Source: Gammaproteobacteria bacterium (GTDB lineage: Bacteria > Pseudomonadota > Gammaproteobacteria > Nevskiales > Nevskiaceae). Taken from it: DNA of 64,000 bases. A program made the translations under genes and the position numbers. A model generated the notes under the pieces. The model was not told where the DNA came from, ran no database searches, and saw only the letters and a program-made list of their open reading frames with translations. Shown piece by piece: positions 1 to 64,000 of this stretch. The DNA lies in NCBI GenBank assembly GCA_026398815.1, contig JAPLSA010000017.1, positions 1 to 64,000 on the forward strand, given 5' to 3'. Position 1 is the first letter of the stretch. The number at the start of each line of letters is the position of its first letter.

Positions 1-23
1 GCATTGACGATGGCATTGATCAT
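1..23 (-). CDS. czcA: CzcA-type RND heavy-metal efflux pump, N-terminal fragment cut by window edge
   Basis: Only the first codons are visible on the minus strand, reading M-I-N-A-I-V-N from an ATG at 23. Position directly after a CzcB-like gene, with a 10-base gap, is where the inner-membrane RND pump of a czc operon is expected. The start is consistent with that family, but seven residues cannot prove it. The rest lies left of the window. Confidence 0.5.
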
Positions 24-33
24 GGAGTGCGCC

Positions 34-1164
34 TCAATCGGCGTCGCCGAGGCTGCCTTTCGACAGTTCGGAGTTGAGGTAGAACGCACCTTGCGTCGCG
101 ACCATCGCGCCAGGCTTCACGCCCTCGATCTGCTTGCGTTCGCCCAGATCCTCGATGATCGAGACCTTGACCCGCCGGAACTGCGTTTCGCCTTCCTGCA
201 CGAAGACCGCCCAGTTGCCGTCGGCGCCCTGATACAACGCGTCATTGGGCACTGCGATTGCATTATCGATATTGCCGATCTCGATGCGGCAATCGACGAA
301 CTCGCCGGTATGCAGGTGATCGCCCGAGGCTTTCACTTCGATGCGTACCGGAATGGTCCGGGTGCTCTCATCGATCAGGTGATGCTTCTGGACCACGCGG
401 CCGTCCAGCCATTGGCCATCGACCTGCACCCGCGCCAGCCCGCCTTCGATGACCTTGTTGGCATTGGCCGGTGACAGATTCGCTTCGACCCAGGTCGCCG
501 ACTCATCGGCAATGATGAACAACGCGCGACCCGGTTCGATGCGTTCGCCTTCGACGAAGGCATCGCTCAGCACCGTGCCAGCACGCGGCGCAGTCAAGGT
601 GAATTGGCCCAACGGTGATCCCGACTTCCCGGCAGCATCAGCGGCACTGAGACCATAGGCGACGAGCTTGGCGCGCGCCTGTTCGGCGGCGACGCGGGCC
701 TCGCTGTAGCGCCGTCCGCCTGATACCGCTTCGCCCAGTTCCTGCACGCGCGCCCAGTCGCGAGCCTTGAGCTGGGTTTCGCCCTGCGCCTCGGCAACTT
801 CAACGCTGGTCAGTGTCACCAGCGGCTGGCCCGCCTTGACCAGATCGCCGAGCTTGGCCAGACGACGCACGACCTGCGCGGGCACCCTCGTCGTCACTTG
901 GGCAGAGAGATAGTCATTGGCTTTCACTTCGCCGGGTGCCTGCAGCAGACGCGGAATCGTTTTGGCGACCAGCGCTTCGACCTTGATGCCGCCAAGGGCA
1001 GCGCCTTCCGGCTTGAGGGTGACGATCTCGCTTTCCGGCGCTTCGGCAGGTGTCGCTGGGGCTTCTGCGGGTGGCGGCGTCTTGGCGCCACAGGCGGTGA
1101 CGGCTTGCGCGGTGATGACAACGAAAGACAGCAGGATCAGCTTCTGGTTGAAACGCATGTTCAT
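34..1164 (-). CDS. czcB: CzcB-like periplasmic adaptor (membrane fusion) lipoprotein of a heavy-metal RND efflux system
   Basis: This 376-residue protein would link the inner-membrane RND pump to the outer-membrane channel of a cation efflux complex. It opens with a lipoprotein signal ending in a V-T-A-C lipobox, so Cys25 is the likely lipidated residue. A Pro/Ala-rich linker follows, then the biotinyl-lipoyl-like barrel with a central hairpin at about residues 80-190 and a beta-barrel region near 190-350, the usual HlyD/CzcB order and length. Its ATG overlaps the stop of the upstream czcC-like gene by four bases (ATGA), which indicates translational coupling. The pump gene starts 10 bases downstream. 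The exact metal (Co/Zn/Cd or Cu/Ag) cannot be read from this subunit; the CadR-like regulator next door favours Cd/Zn/Co. Confidence 0.85.
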   Translation of the reverse strand: MNMRFNQKLILLSFVVITAQAVTACGAKTPPPAEAPATPAEAPESEIVTLKPEGAALGGIKVEALVAKTIPRLLQAPGEVKANDYLSAQVTTRVPAQVVRRLAKLGDLVKAGQPLVTLTSVEVAEAQGETQLKARDWARVQELGEAVSGGRRYSEARVAAEQARAKLVAYGLSAADAAGKSGSPLGQFTLTAPRAGTVLSDAFVEGERIEPGRALFIIADESATWVEANLSPANANKVIEGGLARVQVDGQWLDGRVVQKHHLIDESTRTIPVRIEVKASGDHLHTGEFVDCRIEIGNIDNAIAVPNDALYQGADGNWAVFVQEGETQFRRVKVSIIEDLGERKQIEGVKPGAMVATQGAFYLNSELSKGSLGDAD

Positions 1165-2453
1165 TTCCCCGACGACGCGGTGGGATTGAGAGAGTCGGAC
1201 GTGGCGGCGGCGTCAAGCCAGGCCTGCCAGCGTCCAGTGGCGTCGAGCCATTCGGCCCACGACGCCCAGGTTTGTGCGCGCAGTTCGGCACCAGCGGCGC
1301 GGCCATCCAGCAGTTGCCGGAACTGCACGAGGTATTCGGCAGTGCTGATTTCGCGCACGCGCCAGACCTTGTCGAGCAGCTCGACACTGGCGTCGATGCG
1401 CGCCGACGACAGTCCGTTCCAGCGCATCCAAGCCGTGTGAGTGCGGCCGTATTGAGTCGCTGCGGCCTTCATGCGGGCGACGGCAAGCCGATAGCTGGCA
1501 TCGGATTCGATGCCAGCCGCCGACGCACGAGCGTCAGCGGCGGCGACCTGCGCCTTGAAGTTGTTCCGAAGAAACAACGGAATCGTCAGCTCCAGGCCGA
1601 CCAGCGAGCCCCCAGCGCCACCGCCCCGGTTTTCCTGAAAGCCGCCACGAACACCCACCGTGGGATCGCTCCGGGTTTCGCTGCGCGCGATGGCAATTTC
1701 GGCGCGTGCGGCTTCTGTCTTTGCGAGAGCTGCGCGAACGCCGGGAAGCGCGGCGGCCAGGGCGTTGTAATCCGCATTCAGAAGCCCGGACTCTGGCAAC
1801 TGATCCGGCAGCGGCGGCGGCGGGTAGCCGGGATGGCGGGTCGCAGCGTCCAGCGCTTGTTGGGCTTTCAGCAGATTCAGTTCGACGCGGCCGGTCACCG
1901 CAATCGCTTCCGCTCGCGCCAGGGCGGCGAGATCGCGATCCAGCACGCCGATATCGCCAGCCTGGTACTGGCGATCCGCGACTTCGGCAAATCGCTCCAG
2001 CAATTCCAGCCGCTGCTCAGCCAGCGATGAAGCCGCGATCTGGCCGTAAAGGTCGGCAAGGGCCTTCAGCACATCGGTCGCAATACGCTGCCGTTGCTCG
2101 GTGCGCTCGGCGACTGCAATGGCCAGCTCTGCCTGCCCGCTGGCTCGACGCGCTTCGCGCTTGCCGGACAGATCGAAGGTCTGACTGAGGCTGGCTTCGA
2201 GTGACTGGCTCTGGCCGTGCTCGCTGCCGATCCCGAGTTCGGGGTTGTACACCGACCGCGACAGATTGTCGGCTTGTGCTTCGGCGGCCGCGACGCGGGC
2301 ATCGGCGGCCTTCAGGTCGGGATGGGCCTGCAACACGTCCGCAAGGTATGACCGAAGGTCGGTCGAGACAGCTTCCCCGCCAAAACCTGGCAAGGCAGCC
2401 ATCAGCAGCGCGCCAGCCGCAAGACGGCCGAGGCGCTTGAGTAACAAAAACAT
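1161..2453 (-). CDS. czcC: CzcC-like TolC-family outer-membrane channel of heavy-metal efflux
   Basis: The protein has 430 residues from the ATG at 2453, chosen because a GGAG ribosome site lies about 7 bases before it; an in-frame start 36 bases further upstream lacks this. It begins with an Sec-type signal peptide (positively charged start, then a Leu/Ala-rich core to about residue 23). It then shows the two long Ala/Glu/Arg-rich helical repeats typical of outer-membrane efflux proteins, including an S-Q-T-F-D-L-S-G-K-R-E segment characteristic of CzcC relatives. It would form the outer-membrane exit duct for the CzcBA complex. It sits first in the C-B-A order and overlaps czcB by four bases. 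Confidence 0.85.
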   Translation of the reverse strand: MFLLLKRLGRLAAGALLMAALPGFGGEAVSTDLRSYLADVLQAHPDLKAADARVAAAEAQADNLSRSVYNPELGIGSEHGQSQSLEASLSQTFDLSGKREARRASGQAELAIAVAERTEQRQRIATDVLKALADLYGQIAASSLAEQRLELLERFAEVADRQYQAGDIGVLDRDLAALARAEAIAVTGRVELNLLKAQQALDAATRHPGYPPPPLPDQLPESGLLNADYNALAAALPGVRAALAKTEAARAEIAIARSETRSDPTVGVRGGFQENRGGGAGGSLVGLELTIPLFLRNNFKAQVAAADARASAAGIESDASYRLAVARMKAAATQYGRTHTAWMRWNGLSSARIDASVELLDKVWRVREISTAEYLVQFRQLLDGRAAGAELRAQTWASWAEWLDATGRWQAWLDAAATSDSLNPTASSGK

Positions 2454-2519
2454 GGGTGATCTCCACAGATGAACGCAGCGGACGCGCAAGCGACCGCAGG
2501 AAAAAGCGTCAGCGGGAGG

Positions 2520-2840
2520 TCAGGCTTGTGGTGGCGGCGTCAGCGGCGGCGTGGCACGCGTATGCGGCAGTGCGACAACTTCGAGGTCGAAACGCTCGTT
2601 CTCGTGCGCACAGATCACGAATTGCTCGCTGCAGAGGGCCTGAGAATGCGAGCCGCCGTGACAGCAGTGGTCACATTGCTTTTCGAGTTGGCCAGACTGA
2701 TCGGCGATTTCCTTCGCCAACTGGTACGCGCTGTCATGATCCGGTGGCGACCGCTCGACGTGATACGCATACGAAATCCCGCTCCAGGCGATCAGCATCG
2801 CCAGCAACAAGACTTTCCAGTTTTTGAGAACAGATCTCAC
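2520..2840 (-). CDS. Small CzcI-like Cys/His-rich exported protein
   Basis: This is a 106-residue protein with an N-terminal hydrophobic signal (residues about 8-25) and a probable metal-binding cluster C56-D-H-C-C-H61 followed by H65, C70, C77 and H79. Small exported proteins with such clusters (CzcI) precede czcC in several czc operons and modulate metal-responsive expression. Position before czcC, 66 bases upstream, and directly behind the MerR-type promoter supports that role. The start is a GTG at 2840 without a strong ribosome site, so the true start may differ. Family assignment rests on composition and context, not on a decisive motif. Confidence 0.55.
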   Translation of the reverse strand: MRSVLKNWKVLLLAMLIAWSGISYAYHVERSPPDHDSAYQLAKEIADQSGQLEKQCDHCCHGGSHSQALCSEQFVICAHENERFDLEVVALPHTRATPPLTPPPQA

Positions 2841-2876
2841 TTGATCAGGGTATCACGCGAAAACTCGATGACGGCT

Positions 2877-2907
2877 ATTAGAGACTTTATAGTAGCTTCA
2901 AGGTCAA
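2877..2907 (-). promoter_or_regulatory. MerR-type promoter/operator of the czc operon
   Basis: Reading the minus strand, TTGACC (2907-2902) and TCTAAT (2882-2877) are separated by 19 bases, the overlong spacer typical of promoters activated by MerR-family DNA distortion. The spacer holds an imperfect dyad ACCTTGAAG / CTATAAAGT that resembles CadR/PbrR/ZntR operators. It points into the CzcI-like gene and lies just upstream of the divergent CadR-like gene, so that protein is the expected activator. Confidence 0.75.
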
Positions 2908-2925
2908 GCCCTTTCGGAGCAACAT

Positions 2926-3390
2926 ATGACCAACCGCTATCGAATCGGCGATCTGGCGACCCGGCTCGCGGTGCCGACCCAGACAATCCGCTACTACGAG
3001 CACGAGGGCTTGCTACCCAAACCAGCGCGCACCGAAGGTAATTACCGGGTTTACGGCATTGCCGAACGTGAGCGCCTGACGTTCATCCTGCACTGCCGGG
3101 CGCTCGACATGACGCTGGACGAAATCCGCCATCTGCTGCGGTTGCGGGATGCACCGGGACAAGGCTGCGCCGAGGTCAATGCGGTACTCGATGCGCATAT
3201 CGGCCATGTTGCCGAGCGCATCCGGCTGCTGAATGACCTTCAGTTGCAACTCAAGGATCTGCGTGCACGCTGCGAGTCCCCGAGCACCTCGAAGGACTGC
3301 GGCATCCTGCAAGGGCTGGCATCGTTTCCGACAGCACAAGACGGCGGCGCCAGTCGAGCGGGGGGGCACGGGCGACGTGCACAGGAGTGA
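2926..3390 (+). CDS. cadR: CadR-like Cd(II)/Pb(II)-responsive MerR-family regulator
   Basis: This 154-residue protein has an N-terminal winged helix-turn-helix (about residues 6-25, then the R-Y-Y-E-H-E-G-L-L-P wing signature), a dimerisation helix, and cysteines C81, C116 and C125. Those three and the closing C-G-I-L-Q-G-L stretch are the hallmark of the CadR/PbrR subgroup that senses soft divalent metals. It is divergent from the czc operon and presumably binds the 19-base-spacer promoter between them. An ATG with GGAG six bases upstream sets the start. Its stop is followed within eight bases by the YnfA-like gene, so the two are likely co-transcribed. The C-terminal tail after residue 130 is longer and more Gly/Arg-rich than needed. 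Confidence 0.85.
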   Translation: MTNRYRIGDLATRLAVPTQTIRYYEHEGLLPKPARTEGNYRVYGIAERERLTFILHCRALDMTLDEIRHLLRLRDAPGQGCAEVNAVLDAHIGHVAERIRLLNDLQLQLKDLRARCESPSTSKDCGILQGLASFPTAQDGGASRAGGHGRRAQE

Positions 3391-3397
3391 TGGGGAA

Positions 3398-3727
3398 TTG
3401 ACTTGGATTGCTACCCTGGGCCTGTTCGTCGTGACCGCGCTGGCAGAGATTGTCGGCTGCTATCTCGTGCTGATCTGGGTCAAGCGGGACGGGCCTCTGC
3501 TGGCCTTGGCCGGATCGGTGTGCAGTCTGATGCTGTTCGCCTGGTTGCTGACGAGGCATCCCGCAGAATCAGGTCGGGTATACGCAGCGTATGGCGGGGT
3601 CTACACCTGCACGGCGCTCGCGTGGTTGTGGCTGGTGGATCGGGTGACGCCGAGCGCGCTTGACTGGGCGGGGGTGAGCACCATCGCCCTCGGATGCGGA
3701 ATCCTCGTGGTCTCGTCATTCCGCTGA
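3398..3727 (+). CDS. YnfA/UPF0060-family small four-helix membrane protein
   Basis: The protein has about 109 residues with four predicted transmembrane helices and the family's conserved stretches F-A-W-L-L-T near the middle and G-R-V-Y-A-A-Y-G-G-V-Y. The start is taken as the TTG at 3398 because AGGAG lies at 3383-3387, overlapping the end of cadR, and residues upstream of it do not fit the family; a GTG at 3377 is the alternative. YnfA-family proteins are small SMR-like membrane proteins of poorly defined substrate. Placement right behind cadR suggests a role in metal or toxic-cation export, but this is inference. Confidence 0.7.
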   Translation: MTWIATLGLFVVTALAEIVGCYLVLIWVKRDGPLLALAGSVCSLMLFAWLLTRHPAESGRVYAAYGGVYTCTALAWLWLVDRVTPSALDWAGVSTIALGCGILVVSSFR

Positions 3728-3875
3728 ACTGGCTATTCCGCCAACTTTTCGACCTCGGTGGCCAGCACTCGGAGAAGCGCCGCCGCCGCCTTCGGCGATT
3801 GGCTGGGTGCACATGCGAGGGCTAAAAGGGTCTCGGCCATCGAGGTCGAGAAACTTGTAGGGCGACAGCTCCGCT

Positions 3876-4274
3876 TCAAGCCGCCACGAGCACTTCGAAG
3901 ATCGGGCAGGCATCTCCGCCATCACCAGCATCGCACTGCCGAATCAGGCCAGTCAGCGCTTCGTGCATTGCCGCCAAATTGGCCATGCGCTGTTCGATGA
4001 GTGCCTGCTTCCGCACAGCCAGTTCCCGCGTGTCCGCGCACAGGCAGGCGGTTTCCAGTTCGAGCAGGCTGCCGATCTCGGAGAGTGTGAAACCAAGCCC
4101 CTGTGCCCGCTTGATGAAGCGAAGCCGCTGGGCTTGCTGATGGGTATATCGTCGATAACCGTCAGACGGCTTCGCCGGCTCGTCGAGTAGGCCCAACCGC
4201 TGGTAATACCGCACCGTCTCGATGTTCATGCCAGCCGCTTCGGCGAGCTTGCCAATCGTCAGTCCTGTCGCCAT
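3876..4274 (-). CDS. merR: MerR-type mercury-responsive regulator
   Basis: This 132-residue protein has the MerR winged helix-turn-helix at about residues 5-40 and a C-terminal sensor helix. Cysteines C77/C79, C114 and C123 are spaced like the three Hg(II)-coordinating cysteines of classical MerR, and the last lies in a D-A-C-P-I context similar to the Cys-Pro of Tn501 MerR. It is divergent from merT with the operator in between, the normal mer layout, and would repress merTP without mercury and activate it with mercury. A metal other than mercury is possible, but the merTP partners make mercury most likely. Confidence 0.8.
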   Translation of the reverse strand: MATGLTIGKLAEAAGMNIETVRYYQRLGLLDEPAKPSDGYRRYTHQQAQRLRFIKRAQGLGFTLSEIGSLLELETACLCADTRELAVRKQALIEQRMANLAAMHEALTGLIRQCDAGDGGDACPIFEVLVAA

Positions 4275-4284
4275 CGCCCGATCC

Positions 4285-4315
4285 TTGACTCCGTACCTTG
4301 GTACGGGGTTTAGAG
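4285..4315 (+). promoter_or_regulatory. mer promoter/operator with perfect CCGTAC-N4-GTACGG dyad
   Basis: TTGACT at 4285-4290 and TTAGAG at 4310-4315 are spaced 19 bases apart. The spacer carries CCGTAC-CTTG-GTACGG (4291-4306), a perfect 6+6 dyad nearly identical in layout to the Tn21/Tn501 MerR operator. It faces merT and lies beside the divergent merR, so MerR should bind here to control both directions. Confidence 0.88.
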
Positions 4316-4349
4316 TAACACCCAGATAAGCGGATCAAGGATGCGACGG

Positions 4350-4694
4350 ATGCAACTCACTGGGAAAACCTCGCTGCTCGCCGGTGTCGCTGCCGCGATC
4401 GGCGCGTCGGCGTGCTGTGTGGGACCGCTGGTACTGCTGGCCCTCGGCATCGGCGGATCGTGGATCAGCAATCTGACGGCGATGGAGCCGTACCGGCCTA
4501 TCTTCATCGGCCTGACGCTGTTGTTTCTCGGCCTCGCATTCCGTCAGCTCTACCTCGTGCCACAAGTGTGCGCGCCGGGAACGCCATGCGCCGATCCGAT
4601 CACCATGAAGCGCCAGCGCCTGATCTTCTGGATCGTGGGCACTCTGTTGCTCGGCTTGCTCGCCGCGCCCCTGCTGGCCCCGCTGTTCTACTGA
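4350..4694 (+). CDS. merT: MerT mercuric ion inner-membrane transporter
   Basis: This 114-residue membrane protein shows the MerT pattern. The first helix contains the vicinal pair A-C-C-V-G-P (Cys22-Cys23), then comes the G-G-S-W-I-S-N-L-T-x-M-E-P-Y-R-P-x-F-I-G stretch. A periplasm-distal loop holds the second cysteine pair (V-C-A-P-G-T-P-C), and a last helix ends in P-L-F-Y. It moves Hg(II) received from MerP across the inner membrane. Start ATG 4350 is preferred because AGGA lies eight bases upstream; ATG 4341 would add three residues. It is the first gene behind the mer operator. Confidence 0.88.
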   Translation: MQLTGKTSLLAGVAAAIGASACCVGPLVLLALGIGGSWISNLTAMEPYRPIFIGLTLLFLGLAFRQLYLVPQVCAPGTPCADPITMKRQRLIFWIVGTLLLGLLAAPLLAPLFY

Positions 4695-4708
4695 AACGGA
4701 GATTTCCC

Positions 4709-4990
4709 ATGCGCAACCCCTTCTGGACACTGCTGGCCCTCACGACGATGTCGCTCGCCGCCTTCGCGATGGCCCCTCAGACGGTCACGCTCGATGTTCA
4801 GAACATGACTTGCGCGGTGTGCCCGATCACCGTCAAGAAGTCGCTTCAAAGCGTCTCGGGCGTGAGCGAGGTGAGCGTCGACTTCGCGAAGAAGACGGCG
4901 CGCGTCACCTACGACGCGGACAAGGCGAAGTCTGACGACCTTACGGCCGCGACCACGAACGCCGGATATCCGTCGACCGTGCAGAAGTGA
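4709..4990 (+). CDS. merP: MerP periplasmic mercury-binding protein
   Basis: This 93-residue protein has a cleavable signal peptide (about residues 1-20) followed by a single heavy-metal-associated fold with the N-M-T-C-A-V-C metal site at residues 32-38 and the usual beta-alpha-beta-beta-alpha-beta sequence pattern. It binds Hg(II) in the periplasm and hands it to MerT. GGAG lies seven bases before the ATG. It follows merT by 14 bases and its stop overlaps the GTG of the next gene (GTGA), so all three are one transcription unit. Confidence 0.9.
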   Translation: MRNPFWTLLALTTMSLAAFAMAPQTVTLDVQNMTCAVCPITVKKSLQSVSGVSEVSVDFAKKTARVTYDADKAKSDDLTAATTNAGYPSTVQK

Positions 4991-5211
4991 CGCAGACCGT
5001 GAATACCGTCGTGTTTGAATCGGTGATTACCTGCCCGCGATGCGGGGTCTCGAAATCCGAGACCATGCCGGCGGATGCCTGCCAGTTCTTTTACGAGTGC
5101 AGCGACTGCAAGACGCTCTTCCGGCCGAACCCCGGTGATTGCTGTGTGTTCTGCTCCTTCGGCTCGGTGAAGTGCCCTCCGATTCAGCAGCAGAGTCGAT
5201 GCTGTGGCTGA
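4987..5211 (+). CDS. GDCCVxC-motif small cysteine-rich protein of a mer operon
   Basis: This is a 74-residue cytosolic protein with C-P-R-C at residues 16-19, a second C-x-x-C at about 38-41, and the signature G-D-C-C-V-F-C-S-F-G-S-x-K-C-P-P-I-Q, ending in C-C-G. This matches a known small family (GDCCVxC-domain proteins) that recurs in mercury and other metal-resistance operons and sometimes uses selenocysteine. Here every motif position is an ordinary TGC or TGT codon. It starts at a GTG overlapping the merP stop. A thiol role in binding or passing on imported Hg(II) is plausible but unproven; the family has no firmly established reaction. Confidence 0.75.
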   Translation: MTQTVNTVVFESVITCPRCGVSKSETMPADACQFFYECSDCKTLFRPNPGDCCVFCSFGSVKCPPIQQQSRCCG

Positions 5212-5533
5212 GTCCGAAGTTCTGTTCCACCGCGTCGCGATCCTCGAAGGCTGTTTGTCTATCGTGGAACACAACCGATCTGATGATTTAGACAACATGT
5301 TCCAAACCCTTAACTTGGCAGTCAAGAAAAGTTCAAGATTATGATTTTTAAGAGATATTTTTAGTGCGCTTCTCTGGTCTCTGGAACAATTTATCCGCGC
5401 ATAGCCACATCGAATGAAGTCATTAAGATCTGGGGCTGGCACTTTCACGGATTCTGATTGCCGCGCCGAGCAAAAAAATGTCGGAAGTAGCGGCCCGCCG
5501 CTCAATAAGTGGGGGATCTGCAATCTGAAAGTT
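5212..5533. other. AT-rich intergenic stretch between the mer cluster and the recombinase gene
   Basis: These 322 bases separate the plus-strand mer genes from the 3' end of the minus-strand recombinase. The sequence is clearly richer in A/T than the flanks, has no convincing reading frame of its own and shows no clear hairpin terminator. This is where merA would be expected in a full mer operon; no remnant of a reductase is recognisable. A recombination joint between the mer genes and the resolution module may lie here. Confidence 0.5.
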
Positions 5534-6658
5534 TCAAGCCTTGCGTCGACTCCGCCCAGCTTCGACGAGATCCGACGCTTTACTGGTCAACACGTCCCCG
5601 ACATCCGAATAGCGAACGACGCTCTTGGTCAGCCGGTGACCGGTCATCGCCATCGTCTGCGCGAGGGGAACGTCATTCAGCCCCGCTTCGGTCACGAAGC
5701 CGCGGCGCAAACTATGTCCTGCAAAATCACCCGGCAAACCCGCCTGATTTGCTCGCCGCTGAACGATCGCTGCGATCGCATGCGGTGAGAGTGCGGCGCC
5801 AACGGTTTTTCCCCAAAGCCGCCGGAACAAGGGTCCCTCGGTGATGCCGGCCGCTCTCAGCCAATCACGAAGTGCGGCTGCTGTTTCGCCTTTGATTGGC
5901 TTGGGTCCAGCGTCGTCGGTCTTCGACGTGCGCATCCGGAAAACGGCTTGATCAACCCCGATCCATTCAAGATCGCGGACCTCGGCGCGGGCGATCTCGG
6001 ATCGACGGCGGCCACCGCTGGCCCACCCGAAGAGCAGGATCGCGCGGTCCCGACGGCCTTCGAGCGACTCGTCACAGGTCTGCAGCATCAGGTCAAGCGA
6101 TTCGACGGTAGCGGCAGTTTTCGACTTCGGCCCCTCACCAATTTCGCGTGCCAGCTTGCGGCAGTCGGAGAGCAGGCGGCGAATGCTGGCGTCTCGGCAT
6201 GGGCTTTCGAAGTCTTTCTCCTGATGTGCCCACGACAGGATGGCCAGCCGCTGATCAATGGTGGTCATGCGGTGGCGGCCTGACTCGTTTTTGTAACCCG
6301 CCTCGATCAAAGCGTCGTCGACCGACTTCGGCATCCGGAAGTGCAGGACCAGCTTCGAGTGGCCATCACCCGTCGCAACGCGCTCGGGGTGTCCGAAATG
6401 GTCCACCACGAATAGCTGGACATGAGATACCGGGACAGGAAGGGAAAGCGGCTCGCCCAGCCGCATCTGCATCCAAGCGGCAATGTAGCGGAGCGCCTTC
6501 TGATAGGCCGACCAGGTTGCAGTGGGCGTGGCTGCAAGCCGGATTGCGAGCAGCGATTGCTCGACCTGTTGCTGCACGGCATCGAGATCAACGGGCGTTT
6601 GAACGGGCGCAATCGCGGCAACAGCATCGGATACGGCCGTTAAGGATGATGATTTCAT
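5534..6658 (-). CDS. Tyrosine recombinase (integrase or TnpS-like cointegrate resolvase)
   Basis: This 374-residue protein has an N-terminal SAM-like core-binding domain (about 25-180) and a C-terminal catalytic domain. The active-site set is visible: an Arg in G-G-R-R-R-S-E (near 218), Lys246, His315 and Arg318 in H-S-L-R-R, His341 in T-G-H-R and the nucleophile Tyr350 in V-V-R-Y-S-D. It is divergent from a KfrA-like coiled-coil gene across a 121-base AT-rich region holding an inverted repeat. That pairing matches TnpS/TnpT of Tn4651/Tn5041-type Tn3-family transposons, where the pair resolves cointegrates. A plain island integrase is the alternative. No tRNA lies next to it, and no tnpA is seen in the window. 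Confidence 0.82.
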   Translation of the reverse strand: MKSSSLTAVSDAVAAIAPVQTPVDLDAVQQQVEQSLLAIRLAATPTATWSAYQKALRYIAAWMQMRLGEPLSLPVPVSHVQLFVVDHFGHPERVATGDGHSKLVLHFRMPKSVDDALIEAGYKNESGRHRMTTIDQRLAILSWAHQEKDFESPCRDASIRRLLSDCRKLAREIGEGPKSKTAATVESLDLMLQTCDESLEGRRDRAILLFGWASGGRRRSEIARAEVRDLEWIGVDQAVFRMRTSKTDDAGPKPIKGETAAALRDWLRAAGITEGPLFRRLWGKTVGAALSPHAIAAIVQRRANQAGLPGDFAGHSLRRGFVTEAGLNDVPLAQTMAMTGHRLTKSVVRYSDVGDVLTSKASDLVEAGRSRRKA

Positions 6659-6696
6659 ATAACGTATTCTGTATTATTCATTACGAAATAAATCTG

Positions 6697-6727
6697 TACC
6701 TACGATAACGAACCCTTAACGTAGGTA
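6697..6727. repeat. Inverted repeat in the recombinase/KfrA-like intergenic region (candidate resolution or operator site)
   Basis: TACCTACG at 6697-6704 is the exact reverse complement of CGTAGGTA at 6720-6727. With two mismatches the arms extend inward to 14 bases each. The repeat lies in the AT-rich gap between two divergent recombination-related genes. It could be the recombinase core site, the binding site of the KfrA-like protein, or both. Confidence 0.65.
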
Positions 6728-6779
6728 TAAGCCATTTCTAGGCAATTTAGAATCACGGCACTACTGAGAGGATATTCGG

Positions 6780-7859
6780 ATGCGAACGGGCGTCACTTTG
6801 ATCGACATCACGCGCGCTGCCGATCAGCTGCTGGCCGAGGGAGAAAGACCCACTGTCGAAGGCGTCCGCAAGGTGCTGGGTACCGGATCGCCCGGCACCG
6901 TTAATACCTTGCTGAAGGAGTATTACCAGGCACTGCCGGCGCGGCTGAATCTTCCGGCACCAATCGCTACGGCTGCCGCCGAGCTATACGAAAAAGTTCG
7001 TTCGACCGCGATGGAGGAGGTCAACGAAGCGCGCACTGAGCTTGAGCGTCAGCATGTGTCGCTGCAGGAGGCGCTTGCGGCCGACAAACAGGGCTTCGAA
7101 GCGGAAAAAGCCTCATTAAAATCGCAGGTTACGTCGCTTATGTCAGAAGCGAGGGGCCTCCAGGAGCAACTCGGTCAGGCGGCCGAGAGACAACGGACAC
7201 TGGAAGAAGCGCTATCCGATCAGACGGTACGCGCCAGCGCTGCCGATGCCAGGGCCTCCGCCGCAACTGAAGAGCGTGAGCGCGCGGAGCAGCGTTACAT
7301 CTCCGAACTGCAGCATGTTCGTGACCAGGCTGCAGGGAATGAACGCCATCTGTTATCGCGAATTGAAGAAGCTCAGGATCAGCTCAAGCGGTTAAAAGTC
7401 GAGCGTGAAAGAGAGGTTTCCGCGTCAGCAAAGCGTATCGCAACGCTTGAATCCGCTGCATTTGAAGCGGCTAAGGAGCTTTCAGCGCTGCGCACCGAGA
7501 TCGCCGCAGCCCAACGAGAGGCGGCTGGGCTGCGGGAAGCAGCGGCTTCAGCTGAGGCTGCTGCACTCCGAGACCGTGAAAGCCTGGTGAGGGATCTGCG
7601 AGCCACCGAGGAAGGACGGGATAGAGCCCTTGCGGAGGGTTTTCGCCTGCGAAGCGAGCTGGACAAAGCGGTTATCGATCGGAACGAAGCCATCCGCGAG
7701 GCGGGTAGGCACGAAGGTCGAGCGGCTGCGTTTCAAGGGCAGGTGGAAGAACTATCCCGAAAACACGCCGAGGTGGCATCGACTTTAGCTGCGGCTCAGA
7801 AGCCAGCGCTCCCCAGTCAGCCGGAGTTATTCACGCAAGAGGGGCCGGTTTCACCATGA
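6780..7859 (+). CDS. KfrA-type N-terminal DNA-binding protein with long coiled coil (TnpT-like)
   Basis: This 359-residue protein has an N-terminal DNA-binding module (about residues 1-60, with E-G-x-R-P-T-V-E-G-V-R-K-x-L-G-x-G-S-P-G-T-V) typical of the plasmid KfrA family. It is followed by roughly 270 residues of Ala/Glu/Arg/Gln-rich coiled coil. GAGAGGA lies seven bases before the ATG. In Tn4651-like transposons the coiled-coil partner TnpT binds the resolution site and helps the tyrosine recombinase TnpS; the divergent arrangement here matches that. KfrA proteins elsewhere act as plasmid autoregulators or partition aids, which is the alternative. Confidence 0.75.
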   Translation: MRTGVTLIDITRAADQLLAEGERPTVEGVRKVLGTGSPGTVNTLLKEYYQALPARLNLPAPIATAAAELYEKVRSTAMEEVNEARTELERQHVSLQEALAADKQGFEAEKASLKSQVTSLMSEARGLQEQLGQAAERQRTLEEALSDQTVRASAADARASAATEERERAEQRYISELQHVRDQAAGNERHLLSRIEEAQDQLKRLKVEREREVSASAKRIATLESAAFEAAKELSALRTEIAAAQREAAGLREAAASAEAAALRDRESLVRDLRATEEGRDRALAEGFRLRSELDKAVIDRNEAIREAGRHEGRAAAFQGQVEELSRKHAEVASTLAAAQKPALPSQPELFTQEGPVSP

Positions 7860-7880
7860 AGCGAGCTGTGCGAAAACTCT

Positions 7881-7896
7881 AAACCGCCGCTTTTTC
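7881..7896 (+). repeat. Direct repeat copy 1 of a terminal-repeat-like motif
   Basis: Bases 7881-7896 match 8026-8041 at 15 of 16 positions (AAACCGCC, then one variable base, then CTTTTTC). This copy lies 22 bases after the KfrA-like gene. It may be an internal copy of the element's end sequence or a relic of nested insertion. Confidence 0.55.
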
Positions 7897-8003
7897 AAGC
7901 TCGGTTTCGCAATTTGGCCGGCTAAAGACGGCTCGAAGGTCTATTTTGAGGCCTACCATAAGTCATTGTTAATAAAGACAATTATACAAAAAACACTTGT
8001 AAG

Positions 8004-9197
8004 CTATTGATTTTGAAGGAATCCCAAACCGCCACTTTTTCCTTCTTCAACCAGATGACCCCGATCCTGACGCGATGGAATGCGCTGCACGGTCTGGATC
8101 GGCACGCCGATGTAGTCGCGATCGTTGGAAACATTCCAGTCCCAGTAGCGCCAGGCGCTGACCGAGGTCAGCGTATGCGCGTCCAGGGTCCATTCGGAGA
8201 TCAGCGAGACGCCACCATCCTGGGTGTCGATGCGCAGGTCGGCGTCGATATCGGTCACCCGGTCGTAGACATCGCGGCTGGGCGGCTGGTAGCCGAGCCC
8301 GGCCGCCAGCGCCGGGAACTGCCGCGCGGCGTTGCGCCGGCTCCGGCCGACACGCAGGAAGCTCTGCGTGCAGCAGGCGGCATCCTGGTCCGACACATCG
8401 GCAATCAAGCGGAGCTTGAGATCGCTGTGGGCGCGGAACAGCAGCTGGCCGCGCAGCGCGAAGTTGTTCAGCGCATTCAGCTCATCGCCGGTGACGACGT
8501 TGTCGATGACGCCGTCGCGGCGCGTGAACTGCCCGGACACCCGCGCCGCCAGCAGGTCTTCCAGCACCGGCCCGGAGAATCCGCCCTTGGCCTGGAAGAA
8601 ATTGAACTGGCCGAACGACACCTCGCCGTTCGATTCGGGCGTGAAGGTCGGTTCGCGGCTGATGATGTGGATCGCGCCGGCCGTGGTGTTCTTGCCGAAC
8701 AGCGTGCCCTGCGGACCGCGCAGCACTTCGATGCGCTCGATATCGGTGAAGTCGAACGACGCGGTGGCCGGACGCCCGTGATAGACCTGATCGACATAGA
8801 AGCCGACGCCCGGCTCGATGCCGTCATTGGCGGCGCTGACCGAGAGCGTGTTCGAGCCGAGCCCGCGAATCGTGTAGGCGGTGTTCCTGGGATTGGCGGA
8901 GTTGTAGTAGAGCGACGGCACAAGCTGGCTCAGCGCCTGCACATTCACCGTGTAGCTGCTGTCCAGCAGACTGCCGTCGATCACCGATATCGCCGCCGGC
9001 ACCGATTGCAGGCTTTCCTCGCGGCGACGCGCCGTGACGATCACCTCGCTCAGAACGGCCGCCTCCCCGTCTGCGGTTGCCACGGCTTGCGTGCTCGTAG
9101 CCGCCGTTGCTGCTTGCGCAGGTGCTGCTTCCTGGGCTGCGGCGGGCGCTGCAATGACGCTCGCCGACAGCGCGGCAAGAACGGATTTGGCAAACAT
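8004..9197 (-). pseudogene. TonB-dependent receptor truncated at its 3' end by a mobile element
   Basis: The readable 397 residues begin with a signal peptide, then a TonB box-like segment (S-E-V-I-V-T-A-R-R-R-E-E-S-L-Q), a complete plug domain (about 60-170, with I-E-R-I-E-V-L-R-G-P-Q-G-T-L-F-G-K-N-T-T-A-G-A) and the first strands of the barrel. Typical receptors of this kind have 700-800 residues. After about residue 380 the translation changes to an unrelated Gly/Glu-rich tail, G-H-L-V-E-E-G-K-S-G-G, that is read from the candidate element end, and then stops. Most of the beta-barrel is missing, so it is almost certainly non-functional. The original substrate cannot be told. Confidence 0.85.
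8018..8062 (-). repeat. Candidate transposon terminal inverted repeat at the TonB-receptor breakpoint
   Basis: Read on the minus strand from 8062 the sequence begins GGGGTCATCTGG and continues into a purine-rich run containing the motif repeated at 7881-7896. Tn3-family ends usually start with GGGG and are 38-48 bases long. The start coincides, within a few bases, with the point where the TonB receptor stops resembling its family. The matching other end would lie left of this window, so the assignment is unconfirmed. Confidence 0.5.
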
Positions 9198-9228
9198 GGC
9201 AGCGACCCCTGATCGTTATTTCATCGTT

Positions 9229-9246
9229 ATATATTTATAAATATAT
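9229..9246. promoter_or_regulatory. Perfect 18-base AT palindrome upstream of the truncated TonB receptor
   Basis: ATATATTTA is followed directly by its reverse complement TAAATATAT, a perfect 9+9 palindrome centred about 40 bases upstream of the receptor's ATG. It stands out in otherwise GC-rich DNA. It may be an operator or an AT-rich promoter element; no regulator gene is adjacent. The remaining bases to 9422 show nothing recognisable. Confidence 0.5.
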
Positions 9247-9422
9247 CGACAGGGACAGCATCACTACAAGCGCGATCGAAACCGACAGGATGGCCGTGCT
9301 GCCTGCACGCGCGGACGCAGCGTGGAGGCTGCGGGCAAAGCCGCCGAACTACGCTTCCCAGCGCCAGCGCCGACGGCCGGCGCGCGCCGGCAGCGACATC
9401 CGCGGGTCAGACAGCCTCGGGT

Positions 9423-10949
9423 TCAGCGCGGGCGCTTGCGTCCGCGTTCGGGGATCGTCACCGCCTGCTCGTAGGCGTGCGCGGCGCGGTAGATCGTCGC
9501 CTCGTCCCAGTAACTGCCGATCAGCATCATGCCGATCGGCAGGCCGTTCGAGGTGCCGCAGGGAATCGAGATCGCCGGGTGGCCGCTGGCGTCGAACGGC
9601 GCGGTGTTGGCGATCATTTCCAGGCCGCGGGCGCAGCTTTCGGCCGGCCCGCAGTCGGCCGGCGGAATCTTCGTCGCCTTCATCGGCGTGGTCGGCATCA
9701 GCAGCAGGTCGTAACGCGACAGCGCGTCGTCGTAGGCGGCGCGGAGCTGGCGGTTGAGGTTCTGGGCTTTGGCGTAATGGTGGCCGCGATACTTCTTCAG
9801 CACGTGATGGCCGAACAGCATGGTGAGCTTGACGGTGTCCGACAGCTCGTCGGCGCGCTGCCGCCAGGCGTCGTGGGCGCGCTGCAGGCTGGTCACGTAC
9901 AGGCCCTTCCAGTTAAAGCCGAAGCCGTTGCCGTGCATCATCTGGGTGGTCGCCCCTTCGTGGGCGATCGCCGACCAGATGACCATGCCGACCGTGTGCA
10001 TCGGGATCGATACCTCCTCGACCACCGCGCCGAGCTTGCCGAACCGCGCGGCGGCACGCTTCACGGCGGCGTCGACATCAGCTTCGGAATTGCCGTGGCC
10101 GAAGCCTTCGCGGACCACGCCGATGCGCAGGCCCTTGACCGGCTGGCCGAGCGCGCCGAGGTAGTCGCCGCGCCGCACCTCGACCTGGCGGGCGTCCAGG
10201 CCATCGCTGCCGGCGATGACATCGAGCAGCAGCGCGTTGTCGGCGACGTTGGCGGTCATCGGCCCGATGTGATCGAGCGTGGCCTCGATGGCCATGATGC
10301 CGGTGTACGGCACCAGGCCGTGGGTGGCCTTCATGCCGACGATGCCGCACCACGAGGCGGGCATGCGGATCGAACCGCCTTGGTCGCTGCCGATCGCCAT
10401 GTCGACCTCGCCGGTCGCCACCAGCACGGCGCTGCCCGACGACGAGCCGCCGGACGAGTAGCCCGGCTTGTGCGGATTGATCACCGGTCCGAGCGCGCCG
10501 GTGTGGCTGCCGCCGGAGAAGCAGAAATATTCGCAGTGCGACTTGCCGAGCACGGTGCCGCCGGCATCGAGGATGCGCGTCACCAGCGTGGCGTCGACGT
10601 CCGGAACGTAGCCCTGCAGGGTCGAGGCACCATTCATCATCGGCACGCCGGCCACGCAGATGTTGTCCTTGATCGCGAAGGTCTTGCCCTTCAGCGGGCC
10701 GGCGGCGGCGCCGTCGATACGGCTTTTCACGTACCAGGCGTTGTGTGGATTCTCTGCAGCACTCGGCTGGTAGCCTGGCGTGCGCGGATAGGCCACGCGC
10801 GGCAGCACGTCCGGCATGTCTTCCAGCGCCGTATAGGCGGCGACCGTGCCGTCCATCAGGCCAAGGAAGCTGTCGATCTCAGCGGCCGACAGATGCAGGC
10901 CCAGTTCGCGGGCCACCTCGGCCATCTCATCGTGTGTCGGCTTTTTCAT
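9423..10949 (-). CDS. Amidase-signature amidohydrolase, predicted second step of nitrile degradation
   Basis: This 508-residue protein of the amidase-signature family hydrolyses amides to acid and ammonia. The Ser-cisSer-Lys triad is visible: Lys94 in A-I-K-D-N, the Gly/Ser-rich G-G-S-S-S-G-S-A segment at about 167-174, and the nucleophile Ser193 in D-Q-G-G-S-I-R. An N-terminal helical extension of about 80 residues resembles that of Rhodococcus-type enantioselective amidases linked to nitrile hydratases. It is divergent from the nitrile hydratase genes across 155 bases, so it most likely converts their amide product. A GAGGAAA ribosome site lies upstream of the ATG. Confidence 0.9.
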
Positions 10950-11104
10950 CGCGCGAATTTCCTCAAAACAGCTTCAAAAGAAGGGAATTCCCGGAGGCTC
11001 CGCCTGCAGGCCGTGCGGCGGCAAGCGCGTGCCGCTCCCCGATTGACGCTCTGTCGACCCGCCGCTATGTTCGCCGACATCGCGTTCGTCTTCGAGGAGC
11101 CGCC

Positions 11105-11731
11105 ATGTCCCAGGATCACGATCATGCGCACGGGCATGACGCGCCGCTTCCCGAGGTGGTGCTGCGCGTGAAGGCGCTAGAAGCGCTGCTGATCGAGAAG
11201 GGGCTGGTTGATCCGGCTGCGCTCGATGCCATCGTCGATACCTACGAAACACGGATTGGTCCGCGCAACGGCGCCCGCGTCGTGGCCCGAGCCTGGACTG
11301 ATCCCGCCTACAAGGCGCGGCTGCTCGCCGATGGCAGCAAGGCGATCGCCGAACTGGGCTATTCCGGCGTGCAGGGCGAGGACATGGTGGTGGTGGAGAA
11401 CACGCCGGGTGTCCACAACATGGTGGTCTGCACGCTGTGCAGCTGCTATCCATGGCCGACGCTCGGGCTACCGCCGGTTTGGTACAAGTCCGCACCGTAT
11501 CGTTCGCGCGCAGTGATCGATCCACGCGGCGTGCTGAAGGAGTTCGGTGTCGAGGTTCCGGCCGACACGGAAGTGCGGGTCTGGGATTCCAACGCCGAGC
11601 TGCGCTACTTCGTGCTGCCGGAGCGCCCGCCGGGCTCGGAAGGTCTCGACGAAGAGGCGCTGATGGACCTGGTGACCCGCGATTCGATGATCGGCACCGG
11701 GCTGCCCAAGGCAGCCGGGGCGCAACCATGA
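11105..11731 (+). CDS. nthA: Cobalt-type nitrile hydratase alpha subunit
   Basis: This 208-residue metal-bearing subunit hydrates nitriles to amides in the cytosol. The metal site is V-C109-T-L-C112-S113-C114; Thr in the second place of C-T-L-C-S-C marks the cobalt (non-iron) type. The His-rich start (residues 4-11) and the [14 protein letters not shown] and [13 protein letters not shown] segments match Co-NHase alpha chains such as that of Pseudomonas putida. GAGGAG lies just before the ATG. Its stop overlaps the start of the next gene (ATGA). Confidence 0.95.
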
Positions 11732-12051
11732 ACGGCGTGCACGACATGGGCGGCATGCAGGCCTTCGGACCGATCGACCGCGATGCCGAAGAACCGGTGT
11801 TCCATGCCGACTGGGAAAAGCGCGTGTTCGCGCTGTTCTTCGGCGGCTTCGCCGGGGGCTTCTTCAACGTCGACATGTTCCGCGCCGAGATCGAGCGGAT
11901 GCCCGGCCACGAGTACTTGCGTTCCAGCTATTACGAACACTGGCTGCACGCGATCGAAGCGCTGCTGATTCGCGGCGGCGCGGTCACCGATGTCGAACTG
12001 CAGGCGAAGATCGCCGAACTGCGCGCCGCCGGCCGCAAGGCGGCGCACTGA
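11728..12051 (+). CDS. Nitrile hydratase beta subunit, N-terminal half encoded as a separate gene
   Basis: This 107-residue protein begins [10 protein letters not shown] and has W-E-K-R-V-F-A-L and [14 protein letters not shown], the hallmark features of the helical N-terminal half of NHase beta. A normal beta subunit is about 215-235 residues; this one stops in the linker, and the following gene supplies the C-terminal half, joined by a one-base overlap (TGATG). Three-subunit relatives exist (thiocyanate hydrolase, toyocamycin nitrile hydratase). A single-base frameshift that split one beta gene is the alternative. The start overlaps the alpha stop by four bases. Confidence 0.88.
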
Positions 12052-12404
12052 TGCCCGCCCTGCCGCTGGAGATGGTCGCACCGCTGCTGGCTACTGGCGC
12101 CTCGACGCGGATGCCGGACACCGAACCGCCGCGCTTCAGTCCCGGCGACGCCGTGATCGCCAGGAACGTGCATCCGCTGAACCACACCCGACTGCCCCGC
12201 TACATCCGTGGCAAGCGCGGCACGGTGCGCGCCGACAACGGCACGTTCTCATTCAACGACACGGTTGCCCACGGGCTCGGCCACGAACCGCAGCATGTCT
12301 ACAGCGTGCGTTTCAGCGCGCAGGAGCTGTGGGGCCCACAGGCCTCGCCGCTCGACTCGGTCTACATCGACCTGTTCGATCGCTACCTCGACCCCGCGCC
12401 ATGA
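12051..12404 (+). CDS. Nitrile hydratase beta subunit, C-terminal half encoded as a separate gene
   Basis: These 117 residues correspond to the SH3-like barrel half of NHase beta: R-F-S-P-G-D-A-V near residue 28, H-T-R-L-P-R-Y-I-R-G-K-x-G-x-V near 45-58, H-G-L-G-H-E-P-Q-H-V-Y-S-V-R-F and E-L-W-G. The Arg residues of H-T-R and the following R-Y/R-G-K lie where beta-subunit arginines contact the oxidised metal cysteines. The first 25 residues align with the linker of ordinary beta chains, so no coding sequence seems lost at the split. ATG overlaps the previous stop by one base, and the next gene overlaps its stop by four. Confidence 0.88.
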   Translation: MPALPLEMVAPLLATGASTRMPDTEPPRFSPGDAVIARNVHPLNHTRLPRYIRGKRGTVRADNGTFSFNDTVAHGLGHEPQHVYSVRFSAQELWGPQASPLDSVYIDLFDRYLDPAP

Positions 12405-12769
12405 ATACGCCGCCACCGCTGCCCGCCGGCCTGCCGGCCATCCCCGCTGATGCCGACGGCCCGGTGTTCCGCGAGCCCTGGGAAGCGCAGATCTTCGCGC
12501 TGGTGATCCGCAGCCATCAGCGCGGTGCCTTTAGCTGGCACGAATGGGCGGAGACGCTGGGCGCCACCATCAAGGCCGCGCAGGCCGCCGGCGATGCCGA
12601 TCTCGGCGACACCTACTACCAGCATTGGGTCGACAGCCTGGAAGCGCTGCTGATCGCCAAGGGTCTGACCGATGCCGAGCGCCTGCACGCGCTCGAACAC
12701 GAGATCGCCGAACGCCCGACCGGCCGCCACACGCACGTGGCCCGGCGTACGCCGGTGCTGGTTTGCTGA
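12401..12769 (+). CDS. Nitrile hydratase accessory (activator) protein, beta-N-terminal-like
   Basis: The protein has 122 residues and resembles the N-terminal half of NHase beta: P-V-F-R-E-P-W-E-A-Q-I-F-A-L, S-W-H-E-W-A-E-T-L-G and Y-Y-Q-H-W-V-D-S-L-E-A-L-L. Small proteins of this type (P14K/NhlE-like) act as self-subunit-swapping chaperones that load cobalt into the alpha subunit and help its cysteine oxidation. The four-base overlap (ATGA) with the preceding beta-C gene and the cobalt permease behind it support that role. With the beta split, this operon has two separate small proteins of the same fold. Confidence 0.85.
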   Translation: MNTPPPLPAGLPAIPADADGPVFREPWEAQIFALVIRSHQRGAFSWHEWAETLGATIKAAQAAGDADLGDTYYQHWVDSLEALLIAKGLTDAERLHALEHEIAERPTGRHTHVARRTPVLVC

Positions 12770-13818
12770 AAGCCGCGTTCAGCGATGCCGCAGGCGGCCA
12801 GCGCTACAAGCTGACCGCGCTCTTCGCACTGCTGCTGGGCCTGAACATCGCGGTCTGGATGCTCAGCCTGGCGGTCTTTCGCGGCAATCCGGCGCTGCTC
12901 GGCACGGCGGTGCTGGCCTATGTGTTCGGGCTGCGCCATGCGGTCGATGCCGACCACATCGCCGCCATCGACAACGTCGTCCGCAAGCTGATGCAGGAAG
13001 GCAAGCAGCCGCTGACGGTCGGCTTCTGGTTCTCGGTCGGCCATTCGTCGCTGATCGTCATCGCGGTCGGCGTGATCGTGCTGGCGGCCTCGGCGCTGCA
13101 GCAGCGCATGGACGGCTACCGCGACATCGGTGGCCTGATTTCCACGGCGGTCTCCGGCTTCTTCCTGCTGCTGATCGCGGTCACCAACTTTATGATCCTG
13201 AAAGGCGTCTGGCGCAGCTTTCGCCGGGTGCGCGCCGGCCTGCCGGTCAGCGATGACGATCTCGACCTGCTGCTGGCCGGCCGTGGCTTTCTGGCGCGAA
13301 TGTTCCGTCCGCTGTTCCGGCTGGTCGGCAAGAGCTGGCACATGGCGGCGATCGGCTTCCTGTTCGGCCTGGGCTTCGACACCGCGACCGAGATCGCTCT
13401 GTTCGGCATGGCTGCCACCCACGCCATCGACGGCATTCCGCTGTGGTCGGCCATGCTGTTCCCGGCGCTGTTCGCCGCCGGCATGGTGCTGATCGATACC
13501 GCCGACAGCGTGCTGATGGTCGGCGCCTACGGCTGGGCTTTCGACCATCCGGTCCGGAAGCTCTGGTACAACCTGACGATCACCAGCGTGTCGATCCTGG
13601 TGGCCGTGGTGATCGGTGGCATCGAGGTCATCGGCCTGCTGGCGCGCAAGTTCGAGATCGAGGGCCGTGCCGGCGCGCTGATCGAGCAGCTGGACGCCGG
13701 TCTCGAGAACGTCGGCTATCTGGTGATCGGCGTGTTCGCCGTCAGCTGGCTGCTGTCGGCGGCGATCTACCGCTGGAAGCGCTACGACGACCTGCCGGTG
13801 GTGCGCCACGGCGTCTGA
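12763..13818 (+). CDS. NiCoT-family cobalt/nickel permease serving the nitrile hydratase
   Basis: This is a roughly 351-residue inner-membrane protein with about eight transmembrane segments. The diagnostic H-A-V-D-A-D-H-I-A-A-I-D-N motif of the HoxN/NhlF/NixA family lies in the second helix, with F-W-F-S-V-G-H-S-S and L-G-F-D-T-A-T-E-I further on. It imports Co(II) and/or Ni(II); cobalt is expected because it closes a Co-type nitrile hydratase operon, as NhlF does in Rhodococcus. The start is uncertain: a TTG at 12763, overlapping the accessory gene's stop by 7 bases, is the most reasonable choice and implies translational coupling. Confidence 0.9.
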   Translation: MLKAAFSDAAGGQRYKLTALFALLLGLNIAVWMLSLAVFRGNPALLGTAVLAYVFGLRHAVDADHIAAIDNVVRKLMQEGKQPLTVGFWFSVGHSSLIVIAVGVIVLAASALQQRMDGYRDIGGLISTAVSGFFLLLIAVTNFMILKGVWRSFRRVRAGLPVSDDDLDLLLAGRGFLARMFRPLFRLVGKSWHMAAIGFLFGLGFDTATEIALFGMAATHAIDGIPLWSAMLFPALFAAGMVLIDTADSVLMVGAYGWAFDHPVRKLWYNLTITSVSILVAVVIGGIEVIGLLARKFEIEGRAGALIEQLDAGLENVGYLVIGVFAVSWLLSAAIYRWKRYDDLPVVRHGV

Positions 13819-13842
13819 ACCGTCGTACCGTATCGACGAGCA

Positions 13843-13865
13843 CAAAAAAACCGCAGGCCTTGCGG
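13843..13865 (-). terminator. Rho-independent terminator of tRNA-Ala
   Basis: On the minus strand CCGCA-AGGCC-TGCGG forms a short GC hairpin followed by a run of seven T, 25 bases after the tRNA-Ala 3' end. Confidence 0.7.
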
Positions 13866-13889
13866 CGAGCGGCTCATTCGTGCGTCGTT

Positions 13890-13965
13890 TGGTGGAGCGG
13901 AGGAGGATCGAACTCCCGACCTCTGCATTGCGAACGCAGCGCTCTCCCAGCTGAGCTACCGCCCC
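13890..13965 (-). tRNA. tRNA-Ala, anticodon CGC
   Basis: The 76 bases fold as a complete cloverleaf on the minus strand with an encoded CCA end. The acceptor stem is GGGGCGG paired with CCGCTCC (one G-U pair). The T-arm contains GGTTCGA-type loop bases (GTTCGAT), and the anticodon stem CTGCG/TGCAG closes a TTCGCAA loop. Anticodon CGC reads GCG (Ala). A short hairpin with a T run follows. Confidence 0.93.
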
Positions 13966-14182
13966 ACACGACGGCGCGCAGTCTAACAACATTGCATTGC
14001 CGATGGGGAAGAATTTTCTGCGCAGCGGCCTCATCGGCATGATCGTTTGCAGCGATTGTCTGGCGCGATCACTCCGCGCAGCCGACGGAGGGCAGCCCGC
14101 AGCCGCTGCTGCGGCTGGCACCGGCTGCGCGGTCTCGACCATCATCGCGTCCATCGCCCTCTTGTTCGCGGAGCTGCCGTCC

Positions 14183-16432
14183 ATGCCATCCCCTTCTCTC
14201 CGTCGGCTGCGCCGGCTGACCTGGTTTGCCGCGCTGAGCCTGCCGCCGGCGTTCGCGATCGGTCCGTCCCATGTCGTGCCGAGTGCCGATCACGACAGCG
14301 GCGCGCAGCATCTGCCGTACCGGGCTGGCGAGCTGATCGTGAAGTACCGGGCCTCGGGCAAGCCGGGCGCTGCTGCTGCTGCCGCGTCGGCGCTGAAAGC
14401 CACGCACGGGCTGAGCAGCAAGGAGGCCTGGTTCGATGGCCGCTACGAGCGCCTGGCGCTGCCGGCGGCGGTCGACGTGCCTGGCGCCATTGCCATGCTG
14501 TCGAGCGATGCCCGCGTGGAGTGCGCCGAGCCGAACTTCCTGCGCCGCCGCCATGCGGCCTTCCCGAACGATCCGTTGTTCCCGACGCAGTGGGGCTTGC
14601 GCAACTCCGGCCAGGCCAACTTCGTGGCCGGCGGCCCGGCCGGCACGCCCGGCGCCGACCTCAACGCCGGCAACGCCTGGGATGCCGCCGGCAGCGGCGC
14701 TGCGGATCGCACTGGCCGAGGCCGGGTCACGATCGCGATCATCGATGACGCCTTCCAGACCGATCACCCCGATCTGGCCGCCAACATGGTGCCCGGCTAC
14801 GACTTCGTCGACGACGATGCCGATCCTCGCCCGACCTCGGCCAGCGAGGGGCACGGCACTGCCGTGGCCGGCGCCGCAGCAGCGGTCGGCAACAACGGCC
14901 TGGGTGTCGCGGGTGCGGCGTGGAACGAACGGATCATGCCGCTGCGCTTCGGCTTCGATGTCGCCAGCCAGCTGCGCGCCTTCGACTACGCGCGGCGCAA
15001 CGGCGCGCAGGTGATCAACGCCAGCTACGGCGGCCCGGGCTATTCGCGCAGCGAGGTCGATGCGATCGCCGAACTCGACGCCGCCGGCATCCTGTTCGTC
15101 ACCTCCGCCGGCAACCAGGATTCCAACCTCGATTTCTCCGGCGCCACCTATCCGGCGAACTACCGGGTGCCCAATGTCGTCGCCGTGGCGGCCACCAACC
15201 GGCAGGACGGCATCGCCAGCTTCTCGACCTACGGTCCGGTGACCGTGCCGCTGGCCGCGCCCGGCCTGCAGATCGTCACCACCGCGCTCGATGGCCGCTA
15301 CACCACCGACGGCATCAACGGCACTTCGTTCTCCGCGCCCTATGTGTCCGGCATCGCGGCGCTGATTCGCGACTACTTTCCGGCTGCTTCGGTCCGCGAC
15401 GTCAAGGCGCGTCTGATCAACGCCGGCCAGGCCGGGCTCGACCCCGCCAACCCGGCCGCCGCCCGCACCGCCAGCGGCCGCCTCGACGCCGCGCGGGCGC
15501 TGAACCTCGCCAGCGGTCCGGCGCTGGTGATCAAGCCGGTGCAGACCAGCAGCTATGATCTGCGCTACGACAGCGGCACGCAGACGGTGCCGGTCTACGA
15601 ACCGGTGGTCGTCGAAGATGGCCGCAACGGCCGTCTTGATCCCGGCGAAAGCGCGACTTTGCGGATCAGCCTCGAAAACCTGTGGCAAGCCGCGACCGGC
15701 GTGCGGGCCACGCTGAGCGCCGATGTTGAGGGCCTGGTCACCGCCGGCAGCGTCGATTTCGGAACGCTGGCCAGCGGCGGCAGCCAGACCGGCCGCTTTG
15801 CCGTGCAGGTGCCGGCGACATTGAGCGGCTATCGGCAGATCGCCTTCACCCTGGCGATCAGCGCCGACGGCGGTTATCGCGTGACGCGCCAGTTTCGTCT
15901 GGAGCTGGGCCGGCTGCTGGCCGGCCAGACCGTCAGCCAGACGATCGGCAACGGCCTGTACGACGAGTTCCATACCTGGGTGTTCGACGCCGCCAGCCTG
16001 CCGGCGGGACGCAATCGTCTGCGCATCCAGTCGAGCGGCAGCAACGACATCGACATCTTCGTCCGCTACGCGCAGCCGGCGCAGTACAGCGTCGATCTCG
16101 ATGCCGATGTCGATCTGTCCGAAGGCGATCCGGAGCCGTTCTACTTCGTCAACGTGCCGGATGCCCAGCGCGGCGACCGATCGCGCGACGGCAATGAGAC
16201 CGTGCAGATCGACAATCCGCAGGTCGGCAGCTACTACGTCACGGTGGTCAATTACGACCGCGCGGTAGGCGCCAACTACACGCTGCGTGCAGACATCGAG
16301 ACCACCTTGCTGGGTCCGGATGACGGCGGCGGTGCCGTTGGCCCGGCGCTGTTGGCACTGCTGCTGAGCGTCGGGCTGGGACGCCGCCTGCTGGCCCGCC
16401 GACGGGGACTTCCCGGCTCCGCGAAAGCCTGA
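14183..16432 (+). CDS. Secreted subtilisin-like (S8) serine protease with C-terminal GlyGly-CTERM-like anchor
   Basis: The protein has about 749 residues from the ATG at 14183, which has GGAG upstream and opens a proper signal peptide (to about residue 28); longer in-frame starts give no signal. An I9-like propeptide (about 45-125, with G-E-L-I-V-K-Y) precedes the peptidase domain with Asp188 (I-I-D-D), His224 (G-H-G-T) and Ser382 (N-G-T-S-F-S-A-P). C-terminal beta-rich regions (about 480-710) include a PPC-like domain. The tail D-D-G-G-G-A-V-G-P plus a hydrophobic helix and an Arg cluster resembles a GlyGly-CTERM signal cut by rhombosortase. It would be exported and released or surface-anchored. 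The substrate is unknown. Confidence 0.9.
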   Translation: MPSPSLRRLRRLTWFAALSLPPAFAIGPSHVVPSADHDSGAQHLPYRAGELIVKYRASGKPGAAAAAASALKATHGLSSKEAWFDGRYERLALPAAVDVPGAIAMLSSDARVECAEPNFLRRRHAAFPNDPLFPTQWGLRNSGQANFVAGGPAGTPGADLNAGNAWDAAGSGAADRTGRGRVTIAIIDDAFQTDHPDLAANMVPGYDFVDDDADPRPTSASEGHGTAVAGAAAAVGNNGLGVAGAAWNERIMPLRFGFDVASQLRAFDYARRNGAQVINASYGGPGYSRSEVDAIAELDAAGILFVTSAGNQDSNLDFSGATYPANYRVPNVVAVAATNRQDGIASFSTYGPVTVPLAAPGLQIVTTALDGRYTTDGINGTSFSAPYVSGIAALIRDYFPAASVRDVKARLINAGQAGLDPANPAAARTASGRLDAARALNLASGPALVIKPVQTSSYDLRYDSGTQTVPVYEPVVVEDGRNGRLDPGESATLRISLENLWQAATGVRATLSADVEGLVTAGSVDFGTLASGGSQTGRFAVQVPATLSGYRQIAFTLAISADGGYRVTRQFRLELGRLLAGQTVSQTIGNGLYDEFHTWVFDAASLPAGRNRLRIQSSGSNDIDIFVRYAQPAQYSVDLDADVDLSEGDPEPFYFVNVPDAQRGDRSRDGNETVQIDNPQVGSYYVTVVNYDRAVGANYTLRADIETTLLGPDDGGGAVGPALLALLLSVGLGRRLLARRRGLPGSAKA

Positions 16433-16492
16433 TAAAACGCGCGCCATCAGGGGGCGACGACCCTTCAACCATCGAGTGGAGCACGCGCAGGC

Positions 16493-16738
16493 ATGGCAGG
16501 AAGACCGGGCAAGAAGGCACAGCCGCCCCCCAAGCCGTTCGACGAATTTGCCGATGAAACCGACAGCTTCGACGACGACGCGCCGGCCGTCGATCCGAAG
16601 GCTGCCGCTGCGCCCGGCGCCCGCCGCGACTGGCGCGATGTCGAGAAATTCCGCGAGGACCGCGAGCTGCGCAAGCTGATCGGCGAAGACTTCGACGATC
16701 CGTTCGCCGAGCGCCCGACCCGCCGCCCCGGCAACTGA
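16493..16738 (+). CDS. Small PA3496-like charged protein
   Basis: This 81-residue, strongly charged protein lacks a signal peptide. Its C-terminal part, R-R-D-W-R-D-V-E-K-F-R-E-D-R-E-L-R-K-L-I, followed by an acidic D-F-D-D-P-F, resembles the small PA3496 family proposed to influence envelope integrity in pseudomonads. The N-terminal half is low-complexity (Pro/Asp/Ala). It lies 60 bases behind the protease on the same strand and convergent to orn. The function is unknown; the family match is moderate. Confidence 0.6.
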   Translation: MAGRPGKKAQPPPKPFDEFADETDSFDDDAPAVDPKAAAAPGARRDWRDVEKFREDRELRKLIGEDFDDPFAERPTRRPGN

Positions 16739-16821
16739 GCCGGGGTCCGAGACGGGCTCGATTGCCGCCGTGCGTCAGCTGCGGCGGCCGACACAGAGCG
16801 GTGCGATTTCAGGCCCGGATT

Positions 16822-17367
16822 TCAGGCCCGAATGAAGTGCTGCCGGTAGTACTGCAGTTCCGCGATCGAATCGCGGATGTCGTCCAGCGCCAGATGGCTG
16901 GATTCCTTGCGATAGCCACCTGCGACATCCGGCGCCCAGCGCCGGGCCAGTTCCTTGACCGTGCTGACGTCGAGGTTGCGGTAGTGGAAATAGCGTTCCA
17001 GCGCCGGCATCCAGCGCGCCAGGAAGCGCCGGTCCTGGCAGATCGAGTTGCCGCAGATCGGAGACTTGCCGGGCGGCACCCAGTCGCGCAGGAAGGCGAT
17101 GGTCTGCGCTTCGGCCTCGGCCTCGCCGATGGCGCTGGCGCGCACCCGGGCGGTGAGGCCCGACTGGCCGTGCTGGCGGACATTCCAGTCGTCCATCTTG
17201 GCCAGCTCATGTTCCGGCTGGTGGATGGCGATCACCGGGCCGGTCGCCAGCCAGTTCAGCTGGCTGTCGGTGACGATCGTGGCGATCTCGATCAGGCGAT
17301 GTTCTTCGGGGATCAGACCGGTCATTTCGCAGTCGATCCAGATCAGGTTGTCGGGGTTGGCGTTCAT
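16822..17367 (-). CDS. orn: Oligoribonuclease (3'-5' exonuclease of the DEDDh family)
   Basis: The protein has 181 residues, the usual length. Motif I is W-I-D-C-E-M-T-G-L (Asp12, Glu14), motif II is I-C-G-N-S-I-C-Q-D (Asp near 112), and motif III is [11 protein letters not shown] with the catalytic His and Asp. Orn finishes RNA turnover by degrading di- to pentanucleotides and pGpG in the cytosol. It is a stand-alone minus-strand gene convergent with the small PA3496-like gene. Confidence 0.96.
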
Positions 17368-17460
17368 CGTGAAAGCCTAGCAGCACGACGCGCCACACTG
17401 GATGCGCCGCCCGTGTTTGCCGCTTGCAGCCCCCGTCCGCAAGCGGTGCCGGAAACGAAG

Positions 17461-17499
17461 AAGGCCCGCCAGGCAGCGAGGTGCGTGGCGGGCCTTTTC
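17461..17499 (-). terminator. Hairpin terminator after the quinone oxidoreductase-like gene
   Basis: AAGGCCCGCCA (17461-17471) is the exact reverse complement of TGGCGGGCCTT (17486-17496), giving an 11-base stem with a 14-base loop. T-rich sequence lies on both sides, so it may act in both directions; on the minus strand it ends the gene at 17537. Confidence 0.75.
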
Positions 17500-17536
17500 G
17501 CGCAACGCCGGACGTGCCGGCGCTGGCCGACCGCGA

Positions 17537-18532
17537 TCAGCCTTCGGTGGTCACCACGATCTTGCCGAACTGCTGGTTCGATTCCATGTAGCGCTGCGCT
17601 TCGGCGATCTGCGACAGCGGGAAGGTCTTGGCGATCACCGGCTTCAGCTTGCCGGCGGCGATGCCGTCGAGGATGAACTTCTCGGCCGCCGCCAGGCGAT
17701 CAGCATTGCCGTTGAACTCGAACAGCGTGTAGCCGCGCACGCTGAGCGCCTTCAGCAGCGCCAGGAACAGCGGATACGGCGTCGGCTCGTTCGACAGCGC
17801 GCCGTACTCCAGGATGATGCCGTTCTGGCTGGCCGCCTCGGCCAGCTTCATCAGGCCGGGGCCGCCGACCGGATCGAAGGCGACGCGGGCGCCGACGCCG
17901 TTGGTGATCCGCATGACTTCGGCCGACAGGTCCTGCTCGTCGGTGACGATGACGTGGGCGGCGCCGGCCGCCGTCAGCTGGGCTGCCTTGGCGCGCGTGC
18001 GGGTCACGGCGATCGAGGTGGCGCCGACCGCGTTGGCGGTCTGGATCGAAGCGATGCCGACGCTCGACGACGCAGCGGTGATCACCGCCGCTTCGCCGGC
18101 CTTCAGCTGGCCGATCTCGATCAGCGCGCCCCAGGCGGTCAGGTAGGCCATCCAGACAGCCGCCGATTCCACCGCGTTCAGGCCCTTCGGCCGCTTCAGC
18201 ACGCCATAGGCCGGCACGATGGCTTCATCGGCGTAGACGCCGTACTTGTTCATCGAGAACGCCGGGATGACGCTAATCGGCTCGCCGACCGCGTAGCCGG
18301 TGACGCCGGCGCCCAGCGCCAGCACCACGGCGGACGCTTCGTAGCCGATCCGGGCCGGCAGCTGCGGCGGCTCCAGATAGGCGCCGGCGCGGAACATCGC
18401 TTCGGCGCGGTTGAGGCCGATCGCCTCGATCCGCACCTTCAGTTCGCCGGGACCGGGCGCGCCGACGTCCAGCTGCTCGATCTGCAGCACGTCCGGGGCA
18501 CCGGTGCTGTGAAAGCGGACCACTCGACTCAT
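17537..18532 (-). CDS. Zinc-independent medium-chain oxidoreductase, quinone-oxidoreductase-like
   Basis: The protein has 331 residues from the ATG at 18532, preceded by GAGGAG. The N-terminal GroES-like domain contains G-L-N-R-A-E-A-M-F-R-x-G, and the NADP-binding Rossmann domain has an A-A-S-S-S-V-G-I-A glycine-type loop at about 150-158. The cysteines of the structural zinc site are absent, which places it in the quinone oxidoreductase (zeta-crystallin-like) branch. It probably uses NADPH to reduce quinones or enones. It lies directly upstream, on the same strand as the RND operon but after its last gene, with only about 60 bases between, so it may be part of that transcript. Confidence 0.85.
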   Translation of the reverse strand: MSRVVRFHSTGAPDVLQIEQLDVGAPGPGELKVRIEAIGLNRAEAMFRAGAYLEPPQLPARIGYEASAVVLALGAGVTGYAVGEPISVIPAFSMNKYGVYADEAIVPAYGVLKRPKGLNAVESAAVWMAYLTAWGALIEIGQLKAGEAAVITAASSSVGIASIQTANAVGATSIAVTRTRAKAAQLTAAGAAHVIVTDEQDLSAEVMRITNGVGARVAFDPVGGPGLMKLAEAASQNGIILEYGALSNEPTPYPLFLALLKALSVRGYTLFEFNGNADRLAAAEKFILDGIAAGKLKPVIAKTFPLSQIAEAQRYMESNQQFGKIVVTTEG

Positions 18533-18591
18533 CGTGTCTCTCCTCAGGGGCGTGATGCCGCCCGTCGTGCGGGCAGCGTGGCCGCATTGTT

Positions 18592-20034
18592 TCATCCGCC
18601 GCCGGCGCTGCCATCGCGGGCAAGCGCTGCATCGGCCGCGTTCCAGCCGCCGCCCAGCGCCCGGTACAGGCGCACCGCCGCCAGCCGCGTGTTGCGCCGC
18701 GCCGCCGACAGCGCCAGCTCGGAATCGAACAGGTCGCGCTCGGCATTGATGACGTCGAAGTACGACGAGAAGCCGATCCGGTAACGGGCCAGCGCGATCT
18801 CGTCGGCCCGGCGCAGTGCGGCGACGCGGGCGCCCTGCTCCAGCTCGAATTCGTCGTACTTGCGGCGTTCGACCAGCGCATCGGCGACATCGCGGAATGC
18901 GCCCTTGACGGTCTGCTCGTAGGCCAGCAGCGCCTCGCGTTTGCGGGCATCGGCGAGATCGACCTGGTAGAGATTGCGTTCGGCATCGAGCAGCGGCTGC
19001 AGCAGGCTGCCGCCGAAGCTGAAGGCATTCGAGCCTTCGCTGAACAGGCCGTCGAGCTGCTGGCTGGCGGTGCCGAAGCTGCCGGTCAGCGCCAGCCTCG
19101 GAAACAGCGCTGCCTTGGCCGCACCGATCCGGGCATTGGCGGCTTTGAGCGCGCTTTCCGCCTGCAGGATGTCCGGCCGCCGGCCCAGCAGGTCCGACGA
19201 CAGGCCGGCCGGCGGCTCGGGTGCGACGTCGTGCATGTCGGCGGCACGCGCCACCTGCCCCGGCCAGCCGCCGATCAGCACGCCGATCAGATCTTCGACC
19301 AGGCCGATCTGCCGTTCCAGCTCCGGCACGTTGGCGCGGGCTGCCGCCGCCTGCGCTTCGGCGGTGGCGACATCGAGGCCGCTGATCACGCCGCGGTCAT
19401 GGCGGGCGCGGGTCAGTTCGACGAACTTCTCGCGGGTGCCGACGGTGCGCCGGGTGATCGCCAGCTGCTCGTCGAGCGTCTGCAGGTTGTAGTAGGCCGT
19501 GGCCAGGTCGCCGATCAGTGCCACGGCGACGCCGCGCTGCGCCTGCTCGGAGGCCAGCAGTTCGGCCTGCGCGGCTTCGGTGGCGCGGCGCAGCCGACCC
19601 CATAGATCCAGCTCCCAAGTGGCGGTCAGGCTGACCCGGTTGACGGTCAGATCGCGATTGATGCCGGCGAAGGCCACCGCCTGCGCCGACTGCTTGTTGC
19701 GCGTGCGATCGGCTTCCAGGCCGATCTGCGGCAGCAGCACCAACCCTGTGGCGCCAGCCGTGGCACGCGCCTGCTCGATGCGGGCGTAGGCGCGCTTGAG
19801 ATCGAGATTGCCGGCGAGTGCGGCCTCGATCAGCTGCTGCAAGGTTGGATCGGTGTAGACCTGCCGCCAGTCCTGGTCGCCGAGCGCCGGCGGCGCAGCG
19901 GCCTCGGGCGCTGCCGGCGCATCGCCGCGAAAGCCGGCCGGGGCCTGCAAATCCGGGCGCTGGTAATCCGGTCCCAGCGCGCAGCCGGCCAGCAGCGTCG
20001 CGGCGGCGGCCGTCGCGATCAGACGTAGCTTCAT
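18592..20034 (-). CDS. Outer-membrane channel lipoprotein of RND multidrug efflux (NodT/OprM family)
   Basis: This 480-residue protein has a lipobox L-L-A-G-C (Cys18), then [10 protein letters not shown], the classic OprM/NodT start. Two repeated alpha-barrel/beta-barrel halves follow, with conserved [11 protein letters not shown] and [10 protein letters not shown]. It is the TolC-like exit duct for the adaptor and pump encoded upstream. Its ATG overlaps the pump's stop by four bases (ATGA). Operon order is adaptor, pump, channel. Confidence 0.95.
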
Positions 20035-23000
20035 GACCGCACCTCCGTGGCCGCAGCCTTGCGGCCGCCAAGCCGCTCGGCCAGTCCCTGCACCAGCACG
20101 TAGAGCAAGGGAATCAGCACGATGCCGATCACCGTGGCGGCGGTCATGCCGAACACCACGGCGGTGCCGAGCACCGAACGTGCCGCCGCGCCGGCGCCGG
20201 TGGCAATCGCCAGCGGCACCGCGCCAAGGATGAACGCGAACGAGGTCATCAGGATCGGCCGCAGGCGCAGCCGGGCGCCTTCCAGTGCGGCGTCGACCAG
20301 GCTGGCGCCGCGTTCGCGCGCCAGCTTGGCGAACTCGACGATCAGGATCGCGTTCTTCGCGGCCAGGCCGATCAGCATGATCAGGCCGACCTGGGCGTAG
20401 ATGTCGTTGGCCATGCCGCGCAAGCTCAGACCGCCGAAGGCACCGAACACCGCGAACGGAATCGAGGCCAGCACCGCGAACGGCACCGCCCAGCTTTCAT
20501 AGAGCGCCGCCAGCACCAGGAACACGAACAGCATCGCCATCGCGAAGATCAGCGGCGCCTGGCCGCCGGTCTTCTTCTCCTGGTAGGTCTGGCCGGTCCA
20601 TTCGAAGCTGTAGCCGTCGGGCAGGATCTCCGCCGCCAGCTGCTCCATCGCCGCCACCGCTTCGCTGGACGAATGGCCGGCCGATGGATTGCCGGTGATG
20701 CTGATCGCCCGGTAGACGTTGTAGCGGTCGATCGATTCGGTGGCGTCGCGCATCTCGGTGCTGACCACGGTCGACAGCGGCACCATCTCGCCGGTATCGG
20801 AGCGCACGTACAGGTTGTTGACCGCGTCCGGCGAGCTGCGCGCGGCGGCTTCGGCCTGCGTGGTGACCCGGAAAGTGCGGCCGTACAGGTTGAAGTCGTT
20901 GATGTAGGCGCCGCCGAGGAAGGCCTGCAGCGAGCCGAAGACATCGGAGATCGGCACGCCGAGCGTCTTCACCCGTTCACGATCGATGCGGTACTCGATC
21001 TGCGGCACCTTGGCCGAGAACAGGGTGAACACGCGGCTCAGCTCCGGCCGCTTGTTGGCTTCGGCGACGATGTCCTGCGCTACCCGCGCGAGATCGGCGA
21101 CATCACCGCCGCGCCGGTCTTCGAGGATGAACTCGAAGCCGCCGGTGGCGCTGATGCCGGGGATCGACGGCGGATTGAGCACCAGGAAGTTGGCTTCCGA
21201 AATCGCCGCCAGCTCGCGGTTGAAGCGCTGCACCAGATCGAACGCGCTGTGGCCCGGCCCGCTGCGTTCGGCCCAGGGCTTCAGCACGATGAAGCCGGTC
21301 GCCGTGTACGGCGTGTTGATGCGGGTGATCAGGCTGAAGCCGTTGATGGCGAGGAAGGCTTCGACCTCGGGAAACTTCTCCTCGACCAGCTTGCGGAACT
21401 TGTCCATCACCACTTCGGTGCGCTGCAGCGAAGCGCCCAGCGGCAAGGTGGCATTGACCAGCAGATAGCCCTGATCCTCGTCCGGCAGGAAGCCGCCGGG
21501 CCGCGATTCCACCAGGTAGACGGTGCTGCCGATCAGCGCCACGAACACCGCCATCGGCAGCACCCGGTGGGTCAGCGAGCGCTGCACCAGCCGGCCGTAG
21601 CCGGCCGCGAAGCGATCGAAGCCACGGTTGAACAGGCCGAAGAAGCTGCCGACCGGACCTTTCCAGCGCGATTCCGCCGTCGGCTTCAGCAGCAGCGCGC
21701 ACAGCGCCGGGATGAAGGTCAGCGCCACCAGCGCCGAGATCAGCACCGACACCGACAGCGTCAGCGCGAACTGCCGGTAGAACAGGCCGGTGAGCCCGCC
21801 GAGGAAGGCCACCGGCACGAACACCGCCGTCAGCACCAGCGCGATGGCGATCACCGGGCCGGCGACGTCATGCAGCGCCGCGCGGGTTGCGTCGCGGGCG
21901 CTCATGCCGTGGCGATCCATCTTTTCGGTCACGGCTTCGACGACCACGATGGCGTCATCGACGACCAGGCCGATGGCCAGCACCATCGCGAACAGGGTCA
22001 GCGTATTGATCGAGAAATCGAGCGCCAGGAACACCGTGAAGGTGCCGATTAGCGACACCGGCACGGCCAGCATCGGGATCAGCGTGGCGCGCCAGCTTTC
22101 GAGGAAGATGAACACCACCAGCAGCACCAGCGCGGCGGCGATGGCCAGCGTCAGGTAGACCTCATGCAGCGATTCGGAAACGAACAGCGTGGTGTCGAAC
22201 GGCACCGTGTAGCTGATGCCAGGCGGGAAGTTGCGCGCCAGTTCGGCCATCGTCTGGTTGACCTGCCGCGCCACATCGAGCGCATTGGCATTGGGCAGCT
22301 GGAAGATGCCGATATTGGCGACCGGGTTGCCGTTCAGCCGCGTCGAACGGCCGTAGTCGGCCGCCGCCAGCTCGATGCGTGCGACATCGCGCAGCTTGAC
22401 GATGGTGCCGTCCTTGCGCGCGCGCAGCACGATGTTCTCGTACTCGCCGATGCCGACCAGCCGGCCCTTGACCGTCACCGGGTACTGCACTTCCTGCCCT
22501 GGCGGCGCCGGTTCGGCGCCGATGGTGCCGGCCGGCGCGACGACGTTCTGCTCGTTCAGCACCCGGGCGATGTCCTGGGTGGTGACGCCGAAGCGCGCCA
22601 TCTTCTGCGGGTCCATCCAGATGCGCATGCCGTAGTCGCGGGCGCCGAACACGGTCACCGTGCCGACGCCGGGAATGCGCGCCAGCGCGTCGTAGATCTG
22701 CAGGGTCGCGTAGTTCGACAGCCACAGGTAGTCGTAACGCGGGTCGTCCGCCCGCAGGCTGATGAACAGCAGCGGCTGCGGCTGGCGCTTCTGCACCGTG
22801 ACGCCCTGGCGGATCACTTCCTGCGGCAGCGAGCGTTGCGCGATCGCCACCTGGTTCTGCACGTTGACGGCGGCGATGTCCTGGTCGGTGCCGATCTCGA
22901 AGCTGACGGTCAGCGTGTAGACGCCGTCGTTCGAGGCCTTCGACGACATGTAGATCATGTTCGGCACGCCATTGACCTGCGCCTCGATCGGCGCGGCGAC

Positions 23001-23180
23001 GGACTGCTCGACGGTAGCGGCGTCGGCACCCGGGAAGGTGGCGGTGACGACGATGGTCGGCGGCGTGATCTGCGGATAGCGGGCCACGGCCAGCCCGGTC
23101 AGCGCCACGCCGCCGGCCAGCGTGATCAGGATGGCGATGACCGTCGCGAAGATCGGCCGGTCGATGAAGTAATTGATCAC
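20031..23180 (-). CDS. AcrB/MexB-like RND multidrug efflux pump (HAE1)
   Basis: This 1049-residue inner-membrane proton antiporter has the family's full length and begins [13 protein letters not shown]. Twelve transmembrane segments in two halves and two large periplasmic porter domains are evident. The proton-relay motif [12 protein letters not shown] lies in helix 4, and F-x-G-x-x-x-G-x-F-Y-R-Q-F near the mid-point is also typical. It exports hydrophobic or amphiphilic compounds. The GTG start overlaps the adaptor's stop (GTGA) and its stop overlaps the channel gene, so all three are translationally coupled. Confidence 0.96.
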
Positions 23181-24337
23181 GGCTTCGCTGCCGGCGTCGG
23201 TGCCGCCACGGCCGGCGCCGGGGCAGCGTCGGCATCTCGTGTGGTGACGGCGATGCCGGGCTTGAGCTTCTGCATGCCTTCGACCACCAGCACCTCGCCG
23301 GCGCTCAGCCCCTTGGTGACGATCCAGTTGGAATCGACGCGCGCGCCCATCGTCACGTCGCGCTGCTGGGCCTTCGATTCGGCATCGATGACCCAGACGT
23401 AGTTCTTGCCCTGGAATTCCTGCACGGCGCGCTGCGGCACCAGCAGCGCGTCCTTGAGGTTCTGCGTGGTGACGCGCACGCGGGCGAACTGGTTGGCGCG
23501 CAGCAGCTGATCAGGATTCGGCACTTCCAGCCGCAGCTTCAGCGTGCCGGTGGCGTTGTCGACCGCCGCATCGATGAAGTTCAGCCGGCCGGGATGCGGG
23601 TACTCCGAACCGTCGCCGAGCAGCACTTTGAAGGTGCGGTTGCTCTTGGCGGCCTGGTCCAGCGCCACGCCCATCTCGCGCTGGATTTCCAGCACCCGCG
23701 ACTCGCTGATCGCGAAGTTCACGTACATCGGATCGGTCGAATAGACCGTCGTCAGCAGGGTCGTGTAGGCGGTGACGAGGCCGCCGACCTTGAGCTGCGC
23801 GCGGCCGATCACACCGTCGATCGGCGAGGTGATCCGCGTGTAGCCGAGGTTCAGCTGCGCGGTCTGCAGCGCCGCCCTCGCCGCTTCCACCTGCGCGCTG
23901 GAAGCATCGTGGCGAGCGATCGCCGCATCGAGTTCCTGCTGGCTGACCGCATCGATGGTCGACAGCGGCTTGACGCGCGCGAGGTCGCGATCGGCCTGAT
24001 CGAACGCCGACTGCGCCAGCGCCAGCGAGGCCTTGGCCTGCGCCGCCGCGGCCTCGTAGGGCTGGGCATCGATGACGAACAGCAGCTGCCCTTTCTTCAC
24101 CCGCGTGCCTTCGACCGCCGCCTGGGTTTCCAGCAGCCCGCCGACCCGCGGCCGGATCTCGACCTCGTTCAGCGCTTCGGTCTGGGCGACGTAATCGATG
24201 GTGACACTGGCTTCGGCCGGCCGTACGGTCTTGACCACGACCAGTGGCGGCGGGGGTGCCGGCGGCGGCGTGGCGCTCGAGCAGGCCGCGAGCAACGCGG
24301 CCAGCAACACGGTACCGGCGGCTGGGGACTTCGTCAT
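23177..24337 (-). CDS. Periplasmic adaptor lipoprotein of RND multidrug efflux (AcrA/MexA-like)
   Basis: The protein has 386 residues from the ATG at 24337, with GGAG five bases upstream; a longer frame to 24409 has no such site. The lipobox L-L-A-A-C gives Cys19. The lipoyl halves, with [10 protein letters not shown] and [11 protein letters not shown], flank a coiled-coil hairpin, followed by the beta-barrel and membrane-proximal domains. First gene of the adaptor-pump-channel operon and divergent from a MarR regulator with a palindromic site between them. Confidence 0.95.
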
Positions 24338-24430
24338 GGCAACTCCGATGCGGGAAACGCCGCGACCAGCCACGACGCGTGGCGGCCGGCGAAAGATGGC
24401 GCGGAGCATACTTGCTTAGTCGGCTAGATG

Positions 24431-24442
24431 CTAGCTTGCTAA
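24431..24442. promoter_or_regulatory. SlyA/MarR-like operator between the efflux operon and its regulator
   Basis: The minus strand reads TTAGCAAGCTAG, eleven of twelve bases of the SlyA-type consensus TTAGCAAGCTAA. Further CTAG-containing half-sites flank it (24425-24428 and 24449-24452). It lies 21 bases before the MarR gene's start and about 94 bases before the adaptor's, so MarR binding could repress both. Confidence 0.65.
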
Positions 24443-24462
24443 CTATCCGCTAGACTCTGGCG

Positions 24463-24942
24463 ATGACCAACGACGTTCAGGAATTCGTCCTGCTGATGCG
24501 CACGGTGCCGCGTGACTGGCGCGCGGCCATCGATCGCAAGCTGGCACCGCTCGGCCTGTCGCAGGCGAAATGGCAGCCGCTGCTCTATCTGCTGCGCGCC
24601 GAGGAAGCGCCGACGCAGGCGGATATCGCCCGCTATCTCGAAGTCGAATCGCCGACCGTCGTGCGCCTGCTCGACCGCCTGGAAGCCGACGGCTGGATCA
24701 AGCGCAGGAACTGCCCTGGCGACCGCCGCGCAAGGCGCATCCATCTGACCGACCGCGCCCGTGCCGTCTGCGACGACATCGAGAACGCGGTGATCGACGT
24801 CCGACGTCAGCTGCTCGGCTCGGTAACGCCGCAGGAAATGGCGCGTTGCATCGACGTGCTGCGCCGGATCAGTGCTGCCGCGGCCGAGCTGACCAGCAGT
24901 GATCCAGGCCCGGTGACCATGAAGGGCGACCCGCCCGGTTAA
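24463..24942 (+). CDS. MarR-family transcriptional regulator of the adjacent RND efflux operon
   Basis: The protein has 159 residues with the MarR winged helix-turn-helix: T-Q-A-D-I-A-R-Y-L-E-V-E-S-P-T-V-V-R-L-L-D-R-L-E-A (about 50-75), and the wing with D-R-R-A-R-R-I-H-L-T. Helices at both ends form the dimer. It is close to the SlyA/RovA type, in agreement with the SlyA-like palindrome in the short divergent region. Probably a ligand-released repressor of the efflux pump. Its position next to fumarase is likely incidental. Confidence 0.88.
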   Translation: MTNDVQEFVLLMRTVPRDWRAAIDRKLAPLGLSQAKWQPLLYLLRAEEAPTQADIARYLEVESPTVVRLLDRLEADGWIKRRNCPGDRRARRIHLTDRARAVCDDIENAVIDVRRQLLGSVTPQEMARCIDVLRRISAAAAELTSSDPGPVTMKGDPPG

Positions 24943-24978
24943 AATCGCCGTCCCTTCCGCCACGCCCCTTGCGAAGCC

Positions 24979-26532
24979 ATGACCGCCCCGAGCCAAGCCA
25001 CCTCGACCGCCATCCGGCAGGACGACCTGATCCAGAGCGTTGCCGACGCGCTGCAGTACATCTCGTACTACCACCCGGTCGACTACATCAAGAACCTCGC
25101 TGCTGCCTATGAGCGCGAGGAATCGCCGGCGGCCAAGGACGCGATCGCCCAGATCCTGATCAATTCGCGGCTCTGCGCCGAAGGCCATCGGCCGATCTGC
25201 CAGGACACCGGCATCGTCACCGTGTTTCTGAAGATTGGCATGAACATCAGCTGGCCGGACGCGACGATGGGGGTCGAGGACATGTGCAACGAAGGCGTGC
25301 GCCGCGCCTACAACCACCCGGACAACAAGCTGCGTGCCTCGGTGCTCGCCGACCCGGCGTTCGGGCGCAGGAACACCAAGGACAACACGCCGGCGGTGAT
25401 CAATGTCTCGATCGTGCCGGGCAACGAGGTCGAGGTGACGGTCGCCGCCAAGGGCGGCGGCTCGGAAGCGAAGTCGAAGTTCGCGATGCTCAATCCGTCC
25501 GACTCGATTGTGGAGTGGGTGCTGAAGACGGTGCCAACGATGGGCGCCGGCTGGTGCCCGCCCGGCATGCTCGGCATCGGCATCGGCGGCACCGCCGAAA
25601 AGGCGATGCTGCTGGCCAAGGAATCGCTGATGGAGCCGATCGACATGCCGCAGCTGAAGGCACGCGAGGTCGCCGGCGAGACGCTGACCAAGATCGACGC
25701 GCTGCGCATCGAGCTGTTCGACAAGGTCAATGCACTCGGCATCGGCGCCCAGGGCCTCGGCGGCCTGACCACCGTGCTCGACGTCAAGATCTTCGACTAC
25801 CCGACCCACGCGGCGAACCTGCCGGTGGCGATCATTCCGAACTGCGCGGCAACCCGTCACGCCCACTTCGTGCTCGATGGCTCCGGCCCGGTGGCGCTCG
25901 ATCCGCCGTCGCTCGAAGACTGGCCGAAGCTGACCTACTCGCCGGCCGGCGCCCGCCGCGTGAACCTGGACACCGTGACCCGCGAGGAAGTGGCGTCCTG
26001 GAAGCCGGGCGAAGTGATCCTGCTGAACGGCAAGCTGCTGACCGGCCGCGACGCCGCCCACAAGCGGATGACCGACATGCTGTCGAAAGGCGAAAAGCTG
26101 CCGGTCGACTTCACCAACCGCTTTATCTATTACGTTGGCCCGGTCGACCCGGTGCGCGATGAAGTCGTCGGCCCGGCCGGCCCGACGACGGCAACGCGCA
26201 TGGACAAGTTCACGCGCCAGATGCTCGAAACCACCGGCCTGCTCGGCATGGTCGGCAAGAGCGAGCGCGGCCAGATTGCCATCGACGCGATCAAGGACAA
26301 CAAGGCCGTGTACCTGATGGCGGTCGGCGGCGCCGCCTACCTGGTCTCCAAGGCGATCAAGGCATCGAAGGTTGTCGCTTTCGAAGACCTCGGCATGGAA
26401 GCGATCTACGAGTTCACGGTGACCGACATGCCGGTGACCGTCGCCGTCGACTCCGCCGGTACCTCGGTGCACGAAACCGGCCCGAAGATCTGGAAGGCCA
26501 AGATCGCCGGGATTCCGGTGGTCAGCGCGTAA
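24979..26532 (+). CDS. fumA: Class I (iron-sulfur) fumarate hydratase
   Basis: This 517-residue enzyme contains the alpha (about 1-300) and beta (about 340-517) parts of class I fumarases in one chain. Cluster cysteines are visible in P-I-C-Q-D-T-G-I-V (near 74) and P-N-C-A-A-T-R-H (near 291), and the beta part has L-N-G-K-L-L-T-G-R-D-A-A-H-K-R. It converts fumarate to malate in the TCA cycle with an oxygen-sensitive [4Fe-4S] cluster. It stands alone and ends in two strong hairpins. Confidence 0.95.
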   Translation: MTAPSQATSTAIRQDDLIQSVADALQYISYYHPVDYIKNLAAAYEREESPAAKDAIAQILINSRLCAEGHRPICQDTGIVTVFLKIGMNISWPDATMGVEDMCNEGVRRAYNHPDNKLRASVLADPAFGRRNTKDNTPAVINVSIVPGNEVEVTVAAKGGGSEAKSKFAMLNPSDSIVEWVLKTVPTMGAGWCPPGMLGIGIGGTAEKAMLLAKESLMEPIDMPQLKAREVAGETLTKIDALRIELFDKVNALGIGAQGLGGLTTVLDVKIFDYPTHAANLPVAIIPNCAATRHAHFVLDGSGPVALDPPSLEDWPKLTYSPAGARRVNLDTVTREEVASWKPGEVILLNGKLLTGRDAAHKRMTDMLSKGEKLPVDFTNRFIYYVGPVDPVRDEVVGPAGPTTATRMDKFTRQMLETTGLLGMVGKSERGQIAIDAIKDNKAVYLMAVGGAAYLVSKAIKASKVVAFEDLGMEAIYEFTVTDMPVTVAVDSAGTSVHETGPKIWKAKIAGIPVVSA

Positions 26533-26548
26533 ATCGCGCGCAACAAAA

Positions 26549-26580
26549 AGGCGGCGTGCGAGAAATCTCGAACGCCGCCT
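26549..26580 (+). terminator. First hairpin after fumarase
   Basis: AGGCGGCGT and CGAGA pair with TCTCG and ACGCCGCCT, giving a 14-pair stem interrupted by one mismatch around the loop AA. It lacks a T run of its own and may act together with the following terminator or as a 3' stabiliser. Confidence 0.6.
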
Positions 26581-26588
26581 GGGTCAAA

Positions 26589-26617
26589 AGCCGCCCGGAT
26601 CACCGGGCGGCTTTTTT
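26589..26617 (+). terminator. Rho-independent terminator between convergent fumarase and acyl-CoA dehydrogenase genes
   Basis: AGCCGCCCGG-ATCA-CCGGGCGGCT is a perfect ten-base stem followed by TTTTTT on the plus strand. On the minus strand a CTTTT tail follows, so it probably ends both convergent genes. Confidence 0.9.
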
Positions 26618-26623
26618 GTTGCT

Positions 26624-28411
<1,788 letters not shown>

Positions 28412-28595
28412 TGACGTGTCTCCGGTTGAAATGAAATCTGTTGCTGCACTGCTTCCATACGGAACAGTACGGCGAGCGACGCGGAGTATGCCAAGAGCCG
28501 ATGGCATCGGCTAGTCCATGCGACGAAAGGTGAACAAATGTTGTCGATCAGCCGACGTACGGTCGCGTACGGCGATGCGACAACCCGCGAAAACC

Positions 28596-29303
28596 CTATC
28601 GACGGCTGTCGCGGAGCGCCTGCTGTTCGACCTTGGTCAGCGCCACGCGATTGCGCAGATAGGCCGGCACCAGGGTCGTCGCGTCCTGGCCGAGCCCGCG
28701 CGCATGCTCCTCGGCGGCCAGCGACAAGGCGGCCGCGGCATGCGGGTAGGCAGCGGCATCCAGCTGCTGCGGGGCTTCCGGCAGCGCACCGAACAGCGCG
28801 TCGCGATGCACGCCCCAGCCGCTGCCGATGGCGATGAACGGCCCGCTGGCCGGCACCGCTACCGCCGCCGCCGGGCTGACGACCTCGCCCTGCACCGCCA
28901 TTGCCCGCCCATCGACCCTGCGATAGGCGCCGAAATAGACCTCGTCCATGCGGGCATCGATGGCTGGCAGCGCCACGGCCTCGGGGTTCGTGGCCAGCGC
29001 TGCCTGCGCCAGCATCGCCAGCGAGGTGATGCCGATCACCGGCCGATCGAGCCCGAGGCACAGCCCTTTCACATAGCTGACGCCGATTCGCACCCCGGCA
29101 AAGCTGCCCGGCCCGATGCCACAGACCAGTCCGTCGAGCTGGCGCAGCGACAGGCCGGCCTCGGCCATCAGCGCCGGCACTAGCAGCGGCAGCCGGGCGG
29201 CATGTTCGCGGGTCACCACGGCGTAGCGTTCGATGATCTCGCCGTCGAGCCAGAGTGCGGCGGACAACGCCTCGGTCGCCGTGTCGATTGCCAGAAGCTT
29301 CAT
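28596..29303 (-). CDS. tsaB: TsaB, tRNA threonylcarbamoyladenosine biosynthesis protein
   Basis: The protein has 235 residues with the ASKHA-type start M-K-L-L-A-I-D-T-A-T-E, then T-R-E-H-A-A-R-L-P-L-L-V-P and G-I-G-P-G-S-F-A-G-V-R-I-G-V-S-Y-V-K-G-L, the TsaB signature. It scaffolds TsaD and TsaE for t6A37 formation on ANN-reading tRNAs. The start is the ATG at 29303, where the conserved N-terminus begins. It follows the helicase gene by 34 bases on the same strand, so it likely ends that transcription unit. Confidence 0.94.
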   Translation of the reverse strand: MKLLAIDTATEALSAALWLDGEIIERYAVVTREHAARLPLLVPALMAEAGLSLRQLDGLVCGIGPGSFAGVRIGVSYVKGLCLGLDRPVIGITSLAMLAQAALATNPEAVALPAIDARMDEVYFGAYRRVDGRAMAVQGEVVSPAAAVAVPASGPFIAIGSGWGVHRDALFGALPEAPQQLDAAAYPHAAAALSLAAEEHARGLGQDATTLVPAYLRNRVALTKVEQQALRDSRR

Positions 29304-29337
29304 GCGCCGGAATCCGTTGCCATGACGATTGCAGGGG

Positions 29338-31251
29338 TCAGGCGGTGGCCTGGAATTCTTCACGCAGCCAGGCACAGGCCTCGGCTGGCTCCTTGAGCGC
29401 CGGGATCGGCGGCAGGCTGGCGACCACCTTGCGGCCGTAGCCCTTGCTGCGCAGCCGGGGGTCGCAGAGCACCACCATGCCGCGGTCGCTGCGGTCGCGG
29501 ATCAGCCGGCCGACGCCCTGCCGCAGCGCGGTGATCGCGCGCGGCAGCTGCAGTTCGATGAACGGATTGCCGCCGCGTTCGCGGATCAGCTTCAGCCGCG
29601 CCTCGAAGACCGGATCGCCGGGCTGGTTGAACGGCAGCTTGTCGATCGCCACCAGCCGCAGCGCAGCGCCTTTCACGTCGACGCCTTCCCAGAAGCTGGC
29701 AGTCGCCACCAGTACGCCGTTGCCGGCCTTGGCGAACTGTTCGATCAGCGCGCTCTTGCCGGCCTCGCCCTGCACGAACAGCGGGAACGGCAGCGCAGAG
29801 CGCAGGCGTTCGGCGATCCGGTCCATCGCCCGGTAGCTGGTGCACAGCACGAAGGCACCGCCACCGCTGGCCTCGATCAACGGCACCAGCGTGTCGGCAA
29901 CGGCATCGGAATAGGCCGGATCATTCGGGTCCGGCAGGCCGCGCGGCACATGCAGGCGAGCCTGCTCGGCATAGTCGAACGGGCTGTCCAGGCGCAGGGT
30001 CGCGGCGTCGTCGAGGCCGAGCGTCGCGGTGAAATGCTGGAAATCCGTGCCCGCCGCCAGCGTTGCCGAAGTGAACACCCAGGCCCCGGGATAGGCGGCC
30101 ATGAAGCGCCGGAAGCCGTCGATCGGCTCGACCGGCGCGGCATGCAACGCCCCGCCCCGGCCGGCGCTTTCGGCCCAGCGCACCAGCCCCGGCCCGGCAT
30201 CGCCGGCGATGTGATTGAAGGCCGCGGCCATCGTCGTCGCCCGGCCGGCGCAGTGCGCCAGGCCAGTGGATCGCTCGGCCACGGCCTGCAGCGTGTCGCG
30301 GCATTCATCGAGGGCCGTGCGTGCCGCGCCGAGTGCCGAAGCGACGCCGGTGCGCTGGGCGAAATCATCCAGCCCCAGCCGGCCGGCGCCGACTTCGTTG
30401 AACGGCCGCTCCAGCTCGATGGTGGCGAGCGCCAGCTGGTCGAGCGCCTCGGTCAGCCTCGGCATGTCGCGGAACGCCTGCACCTCGACGGCGATGTCAC
30501 GCGCCAGATCCGATAGCTGCCGGGTCGACACTTTCTCGCCGAAGAACTGCGCCGCCAGTTCCGGCAACTGGTGGGCCTCGTCGACGATCACCGCATCAGC
30601 ACCCGGCAGCACGCCGAAGCCTTCTTCCTTGAGCCGGAAATCGGCGAACAGCAGATGGTGATTGACCACCACCAGATCAGCCGCCTGCGCCGCGCGACGC
30701 GCCTTGACGACGTGGCATTCGGCGAAGTCCGGACACTTGCCGCCCAGGCAGTTGTCGGCGGTCGAGGTCACCAGCGGCAGCAGCTGGTCGTCGGCGACGG
30801 TCGGTGGCAGCTCCGACACCTCGCCGGAATCGGTGCGGATGGCCCAGTCGTCGACGACGCCGAGCTTGGTCCGCGACACCCGCGAGCGCGGGTCCATCAC
30901 TGCCTTGCGCAGCCGATAGATGCACAGGTAATTGGCACGGCCTTTCAGCAGGCTAACGCGTACCGGCAGGCCAAGGGCGTCGCGGACCCTCGGCAGGTCG
31001 CGGAAGAACAGCTGGTCCTGCAGGTTCTTGGTGCCGGTCGACACCACCACGCGGCGGCCGGAGGCCAGCGCCGGCACCAGGTAGGCGTAGGTCTTGCCGG
31101 TGCCGGTGCCGGCTTCGACGACCAGCCGGCTGCGGTCGGCGATCGCGGCTTCCACCGCTTCCGCCATCGCCTGCTGCTGGCTGCGCGGCGCGAAGCCGGG
31201 CGCGTGGCGGGCGAACGGTCCCTGCGCGCCGAGCAGTTCGGCGGCGTTCAC
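29338..31251 (-). CDS. DinG/YoaA-family iron-sulfur ATP-dependent DNA helicase
   Basis: The 637-residue superfamily 2 helicase (XPD-like) has Walker A E-A-G-T-G-T-G-K-T at about 47-55, four cysteines of the 4Fe-4S domain (C-I-Y near 110, then C-L-G-G-K-C and C-H-V-V near 160-175), the D-E-A-H box and motif VI Q-G-V-G-R-L-I-R. YoaA is the closer match; it takes part in repair of replication damage. The start is the GTG at 31251, whose next bases form the stop of the upstream lipoprotein (GTGA), because the family N-terminus begins there. It lies in a chain mrcB-lipoprotein-helicase-tsaB. Confidence 0.92.
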   Translation of the reverse strand: MNAAELLGAQGPFARHAPGFAPRSQQQAMAEAVEAAIADRSRLVVEAGTGTGKTYAYLVPALASGRRVVVSTGTKNLQDQLFFRDLPRVRDALGLPVRVSLLKGRANYLCIYRLRKAVMDPRSRVSRTKLGVVDDWAIRTDSGEVSELPPTVADDQLLPLVTSTADNCLGGKCPDFAECHVVKARRAAQAADLVVVNHHLLFADFRLKEEGFGVLPGADAVIVDEAHQLPELAAQFFGEKVSTRQLSDLARDIAVEVQAFRDMPRLTEALDQLALATIELERPFNEVGAGRLGLDDFAQRTGVASALGAARTALDECRDTLQAVAERSTGLAHCAGRATTMAAAFNHIAGDAGPGLVRWAESAGRGGALHAAPVEPIDGFRRFMAAYPGAWVFTSATLAAGTDFQHFTATLGLDDAATLRLDSPFDYAEQARLHVPRGLPDPNDPAYSDAVADTLVPLIEASGGGAFVLCTSYRAMDRIAERLRSALPFPLFVQGEAGKSALIEQFAKAGNGVLVATASFWEGVDVKGAALRLVAIDKLPFNQPGDPVFEARLKLIRERGGNPFIELQLPRAITALRQGVGRLIRDRSDRGMVVLCDPRLRSKGYGRKVVASLPPIPALKEPAEACAWLREEFQATA

Positions 31252-31850
31252 GGTGCGGAGGCGGCGATTCCCGGGCTCAGACTCGCTGCGCGCGCCAACG
31301 CCGCTTCGGCGCCGGGGGTGTCGAGCGCAAGCCGGCGGGCACTGGCGATCAGCCGCCAGTTTTCCGCTTCCAGCCACAGGTTGCCGCGCGCAAGGCTGGT
31401 CGACTTCTGCGCCGAGCTTTCCGCCTGCCCGGCGTGCTGGAGGCTCAGATGGGTGCTGGCGATCTCGTGCCAAAGGAACGCGTTGCGCGGTTCGATCCGC
31501 AGCGCCCGTTGCCATTGTCCGAGCGCCGCCTCGTGCTGGCCGGCGGCGCGTGATTGCTCAGCCTGCCGGGCCAGCGCCAGCACCGGCGCTGCGGCACCGG
31601 CGGCGGCCAGGGTCTTCGGATATTCGACAGCGACCGGCGCTTTCGGCTCCGGTTCCGGCAGCAGCGGCGGCTGCACCACCGTCGGCGGCTGGGCCGGCGA
31701 CGAGGCGGTCGGCGGCGTCACCACTTCACCGGTGGTTCTCGGTGTGGTGGTGGCCGGTGCGGTCGCGCAGCCCGCAATCGTCAGCAGCAGGACGCAGGCC
31801 GTCGCCAGACGCGGTTGCCGGGCGTTTGCGGCGAGTCGATGCAGGTTCAT
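31248..31850 (-). CDS. TPR-containing outer-membrane lipoprotein
   Basis: This 200-residue protein has a lipoprotein signal with lipobox I-A-G-C (Cys28), a Pro/Thr-rich linker (about 30-75), and a short tetratricopeptide stretch (about 95-160) including A-L-G-Q-W-Q-R-A-L-R-I-E-P-R-N-A. Its start overlaps the mrcB stop and its stop overlaps the helicase start, four bases each. Linkage to PBP1B suggests a role as a periplasmic partner of peptidoglycan synthesis, like LpoB or YbgF-type proteins. This is inferred from position; the sequence itself is not diagnostic. Confidence 0.75.
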   Translation of the reverse strand: MNLHRLAANARQPRLATACVLLLTIAGCATAPATTTPRTTGEVVTPPTASSPAQPPTVVQPPLLPEPEPKAPVAVEYPKTLAAAGAAAPVLALARQAEQSRAAGQHEAALGQWQRALRIEPRNAFLWHEIASTHLSLQHAGQAESSAQKSTSLARGNLWLEAENWRLIASARRLALDTPGAEAALARAASLSPGIAASAP

Positions 31851-34147
31851 CGAAAGATGTCTTTCAGCCAGTCCAGGGGCCCGGATTGTCCCGCATTCGC
31901 ACAGTCGGCGTAGCGCGTCGGCAGGGCGTCGGCCATGAACGGCATGATCATCGTGCCGCTGCAGCCTTCGTCGGCCAGCAGGCCGGTCTGCGGGTCGATC
32001 ACCGCGTCGACGACCTCCGCCGGCGCGGTCAGATCCAGGCCGCGGGCTTTGAGATCGCGCATCAGCCGACCCCAGATGCGCAGCGCGCCGGCAGCGCCAT
32101 CGAGGCCGACCGGCTTGTTGTCGTCGCGGCCGACCCAGACCACCGCCACCCGGTCGCCGCCGAAGCCGGCGAACCAGGAATCGCGGGCGTCGTCTGTGGT
32201 GCCGGTCTTGCCGGCGAACGTCTGGCCGGCCGGCAGCACCGACACGGCCCAGCGCGCGGTGCCGAATTCGATGACCTTCTGCATCGCCCAGTTGGTCAGG
32301 TAGACCGGGCCTTCGGGCAAGGTCTGCTTGAGCTGGAAGCTGTAGCGGGACAGCGGCTTGCCATCCTTGGTCATGACTTCGCGGATCGCCAGCAACGGCG
32401 TCAGATAGCCGTTGGCGGCCAAGGTCGAATAGACCTGCGCGACATCGAGCGGCGACGCGTTGATCGCGCCGAGGAACATCGACGGCAGCCGGGGCGGCTC
32501 CTGCAGGCCGGCCGCTTGCAGCATGTCGTGCACCCGATCGACGCCGACATCGAGGCCCACCTTCACGGTCGGCAGGTTGTAGCTGCGGGCCAGCGCGGCA
32601 TACAGCGGCACCGCGCCATGGAGCTTGTGATCGTAGTTCTTCGGCGCCCAGCGGCTGCCGTTCGGCATCCGCAGCTCGATCGGCTCGTCGACCACGATCG
32701 AGGCCAGGTTGTAGCGGCCGGGATCGGCCAGCGCGGCCAGGTAGACGAATGGCTTGGCCAGCGAACCGATCGGCCGCTGGGAATCGAGCGCACGGTTGAA
32801 GCCCGGAAAACGCACGTTGCGATCGCCGACCATGGCCAGCACTTCGCCGCCTTCGACGCTGGTGACCACGCCGGCCGCCTGCAGGGTGCCAGTCTTCAGC
32901 TGGCGGCTCTTTTCGAGGTCCGGCAGGTCGGCGACGATCCGCGCTTCCAGCCGTTCCTGCGCGCGCGGGTCGAGCGTGGTGAAGATGCGCAGCCCTTCCG
33001 AGCCAAGGTCTTCCTCGCGGTACAGGCCCTTGATCTGGCGGCGCACCAGATCGATGAACGCCGGATAGCGTTCGACGCCGCCGGCCTTGCCGTTCTGCAC
33101 GCCGAGTGGCGACAACGCCTCGACCTCGCGCTCGTCCTCGCGGATCAGGCCGCCGTCGGTCATCAGCTGCAGCACCAGGTCGCGCCGGTCGCGGACCCGG
33201 TCCGGGAAGCGGCGCGGGTTGTAGACCGTCGGTCCCTTGGCGATGCCGACCAGCAGCGCGATTTCCGCAGGCCGCAGTTCATTCAGCGGCTTGTTGAAAT
33301 AGAACTGGCTGGCCAGCCCGAAGCCGTGGATCGCGCGATTGCCATCCTGGCCGAGCCAGACCTCGTTGAGATAGGCCTCCAGGATGTCGTGCTTGGACAC
33401 GTGGCGCTCCAGCAGGATCGCCATCAGCGCCTCGCGGATCTTGCGGGCGTAGCTCTGTTCGTTGGACAGGAACAGGTTCTTGATCAGCTGCTGGGTGATC
33501 GTCGAGCCGCCCTGCTTGCGCGCGCCGCCACGGAAGGCATTGGTGACCGCCGCGCGCAGGATGCCCTTGAGGCTGACGCCGAAATGATCCTCGAAGCCGC
33601 GGTCCTCGACCTGGATCAGGGTCGCCGGCAGCAGCGGCGGCACCTCGTCGAGCTTGACCAGCACCCGGTCCTCGGCGCTGTGGCTCGGATAGATGCTGCC
33701 GATCAGCATCGGGTCCAGGCGCAGCAGGTCGATCGAGCGATCGCTGCCCATTGCCCGGATCGCGGTCAGGCCGCTGGCGTCGCCCTTGAAGGCGACCCGC
33801 TGTTCCTGCTGCTGACTGTCCCAGAACGAGAACGCGCGGATGTCGACGCGCAGCTCGTCGACCGCCATCTGGTAGGTGCCCGGCCCGCTCAGCTCGTCGC
33901 TGAGCCGATAGCCAAGGCGATCGAGCTCCCGCCGCAGGTCCGGCACCGTGATTGGCGCGCCGGGATACAGGTCCATCGGCGCGGCATAGACCTGCGCCGG
34001 CAGCACCCATTTGACGCCGGCGTAGCGAACCCGGACTTCCTTGTCGAGTTGCACCAGCCATAGCGCGAACGCGACGACACCGACACTGACGGAGATGGCG
34101 AGGCCGATGAGCAGCCAGCGCAGGAGTGGAGATTGGATGCGAATCAT
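31847..34147 (-). CDS. mrcB: Penicillin-binding protein 1B, bifunctional peptidoglycan synthase
   Basis: The protein has 766 residues with one N-terminal transmembrane helix (about 10-30) and a UB2H-like region. The GT51 glycosyltransferase domain follows (E-D-R-G-F near 165 and G-G-S-T-I-T-Q-Q-L-I-K-N). The transpeptidase domain has the S-x-x-K motif in G-S-L-A-K-P, S-Y-N and K-T-G-T-T. It polymerises and cross-links lipid II in the periplasm. The start ATG 34147 is where the short cytosolic tail begins. First gene of a four-gene minus-strand unit. Confidence 0.95.
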   Translation of the reverse strand: MIRIQSPLLRWLLIGLAISVSVGVVAFALWLVQLDKEVRVRYAGVKWVLPAQVYAAPMDLYPGAPITVPDLRRELDRLGYRLSDELSGPGTYQMAVDELRVDIRAFSFWDSQQQEQRVAFKGDASGLTAIRAMGSDRSIDLLRLDPMLIGSIYPSHSAEDRVLVKLDEVPPLLPATLIQVEDRGFEDHFGVSLKGILRAAVTNAFRGGARKQGGSTITQQLIKNLFLSNEQSYARKIREALMAILLERHVSKHDILEAYLNEVWLGQDGNRAIHGFGLASQFYFNKPLNELRPAEIALLVGIAKGPTVYNPRRFPDRVRDRRDLVLQLMTDGGLIREDEREVEALSPLGVQNGKAGGVERYPAFIDLVRRQIKGLYREEDLGSEGLRIFTTLDPRAQERLEARIVADLPDLEKSRQLKTGTLQAAGVVTSVEGGEVLAMVGDRNVRFPGFNRALDSQRPIGSLAKPFVYLAALADPGRYNLASIVVDEPIELRMPNGSRWAPKNYDHKLHGAVPLYAALARSYNLPTVKVGLDVGVDRVHDMLQAAGLQEPPRLPSMFLGAINASPLDVAQVYSTLAANGYLTPLLAIREVMTKDGKPLSRYSFQLKQTLPEGPVYLTNWAMQKVIEFGTARWAVSVLPAGQTFAGKTGTTDDARDSWFAGFGGDRVAVVWVGRDDNKPVGLDGAAGALRIWGRLMRDLKARGLDLTAPAEVVDAVIDPQTGLLADEGCSGTMIMPFMADALPTRYADCANAGQSGPLDWLKDIFR

Positions 34148-34376
34148 GACGGCGGATGGTAGCGACTTTCGTCGATTATCGCGGTGCAACATGAGCCGCG
34201 CCGGGCATTGGCGAGCCGCAGCACGGAAGCAGGCCGCGATCCGCCACTCCGCCTTCATGGCGTCGGCGACCGGCGTGCGGGCCGGTATTTTCGGTCATCT
34301 CGATTACCTGCTGACGAGGCCTTCAGCGTGCGGCATGATCGCCGCTCCTCACGATTTTCCGCTGCCGGAGTTGCCT

Positions 34377-35165
34377 GTGACCGAAACGCAAGTGCCGCTG
34401 ATCCTGACCGAGGTCAAGGATCGCGTGATGACCATCCGCCTGAACCGCGCCGACAAGAAGAACGCGCTGACGCAGGGCATGTACACGGCGATGGAACAGG
34501 CGGTTACCGAAGCCGCCGGCAACCCCGAGGTGCGCGTGGTGCTGTTCGTCGGCAGCGGTGGTTCGTTCTGCGCCGGCAACGATCTGCAGGACTTCCTGAA
34601 GCTCGATCACAACACGCCGCGCGAGCAGAACCCGGTGCTGCGCTTCATGCACGCGCTGGCCGGGCTGGCCAAGCCGGTGGTGGCCGCCGTGCAGGGCCCG
34701 GCGATCGGCATCGGCGCAACCATGCTGTTCCACTGCGACCTGGTCTATGCCGGCCAGAACGCCCGCTTCCAGTTCCCGTTCGTCAACATCGGCATCTGCG
34801 CCGAGTTCGCGTCGACCTACCTGCTGCCACGCATCGTCGGCCACGTGAAGGCTTCGGAACTGCTGCTGTTCGGCGAACCGTTCACGGCCGCCGTCGCCGA
34901 AGCCAGCGGCATCGTCAACAGCGTGCATGCCGATGACGAGGTCGAAGCCCACGCGCTCGGCCGCGCACTGAAGCTGGCCAGCCAGCCGCCGAACGCGCTG
35001 CGCGTCAACAAGATGCTGCTCAAGCGCTGGCGGCAGGCGGAAGTCAGCGACGCGATCCCGCTGGAGGCCGATCACTTCATTCCGATGCTCCGCCAGCCGG
35101 AAGCCATCGAGGCGATGACCGCCTTCATCGCCAAGCGCAAGCCGGATTTCTCGAAGTTCAACTGA
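34377..35165 (+). CDS. Enoyl-CoA hydratase/isomerase family protein
   Basis: The 262-residue crotonase-fold enzyme has an oxyanion-hole loop G-S-F-C-A-G-N-D-L-Q-D-F at about 63-74 and G-P-A-I-G-I-G-A-T at about 105-113. One catalytic Glu is recognisable in I-C-A-E-F-A-S-T, while the first Glu of true hydratases is not obvious, so an isomerase or other crotonase reaction is possible. The GTG start at 34377 is chosen because GGAG lies seven bases before it; ATG 34335 upstream would add 14 residues. The next gene is a TetR regulator on the same strand. Confidence 0.87.
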   Translation: MTETQVPLILTEVKDRVMTIRLNRADKKNALTQGMYTAMEQAVTEAAGNPEVRVVLFVGSGGSFCAGNDLQDFLKLDHNTPREQNPVLRFMHALAGLAKPVVAAVQGPAIGIGATMLFHCDLVYAGQNARFQFPFVNIGICAEFASTYLLPRIVGHVKASELLLFGEPFTAAVAEASGIVNSVHADDEVEAHALGRALKLASQPPNALRVNKMLLKRWRQAEVSDAIPLEADHFIPMLRQPEAIEAMTAFIAKRKPDFSKFN

Positions 35166-35185
35166 GCACAACGGGCCGCCCGTCC

Positions 35186-35851
35186 ATGTCCTCACTCCCC
35201 CGCGACAACAAGCGTGAGCACAACAAGCAGGCCAACCGCGCGACGCTGATCGAAGCGGCCCGAACGTGTTTCATGCAGATGGGGTTCGATGCGGTGACGG
35301 TGCGCGACATCGTCCGCGAATCGGGACTGGCGCCGGGCACGTTCTACAACTACTTCCAGGACAAGGAATCCCTGTTCCGCGAAGTGCTCGACGTGCGGAT
35401 GAGCGAGATCACCCGGCGCATGCATGACCTGCGCGCGCAGGCCACCAGCCTCGCCGACTTTCTCTACGGCGCCTTCCTGACCCTGTTCGAGAAGATCGTC
35501 GAGGAGCCGGGTTTCTTCGAGCTGATCCTGCGCAACGAATACGTGGTGCGCAGCCTGTTCAAGGAAACCGTGGTCGGCATCCCGATGCAGCAGCTGAAGG
35601 CCGACCTCAACGACGCGATGGCGCGCGGACTGTTCCCCGAGCTCGATGTCGACCTGATGGCCGCCTCGCTGTACGGCATGGCCTTCGAAATCGGCCGCGT
35701 ACTCTGCGAGCAGGGCGGCCGCAATGCCGAGCAGGCCGCACGTTTCGCGACCCGGATGCTGGTCGAAGGCATCCAGGCGTTCGGCCTCAGCGGCCCCCGG
35801 GCGACGCTGGGCCGGGGCATTGCGCCGGGCATGACGGTAATCCAGACCTGA
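35186..35851 (+). CDS. TetR-family transcriptional regulator
   Basis: This 221-residue protein has the TetR N-terminal helix-turn-helix: L-I-E-A-A-R-T-C-F, then F-D-A-V-T-V-R-D-I-V-R-E-S-G-L-A-P-G-T-F-Y-N-Y-F-Q-D-K-E-S-L-F (about 33-65). The C-terminal helical ligand domain resembles regulators of lipid metabolism. It lies 20 bases behind the enoyl-CoA hydratase and is convergent to a thiolase, so control of these fatty-acid genes is likely. The inducer is unknown. Confidence 0.88.
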   Translation: MSSLPRDNKREHNKQANRATLIEAARTCFMQMGFDAVTVRDIVRESGLAPGTFYNYFQDKESLFREVLDVRMSEITRRMHDLRAQATSLADFLYGAFLTLFEKIVEEPGFFELILRNEYVVRSLFKETVVGIPMQQLKADLNDAMARGLFPELDVDLMAASLYGMAFEIGRVLCEQGGRNAEQAARFATRMLVEGIQAFGLSGPRATLGRGIAPGMTVIQT

Positions 35852-35902
35852 AGGCGGCAAGGCCGGCGCAGCGCGCGCCGGTCCAGCCGCCGTACAAGCC
35901 GT

Positions 35903-37087
35903 TCAGACCCGCTCGTACAAGGTCACCACGCAGGCACCGCCGAGGCCGAGATTGTGCTGCAGTGCCAGCCGCGCGCCGTCGACCTGGCGCTTGTCCGCCG
36001 TGCCGCGCAGCTGCTGGACCAGCTCGGTGCACTGCGCAAGCCCGGTGGCCCCTAGCGGATGGCCCTTGCTGAGCAGGCCGCCGGATGGATTGGTGACCAC
36101 CTTGCCGCCGTAGGTGTTGTCGCCATCGACGACGAACTTCTCGGCACCGCCGACCGGGCACAGACCCAGCGATTCGTAGCTGATCAGCTCGTTGTGGGCG
36201 AAACAGTCGTGCAGTTCGACGAGATCGACATCATCGGGGCCGACGCCGGCCGCTTCGTAGACCTGCCGGGCAGCGGTCTGGGCCATCGTGAAGCCGACCA
36301 CCTCGCGCATGTCGCCGGCGCCGAAGGTGCGCGGGCCGTCGGTGGTCATCGCCTGCGCCTTGATCCGCACGCGCCGGTCGAGGCCGTGGCGGCTGGCGAA
36401 GGCATCCGAGCAGATCACCGCAGCGGCCGCGCCGCAGGTCGGCGGGCAGGCCATCAGCCGGGTCATCACGCCCGGCCACATCACCGGCGCATTCATCACG
36501 TCGTCCTCGCTGACCACGGTGCGGAACAGCGCCAGCGGATTGTTGGCGGCGTGACGGCTGGCCTTGGCGCGGATCTTCGCGAAGGTCGACAGCGAGGTGC
36601 CGTACTGCTGCATGTGGGCCAGCCCGGCGCCGCCGAAGTAGCGCAACGCCAGCGGCACGTCGCTGGGGCCGAGCAGGTCCAGCGTTGCCGCGTCGAAGCG
36701 ATCGAACGGACTCGGGCGATCCTTGAACACCGAGCCGAGCGCGCCCGGGCTCATGTGCTCGAAACCGAGCGCCAGCACGCAGTCGGCGACGCCGCTGGCA
36801 ACCGCCTGCCGGGCCAGGAACAGCGCGGTCGAGCCGGTCGAGCAGTTGTTGTTGACATTGATGACCGGAATGCCGGTCATGCCGACTTCGTACAGCGCGC
36901 ACTGGCCGGCGGTGGAATCGCCGTAGACATAACCGACATAGGCCTGCTGCAGCAGCTCGAAGCCGATGCCGGCATCGGCCAGCGCCGCCCGCGTGGCCTT
37001 GGCCGCCATCTGCGGATACGGCTCGTTGGCGCCCGGCTTGGTGAACGGGATCATGCCGACACCGGCAACCACGACATCACGACTCAT
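35903..37087 (-). CDS. SCP2-type thiolase / lipid-transfer thiolase-like protein
   Basis: This 394-residue thiolase-fold protein has its active-site Cys in N-N-N-C-S-T-G-S-T-A-L (near 89). The C-terminal His motifs V-E-L-H-D-C-F-A-H-N-E and N-P-S-G-G-L-L-S-K-G-H-P-L-G-A-T-G are characteristic of the SCP-x branch, not of FadA. The start ATG at 37087 has AGGAG seven bases upstream. It probably cleaves branched or bulky 3-ketoacyl-CoAs (for example steroid- or terpenoid-type side chains). The AraC regulator is transcribed divergently from 171 bases away and could control it. Confidence 0.9.
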   Translation of the reverse strand: MSRDVVVAGVGMIPFTKPGANEPYPQMAAKATRAALADAGIGFELLQQAYVGYVYGDSTAGQCALYEVGMTGIPVINVNNNCSTGSTALFLARQAVASGVADCVLALGFEHMSPGALGSVFKDRPSPFDRFDAATLDLLGPSDVPLALRYFGGAGLAHMQQYGTSLSTFAKIRAKASRHAANNPLALFRTVVSEDDVMNAPVMWPGVMTRLMACPPTCGAAAAVICSDAFASRHGLDRRVRIKAQAMTTDGPRTFGAGDMREVVGFTMAQTAARQVYEAAGVGPDDVDLVELHDCFAHNELISYESLGLCPVGGAEKFVVDGDNTYGGKVVTNPSGGLLSKGHPLGATGLAQCTELVQQLRGTADKRQVDGARLALQHNLGLGGACVVTLYERV

Positions 37088-37258
37088 GGCGAACTCCTGT
37101 CGAAAATCGAGAACGGAACGGGAACCAGAACGGCGGCAGCCGGATGCTGCGGGATCAGCGGTCCGGCTCGGCTGCTGCTCAATCACGGATGATAGAAACT
37201 GCCGCGCCGCCGACACGACGGCACAGGGCATCGTTCACATGGCAAATCACCTCAATCG

Positions 37259-38287
37259 ATGACGCAGGTCCGCGCGCCGGCCGATTCCGCGATCACCATC
37301 TCGATCGCCTTCGTGCACGGCATCCTCAGCGGCGTTCGCGCCCGCCACGAAGCGATCGACGATTTCCTCGCCGATGCCGGCATCGCCGCCGCGCTGCTCG
37401 AACAGCCGTCGGCGCGAGTGACGGCCGAGCAGTTCGTGGCGCTGTTCCGGTCGCTGACCGAGCGCCGCGACGACGACCTGCTCGGCTTCGTTTCCCGGCC
37501 GCTGCGGCGCGGCAGCATCGCGATGATCTTCCGCGCTGCCACCAGTGCCGCGACGCTCGGCATGGCGATGCGCAGGGCGGCGCATACCTTCGGCCTTCTG
37601 CAGGACGACGTGGCGCTGGTGCCGCTGCACGACGGTCCGCTGTCCGGCTGGGCGCTGCGCTTCCGCGATCCCGGCGCCGGCCAGCTGCCGTTCTTCCACG
37701 AGCTGAGCCTGCGCGTGTTCTGGCGTCTGCTGGCCTGGCTGGCCGGTGGCCGGCTGCCGGCCGCGCGCTTCGATTTCGCCTTCGATGCGCCGGCCTACGC
37801 CGGCAGCTACGGCCCGGTGTTCACGGCGCCGCTGCGCTTCCATCAGCCGCTGTCGGCGATGTGGTTCGAGGCCGCCCTGCTGAAGCAGCCGGTGCGTCGC
37901 GACGAAGCGGCGCTGCGCGAATTCCTGCGCGACGCCCAGGGCCAGGTGATCGTGCCGCGCCACGGAGCCGATAGCGTCACCGGCCGCCTGCGCCAGCACC
38001 TGCAGCACGGCCAGCCGGCCTGGCCGGGGCTGGCCGCCTGCGCCGCCGCGCTGCACATGTCGACCGCCACCCTGCAGCGGCGGCTGGCGCAGGAAGGCAC
38101 GGCGTTCCAGCAGCTGAAGGACGAGCTGCGCCGCGATCTGGCGATCTCGCGGCTGCATACCAGTGCGGTGCCGGTCAGCGCGTTGGCGATCGACTTGGGC
38201 TTTGCCGACAGTACCGCTTTCCAGCGTGCCTTCAAGCGCTGGACCGGCAGCGCCCCGGGGCTGTACCGGCAGCGTGGCCCTGGCTGA
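37259..38287 (+). CDS. AraC-family regulator (OruR/ArgR-like type)
   Basis: The 342-residue protein has an N-terminal arabinose-binding-like domain found in the OruR group (about 15-210) and two C-terminal helix-turn-helices (about 250-335), with M-S-T-A-T-L-Q-R-R-L-A-Q-E-G and L-A-I-D-L-G-F-A-D-S-T-A-F-Q-R-A-F-K-R-W-T-G-S-A-P. It is divergent from the SCP2-type thiolase, its probable target. It ends before a very strong hairpin shared with fadA. Confidence 0.9.
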   Translation: MTQVRAPADSAITISIAFVHGILSGVRARHEAIDDFLADAGIAAALLEQPSARVTAEQFVALFRSLTERRDDDLLGFVSRPLRRGSIAMIFRAATSAATLGMAMRRAAHTFGLLQDDVALVPLHDGPLSGWALRFRDPGAGQLPFFHELSLRVFWRLLAWLAGGRLPAARFDFAFDAPAYAGSYGPVFTAPLRFHQPLSAMWFEAALLKQPVRRDEAALREFLRDAQGQVIVPRHGADSVTGRLRQHLQHGQPAWPGLAACAAALHMSTATLQRRLAQEGTAFQQLKDELRRDLAISRLHTSAVPVSALAIDLGFADSTAFQRAFKRWTGSAPGLYRQRGPG

Positions 38288-38317
38288 GAGCGCCTGCGCC
38301 GACACCGGTGCCGGAAA

Positions 38318-38350
38318 CGACAAAGGCCGGGGATCACCCGGCCTTTGTCG
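38318..38350. terminator. Bidirectional 14-base hairpin between convergent AraC regulator and fadA
   Basis: CGACAAAGGCCGGG-GATCA-CCCGGCCTTTGTCG is a perfect 14-base stem with a five-base loop. A and T bases inside the stem give TTT near the 3' side in either direction. It should terminate both genes. Confidence 0.85.
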
Positions 38351-38366
38351 TGTCAGCCCGTGCCGA

Positions 38367-39584
<1,218 letters not shown>

Positions 39585-39602
39585 TCAATTTAGGAAGGTC
39601 TC

Positions 39603-41753
<2,151 letters not shown>

Positions 41754-42008
41754 GGGGCGTGAGTCCTCGTGGGGTTGTCCGTGGCAGGCTGCAGGGCGCG
41801 CCAAACGCGCCATGCGGTGCCGTATGGACCGCGATTATACGCAGGTTCCGCGACAGGAATTTCATCTGTCGCCCCTGCCGCGCTTCGGCGCAAACGGCCG
41901 GCAAGCTGCAAATATCGGCCGATAACTCCCTGTTTCGACCCAGTTTTGACGCTTTCGAGAAGCCCCCCCTAGAATCCGGCATCGTTCACCGCACGGGGGA
42001 ATCGCGAC

Positions 42009-42917
42009 ATGGCCGGAAAGAAGACGTTCAGCAAGCCGATCAATGACCTGCTGCAGCTGGCAAAGCAGTCCCTCGACACCCTCGGCAATGCCAACCAGAT
42101 CGTCTACGGTGGCGTGCAGAAGCTGGCCGATGCCGAGCTCAAGGCGCTGAACGACTATTACAAGGCGGCCGTGACCTCGCTGAAGCGCGCCCGTGGCGAG
42201 AAGGACCTGAAGTCCACCGCCCAGAAGCAGGCCGATCTGCTGCAGGAAGCGGTCAACAAGCTGATCGGCAATGCCCGCGCCTCTCTTAGCGTCGTCGCCG
42301 ATGCCCGCGGCGAGCTGGCCAAGCTGGTCAAGGGCAGCGCCGAAGGCGCCCAGGTGTCGGTCGCCAGGCTCGAAAAGGCCATCGCGCCAGCCCAGAAAGC
42401 GCTGGAGAGGGTCAAGGCGGAAGCCAGGAAGGCCGGCGCCAAGGCCAGCGAGACCGTGAAGGCGGCGAAGAAGGACATCAAGACCGAGGTGGTCAAGGCC
42501 GAGAAGTCGTTGAAGGCCGACGTCAAGGCGGTCAAGAAGGACGTGAAGACCGAAGCGAAGAAGATCGAGAAAGTCGTCAAGGCGGAAGTGAAGGCCGTCA
42601 AGAAGACGGCGAAGGCGGTCGAGAAGAAGGTCGTCAAGGCGGCGAAGTCGGTCGAGAAGACCGTTGAATCCGCCGCGAAGACCACGGTGGCCGAAGCCAA
42701 GAAGGTCGTGGCCCGCGCAGTGCCGACGCCGTCGCCGAATTCGCGCGCCAGCCGCGCGACCAGCGCCGCCAAGAAGGTCGTCACCCAGGCCGCCACCACG
42801 GTCAGCGAAACCGCCAGCGCCGCTGTCGGTGCCGCCAAGGCCAAGGTCGACGAGGCTTCGGCAGCGGTCAGCGCAGCCGTCAACAGCGCGGTCGACGCCG
42901 TGAAGTCGCAGGGCTGA
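42009..42917 (+). CDS. Phasin-like protein with long Lys/Ala-rich histone-H1-like tail
   Basis: In this 302-residue protein the first roughly 130 residues are amphipathic helices with a phasin pattern (V-Y-G-G-V-Q-K-L-A-D-A-E-L-K-A-L-N-D-Y-Y-K-A-A). From about 135 to 250 the chain is a repetitive K/A/V/E array (many V-K-A-E-V-K-A-V-K-K-type units) like AlgP or PhaF, which bind DNA and polyester granules. It probably coats polyhydroxyalkanoate granules and ties them to the nucleoid. No PHA synthase gene is in the window. It is divergent from fadBA, which fits a lipid-storage theme, and ends at a strong terminator. Confidence 0.8.
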   Translation: MAGKKTFSKPINDLLQLAKQSLDTLGNANQIVYGGVQKLADAELKALNDYYKAAVTSLKRARGEKDLKSTAQKQADLLQEAVNKLIGNARASLSVVADARGELAKLVKGSAEGAQVSVARLEKAIAPAQKALERVKAEARKAGAKASETVKAAKKDIKTEVVKAEKSLKADVKAVKKDVKTEAKKIEKVVKAEVKAVKKTAKAVEKKVVKAAKSVEKTVESAAKTTVAEAKKVVARAVPTPSPNSRASRATSAAKKVVTQAATTVSETASAAVGAAKAKVDEASAAVSAAVNSAVDAVKSQG

Positions 42918-42945
42918 CACCGCCGGCCCGCGCCGCTTCCCAGCA

Positions 42946-42976
42946 AGCCTGCCGACAGGCCGTCGGCAGGCTTTTT
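42946..42976 (+). terminator. Rho-independent terminator of the phasin-like gene
   Basis: AGCCTGCCGAC (42946-42956) pairs perfectly with GTCGGCAGGCT (42962-42972), an 11-base stem with loop AGGCC, followed by TTTT. Confidence 0.92.
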
Positions 42977-43014
42977 CATTGCCCGCACGCCAGCACCCGG
43001 AGCCTGACCGCCGC

Positions 43015-43944
43015 ATGAAACTCAGCATCGCGCAAAGCACCGAGCTGTGGCGTCTGCTGGCCGACGCCAGCCGGCTGCGCCTGCTGCTGTTGCTGGAAGC
43101 GCACCAGCTGTCGGTGGCGGAACTGACCGAGATCACCGGCCTTGCACAGAGCCGCGTCTCCACCCACCTGGCCAAGCTCAAGCGGGCTGGCCTGGTGCAG
43201 ACCAGCCGCAACGGCAGCGGCGCGCAGTACAGCTTGAGCCCGGATCGCGGCCGGGCCGCCGAGCTGTGGACGGTGATGCGCGAACGCCTGGACGATCCGC
43301 AGGCGCGCGTCGATCGCGAACGCGCCAGCGAAGTGGTGCGCGTGCGCAAGCACGGCCAGACCTGGGCGGAATCGGTCGCCGGCCGCATGGAATTGCACTA
43401 CTCGCCGGGCCGCACCTGGGAAGCCACGGCACGTGCGGTGATCGGCCTACTCGATCTCGGCGACGTGCTCGACATCGCCTCGGGCGACGGCGTGATGGCC
43501 GAACTGATCGCCGAGCGGTCCACCAGCGTCGCCTGCGTCGACATCAGCGCCAAGGTGCTGGCGGCAGCGCGCAAGCGCATCGGCGCGCTCGCCAACGTCG
43601 CCTTCACGCAGGCGGACATGGACAGCCTGCCGTTTCGCGACGCGAGCTTCGACCACGTGTTCCTGATGCACGCGCTGAGCTACGCGCGGCAGCCGCAGCG
43701 GGTGCTGGCCGAGGCCCGACGCTGCCTGCGCCCGGGCGGGCGCCTGGTCGTCGCCACGCTCGGCGCTCACCGCCATGAAGCGGCGATGCAGGCCTACGAT
43801 CACGTCAACCTCGGCACCACGGCGGAAACCCTCGACAGCTGGCTGCACAGCGCCGGCTTCGTCGTCGAGTCCTGCCGGATCACCTCGCGTGATCCAAGGC
43901 CGCCCTATTTCGAAGTGGTGACCGCCCTCGCCCGCGCGGGCTGA
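43015..43944 (+). CDS. ArsR-type helix-turn-helix fused to a SAM-dependent methyltransferase
   Basis: The protein has 309 residues. Residues 1-85 are a winged helix of the ArsR/SmtB type (L-S-V-A-E-L-T-E-I-T-G-L-A-Q-S-R-V-S-T-H-L-A-K-L-K) without the usual metal-binding cysteines. Residues 130-300 are a class I methyltransferase: V-L-D-I-A-S-G-D-G-V-M-A for SAM binding and F-D-H-V-F-L-M-H-A-L near motif IV. Such fusions are known and are often linked to methionine/SAM metabolism. No such neighbour is present here. The protein may use SAM as a signal or have a real methyl-transfer role; the sequence does not decide. Confidence 0.87.
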   Translation: MKLSIAQSTELWRLLADASRLRLLLLLEAHQLSVAELTEITGLAQSRVSTHLAKLKRAGLVQTSRNGSGAQYSLSPDRGRAAELWTVMRERLDDPQARVDRERASEVVRVRKHGQTWAESVAGRMELHYSPGRTWEATARAVIGLLDLGDVLDIASGDGVMAELIAERSTSVACVDISAKVLAAARKRIGALANVAFTQADMDSLPFRDASFDHVFLMHALSYARQPQRVLAEARRCLRPGGRLVVATLGAHRHEAAMQAYDHVNLGTTAETLDSWLHSAGFVVESCRITSRDPRPPYFEVVTALARAG

Positions 43945-43987
43945 TCCCGACACTGGCACGGCTGCCAACGCGCGCAGAATGACGGAC

Positions 43988-44014
43988 ACAAAAAACCCGG
44001 CGCCGGGCCGGGTT
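43988..44014 (-). terminator. Rho-independent terminator of tRNA-Asn
   Basis: On the minus strand AACCCGG, loop CCCGGCG and CCGGGTT form a seven-base stem followed by TTTTT, about 40 bases after the tRNA 3' end. Confidence 0.8.
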
Positions 44015-44055
44015 CCTGGTACTGCGAGATGATGCGAACTGCTACCGCCAGAAGA

Positions 44056-44131
<76 letters not shown>

Positions 44132-44547
44132 ACGTTGCGGTCGCGCATTCTACCTAACTGAGACGCAAAGGCAACCCTTTTTGCGAGCCTTTCCGGAAGT
44201 CGCCGGCCGGCCGTCGTCGGGCTGTTCCGGCAGCGGCTTTCCATGCAGTGCCTTGCCTGAAGACCCTGCTGTTCACCTGCATCGCGGTCCCGTTCTCAGC
44301 CGGTTCGGCGACGGCATTCCGGTCTGCTGGACCAGCGGTGCGACGAAGTGAAAGAACGACGCCCCCTGGCCGACAGGAAACCCGGTGAGTTGAAGATTGC
44401 GTCGAAGATCACATCAGCCCGTGTCGCCGCCGTCATCTGAAACCTAGCGGCACGTCTTTGCAGCCAGACAAGCAAAAACGCCCCGCAGCGTGCTCGGGTG
44501 CACGCTGCGAGGCGTCTCGGGCGGCAGACCGCCCGCCGGAAGGCGAA
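44132..44547. other. Intergenic region upstream of tRNA-Asn and downstream of the aminotransferase
   Basis: These 416 bases hold the tRNA promoter region on the right of the tRNA and, near 44473-44515, the terminator of the aminotransferase. No convincing protein gene is seen: the short open stretches lack ribosome sites and have no recognisable content. No repeat or mobile-element trace was noticed. Confidence 0.5.
44473..44515 (-). terminator. Rho-independent terminator of the aspartate aminotransferase gene
   Basis: ACGCCCCGCAGCGTGC (44478-44493) pairs with GCACGCTGCGAGGCGT (44500-44515) with one mismatch, giving a 16-position stem and a six-base loop. On the minus strand it is followed by a TTTTT run. 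Confidence 0.9.
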
Positions 44548-45732
44548 TCAGCTGCGCGCGTAAGCGTCGATGCGCTTCAGGCACTCGGTGAGCACGCGGT
44601 CGCTGGTTGCGAAGCTGAGCCGCATATGGCCCGGCGTGCCGAACGCCGAACCCGGCACCAGCGCCACCAGCCGATCCTTCAGCAGGATGTCGGCCAGTTC
44701 GAGATCGTCCTTCAGGCCCTTCGCGGCCACCAGCCCTGACATGTCCGGGAACGCGTAGAAAGTGCCGTCGCTCGGCTGGCAGCGGATGCCCGGAATCTCG
44801 TTCAGGCCGGCCACCAGGAAATCGTGGCGGCGCTTGAAGGCGACGGTCATTTCGGCCACGCAGGCCTGATCGCCGTTGAGCGCGGCTTCGGCCGCCGCCT
44901 GGGCGATCGAGGTCGGGTTCGAGGTGCTCTGGCTCTGGATGTCGGCCATCGGCGTGATCAGCCACTTCGGGCCGCAGGACCAGCCCAGACGCCAGCCGGT
45001 CATCGAATAGGTCTTCGACACCGCGTGGATCACCACCGTGCGGTCGTACAGCGCCGGGCAGACGTTGACGATGTTGGCGAACGGCTCGTCGGCCCAGAGG
45101 ATCTTCTCGTACATGTCATCGCTGGCGATGATCACGCGCGGGTGCTTCAGCAGCACCTCGGCGAGCGCCGTCAGTTCGGCGCGCGTGTAGGCCACGCCCG
45201 ACGGGTTCGACGGCGAGTTCAGGAAGATCAGCCGGGTCTTCGGCGTGATCGCCGCTTCGAGCTGGGCGGCAGTGATCTTGTAGCGGGTGCTGGCGTCGGT
45301 CGGCAGGATCACCGGCTTGCCGTCAGCCAGCAGCACCATGTCCGGGTAGCTGACCCAGAACGGCGCCGGGATGATCACTTCATCGCCGTCGTTGAGCAGC
45401 GCCTGACACAGGTTGTAGCAGGCCTGCTTGCCGCCGACCGAGGCCAGCACCTGGTTTGGGGCGTAGTCCAGCCCGTTGTCGCGCTGGTGCTTGGCGATGA
45501 TCGCCTTCTTCAGCGAGGGCGTGCCGCCGACCGGCGTGTACTTGGTGAAGCCGGACTCGATCGCCTTGATCGCCGCCGCCTTCACATGCGCCGGCGTATC
45601 GAAATCCGGCTCGCCGGCGGACAGCGACAGCACGTCGAGGCCCTGCGCCTTGAGTTCACCGGCCTTGGCGGTGACGGCGAGAGTCGGAGAAGGCTTGATG
45701 CGACCCACCCGGGCGGCGAGTGTCTGATCCAC
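44548..45732 (-). CDS. aspC: PLP-dependent aspartate aminotransferase (class I, subgroup I-beta)
   Basis: This 394-residue aminotransferase has A-G-E-P-D-F-D-T-P near 40, N-S-P-S-N-P-S-G near 172, and the PLP lysine in H-A-V-S-K-T-Y-S-M-T-G-W-R-L-G-W (near 235). The chain pattern is that of the thermophile-type AspAT, which can also act as a general aspartate/prephenate aminotransferase. It links oxaloacetate/aspartate with 2-oxoglutarate/glutamate. The GTG start has AGGA seven bases upstream. It is followed by a strong terminator and lies 85 bases behind the malic enzyme gene. Confidence 0.93.
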   Translation of the reverse strand: MDQTLAARVGRIKPSPTLAVTAKAGELKAQGLDVLSLSAGEPDFDTPAHVKAAAIKAIESGFTKYTPVGGTPSLKKAIIAKHQRDNGLDYAPNQVLASVGGKQACYNLCQALLNDGDEVIIPAPFWVSYPDMVLLADGKPVILPTDASTRYKITAAQLEAAITPKTRLIFLNSPSNPSGVAYTRAELTALAEVLLKHPRVIIASDDMYEKILWADEPFANIVNVCPALYDRTVVIHAVSKTYSMTGWRLGWSCGPKWLITPMADIQSQSTSNPTSIAQAAAEAALNGDQACVAEMTVAFKRRHDFLVAGLNEIPGIRCQPSDGTFYAFPDMSGLVAAKGLKDDLELADILLKDRLVALVPGSAFGTPGHMRLSFATSDRVLTECLKRIDAYARS

Positions 45733-45817
45733 GTTAGTTCCTGTCTTTGGTCGAGCGGCTGAAAAAAGCGCGCGAAGGATACTTGAACGCGGCTTTGCTG
45801 CGCAGTGCAGAGGGGCG

Positions 45818-48109
45818 TCAGATGACGCCGGTGGCGGCCTCCATCACCGTCAGCGCGGTCATGTTGACGATCCGGCGCACCGTCGCCGACGGCGTCAGGA
45901 TGTGCACCGGCGCCGCACAGCCAAGCAGCACCGGACCGATCGCGACATTGTTGCCGGCCGCCGTCTTCAGCAGGTTGTAGGCGATGTTGGCGGCGTCGAG
46001 GTTCGGGCAGACCAGCAGGTTGGCCTGGCCGGTCAGGGTCGATTCCGGCAGCACGCTGCGGCGCTGCGCCTCGTCGAGCGCGCAGTCGGCGTGCATCTCG
46101 CCGTCGACGATCAGCTCCGGCGCCATCTCGCGCAGCAGGCGCAGCGTCTCGCGCATCTTCTGCGCCGACGGCGTGTCGCTGGAACCGAAGTTCGAGTGCG
46201 ACAGCAGCGCCGCCCGCGGCTCGATGCCGAAACGGCGGATGGCATCGGCGGCCATCACCGTGATCTCGGCCAGCTGGGCAGCGGTCGGATCGACGTTGAC
46301 ATGGGTGTCGACGATGAACAGCTGGCGGTTCGGCACCACCACGCCGTTCATCAGCGCATAGCAATTCGCCCCCGGCTTCAGGCCGATCACCCGGTCGATG
46401 TACTGCAGGTGCCGCCAGGTGGTGGTGAAGGTGCCGCAGATCATGCCGTCACCCTCGCCCATCCGCAGCAGCATCGCGGCGATCAGGGTGGTCCGGCGGC
46501 GCATCTCGATGCGCGCGTACTGCGGTGTCACGCCGCGCCGCGCCATGATCGCGTGGTACTCGCTCCAGTAGGCGTGATAGCGCTCGTCGAACTCCGGGTT
46601 GACCACCGTGAAGTGTTCGCCTTCGCGAATCCGCAGGCCGTATTTCTCGATGCTCTGCTCGATGACTTTCGGCCGGCCGACCAGGATCGGCCGGGCCAGC
46701 TTTTCGTCGACGACGATCTGCACGGCCCTGAGCACGCGCTCGTCTTCGCCCTCGGCAAAGATGATCCGGCTCTTCTCCGGCGGCACCCGGCGCGCGGCCG
46801 CGAACACCGGCTTCATCAGGGTGCCGCTGTGGTAGACGAACTGCTGCAGGCTCTGCCGGTAGGCGTCGAAGTCGGCGATCGGCCGGGTGGCAACGCCGGA
46901 ATCCATCGCGGCTTTGGCCACGGCCGGGGCGATGTGCACGATCAGGCGCGGATCGAAGGGCTTCGGGATCAGGTATTCCGGGCCGAACGACAGGTCCTCG
47001 ATGCCGTAGGCATTGGCCACCACGTCGCTCTGCTCGAAGCGCGCCAGCTCGGCGATCGCCTTCACCGCCGCGATCTCCATCGCCCGGGTGATGGTCGTTG
47101 CACCGGCGTCGAGCGCGCCCCGGAAGATGAACGGGAAACACAGGACGTTGTTGACCTGGTTCGGGTAGTCGGTACGGCCAGTGGCGATGATGGCGTCGTC
47201 GCGCACCGCGCGGACCTCGCTCGGCAGGATTTCCGGCGTCGGATTGGCCAGCGCCAGGATCAGCGGCCGGGTCGCCATGGTGCGCACCATCTCCGGCTTC
47301 AGCACGCCGCCGGCCGACAGGCCGAGGAAGATGTCGGCACCCGGAATCACTTCGGCCAACGTGCGAGCGGCGGTGGCCTGCGCGTAGCGGACCTTGTCCT
47401 CGTCCATCAGCTCGGTGCGGCCCTGGTAGACGACGCCGGCGAGGTCGGTCAGCCAGATGTTCTCGATGCGGATGCCCAGCTCCACCAGCAGCTCGACGCA
47501 GGCCAGCGCCGCCGCGCCAGCGCCGCTGACCACCAGCTTGACCTCGTCGATCTTCTTGCCGACCACTTCCAGGCCGTTGCTGACCGCCGCGCCGACGATG
47601 ATCGCGGTGCCGTGCTGGTCGTCATGGAAGACCGGAATCTTCATCCGTTCGCGGAGTTTCCGCTCGATGTAGAAACACTCCGGCGCCTTGATGTCTTCCA
47701 GATTGATGCCGCCGAAGGTCGGCTCCAGCGCGGCGATGATCTCGATCAGCTGGTCGGGATCGCGCTGCTCCACTTCCAGATCGAAGACGTCGATGCCGGC
47801 GAATTTTTTGAACAGCACCGCCTTGCCTTCCATCACCGGCTTGGCCGCCAGCGGGCCGATCGCACCCAGCCCCAGCACCGCCGTGCCATTGGTGATCACC
47901 GCCACCAGGTTGCCGCGCGCGGTGTAGCGGAACGCGTTCGCAGGGTCCTTGACGATCTCCTCGCAGGCCGCCGCGACACCCGGCGAATAGGCCAGCGCCA
48001 GATCGTTCTGGTTGACCATCTGCTTGGTCGGCGTGACCGCCAGCTTTCCGGGGGTCGGAAACTCGTGGTAGTCGAGTGCGGCCTTGCGCAGCGTGTCGAT
48101 CGGATTCAT
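45818..48109 (-). CDS. maeB: NADP-type malic enzyme fused to a phosphotransacetylase-like domain (MaeB)
   Basis: The protein has 763 residues. The N-terminal malic enzyme (about 1-430) shows [19 protein letters not shown], the Rossmann V-V-S-G-A-G-A-A-A and A-L-A-N-P-T-P-E-I. The C-terminal phosphate acetyl/butyryl-transferase-like domain (about 435-763) is usually regulatory. It decarboxylates malate to pyruvate with NADPH production. Length and order match MaeB. It lies upstream of the aminotransferase on the same strand. Confidence 0.95.
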
Positions 48110-48208
48110 GCGCGACTTCTCTGTGGGTGCTCGGGCGGGACGCGCATTCTAGGGAAACTTGCAGGGTGATCCCTCGGCAATCGCATCGACGGGGCGCACC
48201 TGGCGCCG

Positions 48209-49906
48209 CTACCGGCGCGAATCCGGCAACCCCAGTCTGGACAGCAGCTCGGTGTACCGCGGATCGCGACGCAGGCCCACCAGCAGCGGGTCGCTCGGCA
48301 TGCTCAACAGGCCGCCATCGTGGCTGTCGTAGGCGCGCCGCAGCCACTCGAAGGCCGCGTCGTTGTCACCGCGCCAGGCGTGGACCTGGGCGATCTGGTA
48401 GGCAAGGCTCTGTTCGCCGGAGGCGATCAGTTGCGCCAGCGCGGCGTCCGAAGCAGCGCGGTCGCCGCGGACGGCTTGAGCCAGCGCGAGGAAGCACAGC
48501 CGAAAGCCCTCGTTGGGCTCCAGCTGCGCTTCACGCAGCGCTGTCTCGCCATCGCCGCGGCGCACGGCGACGAACACCTGCCAGCGATGGCTGGATGCCG
48601 ATGTCGGTTGCAACTCCGCAGCCTTGCGGGCCTGGACATCGGCCTCGTCCAGACGCCCCATGGTGAACAGCACGCGCGCCAGACTGACGTGGGCGGAGGC
48701 CATCAGCGGATCGATCTCGATCGCTCGCCGCGCCGCCGCCTCTGCATCCGGGAAACGTCCCGCGTACAGCAGCACACGGGCAAGCAGGTTGTGCACGGTG
48801 GCATCGCTCGACGACAACTGCGCCGAGCGTTCCAGTTCGGCAAGGCCTTCGCTGAACTGCCAACTGCCGAGGAACAATGCCCAGCCCAGCGCGGCGTGCG
48901 CTTCGGCGAGATCGGGATCGAGTTCAACCGCTTTGCGGGCATCGAGCAGGGCAGCAGCCCGCAGAGCGGGCTTGCGGCCGATGTCCGCCGTCAGGTCCGC
49001 GACGTTGATCACGGTTGTCGCGCGTCCGGCAAATGCTTGCGCGTAGGTGGGCTCCAGGCGGATGGCTTCGTCGTAGTAGTGCACGGCCTTGACCGCGTCC
49101 TCTTCGCTGCCACGCTGCCGATAGAAGCGGGCCTGCAACAGCGCCTTGTGAGCGTCGACACTGACCTCCGGCGCGGCCGCCGCAGGCTCGGCCGCGAACA
49201 GCGCCGATTTCAGCGCCACCGCCACCGCGCTGGCGATCTCGCTCTGCACGGCGAAGATGTCCTTTAGCTCGCGGTCGTAGCTGCGCGACCACAGCGCGCG
49301 GCCATCGGCCGCGCTGATCAATTCGGCGACGATGCGCACACGATCGCCCTGCGTGCGCACCGTGCCTTCGAGCAAGGTGGCGACGCCGAGCTTTTCGCCG
49401 ATCACCCGGCTACCTTCGGCGCCGCCCTTGAAGCGGAACGACGAACTGCGGCCGATCACCTTGAGGTCGCCGATCTGGGCAAGCGCGGTAATCAGCTCCT
49501 CGCTCAGGCCGTCGGAGAAATACTCGTTGGCCGGATCGCCGCTCTCGTTGATCAGCGGCAGCACGGCGACCGAGCGGTCGATGTCGCCGGCGGCACGCTT
49601 GCCACCGACCACGGCGTTGGCCGCCAGCAGCACCACGGCCAAGGTCAGGACCGCGATGATCCAGCGGTCCATCGTCTTGCCGGTCTGCCGGGTGATCGAT
49701 TCGGAATCGTCGATCTCGCTTTCGCGCCTGATGCCCTGCGGCGTCCATTCGTAGAACCACGAGAACAGCATCGCGAACGGAAAACCGATGACCACGGCGA
49801 TCACGACAATGCGCACCGTTTCGTTCGGGATGTCGAAGAACGGGAACACCTGGGTGGCGATCTGCACCAGCAGCTTCGCCGTGCCCCGCGCAAATCGTCG
49901 CCGCAT
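48209..49906 (-). CDS. Third tandem membrane TPR protein, N-terminally truncated
   Basis: The 565 residues have an odd start, M-R-R-R-F-A-R-G-T-A-K, joined directly to L-L-V-Q-I-A-T-Q-V-F-P-F-F-D-I-P-N. In its two upstream paralogs about 27 residues (E-L-Q-R-R-N-V-H-R-A-A-M-F-Y and on) precede that point, so most of the first transmembrane helix is missing. The rest is complete: second and third helices, a TolB-N-like domain (S-V-A-V-L-P-L, Y-F-S-D-G-L-S-E-E-L), and TPR repeats from about 250. The 497 bases at its 5' end also carry the out-of-frame tail of the previous gene. Function of the family is unclear; it resembles the TPR part of adenylate-cyclase-like proteins. Confidence 0.75.
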   Translation of the reverse strand: MRRRFARGTAKLLVQIATQVFPFFDIPNETVRIVVIAVVIGFPFAMLFSWFYEWTPQGIRRESEIDDSESITRQTGKTMDRWIIAVLTLAVVLLAANAVVGGKRAAGDIDRSVAVLPLINESGDPANEYFSDGLSEELITALAQIGDLKVIGRSSSFRFKGGAEGSRVIGEKLGVATLLEGTVRTQGDRVRIVAELISAADGRALWSRSYDRELKDIFAVQSEIASAVAVALKSALFAAEPAAAAPEVSVDAHKALLQARFYRQRGSEEDAVKAVHYYDEAIRLEPTYAQAFAGRATTVINVADLTADIGRKPALRAAALLDARKAVELDPDLAEAHAALGWALFLGSWQFSEGLAELERSAQLSSSDATVHNLLARVLLYAGRFPDAEAAARRAIEIDPLMASAHVSLARVLFTMGRLDEADVQARKAAELQPTSASSHRWQVFVAVRRGDGETALREAQLEPNEGFRLCFLALAQAVRGDRAASDAALAQLIASGEQSLAYQIAQVHAWRGDNDAAFEWLRRAYDSHDGGLLSMPSDPLLVGLRRDPRYTELLSRLGLPDSRR

Positions 49907-51677
49907 AAGGATCCTGCGTCTTCAGGCTCCGGATCACCGCCGCGAAACGCGGCTCGCAGCGGATCGGGTCCATCGCCGGCAGCATCACCGCCCAGTCCAT
50001 GCTGGCGCCGGTCTCGATGGCGATGCGCTCGATGTAGTCCAGCGCCAGCTGCGGTTCGCCCAGCATCATCAGCAGCGCCGCGATCACCTGATCTTCCAGC
50101 GTGTTGCCGCTGGCGGGATCGGCCTGGCTGTTGAACGGCAGCGCTGCCCATTTCAGGGCCAGCGCATGGCGGTCGGCGCGGCCGGCCAATGCGTCGATCA
50201 GGGCCTGCGTCTGGCCGCTGTGTCCCTGCGCCGCTTCCATCCGTTCGAACGCCGTCTTCGCGGTATCGAGATCGCCCTGCATCAGCCGGGCCAGACCCAG
50301 GTACTGAAGGCAGGACGGATGGTCGGGAACAATGGCCAGCAACTGCTCGCAGCGCTGCGCGGCTTCGGCAACTCTCCCCAGGGTCAGCAGCGAAAAGGCG
50401 TGGTTCTCGGCAATCACCGGTGAACGGGGGTCGAGCAGCGTCGCCCGCTCCAGCGATGCCAGCGCCGCCGAAAGCTGGCCGCTGGTGAACTGGTTGATCC
50501 CCAGCCATTGATGGGCGGTTGCGAACGACGGCCGCAGCAGGACGGCGCGGCGCAGCAGGGCGTCGGAGGTCAGACGCTGCCGGCTGTTTGCCGAATTGTT
50601 GCCCAGCGCGGCGTAAGCCTCGGGCAGCGCAGGATCAAGCGCCAGCGCACGCAGCGCCTCATCGGTCGACCGCTTCAATCCTTCGTCGAAACCCATGCGT
50701 GCGCTGTAGGCCGGCAGCACCGAATAGACCAGCGCCAGCCCCGCATGGCCGGCCGCAAAGGTCGGATCGGCCGCCGTGGCCTGCTCGAACAGCTCGACCG
50801 CCTGCCACAGCGTGTCAGGGCGACGCGCATGCCACAGGGCGATGCCGCGCAGGTAGAGATCGTAGGCGGCGACGTTGCTGGTGCCCGTCGATTGGCTGCC
50901 GGACTGCCCGGGGCCGGCGAGCTTCACTTCCAGCTCCTTGCCGATCGCGCTGGCGATCTCGTCCTGTATCGCGAAGATGTCTTCCAGCTTGCGATCGTAG
51001 GTCTGCGACCAGACGTGGAAGCCGCTGCCGGCGTCGATCAGCTGCGCGGTGATCCGCACCCGCTCGCCCTGCTTGCGGACGCTGCCTTCGAGCACCATGC
51101 GCACGCCGAGCGCCTGGGCGATTTCGGGAATCTCCAGCGTCTTGCCCTTGAACGAGAACGACGAGGTTCTGGCCGCCACCCGCAGCTCGGGCGCTCGCGC
51201 CAGCACGTTGAGAATCTCCTCGCTGACGCCGTCGGAGAAGTATTCGTTGGCAGCATCGCCGGACATGTTGACGAACGGCAGCACGGCGATCGAGCGCGCC
51301 GTGCCGGCATCACGCTCCGTGCCGGGGTCCTTGTGCAGCACGAAGGTATTGGCCAGCAGCACGATCACCGCCAGACCCAGCACGGCGATGATCCAGCGAT
51401 CCATGGTCTTGCCCGTTTGCCGGGTCACCGACTGGCTGCGATCGATCTCGCTTTCCAGCTTGATCCCCTGCGGCGTCCATTCGTAGAACCACGAGAACAG
51501 CAGCGCGAACGGAAAGCCGATGACCACCGCGATCACCACGATGCGAACGGTGCTGTTGGGGATATCGAAGAACGGAAACACCTGCGTGGCGACCTGCACC
51601 AGCAGCCAGGCTGCAGCGGCGTAGAACATCGCCGCCCGATGGACGTTGCGGCGCTGCAGTTCGGCGAGCAGCGTCAC
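49410..51677 (-). CDS. Second tandem membrane TPR protein, with out-of-frame run-on tail
   Basis: It starts at a GTG overlapping the stop of the first paralog (GTGA). Residues 1-600 are a full family member: three transmembrane helices, a TolB-N-like domain (S-I-A-V-L-P-F-V-N-M-S-G-D-A-A-N-E-Y-F-S-D-G-V-S-E-E-I-L) and TPR repeats ending near R-F-A-A-V-I-R-S-L-K. After about position 49,875 the frame continues through the membrane-coding part of the third gene in the wrong frame, giving about 154 Arg/Gly/His-rich residues to the stop at 49410. A deletion that removed this gene's stop and the next gene's start is the simplest explanation. The native end is probably near 49,880. Confidence 0.75.
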   Translation of the reverse strand: MTLLAELQRRNVHRAAMFYAAAAWLLVQVATQVFPFFDIPNSTVRIVVIAVVIGFPFALLFSWFYEWTPQGIKLESEIDRSQSVTRQTGKTMDRWIIAVLGLAVIVLLANTFVLHKDPGTERDAGTARSIAVLPFVNMSGDAANEYFSDGVSEEILNVLARAPELRVAARTSSFSFKGKTLEIPEIAQALGVRMVLEGSVRKQGERVRITAQLIDAGSGFHVWSQTYDRKLEDIFAIQDEIASAIGKELEVKLAGPGQSGSQSTGTSNVAAYDLYLRGIALWHARRPDTLWQAVELFEQATAADPTFAAGHAGLALVYSVLPAYSARMGFDEGLKRSTDEALRALALDPALPEAYAALGNNSANSRQRLTSDALLRRAVLLRPSFATAHQWLGINQFTSGQLSAALASLERATLLDPRSPVIAENHAFSLLTLGRVAEAAQRCEQLLAIVPDHPSCLQYLGLARLMQGDLDTAKTAFERMEAAQGHSGQTQALIDALAGRADRHALALKWAALPFNSQADPASGNTLEDQVIAALLMMLGEPQLALDYIERIAIETGASMDWAVMLPAMDPIRCEPRFAAVIRSLKTQDPYAATICAGHGEAAGADRHPGVPVLRHPERNGAHCRDRRGHRFSVRDAVLVVLRMDAAGHQARKRDRRFRIDHPADRQDDGPLDHRGPDLGRGAAGGQRRGRWQACRRRHRPLGRRAAADQRERRSGQRVFLRRPERGADYRACPDRRPQGDRPQFVVPLQGRRRR
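51401..51672 (-). repeat. Near-identical 5' block shared by the first two TPR genes (copy in gene 2)
   Basis: This block and 53459-53730 agree over long runs, including an identical stretch of more than 40 bases in the first transmembrane segment. Similarity falls sharply in the rest of the two genes. Recent duplication or gene conversion of the membrane-anchor module is the likely reason. A shorter related block lies at about 49665-49875 in the third gene. Confidence 0.8.
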
Positions 51678-53749
51678 GGCGGGTGCTCGGCGAGCAGCGC
51701 CTTGAAGCGCGCGTCCGATCGCAGCGCGTCCCATGCCGGGTCAAGGCCTAGCCAGGCGGTCGTCAGGTAGCTCGCCTTGGTATGCAGAAGGCGGGTCGCC
51801 AGCGGTACCGCCCGCGCCGCATCGCCGTTAAGCGCATGAATGCGTGCCAGGTAGTAGTTCCAGACAGCGGCCTCGAGCGGGTCCGCCGATTCCGGAGTCA
51901 GCGCGACTGCGGTCTCGCCCGCGCTCACCGCCGCCTCGCGTTCGCCGAGTCCGGCCAGCGCCTGACCCAGCACCAGACCCCATGCGGCTTCGACGTAGGG
52001 GTTCTCCGGCTTGTCCTCCAGCGCCTGACGCGCCAGCGCAGCCAGGCGCGAATAGCTTGCCCGGGCCTCGGCCTGTGCCCCGGCGCGCTGCTGGGCCAGC
52101 GCCAACTGAAGCTGCCAGTCGATCCGGGCCGGTATGTAGCCGTCGAAGACGGTATCGGTGTGGATGTCGCTGCCACTGTCGATCGCCGCCTGCAGCGCTC
52201 GCGCCGCCGCTTCGAAGTCACGCTGCAGCAACGCCTGCTGCCCACGCAGCGCTTGCAACATCGCGGACGTGGCCCGCGACTGAGCCAACACCTTGGCGGC
52301 ACCGGCCAGATCGCCCAGCAGCCAACGGCCCAGGATGGCGGCTGGCAGCAGGCTGTCATCGTCAGGCTTCAGCGCCAGGCCGGCATCGAACAAGGCAACG
52401 GCCTGCGTGAAATCGCCCATCGACCCGAAGATCGACCCCAGGTGGAAGGCGATGCCGGAGTCGTTGGGTGCCAGCACACGGGCGCGCATCAGGTCCGCCT
52501 TTGCCTCTTCCCAGAAGCCGAGGCGCCGTGCCAGAAAGCCGGAGTACGCCCAGACATCGATATCGTTCGGCAGGCGTGACTGCAGCGGGCCGATCACGGC
52601 ATAGGCGGCACTGAAGTCCCGTGCGATGTAATACAGGTAGACCGCGCGCGCCATTTCGACCTGAGGCAGTCCCGGCGCCAGGGCCATCGCTTTTTCGAGC
52701 GCCTGTCGGCCTTCCTCACGCAATGCGCCAGATGCGTCCAGTCCGCTCCAGTCGCTGAGGAAGGTCAGTCGCGCGAGTTCTCCCCAGGCCAGTGCGAATC
52801 CGGGATCGAGCGCGACCGCCCGGCGATAGGCCGCCAGCGCGAGATCGACCTGCCCGCGCGACACCACGCTGACGCTGCCGAACGAACGCCCCTTGAGGTA
52901 GGCCGCGTAGGCTTCCGCGTTGTCGGTGGGCTTGCGCGTCAGTGCACTCAGCTCGCTACGCGTCAGCCGCGCCGCCAGCGATTCGGCGATCTTCTGCGAG
53001 ACCTCGCTCTGGACGACGAAGACATCGTCCAGCGTGCGGTCATAGGTTTCCGCCCACAGGTGGCTGTCACTGCTGGCCTCGATCAGCTGCACGTTGATGC
53101 GCACGCGGTTGCCGGCGCGCTGCACGCTGCCCTCAAGGATGTGCGCCACGCCCAGTTCCCTGGCGATGGCCATGAGATTGTCGGGCCGGCTGGCGTAGCG
53201 CTGGGTGGAGGTGCGCGAGATGACCTTGAGATCGCCGATCTTGGCCAGGCCGGTGAGGATCTCGTCCTGGATGCCGTCGGCGAAATAGCCGTTGGCCTTG
53301 TCCTCGCTCAGGTTCTCGAACGGCAGCACGGCCACCGACTTGTCCGCAGCGACAGAAGCGGCAGGCACCTCATCCGCCGCGCGCCTGTCCCGGTTGAATA
53401 CCAGCTTGTCGGTCAGCAGCAGCACGACGGCAACGCCGAGCACCGCGATGATCCAGCGATCCATCGTCTTGCCGGTCTGCCGGGTCACCGAGACGCTGCG
53501 GTCGATCTCGCTTTCCAGCTTGATCCCCTGCGGCGTCCATTCGTAGAACCACGAGAACAGCAGTGCGAATGGAAAGCCGATCATCACCGCGATGACGACG
53601 ATCCGAACCGTGCTGTTCGGAATGTCGAAGAACGGAAACACCTGCGTGGCGACCTGCACCAGCAGCCAGGCCGCAGCGGCGTAGAACATCGCCGCCCGAT
53701 GGACGTTGCGGCGCTGCAATTCGGCCAGGAAGCTCGTCGTCGACGGCAT
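51674..53749 (-). CDS. First tandem membrane TPR protein with TolB-N-like domain
   Basis: The protein has 691 residues and is intact. N-terminal helices lie at about 18-40 and 50-72, then a third near 100-120 after the conserved R-Q-T-G-K-T-M-D-R-W-I-I-A-V-L. A TolB-N-like domain (A-V-L-P-F-E-N-L-S-E-D-K-A-N-G-Y-F-A-D-G-I-Q-D-E-I-L) spans about 140-260, and TPR repeats follow. Such proteins are often annotated as adenylate-cyclase-like or CadC-type relatives, but no cyclase domain or DNA-binding domain is visible here. It is the first of three paralogs on one strand; its 5' 270 bases are nearly identical to those of the second. Function unknown. Confidence 0.82.
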   Translation of the reverse strand: MPSTTSFLAELQRRNVHRAAMFYAAAAWLLVQVATQVFPFFDIPNSTVRIVVIAVMIGFPFALLFSWFYEWTPQGIKLESEIDRSVSVTRQTGKTMDRWIIAVLGVAVVLLLTDKLVFNRDRRAADEVPAASVAADKSVAVLPFENLSEDKANGYFADGIQDEILTGLAKIGDLKVISRTSTQRYASRPDNLMAIARELGVAHILEGSVQRAGNRVRINVQLIEASSDSHLWAETYDRTLDDVFVVQSEVSQKIAESLAARLTRSELSALTRKPTDNAEAYAAYLKGRSFGSVSVVSRGQVDLALAAYRRAVALDPGFALAWGELARLTFLSDWSGLDASGALREEGRQALEKAMALAPGLPQVEMARAVYLYYIARDFSAAYAVIGPLQSRLPNDIDVWAYSGFLARRLGFWEEAKADLMRARVLAPNDSGIAFHLGSIFGSMGDFTQAVALFDAGLALKPDDDSLLPAAILGRWLLGDLAGAAKVLAQSRATSAMLQALRGQQALLQRDFEAAARALQAAIDSGSDIHTDTVFDGYIPARIDWQLQLALAQQRAGAQAEARASYSRLAALARQALEDKPENPYVEAAWGLVLGQALAGLGEREAAVSAGETAVALTPESADPLEAAVWNYYLARIHALNGDAARAVPLATRLLHTKASYLTTAWLGLDPAWDALRSDARFKALLAEHPP
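53459..53730 (-). repeat. Near-identical 5' block shared by the first two TPR genes (copy in gene 1)
   Basis: Partner of the block at 51401-51672. It encodes the first two transmembrane helices and the W-T-P-Q-G-I-K-L-E-S-E-I-D-R linker with only scattered synonymous changes. Confidence 0.8.
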
Positions 53750-53928
53750 GCGGCGGTGCCCGGTGCTGGCGTTCTGATCAGGGGACGCGTCGATCCGCAG
53801 CCAGCGAGGCTGGACCGGAAAGCGCGCGGGGCGGCGGCGGTCACGGAGTCGTGACGGCTGCCGGTCGGCAGTCTACCGTGCCGGCTGCGGCAGCCGCGCC
53901 GCCGGCAGCAGGCGGTCCGTGCGCCGGT

Positions 53929-56079
53929 TCATGAACCCCAGCGCAGGCTCAGGCCGGCGTGCACGCCACGATCCGGCGCCGGCTCGAAATAGCGGCCGTT
54001 GGCGTCGTTGACGATCACCGAGCCGATGTACCGCCGATCCAGCAGGTTGTAGACGCGGACGAAGCCTTCGACATCCCAGCGGCCGATCAGCGCGCGGTAG
54101 GCGGCGCTGGCGTTGACCACCGTGTAGCTCGGCGCGGCATCGCTGGCGATGTCGTTGACCGACACCTTGTCCGAGTAGCGGGCTTCCAGCGTCGCCGCCC
54201 AGCCCGGCTGGCCGCGCCGCCAGCTCAGCTCGCCGTAGACGCTGCCCTGGGCGACGCCGGGAATCGGGTTGCCGTCGTTGACGGTCACCGTGGTGCTGCC
54301 GTTGTTGTAGCGGTACTGCTCGGCGAACGTGGCATCGAGGTAGCTGGCCGCCATCTGCAGGCGCAGCGCCGCCGGCAGCCGCAGCACCAGCCCCAGTTCG
54401 GCGCCGTGGCGGGCGGTGTCGGCGTTCTGGAAGCTGGCGCGACCATCGACCGTGGCACCGGCCACGATCTCGTCGTCGCTGTCGATCTTGAACAGCGCCA
54501 GGGTCAGCAGGCCGTGGTTGCCGAACTGCTGCTTGACGCCGATCTCGACGCTGCGGCTGGTCGAGGCATCGAGCGCCAGATTGAGGCCGCCTTCGCCGTC
54601 GCTGCGGTAGGACAGTTCGTTGAAGGTCGGCGTCTCGAAGCCGATGCCGGCGCTCAGGTAAAACAGCCGGCCCTCGGCCTGCTCGAAGGCGAGCCCGATG
54701 GTCGGCAAGGTCGCCGAGAAATCGGTGCTGCCGCTGTCGTCCGGATTGCCGGCGCGGATGTAGTCGTCTTCGGACTTGAACGCCACCCGGCTGTGCCGCA
54801 CGGCGGCACTGAGCCGCCAGCGCGGCAGAAAGGCGTATTCGGCGAACAGGAACTGGTCGAAGTTGTAGAGCCGGTTGTCCTCGTCGCGCCGCAGCGCGCC
54901 GCGCACGCCCAGCGCATCGCCGACAAAGTTCTCGTAGCCGCGCCGGTGCTCGTCGGCCAGCTGGTATTGCAGGCCGGCGCTCAGGCGCAGCTCGCCCAGC
55001 TGCCAGCTGCTGCGGGCATCGATCCCGGCCCCGTTGCGATCGAGATCGACAACGCCGCCGGCCCGCGCCGGCGATGCCTGTGCCGCCTTCGGGATCGACA
55101 GGAACTGCTCGATCCGGCGACCGCTGCCGTAGACGATCAGGTCCCAGTCGGCCGCCTTCGACCAGGCGCCGCTCCAGCCCAGCGCGGCGCGCCAGTCATC
55201 GGTGTTCTTGCGGGTGTTGTAGGTCTTCGCCACCGCGGCCACCTGGCGCGGGTCCTGCTCGAACTGCTGGCGGGTCAGGCCCAGCGGGTCTTCGGCATCA
55301 CCGCCCCACAGCGCGCCAGCCAGCAGGCGCAGCTGCTGGCCGTTGCCGAGGTCGTAGCGGGCGTTCAGCGCGCCGACGTTGCGCTGCGCCTTGCTGTGAT
55401 CGCGGTAGCCGGCGATGTCGTAGCGTTCCAGATCCAGCCGGTAGCCGAGCTTCTGGTCGGCGGCCCGGCCGCCGATCGCCAGCGCCTCGCGCCAGCTGCC
55501 GTTGTCGCCGGCGCTGAAGCTCAGTTCGGTGCCCAGACGGTCCGGCGGCGCCAAGCTGTACGCTGCGATCACGCCGCCGGCGCTGTTGCCGTACTGGTAG
55601 GCCAGCGGCCCGCGCAGCACCTCGATGCGATCCAGCGAACCGATCAGCAGGTTCGACACCGCACCCTGCCCGTCCGGCGCCGTCAGCGGCACGCCATCGG
55701 CCCGCAGCTGGATGCCGCGCACGCCGAAGGTCGAGCGGGCGCCGTAGCCACGAATCTGGATCTGCAGGTCCTGGGCGCTGTTCTGCCGATCGCGGACATC
55801 GACGCCGGGAATGCTGTTCAGCGTCTCCGCCAGATTGATCTGCGGCCGGCCGCTCTTGAGCATCCGGGCATCGACCACGCCGACCGCCGCCGCCGTGCGC
55901 GCCTCGGTCTGCGGCACGCCGCCGGTCACCACCACGGCTGGCAGCTGCTCGACATGGGCCGCCTCGTCATCGGCCGGCGCTTCCGCCCACACCGTCTGGC
56001 TGGCGGTGGCCAGCAGCAGGCCCGGCAGCACGGAAAGGCCGCGCGGCGCGCGTCTGCGGAAAACGTGTGGCTGGCTCAT
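53929..56079 (-). CDS. TonB-dependent outer-membrane receptor
   Basis: The intact 716-residue receptor starts at the ATG at 56079, where the signal peptide begins. It has a signal peptide (to about 35) and a plug domain with L-N-S-I-P-G-V-D-V-R-D-R-Q-N-S and I-E-V-L-R-G-P-L-A-Y-Q-Y-G-N-S-A-G-G-V. The 22-strand barrel follows, with the last strand ending L-S-L-R-W-G-S. It resembles ferric-citrate or siderophore receptors, but the ligand is not readable. It is divergent from the PQQ alcohol-dehydrogenase operon over a 386-base regulatory region, so uptake of a growth substrate, cofactor or metal linked to that operon is a second possibility. Confidence 0.92.
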   Translation of the reverse strand: MSQPHVFRRRAPRGLSVLPGLLLATASQTVWAEAPADDEAAHVEQLPAVVVTGGVPQTEARTAAAVGVVDARMLKSGRPQINLAETLNSIPGVDVRDRQNSAQDLQIQIRGYGARSTFGVRGIQLRADGVPLTAPDGQGAVSNLLIGSLDRIEVLRGPLAYQYGNSAGGVIAAYSLAPPDRLGTELSFSAGDNGSWREALAIGGRAADQKLGYRLDLERYDIAGYRDHSKAQRNVGALNARYDLGNGQQLRLLAGALWGGDAEDPLGLTRQQFEQDPRQVAAVAKTYNTRKNTDDWRAALGWSGAWSKAADWDLIVYGSGRRIEQFLSIPKAAQASPARAGGVVDLDRNGAGIDARSSWQLGELRLSAGLQYQLADEHRRGYENFVGDALGVRGALRRDEDNRLYNFDQFLFAEYAFLPRWRLSAAVRHSRVAFKSEDDYIRAGNPDDSGSTDFSATLPTIGLAFEQAEGRLFYLSAGIGFETPTFNELSYRSDGEGGLNLALDASTSRSVEIGVKQQFGNHGLLTLALFKIDSDDEIVAGATVDGRASFQNADTARHGAELGLVLRLPAALRLQMAASYLDATFAEQYRYNNGSTTVTVNDGNPIPGVAQGSVYGELSWRRGQPGWAATLEARYSDKVSVNDIASDAAPSYTVVNASAAYRALIGRWDVEGFVRVYNLLDRRYIGSVIVNDANGRYFEPAPDRGVHAGLSLRWGS

Positions 56080-56211
56080 GTCGCACCGATGTCGTTCTGG
56101 TTGTGGTGAAGAAACGCCCGCCGAAACGCGCAAGCGACATGCCGCTGCCTCTGCGACGGCCCGAAACCGCCGCAATGCCTGCACCGCGCGCCAGGCCCGT
56201 GCCGCGCACAC

Positions 56212-56229
56212 CTGCGACAGCTGTCGCAG
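56212..56229. promoter_or_regulatory. Upstream activator palindrome 1 of the alcohol-oxidation operon
   Basis: CTGCGACAG is followed by its exact reverse complement CTGTCGCAG, a perfect 18-base palindrome. Together with the second copy centred 52 bases downstream (about five helical turns) and a -24/-12 promoter further on, it has the layout of enhancer sites for a sigma54 activator. Confidence 0.75.
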
Positions 56230-56265
56230 CCACGGCCGCGATCGCCATCAGCGGCGCAGGCGACT

Positions 56266-56279
56266 GCGACAGCTGTCGC
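56266..56279. promoter_or_regulatory. Upstream activator palindrome 2 of the alcohol-oxidation operon
   Basis: GCGACAGCTGTCGC is a perfect 14-base palindrome with the same core as the site at 56212-56229. Its centre lies about 115 bases before the sigma54 promoter core. Confidence 0.75.
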
Positions 56280-56379
56280 TCGGCCGGCATCCGGTCCCGA
56301 GCCGCCGGCCCGCCAACAAACGCAGCTTCGACAATGACTTGCCGGCCCCCACACGGCCACAGGGCCGCGCTTTCGACGC

Positions 56380-56395
56380 TGGCATTTCACTTGCC
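56380..56395 (+). promoter_or_regulatory. Sigma54-type -24/-12 promoter
   Basis: TGGCATTTCACTTGCC carries the invariant GG (56381-56382) and GC (56393-56394) separated by exactly ten bases, close to the sigma54 consensus TGGCAC-N5-TTGC. It faces the outer-membrane protein gene 71 bases downstream. A transcript would start near 56406. The rest of 56080-56465 holds no gene. Confidence 0.78.
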
Positions 56396-56465
56396 CTTTC
56401 GATGACGCCGCAAGACGGCACGCCCCTATGGCGGCGTCCATAAAAACGTGAGGAGGAGTACCACG

Positions 56466-57317
56466 ATGTCCAGAATGTCCCGGGGCCGGACCGGCCCGCT
56501 GTCGATCCGGATCGCCATCGCCGCGCTATCGCTGTCTGCTGCAGGCGCAGCGTCGGCGATCACCTTCGACGTCATCGGCCCCGGAGAGTACGACCTTCCG
56601 GTCGACTTCGCGCCGTTCAACGTCTTCGTCCAGTACGCCACCGTGCAGGACAACGAAAAGGTCCGCGATGCCAGCGGCAAGAAGGTCGACGGCGACGGCA
56701 GCCAGCAGATCGTCGGCCTGTCGAAGTACGTGCGCTTCTGGTCGCCGGAGTGGAACCGCAGGATCGGGTTGGCCTACGAGATCATCGTGCCGGAGATCGG
56801 CGTCCGCAACGAAGGCAGCGGCCGCTATGCCGGCGGCCTCGGCGATCCGCTGACCGGCTTCGCCGCCTGGTACCGGCCCACCGACAGCTCGACGTTCGGC
56901 ATCCAGTCCTTCCTGGTGGTGCCGGTCGGCAACGACTCGGTCAGCGACACCAACTGGAAGAACCTGACCAGCCTGCTGTGGAACTGGAAAGGCGGCAACT
57001 GGCAGGTGACCGGCAACGGCGGCTTCGTCTGGCAGGGCGAGCGCACCAATGGCGTCAGGCCGGCGCTGAACTGGCATACCAACAACCGCTTCGGCTATCG
57101 CCTTCACCAGTACCTGGAGCCCTTCATCGGGCTTGACTACGAGTACGCCGGCGCCAAGGACGGCGCGCCGAAAAGCTGGGCCTTCGATGTCGGCGGCGGC
57201 GTGGTGCTGCACACCTTCAAGAACCAGTCGATTGCCTTGCGCTACTCGACCACGGTCGAAGGCGAAAGCCATGCCCAGAACGACAGCTTCAACCTGAAGT
57301 ACGTCTACGTCTGGTGA
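56466..57317 (+). CDS. MetA-pathway-like outer-membrane beta-barrel transporter
   Basis: The protein has 283 residues from the ATG at 56466, which has AGGAGGAG seven bases upstream. A signal peptide runs to about residue 31 (A-A-G-A-A-S-A), then beta-strand-rich sequence with alternating aromatic residues, ending in Y-V-Y-V-W, an outer-membrane barrel ending. It resembles the family named for the phenol meta-cleavage pathway, found with genes for hydrophobic alcohols, terpenes and aromatics, and thought to pass such substrates through the outer membrane. First gene behind the sigma54 promoter. Confidence 0.75.
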   Translation: MSRMSRGRTGPLSIRIAIAALSLSAAGAASAITFDVIGPGEYDLPVDFAPFNVFVQYATVQDNEKVRDASGKKVDGDGSQQIVGLSKYVRFWSPEWNRRIGLAYEIIVPEIGVRNEGSGRYAGGLGDPLTGFAAWYRPTDSSTFGIQSFLVVPVGNDSVSDTNWKNLTSLLWNWKGGNWQVTGNGGFVWQGERTNGVRPALNWHTNNRFGYRLHQYLEPFIGLDYEYAGAKDGAPKSWAFDVGGGVVLHTFKNQSIALRYSTTVEGESHAQNDSFNLKYVYVW

Positions 57318-57452
57318 GCCGGGCGCGTCGCTGCCCGTCCTCCACCCGACTCCACTTCCGAACCCCACCCACGGCCGAGCCAGCGCTGCCGCTGGCGGCT
57401 GCACGCCGCTGCCGATCGCGCACCGCGCCCACGCACCAGGAGAACCCTGCTG

Positions 57453-58889
57453 ATGTCCAGCGAGTATCTGAACTACATCGATGGCCGCTTCGTCGCCCAT
57501 CACGGCGACCGCATCGCCGTCCACAACCCGGCCACTTTCGAGCTGATCGCGACGGTCCCGGATGCCGGTGCCGAAGTCGTCGATGAGGCCGTCGCCGCCG
57601 CCCGCCGCGCCCAGCCCGGCTGGGAAAAGCTGCCGGCGATCCAGCGCGCCGGCTACCTGGGGCAGATTGCCGCGAAGCTGCGCGAGCACACCGAGACGCT
57701 GGCGACGCTGATCACCCGCGAGCAAGGCAAGGTGCTGCCGCTGGCCCGGGTCGAGGTGAACTTCACCGCCGACTACATCGACTACATGGCCGAGTGGGCA
57801 CGCCGGCTCGATGGCGAGGTGCTGAGCAGCGATCGCGCCGGCGAACACATTTTCCTGCTGCGCAAACCGCTGGGCGTTGCCGCCGGCATCCTGCCGTGGA
57901 ACTTTCCGTTCTTCCTGATCGCCCGGAAGATGGCGCCGGCGCTGATCACCGGCAACACCGTGGTGATCAAGCCGAGCGAGGAAACGCCGCTCAACGCCTT
58001 TGCGTTCACCCGGCTGCTGGCCGAAACCGACTTGCCGCCGGGCGTCTTCAACCTGGTCTGCGGTCGCGGCGCCAGCGTCGGTTCGGCGTTGTCGGCGCAC
58101 CCCGGCATCAACCTGGTGACCTTCACCGGCAGCGTCGGCACCGGCATCCGCATCATGCAGGCGGCCGCACCGAACCTGACCCGGGTCAATCTCGAACTGG
58201 GCGGCAAGGCCCCGGCCATCGTGCTGGCCGATGCCGACCTCGACCTGGCCGCCAACGCGCTGGTCGCCTCGCGGGTGATCAACACCGGCCAGGTCTGCAA
58301 CTGCGCCGAGCGCGTCTACGTGCAGCGCAGCGTCGCTGAGGCCCTGACCGACAAGCTGGTGCAGCGCATGGCCGCGACCCGCTACGGCGACCCGCTGCGC
58401 GACGAGACGCTGGACATGGGGCCACTGGTCAACCAGGCCGGGCTCGACAAGGTCGGCCAGCTGGTCGACAGCGCCCGGGCAGCCGGTGCCGAGATCCGCA
58501 CCGGCGGTGCCGTCGCCGCGCTGCCTCAGGGCTACCACTACCAGCCGACGATCGTGGCCGGCTGCCAGCCGCAGATGGCGATCATGCGTCAGGAGATCTT
58601 CGGCCCGGTGCTGCCGCTGCAGATCGTCGACGACCTCGACGAGGCGATCTTCCACGCCAACGACTCCGAGTACGGCCTGACGTCGTCGGTGTTCACCCGC
58701 GACCTCAATGCCGCGATGAAGGCCGTGCGCGAACTGCAGTTCGGCGAGACCTACATCAACCGCGAGCATTTCGAGGCGATGCAGGGCTTCCATGCCGGCC
58801 GCCGCAAGTCCGGCATCGGCGGCGCCGACGGCCGTCACGGCCTGCTCGAGTTCACCGAGACCCACGTCGTCTACCTGCAGACGGCCTGA
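57453..58889 (+). CDS. aldA: AldA-like NAD-dependent aldehyde dehydrogenase
   Basis: This 478-residue aldehyde dehydrogenase is very close to E. coli AldA (lactaldehyde/glycolaldehyde dehydrogenase). Shared features are G-I-L-P-W-N-F-P-F-F-L-I-A-R-K-M-A-P-A-L, the general base Glu248 in L-E-L-G-G-K-A-P-A-I, nucleophile Cys282 in G-Q-V-C-N-C-A-E-R, and F-G-E-T-Y-I-N-R-E at the C-terminal part. Small hydroxyaldehydes are the usual substrates of this branch. It would oxidise the aldehyde formed by the PQQ enzyme two genes on. AGGAGA precedes the ATG. Confidence 0.93.
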   Translation: MSSEYLNYIDGRFVAHHGDRIAVHNPATFELIATVPDAGAEVVDEAVAAARRAQPGWEKLPAIQRAGYLGQIAAKLREHTETLATLITREQGKVLPLARVEVNFTADYIDYMAEWARRLDGEVLSSDRAGEHIFLLRKPLGVAAGILPWNFPFFLIARKMAPALITGNTVVIKPSEETPLNAFAFTRLLAETDLPPGVFNLVCGRGASVGSALSAHPGINLVTFTGSVGTGIRIMQAAAPNLTRVNLELGGKAPAIVLADADLDLAANALVASRVINTGQVCNCAERVYVQRSVAEALTDKLVQRMAATRYGDPLRDETLDMGPLVNQAGLDKVGQLVDSARAAGAEIRTGGAVAALPQGYHYQPTIVAGCQPQMAIMRQEIFGPVLPLQIVDDLDEAIFHANDSEYGLTSSVFTRDLNAAMKAVRELQFGETYINREHFEAMQGFHAGRRKSGIGGADGRHGLLEFTETHVVYLQTA

Positions 58890-58906
58890 ACGCGAGCACG
58901 GTCACG

Positions 58907-59521
58907 ATGAACAATCCGAACCCGAAGCCGCGCTGCGCCTGCGCCGGCCTGGACCAGAGCACCGACGGCAGCCGCCGGCAGATGCTGACCGGCGCGCTGA
59001 GCCTTGCCGCCCTTGCCGCCGGCAGCCTGCCGGCGCTGGCCGAGGACGGCGGACCGGCACGCAGCAACAAGCCGCAGGCCGGCGACAAGCTGGCCTACAT
59101 GATGGGACCGAAGGCCGGACAGCCGATCCTGCCGGCCGATCTCAAGCCCGGCGAACCGCCGACGCTGGCCTATCCGCTGGACCCGGTGACCGGCCAGGCG
59201 CTGGTTTCCAAGGCCGGCATGCTGACCGTGGTGCGCCTGAAGCCCGAGGACCTGAAGCCGTCGAGTGCGGCCAACGCCGCCGACGGCATCGTCGCGTTCT
59301 CGTCGCTATGCACCCACTACGGCTGCCCGATCACCACCTTGCACCCGAGCCAGACGCAGATCGTCTGCAACTGCCATGGCTCGGTGTTCAACGCCGCCGA
59401 TCGCGGCGTCGTTACCAACGGTCCGGCCCAGCGCCGGCTGGCGATGTTGCCGCTGGCGATCAAGGACGGCGCGCTGGTCGTCAACGGCAAGTTCGATGGC
59501 CCGCTCGGTCCGCCGACCTGA
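58907..59521 (+). CDS. Tat-exported Rieske [2Fe-2S] protein
   Basis: The 204-residue protein has a twin-arginine signal G-S-R-R-Q-M-L-T-G-A-L-S (about 21-45). Its Rieske motifs are C135-T-H137-Y-G-C140 and C154-N-C156-H157, giving two Cys and two His ligands plus a C140-C156 disulfide as in bc1-type Rieske proteins. No cytochrome b gene is near. Located between the aldehyde dehydrogenase and the PQQ dehydrogenase, it may carry electrons from the PQQ enzyme in the periplasm in place of a cytochrome c. That role is inference. Confidence 0.88.
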   Translation: MNNPNPKPRCACAGLDQSTDGSRRQMLTGALSLAALAAGSLPALAEDGGPARSNKPQAGDKLAYMMGPKAGQPILPADLKPGEPPTLAYPLDPVTGQALVSKAGMLTVVRLKPEDLKPSSAANAADGIVAFSSLCTHYGCPITTLHPSQTQIVCNCHGSVFNAADRGVVTNGPAQRRLAMLPLAIKDGALVVNGKFDGPLGPPT

Positions 59522-59581
59522 TTCCGCTTTCCGCCACACCTACCCGTCACCAGACGCTGCAAGCAGGAGGAGAAAACAACG

Positions 59582-61330
59582 ATGAAAGTGTCATTGATCA
59601 CGGCTGCGCTCAGCGCAGTCATCGCATCCGCCGCCATCGCGGCCAGCCCGGGCAGCGCACCGCAGCCGGACTACAAGCCGGTCACCGACGCCCGCCTGGC
59701 CAACCCGGAAGCCGAAAACTGGCTGCTGACCAAGGGCAACTACGAAGGCTGGAGCTACAGCCGGCTCAAGCAGATCAACACTGCCAATGTCGGCAAGCTG
59801 AAGCCGGTCTGGTCGTCAGCCACCGGCGTCAACTCTGGCCATGAGGCGCCGGCGATCGTCAACGGCGAATACATGTTCGTGTCGACGCCGCACAACCACG
59901 TGTTCGCCTACAACGCCCGGACCGGCAAGCCGCTGTGGCACTTCCAGCGCGAAGTGCCCGAAGGCATCGGTGCTCTGCATCGTACCAATCGCGGCGTGTC
60001 GCTGTGGAAGGACAAGGTCTATGTCGGCAGCGTCGACTGCATGCTCAGCGCGCTCGACGCCAGGACCGGCAAGCTGCTCTGGGAAGCCCAGGTCTGCGAC
60101 TGGGAAACCGAGAGTGCCTACATCACCTCCGCGCCGCTGGTGGTCAAGGGCAAGGTGCTGATCGGCCCGTCCGGTGGCGAGTTCGGCGTGCGCGGCTTCC
60201 TGAAGGCCTTCGACGCCGAGACCGGCAAGCTGGCCTGGACCCGCTACGCGGTGCCGGCGCCCGGCGAGAAGGGCTCGGAAACCTGGCCGCAGACCGGCGA
60301 ATGGAAGGACGCCTGGAAGAAGGGCGGCGGCACCATGTGGATGCCCGGCAACTACGATTCGAAGAACGACGTCATCTACTGGGGCGTCGGCAACGGCGCG
60401 CCGTGGCTCGGCGACCAGCGTCCGGGCGACAACCTGTACCTGGCCTCGGTGCTGGCGCTCGATCCGGCGACCGGCGACATCAAAAGCCACTTCCAATACC
60501 ACTGGAACGACTCCTGGGACTGGGCCGGCATGAACGCGCCGACGCTGGTGGAGTACACCAAGAACGGCAAGAAGGTCAGCGGCATGGTCAGTGCCCAGCG
60601 CAACGGCCGCCTGTACTGGCTGTACCGCGACGCCAAGGGCACGATCACCTACAACAAGTCCGAGCCCTACGTGACCAACACGGTGTTCACCGCGATCGAC
60701 CCGAAGACCGGCCGGCCGAGCTACAACAAGGACGCGAAGCCGCATACCAACGAAACCCACACCTATTGCCCGAGTCTCTGGGGTGGAAAGGACTGGCCAT
60801 ACGAGGCCTACAACCCGGACACCGGGATGCTGTACATCCCGTACAACGACAACCACTGCCTGACCCTGACCGGCCTGATCCAGCCGATCATTCCCGGCAC
60901 CTGGTCGGCCGGCGTGGACATCAACAAGCTCGACCTGTCGGTGAAGAAGGGCTTCGACCACATCGGCGGCATCCAGGCCTGGAACATCGATAGCGGCAAG
61001 GAGGTCTGGCGCGAGAAGTACCCGCATTCATGGAACTGGGGCTCAATCCTGACCACCGCCGGTGGCCTGCTGTTCGCCGGCGGCACCAACGACAAGATGT
61101 TCCGCGCCTACGACGCCAAGTCCGGCAAGCTGCTGTGGGAGTTCCCGACGCCGTCCGGAATCATCTCGCCGCCCAGCAGTTTCTCGATCGACGGCAAGCA
61201 GTACATCGCCGTGGTCTCCGGCTATGGCGTCGACGCCCAGTGGATCCAAGGCAAGATGCACGGCCTCGCCGGCTGGGACGAAAAAGTGCCGGAAGGCGGC
61301 AGCGTCTGGGTGTTCGCGCTCGGCAACTGA
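59582..61330 (+). CDS. Periplasmic PQQ-dependent alcohol dehydrogenase lacking the vicinal disulfide
   Basis: This 582-residue quinoprotein has a signal peptide (to about 21) and an eight-bladed propeller with repeated A-x-D-x-x-T-G-K-x-x-W motifs. Catalytic Asp313 lies in N-D-S-W-D-W-A-G-M-N. The residue two places on is Ala315, not Asp, which predicts the calcium and not the lanthanide type. Where methanol and ethanol dehydrogenases have a vicinal Cys-Cys before D-x-x-N-R-G, this protein has Leu132-His133 before R-T-N-R-G, so the usual disulfide ring is absent. No cytochrome c domain is attached. AGGAGGAG precedes the ATG. Last gene of the operon. Confidence 0.93.
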   Translation: MKVSLITAALSAVIASAAIAASPGSAPQPDYKPVTDARLANPEAENWLLTKGNYEGWSYSRLKQINTANVGKLKPVWSSATGVNSGHEAPAIVNGEYMFVSTPHNHVFAYNARTGKPLWHFQREVPEGIGALHRTNRGVSLWKDKVYVGSVDCMLSALDARTGKLLWEAQVCDWETESAYITSAPLVVKGKVLIGPSGGEFGVRGFLKAFDAETGKLAWTRYAVPAPGEKGSETWPQTGEWKDAWKKGGGTMWMPGNYDSKNDVIYWGVGNGAPWLGDQRPGDNLYLASVLALDPATGDIKSHFQYHWNDSWDWAGMNAPTLVEYTKNGKKVSGMVSAQRNGRLYWLYRDAKGTITYNKSEPYVTNTVFTAIDPKTGRPSYNKDAKPHTNETHTYCPSLWGGKDWPYEAYNPDTGMLYIPYNDNHCLTLTGLIQPIIPGTWSAGVDINKLDLSVKKGFDHIGGIQAWNIDSGKEVWREKYPHSWNWGSILTTAGGLLFAGGTNDKMFRAYDAKSGKLLWEFPTPSGIISPPSSFSIDGKQYIAVVSGYGVDAQWIQGKMHGLAGWDEKVPEGGSVWVFALGN

Positions 61331-61348
61331 TGGCGTGAGGTCGTGCCG

Positions 61349-61382
61349 GGCCGCCCGGTCCCCGCACGGGGATCGGGCGGCC
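61349..61382. terminator. Hairpin between convergent PQQ dehydrogenase and flavin reductase genes
   Basis: GGCCGCCCG (61349-61357) and the following GTCCCC pair with GGGGAT and CGGGCGGCC (61374-61382), a stem of about 15 pairs including a G-T pair and a four-base loop. It has only short T runs, so it may be a bidirectional but weaker terminator. Confidence 0.7.
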
Positions 61383-61411
61383 TTGCTGTATCGGCGTGCC
61401 CCTGCGCTGCC

Positions 61412-62116
61412 TCAGTCCTGGCGCAGCGCCGCCGCCCGCGCCCGCTCGACATCCGGGCTCAGGTAGGTCGCTTCCGGAATCTCGCCGAGGCGCGATCCAT
61501 GAACCTGCTCGGTGGTGCAGCCGTAGAACTTCTGGAACTTCATGATCAGCGGCCCCCACTTGTCGGGGTCGATGCGATCGGTGGTGCCGGCCATCAGCAG
61601 TTCCGGATGCACGTGCACGCGGGTGATGCGCACCTCGAACACCTTGATGCCGACCTTCCACATCGGGTCGTCGGCCATGAAGCCGTTGGTGGCAGCCAGC
61701 ACCGCTTCCATCTGCACCGGGCATTCCAGCGCCCGTGGCGCTTGCACGGTCTCGCTGGGCACCGGCGTCAGGCCGGAGATCTCCCACTTGTTCTTCTCGT
61801 GCGTGTACTGGCGCATCTGCTTGGCAGCCGGCACCGGGTTGGAGCCGGTCAGCCGCGCCAGCCGGTCGACATGGCCGACCAGCGCCGGAGACGGCAGGTT
61901 CAGCACGCATTCGCCGGTGCGGATCAGGTTCTCGGTGTTCTTCGAGCTGGCATCGAGGCCGAGGATGCAGCGCCAGCCCAGCCAGAACGCCGAGGACATC
62001 GGCGCCAGGTTGGAACTGCCGTCTTCGTTGCTGGTGCTGATCAGCACGACCGGCGTGCCCCAGTAGAGGATCGCGGGCTCGACGGAAACGGTTTCGATGC
62101 GGGGGGCTGCAGTCAT
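61412..62116 (-). CDS. Flavin-reductase-like FMN-binding domain protein
   Basis: The 234-residue protein has a flavin_reduct-type split barrel, with P-V-V-L-I-S-T-S-N-E-D-G-S-S-N-L-A-P-M-S-S near 22-42 and E-C-V-L-N-L-P-S near 80. A roughly 60-residue C-terminal extension is less conserved. Such proteins bind FMN and either reduce free flavin for a monooxygenase or act as small oxidoreductases. The ATG at 62116 has no strong ribosome site; a TTG at 62158 is possible. It is convergent with the PQQ dehydrogenase; no partner monooxygenase is in the window. Confidence 0.85.
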   Translation of the reverse strand: MTAAPRIETVSVEPAILYWGTPVVLISTSNEDGSSNLAPMSSAFWLGWRCILGLDASSKNTENLIRTGECVLNLPSPALVGHVDRLARLTGSNPVPAAKQMRQYTHEKNKWEISGLTPVPSETVQAPRALECPVQMEAVLAATNGFMADDPMWKVGIKVFEVRITRVHVHPELLMAGTTDRIDPDKWGPLIMKFQKFYGCTTEQVHGSRLGEIPEATYLSPDVERARAAALRQD

Positions 62117-62308
62117 GGGCTCGGCGCTCGCGGTGGTGAAAGTGACGGCAGTCTGCAAGGGCGCCCGGCCGCGCTCACTCCGGTTCTTGCGGCGGTATTC
62201 GGTTCATCGATTCATCTGCCGGCGGCGCGCTGGCACGCTTGACTCGCCCCGCGACTGCGCAGACGCTCGTGCGGCCTGGCACCGTCCGCCAGGCCCGGAG
62301 ACCACACC

Positions 62309-63820
62309 ATGACCGTGAATCTCAAATCGCATCAGCCGCACAACACGGCGCTGCGCCTTCGTGATCGCCACACCGCTGCCCGGTGGCTCGCCGCGCTGCT
62401 GCTGGCCGGCGCGGCGCCGTCGTTCGCCGACGAGGTCCCCGGCGTGGTGCTGGACGGCTCGTACGCCTTCCTCGGCGGCCCGCAGTTCAGCCTGAACGGC
62501 GGCGGCGAGCAGCCGGTCGGACGCCTGGCCCGCGGCCCGGATGGCAGCGTCTACGGCGTGACGGCTGGCTATGGCGCCGGTGACGCGGATTACGGCGAGA
62601 TCTCGACGCCGCCCACCATCTTCCGGATCAAGCCGGGTGCCGGCGGCGGCTTCACCACGCTGCACCGCTTTGCCGGCACCCAGGCCCAGGGCGGCTACCT
62701 GTTCGGCCCCAGCGATGGCCTGGTGCGCGGCGCCGACGGTCACTACTACGGCACCACCATCGGCGACATCTTCCGCATCACTGCCGACGGCACCTACAGC
62801 ATCTTTCACCACTTCGACCCGGCCGGCAGCGAAGGCTTCGGTGGCGCCGCGCTGACCTTGGGGCGCGACGGCCGCCTGTACGGCGTCACCGGCGGCGGCG
62901 CCTTCGGCATCTTCCCCAACAGCCTTGGCGGCGTGATCCGGATCGAAGCCGACGGCCAGGTGACGGTGCTGCACCGCTTCACCGGTGCGGAAGGCCGGGC
63001 GCTCGCGATCGGCAACCTGCTGCAGGCGCGCGACGGCAATTTCTATGGCGTCACCTGCTGCGGTGGCGCGGCCGGCGCCGGCAGCCTGTTCCGGATCACT
63101 CCGGCCGGCGACTACACGGTGCTGTACGCCTTCCCGGCAGACCAGGGCGGCCCGAAATCACCGCTGGTGCAGGGCCAGGACGGCGACCTCTACGGCAGCA
63201 CCCAGGGCTATATCGACAGCGAGGGCGAGGAGCGATCGGCCGGCACCGTGTTCAGGATCACGACCGCTGGCGAGGTCCACACGCTGCATGTGTTCTCGGT
63301 GGCGCGTGGCGAAGACGGCATCTACCCCGGCGGGCTGGTTGCCGGTGCCGATGGCCGCGTCTACGGCGTTGCCCGGGGCGGCGGCCGCGCCGGCGGCGGC
63401 GCGCTCTTCAGGATCGATCGGGACGGTCGCTACGAGGCGCTGTACGCCTTCGACGGCGCCCACGGTGCCGGCCCGGCCGCGCCCTTGCTGGAGGTCGGCG
63501 GCAAGCTCTACGGCAGCACGGCCGGCGGCGGCGCCCATGGCGCCGGCACGCTGTTCAAGCTCGATCCCGGCATGGTCACCGTGAAGCTGGCGGCGCTGGC
63601 GACCACCGTTCATGCCGCCACCGATGCCAAGGCCATCCTGGCCTGGACAGCGGCGCGGACCAGCGCCTGCGTGGCGGGCGGGGACTGGGCCGGCAACCGG
63701 CCGGCCAGCGGCGTCGCAGCCGTGCCGACGCCGGCCGTCGGCACCCGCGTCTACACGCTGACCTGCACCGGGCTGAACGAGTCGACGACGGCCCGCGCCA
63801 CCGTGAACGTGTTGCCCTGA
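62309..63820 (+). CDS. Exported GloVer-repeat beta-propeller-like protein
   Basis: This 503-residue protein has a signal peptide (hydrophobic part about 26-40, A-A-P-S-F-A). It then has about nine tandem units of roughly 45-55 residues with the pattern D-G-x-L/V-Y-G-V/T-T-x-G-G, later G-x-L/V-F-R-I and Y/H-x-F. This is the choice-of-anchor repeat called GloVer. A short Ig-like C-terminal part (about 435-503) contains two cysteines. No anchor signal (PEP-CTERM or GlyGly-CTERM) is seen at the end. Probably extracellular or surface-attached; function unknown. Confidence 0.8.
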   Translation: MTVNLKSHQPHNTALRLRDRHTAARWLAALLLAGAAPSFADEVPGVVLDGSYAFLGGPQFSLNGGGEQPVGRLARGPDGSVYGVTAGYGAGDADYGEISTPPTIFRIKPGAGGGFTTLHRFAGTQAQGGYLFGPSDGLVRGADGHYYGTTIGDIFRITADGTYSIFHHFDPAGSEGFGGAALTLGRDGRLYGVTGGGAFGIFPNSLGGVIRIEADGQVTVLHRFTGAEGRALAIGNLLQARDGNFYGVTCCGGAAGAGSLFRITPAGDYTVLYAFPADQGGPKSPLVQGQDGDLYGSTQGYIDSEGEERSAGTVFRITTAGEVHTLHVFSVARGEDGIYPGGLVAGADGRVYGVARGGGRAGGGALFRIDRDGRYEALYAFDGAHGAGPAAPLLEVGGKLYGSTAGGGAHGAGTLFKLDPGMVTVKLAALATTVHAATDAKAILAWTAARTSACVAGGDWAGNRPASGVAAVPTPAVGTRVYTLTCTGLNESTTARATVNVLP

Positions 63821-63862
63821 TGCGGACGCCCTGAAGTCTGCGCCAGCCGGCCGTGGCCAGCC

Positions 63863-64000
63863 TCAGCAGAATTGCGTCGGCGCGACGATCCCGTAACGCT
63901 TCATCCGCCGGTAGATCGTCGCCCGGCACAGGTTCAGCTCGCGGGCCACATCACTGATCACCCAGTGATGGCTACGCAGCGTGTCGAGCAGCTGCTGGCC
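63863..64000 (-). CDS. C-terminus of a Fis-type sigma54-dependent activator, cut by window edge
   Basis: The last 45 codons are visible on the minus strand. The translation L-L-D-T-L-R-S-H-H-W-V-I-S-D-V-A-R-E-L-N ends in a Fis-type helix-turn-helix with R-A-T-I-Y-R-R-M-K-R-Y-G-I. This form is usual at the end of AcoR/NtrC-class activators. The gene continues to the right. Its closeness to a sigma54 promoter with paired palindromes at 56.2-56.4 kb makes it the best candidate for the activator of the alcohol-oxidation operon. Confidence 0.85.
   Translation of the reverse strand, partial: GQQLLDTLRSHHWVISDVARELNLCRATIYRRMKRYGIVAPTQFC

Follow-up and report, generated by a model that had tools for sequence, protein, structure and literature searches.

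The locus described here raises the question of whether a nitrile hydratase (NHase) beta subunit encoded as two adjacent genes belongs to a genuine enzyme or reflects a broken gene and, if genuine, to which kind of enzyme. NHases, which turn nitriles into amides, are industrial catalysts, and their cobalt loading depends on the alpha subunit swapping an activator protein for the beta subunit. The locus lies in a 64,000-nucleotide stretch of DNA, the whole of which we refer to as the window, from a 4.3 Mb assembly that is 95.6% complete (G000) and in which the single match to the beta C-domain family is the window's own beta-C gene.

Gene content of the locus

The genes concerned, with one divergent neighbour, are as follows.

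9423–10949, − strand: amidase of the PRK07235 family, divergent neighbour (NF005565, 792 bits; cut-off 545)
11105–11731, + strand: NHase alpha with the CTLCSC metal-claw motif (TIGR01323, 313.9 bits; cut-off 249.85)
11728–12051, + strand: beta-N, the N-terminal half of NHase beta as a separate gene, 107 residues (Pfam NHase_beta_N)
12031–12047, + strand: Shine–Dalgarno-like stretch within the end of beta-N, 5′ of the beta-C start (AAGGCGG at 12037–12043)
12049–12053, + strand: TGATG, joining the beta-N stop and the beta-C start with a 1-base overlap
12051–12404, + strand: beta-C, the SH3-like C-terminal half of NHase beta as a separate gene, 117 residues (Pfam NHase_beta_C)
12401–12769, + strand: NHase activator (accessory protein), a homologue of the beta N-domain (TIGR03889, 87.1 bits; cut-off 46)
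12763–13818, + strand: NicO/HoxN-type Ni/Co transporter (TIGR00802, 387.3 bits; cut-off 333.05)

From alpha to the activator, each gene overlaps the next on the + strand, with ATGA overlaps at the alpha/beta-N and beta-C/activator boundaries. The start codon of the NicO gene is uncertain, and the TTG at 12763 is a proposal from the sequence. The gene order in the original prediction (alpha, beta-N, beta-C, activator, Co permease) was borne out, the transporter being of the NicO Ni/Co type. The alpha chain exceeds the cut-off of the NHase alpha model and carries the C-T-L-C-S-C claw at positions 108–113. Its closest alpha chain in the PDB is that of the Co-type Pseudomonas putida enzyme (E = 1e-102), in agreement with the earlier description of a standard Pseudomonas-type alpha. 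The activator that marks a Co-type NHase is likewise present above its cut-off, and it was also matched by beta-N models in profile searches. The locus should work like a Co NHase.

A tRNA-Ala (cgc) gene lies just behind the NicO gene (13890–13965, −) and a tRNA-Asn (gtt) gene lies at 44056–44131 (−). Elsewhere, the window encodes HlyD/CusB-like and outer-membrane efflux proteins (34–2489), a tyrosine integrase (5534–6658) and a KfrA_N protein (6780–7859), together with open reading frames at 2926–4990 that we take to resemble MerR regulators and MerT/MerP. The stretch from 34 to 7859 looks like a heavy-metal island with its end near a TonB-dependent receptor (8004–9197, −), which has a plug domain and no barrel match in its 397 residues and seems to be truncated, beside the integrase and the KfrA-like gene.

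The beta chain is divided between its two domains

The closest solved counterparts of the window's alpha and beta halves belong to the P. putida Co-type NHase (PDB 3qxe), the beta of which is one chain of 219 residues, whereas that of the window is two. The two window products matched Pfam NHase_beta_N (E = 5e-36) and NHase_beta_C (E = 3e-33), respectively. In the alignment to P. putida beta (3qxe family), beta-N corresponded to residues 1–93 and beta-C to residues 104–219, and the break was therefore placed in the interdomain stretch. The halves covered positions 1–105 and 115–226 of the 226 positions of NCBIfam TIGR03888, so little or nothing of beta is missing. These results uphold the earlier claims that the split falls inside the interdomain linker and that nothing seems to be absent on either side; the coordinates, the lengths of 107 and 117 residues and the TGATG junction that had been reported were all exact. 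Against TIGR03888, the halves scored 118.4 and 129.3, each below the cut-off of 152.2, which by this strict beta-model cut-off places the locus outside the single-chain-beta family.

In 79 fused betas, 11 N-domain and 12 C-domain columns reach a conservation of at least 95%, and the window protein has all of them. Among 30 split rows, 29–30 kept each of the 11 N columns and 28–30 kept each C column except one, that of residue L113 of the window protein, which was kept in 21. The N-half residues Arg52, Glu56 and Tyr68 and the C-half residue Arg47, which we take to be active-site residues, were present in the window protein and in every one of the 30 split rows, and the alpha CTLCSC claw was retained in all 30. 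Modelled alone, beta-C formed a compact domain (mean pLDDT of 85) with P. putida NHase beta as its best PDB match. Beta-N alone gave a poor model (pLDDT of 58, from an alignment of only 5 rows) that was worst over its first 26 residues; in NHases, the N-terminal arm of beta wraps alpha.

The junction is shared by congeners and both halves are under selection

The original prediction had proposed that close relatives be searched for the same two-gene split, and the junction was found in three congeners. Among 18 genomes of the window's genus, its own included, four carry the split beta gene, and a fifth has a different, fused NHase. The TGATG sequence, its position and the lengths of 107 and 117 residues are identical in all four, and beta-C is 88–93% identical between the window and the three congeneric assemblies. 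Across the six pairs of these genomes, dN/dS was 0.126–0.175 for beta-N, 0.068–0.119 for beta-C and 0.073–0.112 for the first 200 codons of alpha. The first 20 codons of beta-C, just past the break, showed almost no amino-acid change (pN of 0.00–0.05 and pS of 0.32–0.66), and the last 25 codons of beta-N were less constrained (pN of 0.09–0.20). Both beta halves are under purifying selection.

The split layout recurs across genomes and plasmids

Using home-made HMMs for the alpha, N, C and activator domains, we classified 173 distinct NHase loci. Alpha, fused beta and activator formed the layout of 102 loci; alpha, N, C and activator that of 27, with 5 more in which the activator also has a C-type domain; an N, C, alpha split that of 17; alpha and fused beta with no activator detected that of 13; and a fused beta ahead of alpha that of 9. 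Because the survey seed profile (A1) was built from split sequences and the classified loci are part of the places found, the sample is biased toward splits, the 32 alpha-first splits among 173 are not a frequency, and the surveyed loci are related to each other, such that the counts are not independent. In the 17 N-C-alpha loci, an activator was sought behind alpha over 283–1,363 bases and none was detected, a span beyond which a more distant one would be missed. Eight of the alphas from these 17 loci were scored: the NHase cut-off was exceeded by five and that for thiocyanate hydrolase (SCNase) by one (L131), and the other two fell below both.

The alpha-first splits are distributed over 25 genomes of the window's phylum and six distinct plasmid sequences, namely those of the cyanobacterium Gloeocapsopsis dulcis, Rhizobium sp. 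NIBRBAC000502774, Agrobacterium vitis (two), A. tumefaciens and Aminobacter sp. MSH1; a seventh plasmid record duplicates one A. vitis sequence. The 32 include both A. vitis sequences (L019 and L088) and one broken locus (L171, genome G561), without which 24 genomes in 12 families carry the layout. The beta halves are named 'SH3-like domain-containing protein' in the Gloeocapsopsis and Aminobacter records, and the gene tables of five Agrobacterium/Rhizobium plasmid records (L018, L019, L085, L088 and L089) do not list them. In these five, the series of locus tags lacks one number between nthA and the accessory gene, yet the split pair has both domains open; the skipped tag is perhaps a beta gene marked as a pseudogene.

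Several loci depart from the common form. The activator-like N-domain and a C-type SH3 domain share one open frame in L193 (4358–5056, +), L194, L195, L196 and L157 (reverse strand), which come from genomes G657, G744, G815, G774 and G665 and form one clade (99–100% SH-aLRT in the 124-row and 74-row trees described below); a further activator-like gene lies behind the fused activator in G774 and G665. Genome G665 also has fused and split betas next to each other: in L153 (reverse-complement 3284–5724), a full set of alpha, beta-N, beta-C and activator genes is immediately preceded by a fused beta. The G561 locus (reverse-complement 1256–2243) has a tandem pair of beta-N genes followed by beta-C, with an in-frame stop upstream of the conserved part, and looks broken. 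In genome G032 (L208/L006), beta-C ends in a Lys/Arg/Ala-rich tail about 100 residues long, and the activator looks broken, with its matches divided between two reading frames.

Junction geometry and translation of beta-C

The beta-C start was assigned by rule as the candidate closest to the beta-N stop, with ATG preferred (GTG in L122 and TTG in L017), which gave a start for 31 of the 32 alpha-first split loci. Relative to the beta-N stop, it lies at −1 in 20 of the 31 and at −4 in 6; distances of +1, +4, −8, −14 and −20 occur once each. The Gloeocapsopsis locus (L017) has its TTG at −4, and the annotated start is instead 47 bases past the beta-N stop.

The Shine–Dalgarno signal was assessed by pairing the 17-base stretch ending 3 bases 5′ of the beta-C start with the 16S tail and comparing it with phase-matched stretches of the same beta-N genes. 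The mean pairing energy was −6.8 kcal/mol at the junction versus −3.1 kcal/mol elsewhere in these genes (30 loci), and the junction ranked in the top tenth in 19 loci and in the top fifth in 24 (Wilcoxon p = 9e-9, uncorrected for kinship). The stretch in the window has a duplex energy of −6.4 kcal/mol and a rank of 0.07. A clear signal was absent in 6 of the 30 loci (ranks of 0.21–0.79), with the cyanobacterial locus the worst. The junction signal fits re-initiation on a coupled gene.

Error, decay and recoding as alternatives

A one-base change at the junction would join both beta frames, and alpha, fused beta and activator is the commonest layout surveyed, as might be expected if an ordinary beta gene had been disrupted by a faulty base in sequencing or assembly, or by a recent frameshift. 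The original prediction had held a one-base frameshift to be the main alternative. However, the split layout is found in 25 genomes and six distinct plasmid sequences (32 of the 173 loci, which as a survey count is not a frequency), dN/dS is low on either side of the junction and the Shine–Dalgarno-like signal stands at the junction itself. With the junction repeated in three congeneric assemblies and purifying selection acting on both halves, the split is not a sequencing error, and we give a recent mutation or an assembly fault virtually no weight. The same selection, the conserved residues in both halves and the family scores of an intact alpha, activator and transporter speak against a decaying, non-functional NHase with a broken beta gene. 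Such decay is very unlikely, even though the G561 beta-C does contain an in-frame stop and the single locus tag skipped in the five Agrobacterium/Rhizobium records is consistent with a single pseudogene feature (the gene tables used omit pseudogenes).

Programmed ribosomal frameshifting at the junction could also yield a joined beta, alone or alongside the halves, and the beta-C frame is indeed −1 relative to beta-N wherever the overlap is 1 or 4 (26 of 31 loci). However, our search for recoding signals, which covered slippery heptamers, found an in-frame X XXY YYZ heptamer within 45 bases of the beta-N stop in 1 of the 31 loci, the window being among those without one. Moreover, the frame relation is different in G032 (L006), a member of the window's own family with its start 1 base past the stop, the annotated Gloeocapsopsis start lies well beyond the stop, and the Shine–Dalgarno-like signal matches re-initiation. 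We therefore consider frameshifting unlikely and retain the reading of a real two-gene beta, which the shared congener junction and the low dN/dS on both sides bear out.

Origins of the alpha-first splits

The trees were of a 'quick' type with many weak nodes. In a tree of alpha (82 rows, without L131), the N-C-alpha splits formed their own clade with 100% SH-aLRT; in a tree of alpha, N and C (124 rows), they did so with 99%, L131, which scores above the SCNase cut-off, included. In both, the alpha-first splits fall among the fused alpha-beta-activator enzymes. Topologies were tested on a 74-row tree that left out L131 and L081. Placing all splits in one clade costs 171 log units (AU p = 4e-5), and placing all 30 alpha-first split rows in one clade was rejected as well (p = 1e-50). 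One clade of 26 of these 30 rows, picked after viewing the tree, was unrejected (p = 0.12).

Rejection of a single alpha-first clade implies that the layout was gained or lost repeatedly. The fewest changes between split and fused states among alpha-first loci were five in the 124-row tree and seven in the 74-row tree. L163 groups with fused genes of its own family (96–98% in both of these trees). In the 74-row tree, L008, L122 and L124 make up a clade with 95% support that lies among fused genes, but in the 124-row tree they are near the main split group; these three loci and L163 have odd junctions, with −8, −14, +4 and −20 among them. A 100% clade of 26 split and 4 fused rows in the 124-row tree was not recovered as such in the 74-row tree, which puts the window in a 97% clade with 16 split rows in all and leaves several split rows unplaced. 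Unless re-fusion was repeated, the alpha-first splits appear to fall into two to three separate groups. Since the 26-row clade is unrejected, re-fusion is possible, although not needed, in the fused Pantoea/Klebsiella rows found among the 26 split rows; in their linkers (L020 and L022), no clear left-over internal start Met was seen.

Since both the joint clade of all splits and the single alpha-first clade are rejected, the layout is recurrent rather than a step toward thiocyanate hydrolase. The suggestion that the locus could be an evolutionary intermediate, taken as one toward that type, is thus not supported, the alpha-first splits standing apart from the N-C-alpha splits. Its other proposal, a separate three-subunit class, holds in that the three-gene NHase layout is distinct from thiocyanate hydrolase and does not hold as one lineage.

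Comparison with known split-beta enzymes

Thiocyanate hydrolase from Thiobacillus thioparus (PDB 2dd4) has separate beta-N-like and beta-C-like chains, as does the window. The three-way division of the protein is common to both, and free-standing SCNase chains appear among the Foldseek matches of the beta-C model, at ranks 24–26. However, ranks 1–23 are all NHase betas, the beta-N similarity reaches only E = 0.16, and the window alpha scores 177.5 with TIGR03887, the model of the NHase-alpha-like gamma chain of SCNase (cut-off 291.45), compared with 313.9 with the NHase model, so that by the SCNase model it is classed as no thiocyanate hydrolase. The nearest printed layout to that of the window is the alpha, beta, gamma, activator order of T. 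thioparus SCNase, one of six gene orders given in a review, which thus lists an activator gene for that enzyme as well (PMC7193024). By the subunit order given there, the NHase-alpha-like chain comes last, whereas the window alpha is first. With this gene order and the rejected joint clade, it is extremely unlikely that the locus encodes a thiocyanate hydrolase or an intermediate toward one, and an NHase remains the preferred assignment.

Split-beta enzymes are already known, namely thiocyanate hydrolase and the toyocamycin and Streptomyces canus NHases. In S. canus, beta consists of two chains, AnhD and AnhE, both needed for activity, and AnhD serves as metal and swapping chaperone in a system in which no activator gene was found (PMC7329996 and PMC13243292). 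The window resembles it in having the beta halves in separate genes and differs in having an activator (12401–12769) and a Ni/Co transporter. The N-C-alpha loci differ from the window in gene order (N, C, alpha versus alpha, N, C) and in forming a separate clade; S. canus is outside the tree, and we assume that it has the N, C, alpha order because its genes are called AnhD, AnhE and AnhA. Toyocamycin NHase, which was compared by description and is also outside the tree, shares three chains with the window and differs in being an antibiotic pathway enzyme. ToyJKL is an (alpha beta gamma)2 hexamer with subunits of 21, 10 and 11–14 kDa (PMC8574189), the alpha of which is reported to be catalytic alone (PMC7329996), and the three-subunit NHase of Microvirga flocculans has alpha between two betas (PMC11573777). 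The original prediction had named thiocyanate hydrolase and toyocamycin NHase as three-subunit relatives, and its list omitted the S. canus and Microvirga enzymes (PMC7329996 and PMC11573777). Surveyed fused relatives of the window NHase mostly have the order alpha, beta, activator. In the literature searched, with subscription papers mostly outside its scope, we recognised no description of the alpha, beta-N, beta-C, activator layout. The locus represents a genuine, recurrent, activator-linked split-beta NHase with alpha first.

Proposed enzyme and its implications

We consider it very probable that the locus encodes an activator-dependent, Co-type NHase of three chains, with beta halves made from two translationally coupled genes. 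In this scheme, the ribosome would stop beta-N at TGA and re-initiate on the overlapping ATG, assisted by the Shine–Dalgarno-like stretch inside the end of beta-N, such that the halves would be made in similar amounts. They would then dock side by side on alpha like the two domains of an ordinary beta, giving a three-chain unit that is probably (alpha, beta-N, beta-C)2. The NicO protein would import Co and the activator would load it into alpha, after which the beta halves would replace the activator. The divergent amidase could hydrolyse the product amide to the acid.

A more specific maturation relay is possible, albeit doubtful. The activator would load Co into alpha, beta-N alone, which when free is a homologue of the activator, would displace it, and beta-C would close the active site last; the five loci with an SH3-bearing activator would be the mirror solution, a chaperone mimicking whole beta. 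If this relay were true, beta and the activator would be interchangeable sets of domains, which bacteria would have separated and fused again many times over.

One predicted split-beta enzyme is encoded on plasmid pUSP2 of Aminobacter sp. MSH1, an organism that turns dichlobenil, a nitrile herbicide, into its amide (PMC8460812). Split beta genes are likely to be mis-annotated, and the natural two-piece betas would provide a ready set for engineering. With a recurrent, activator-linked beta in two pieces, it could also be tested directly whether the N or the C domain of beta displaces the activator.
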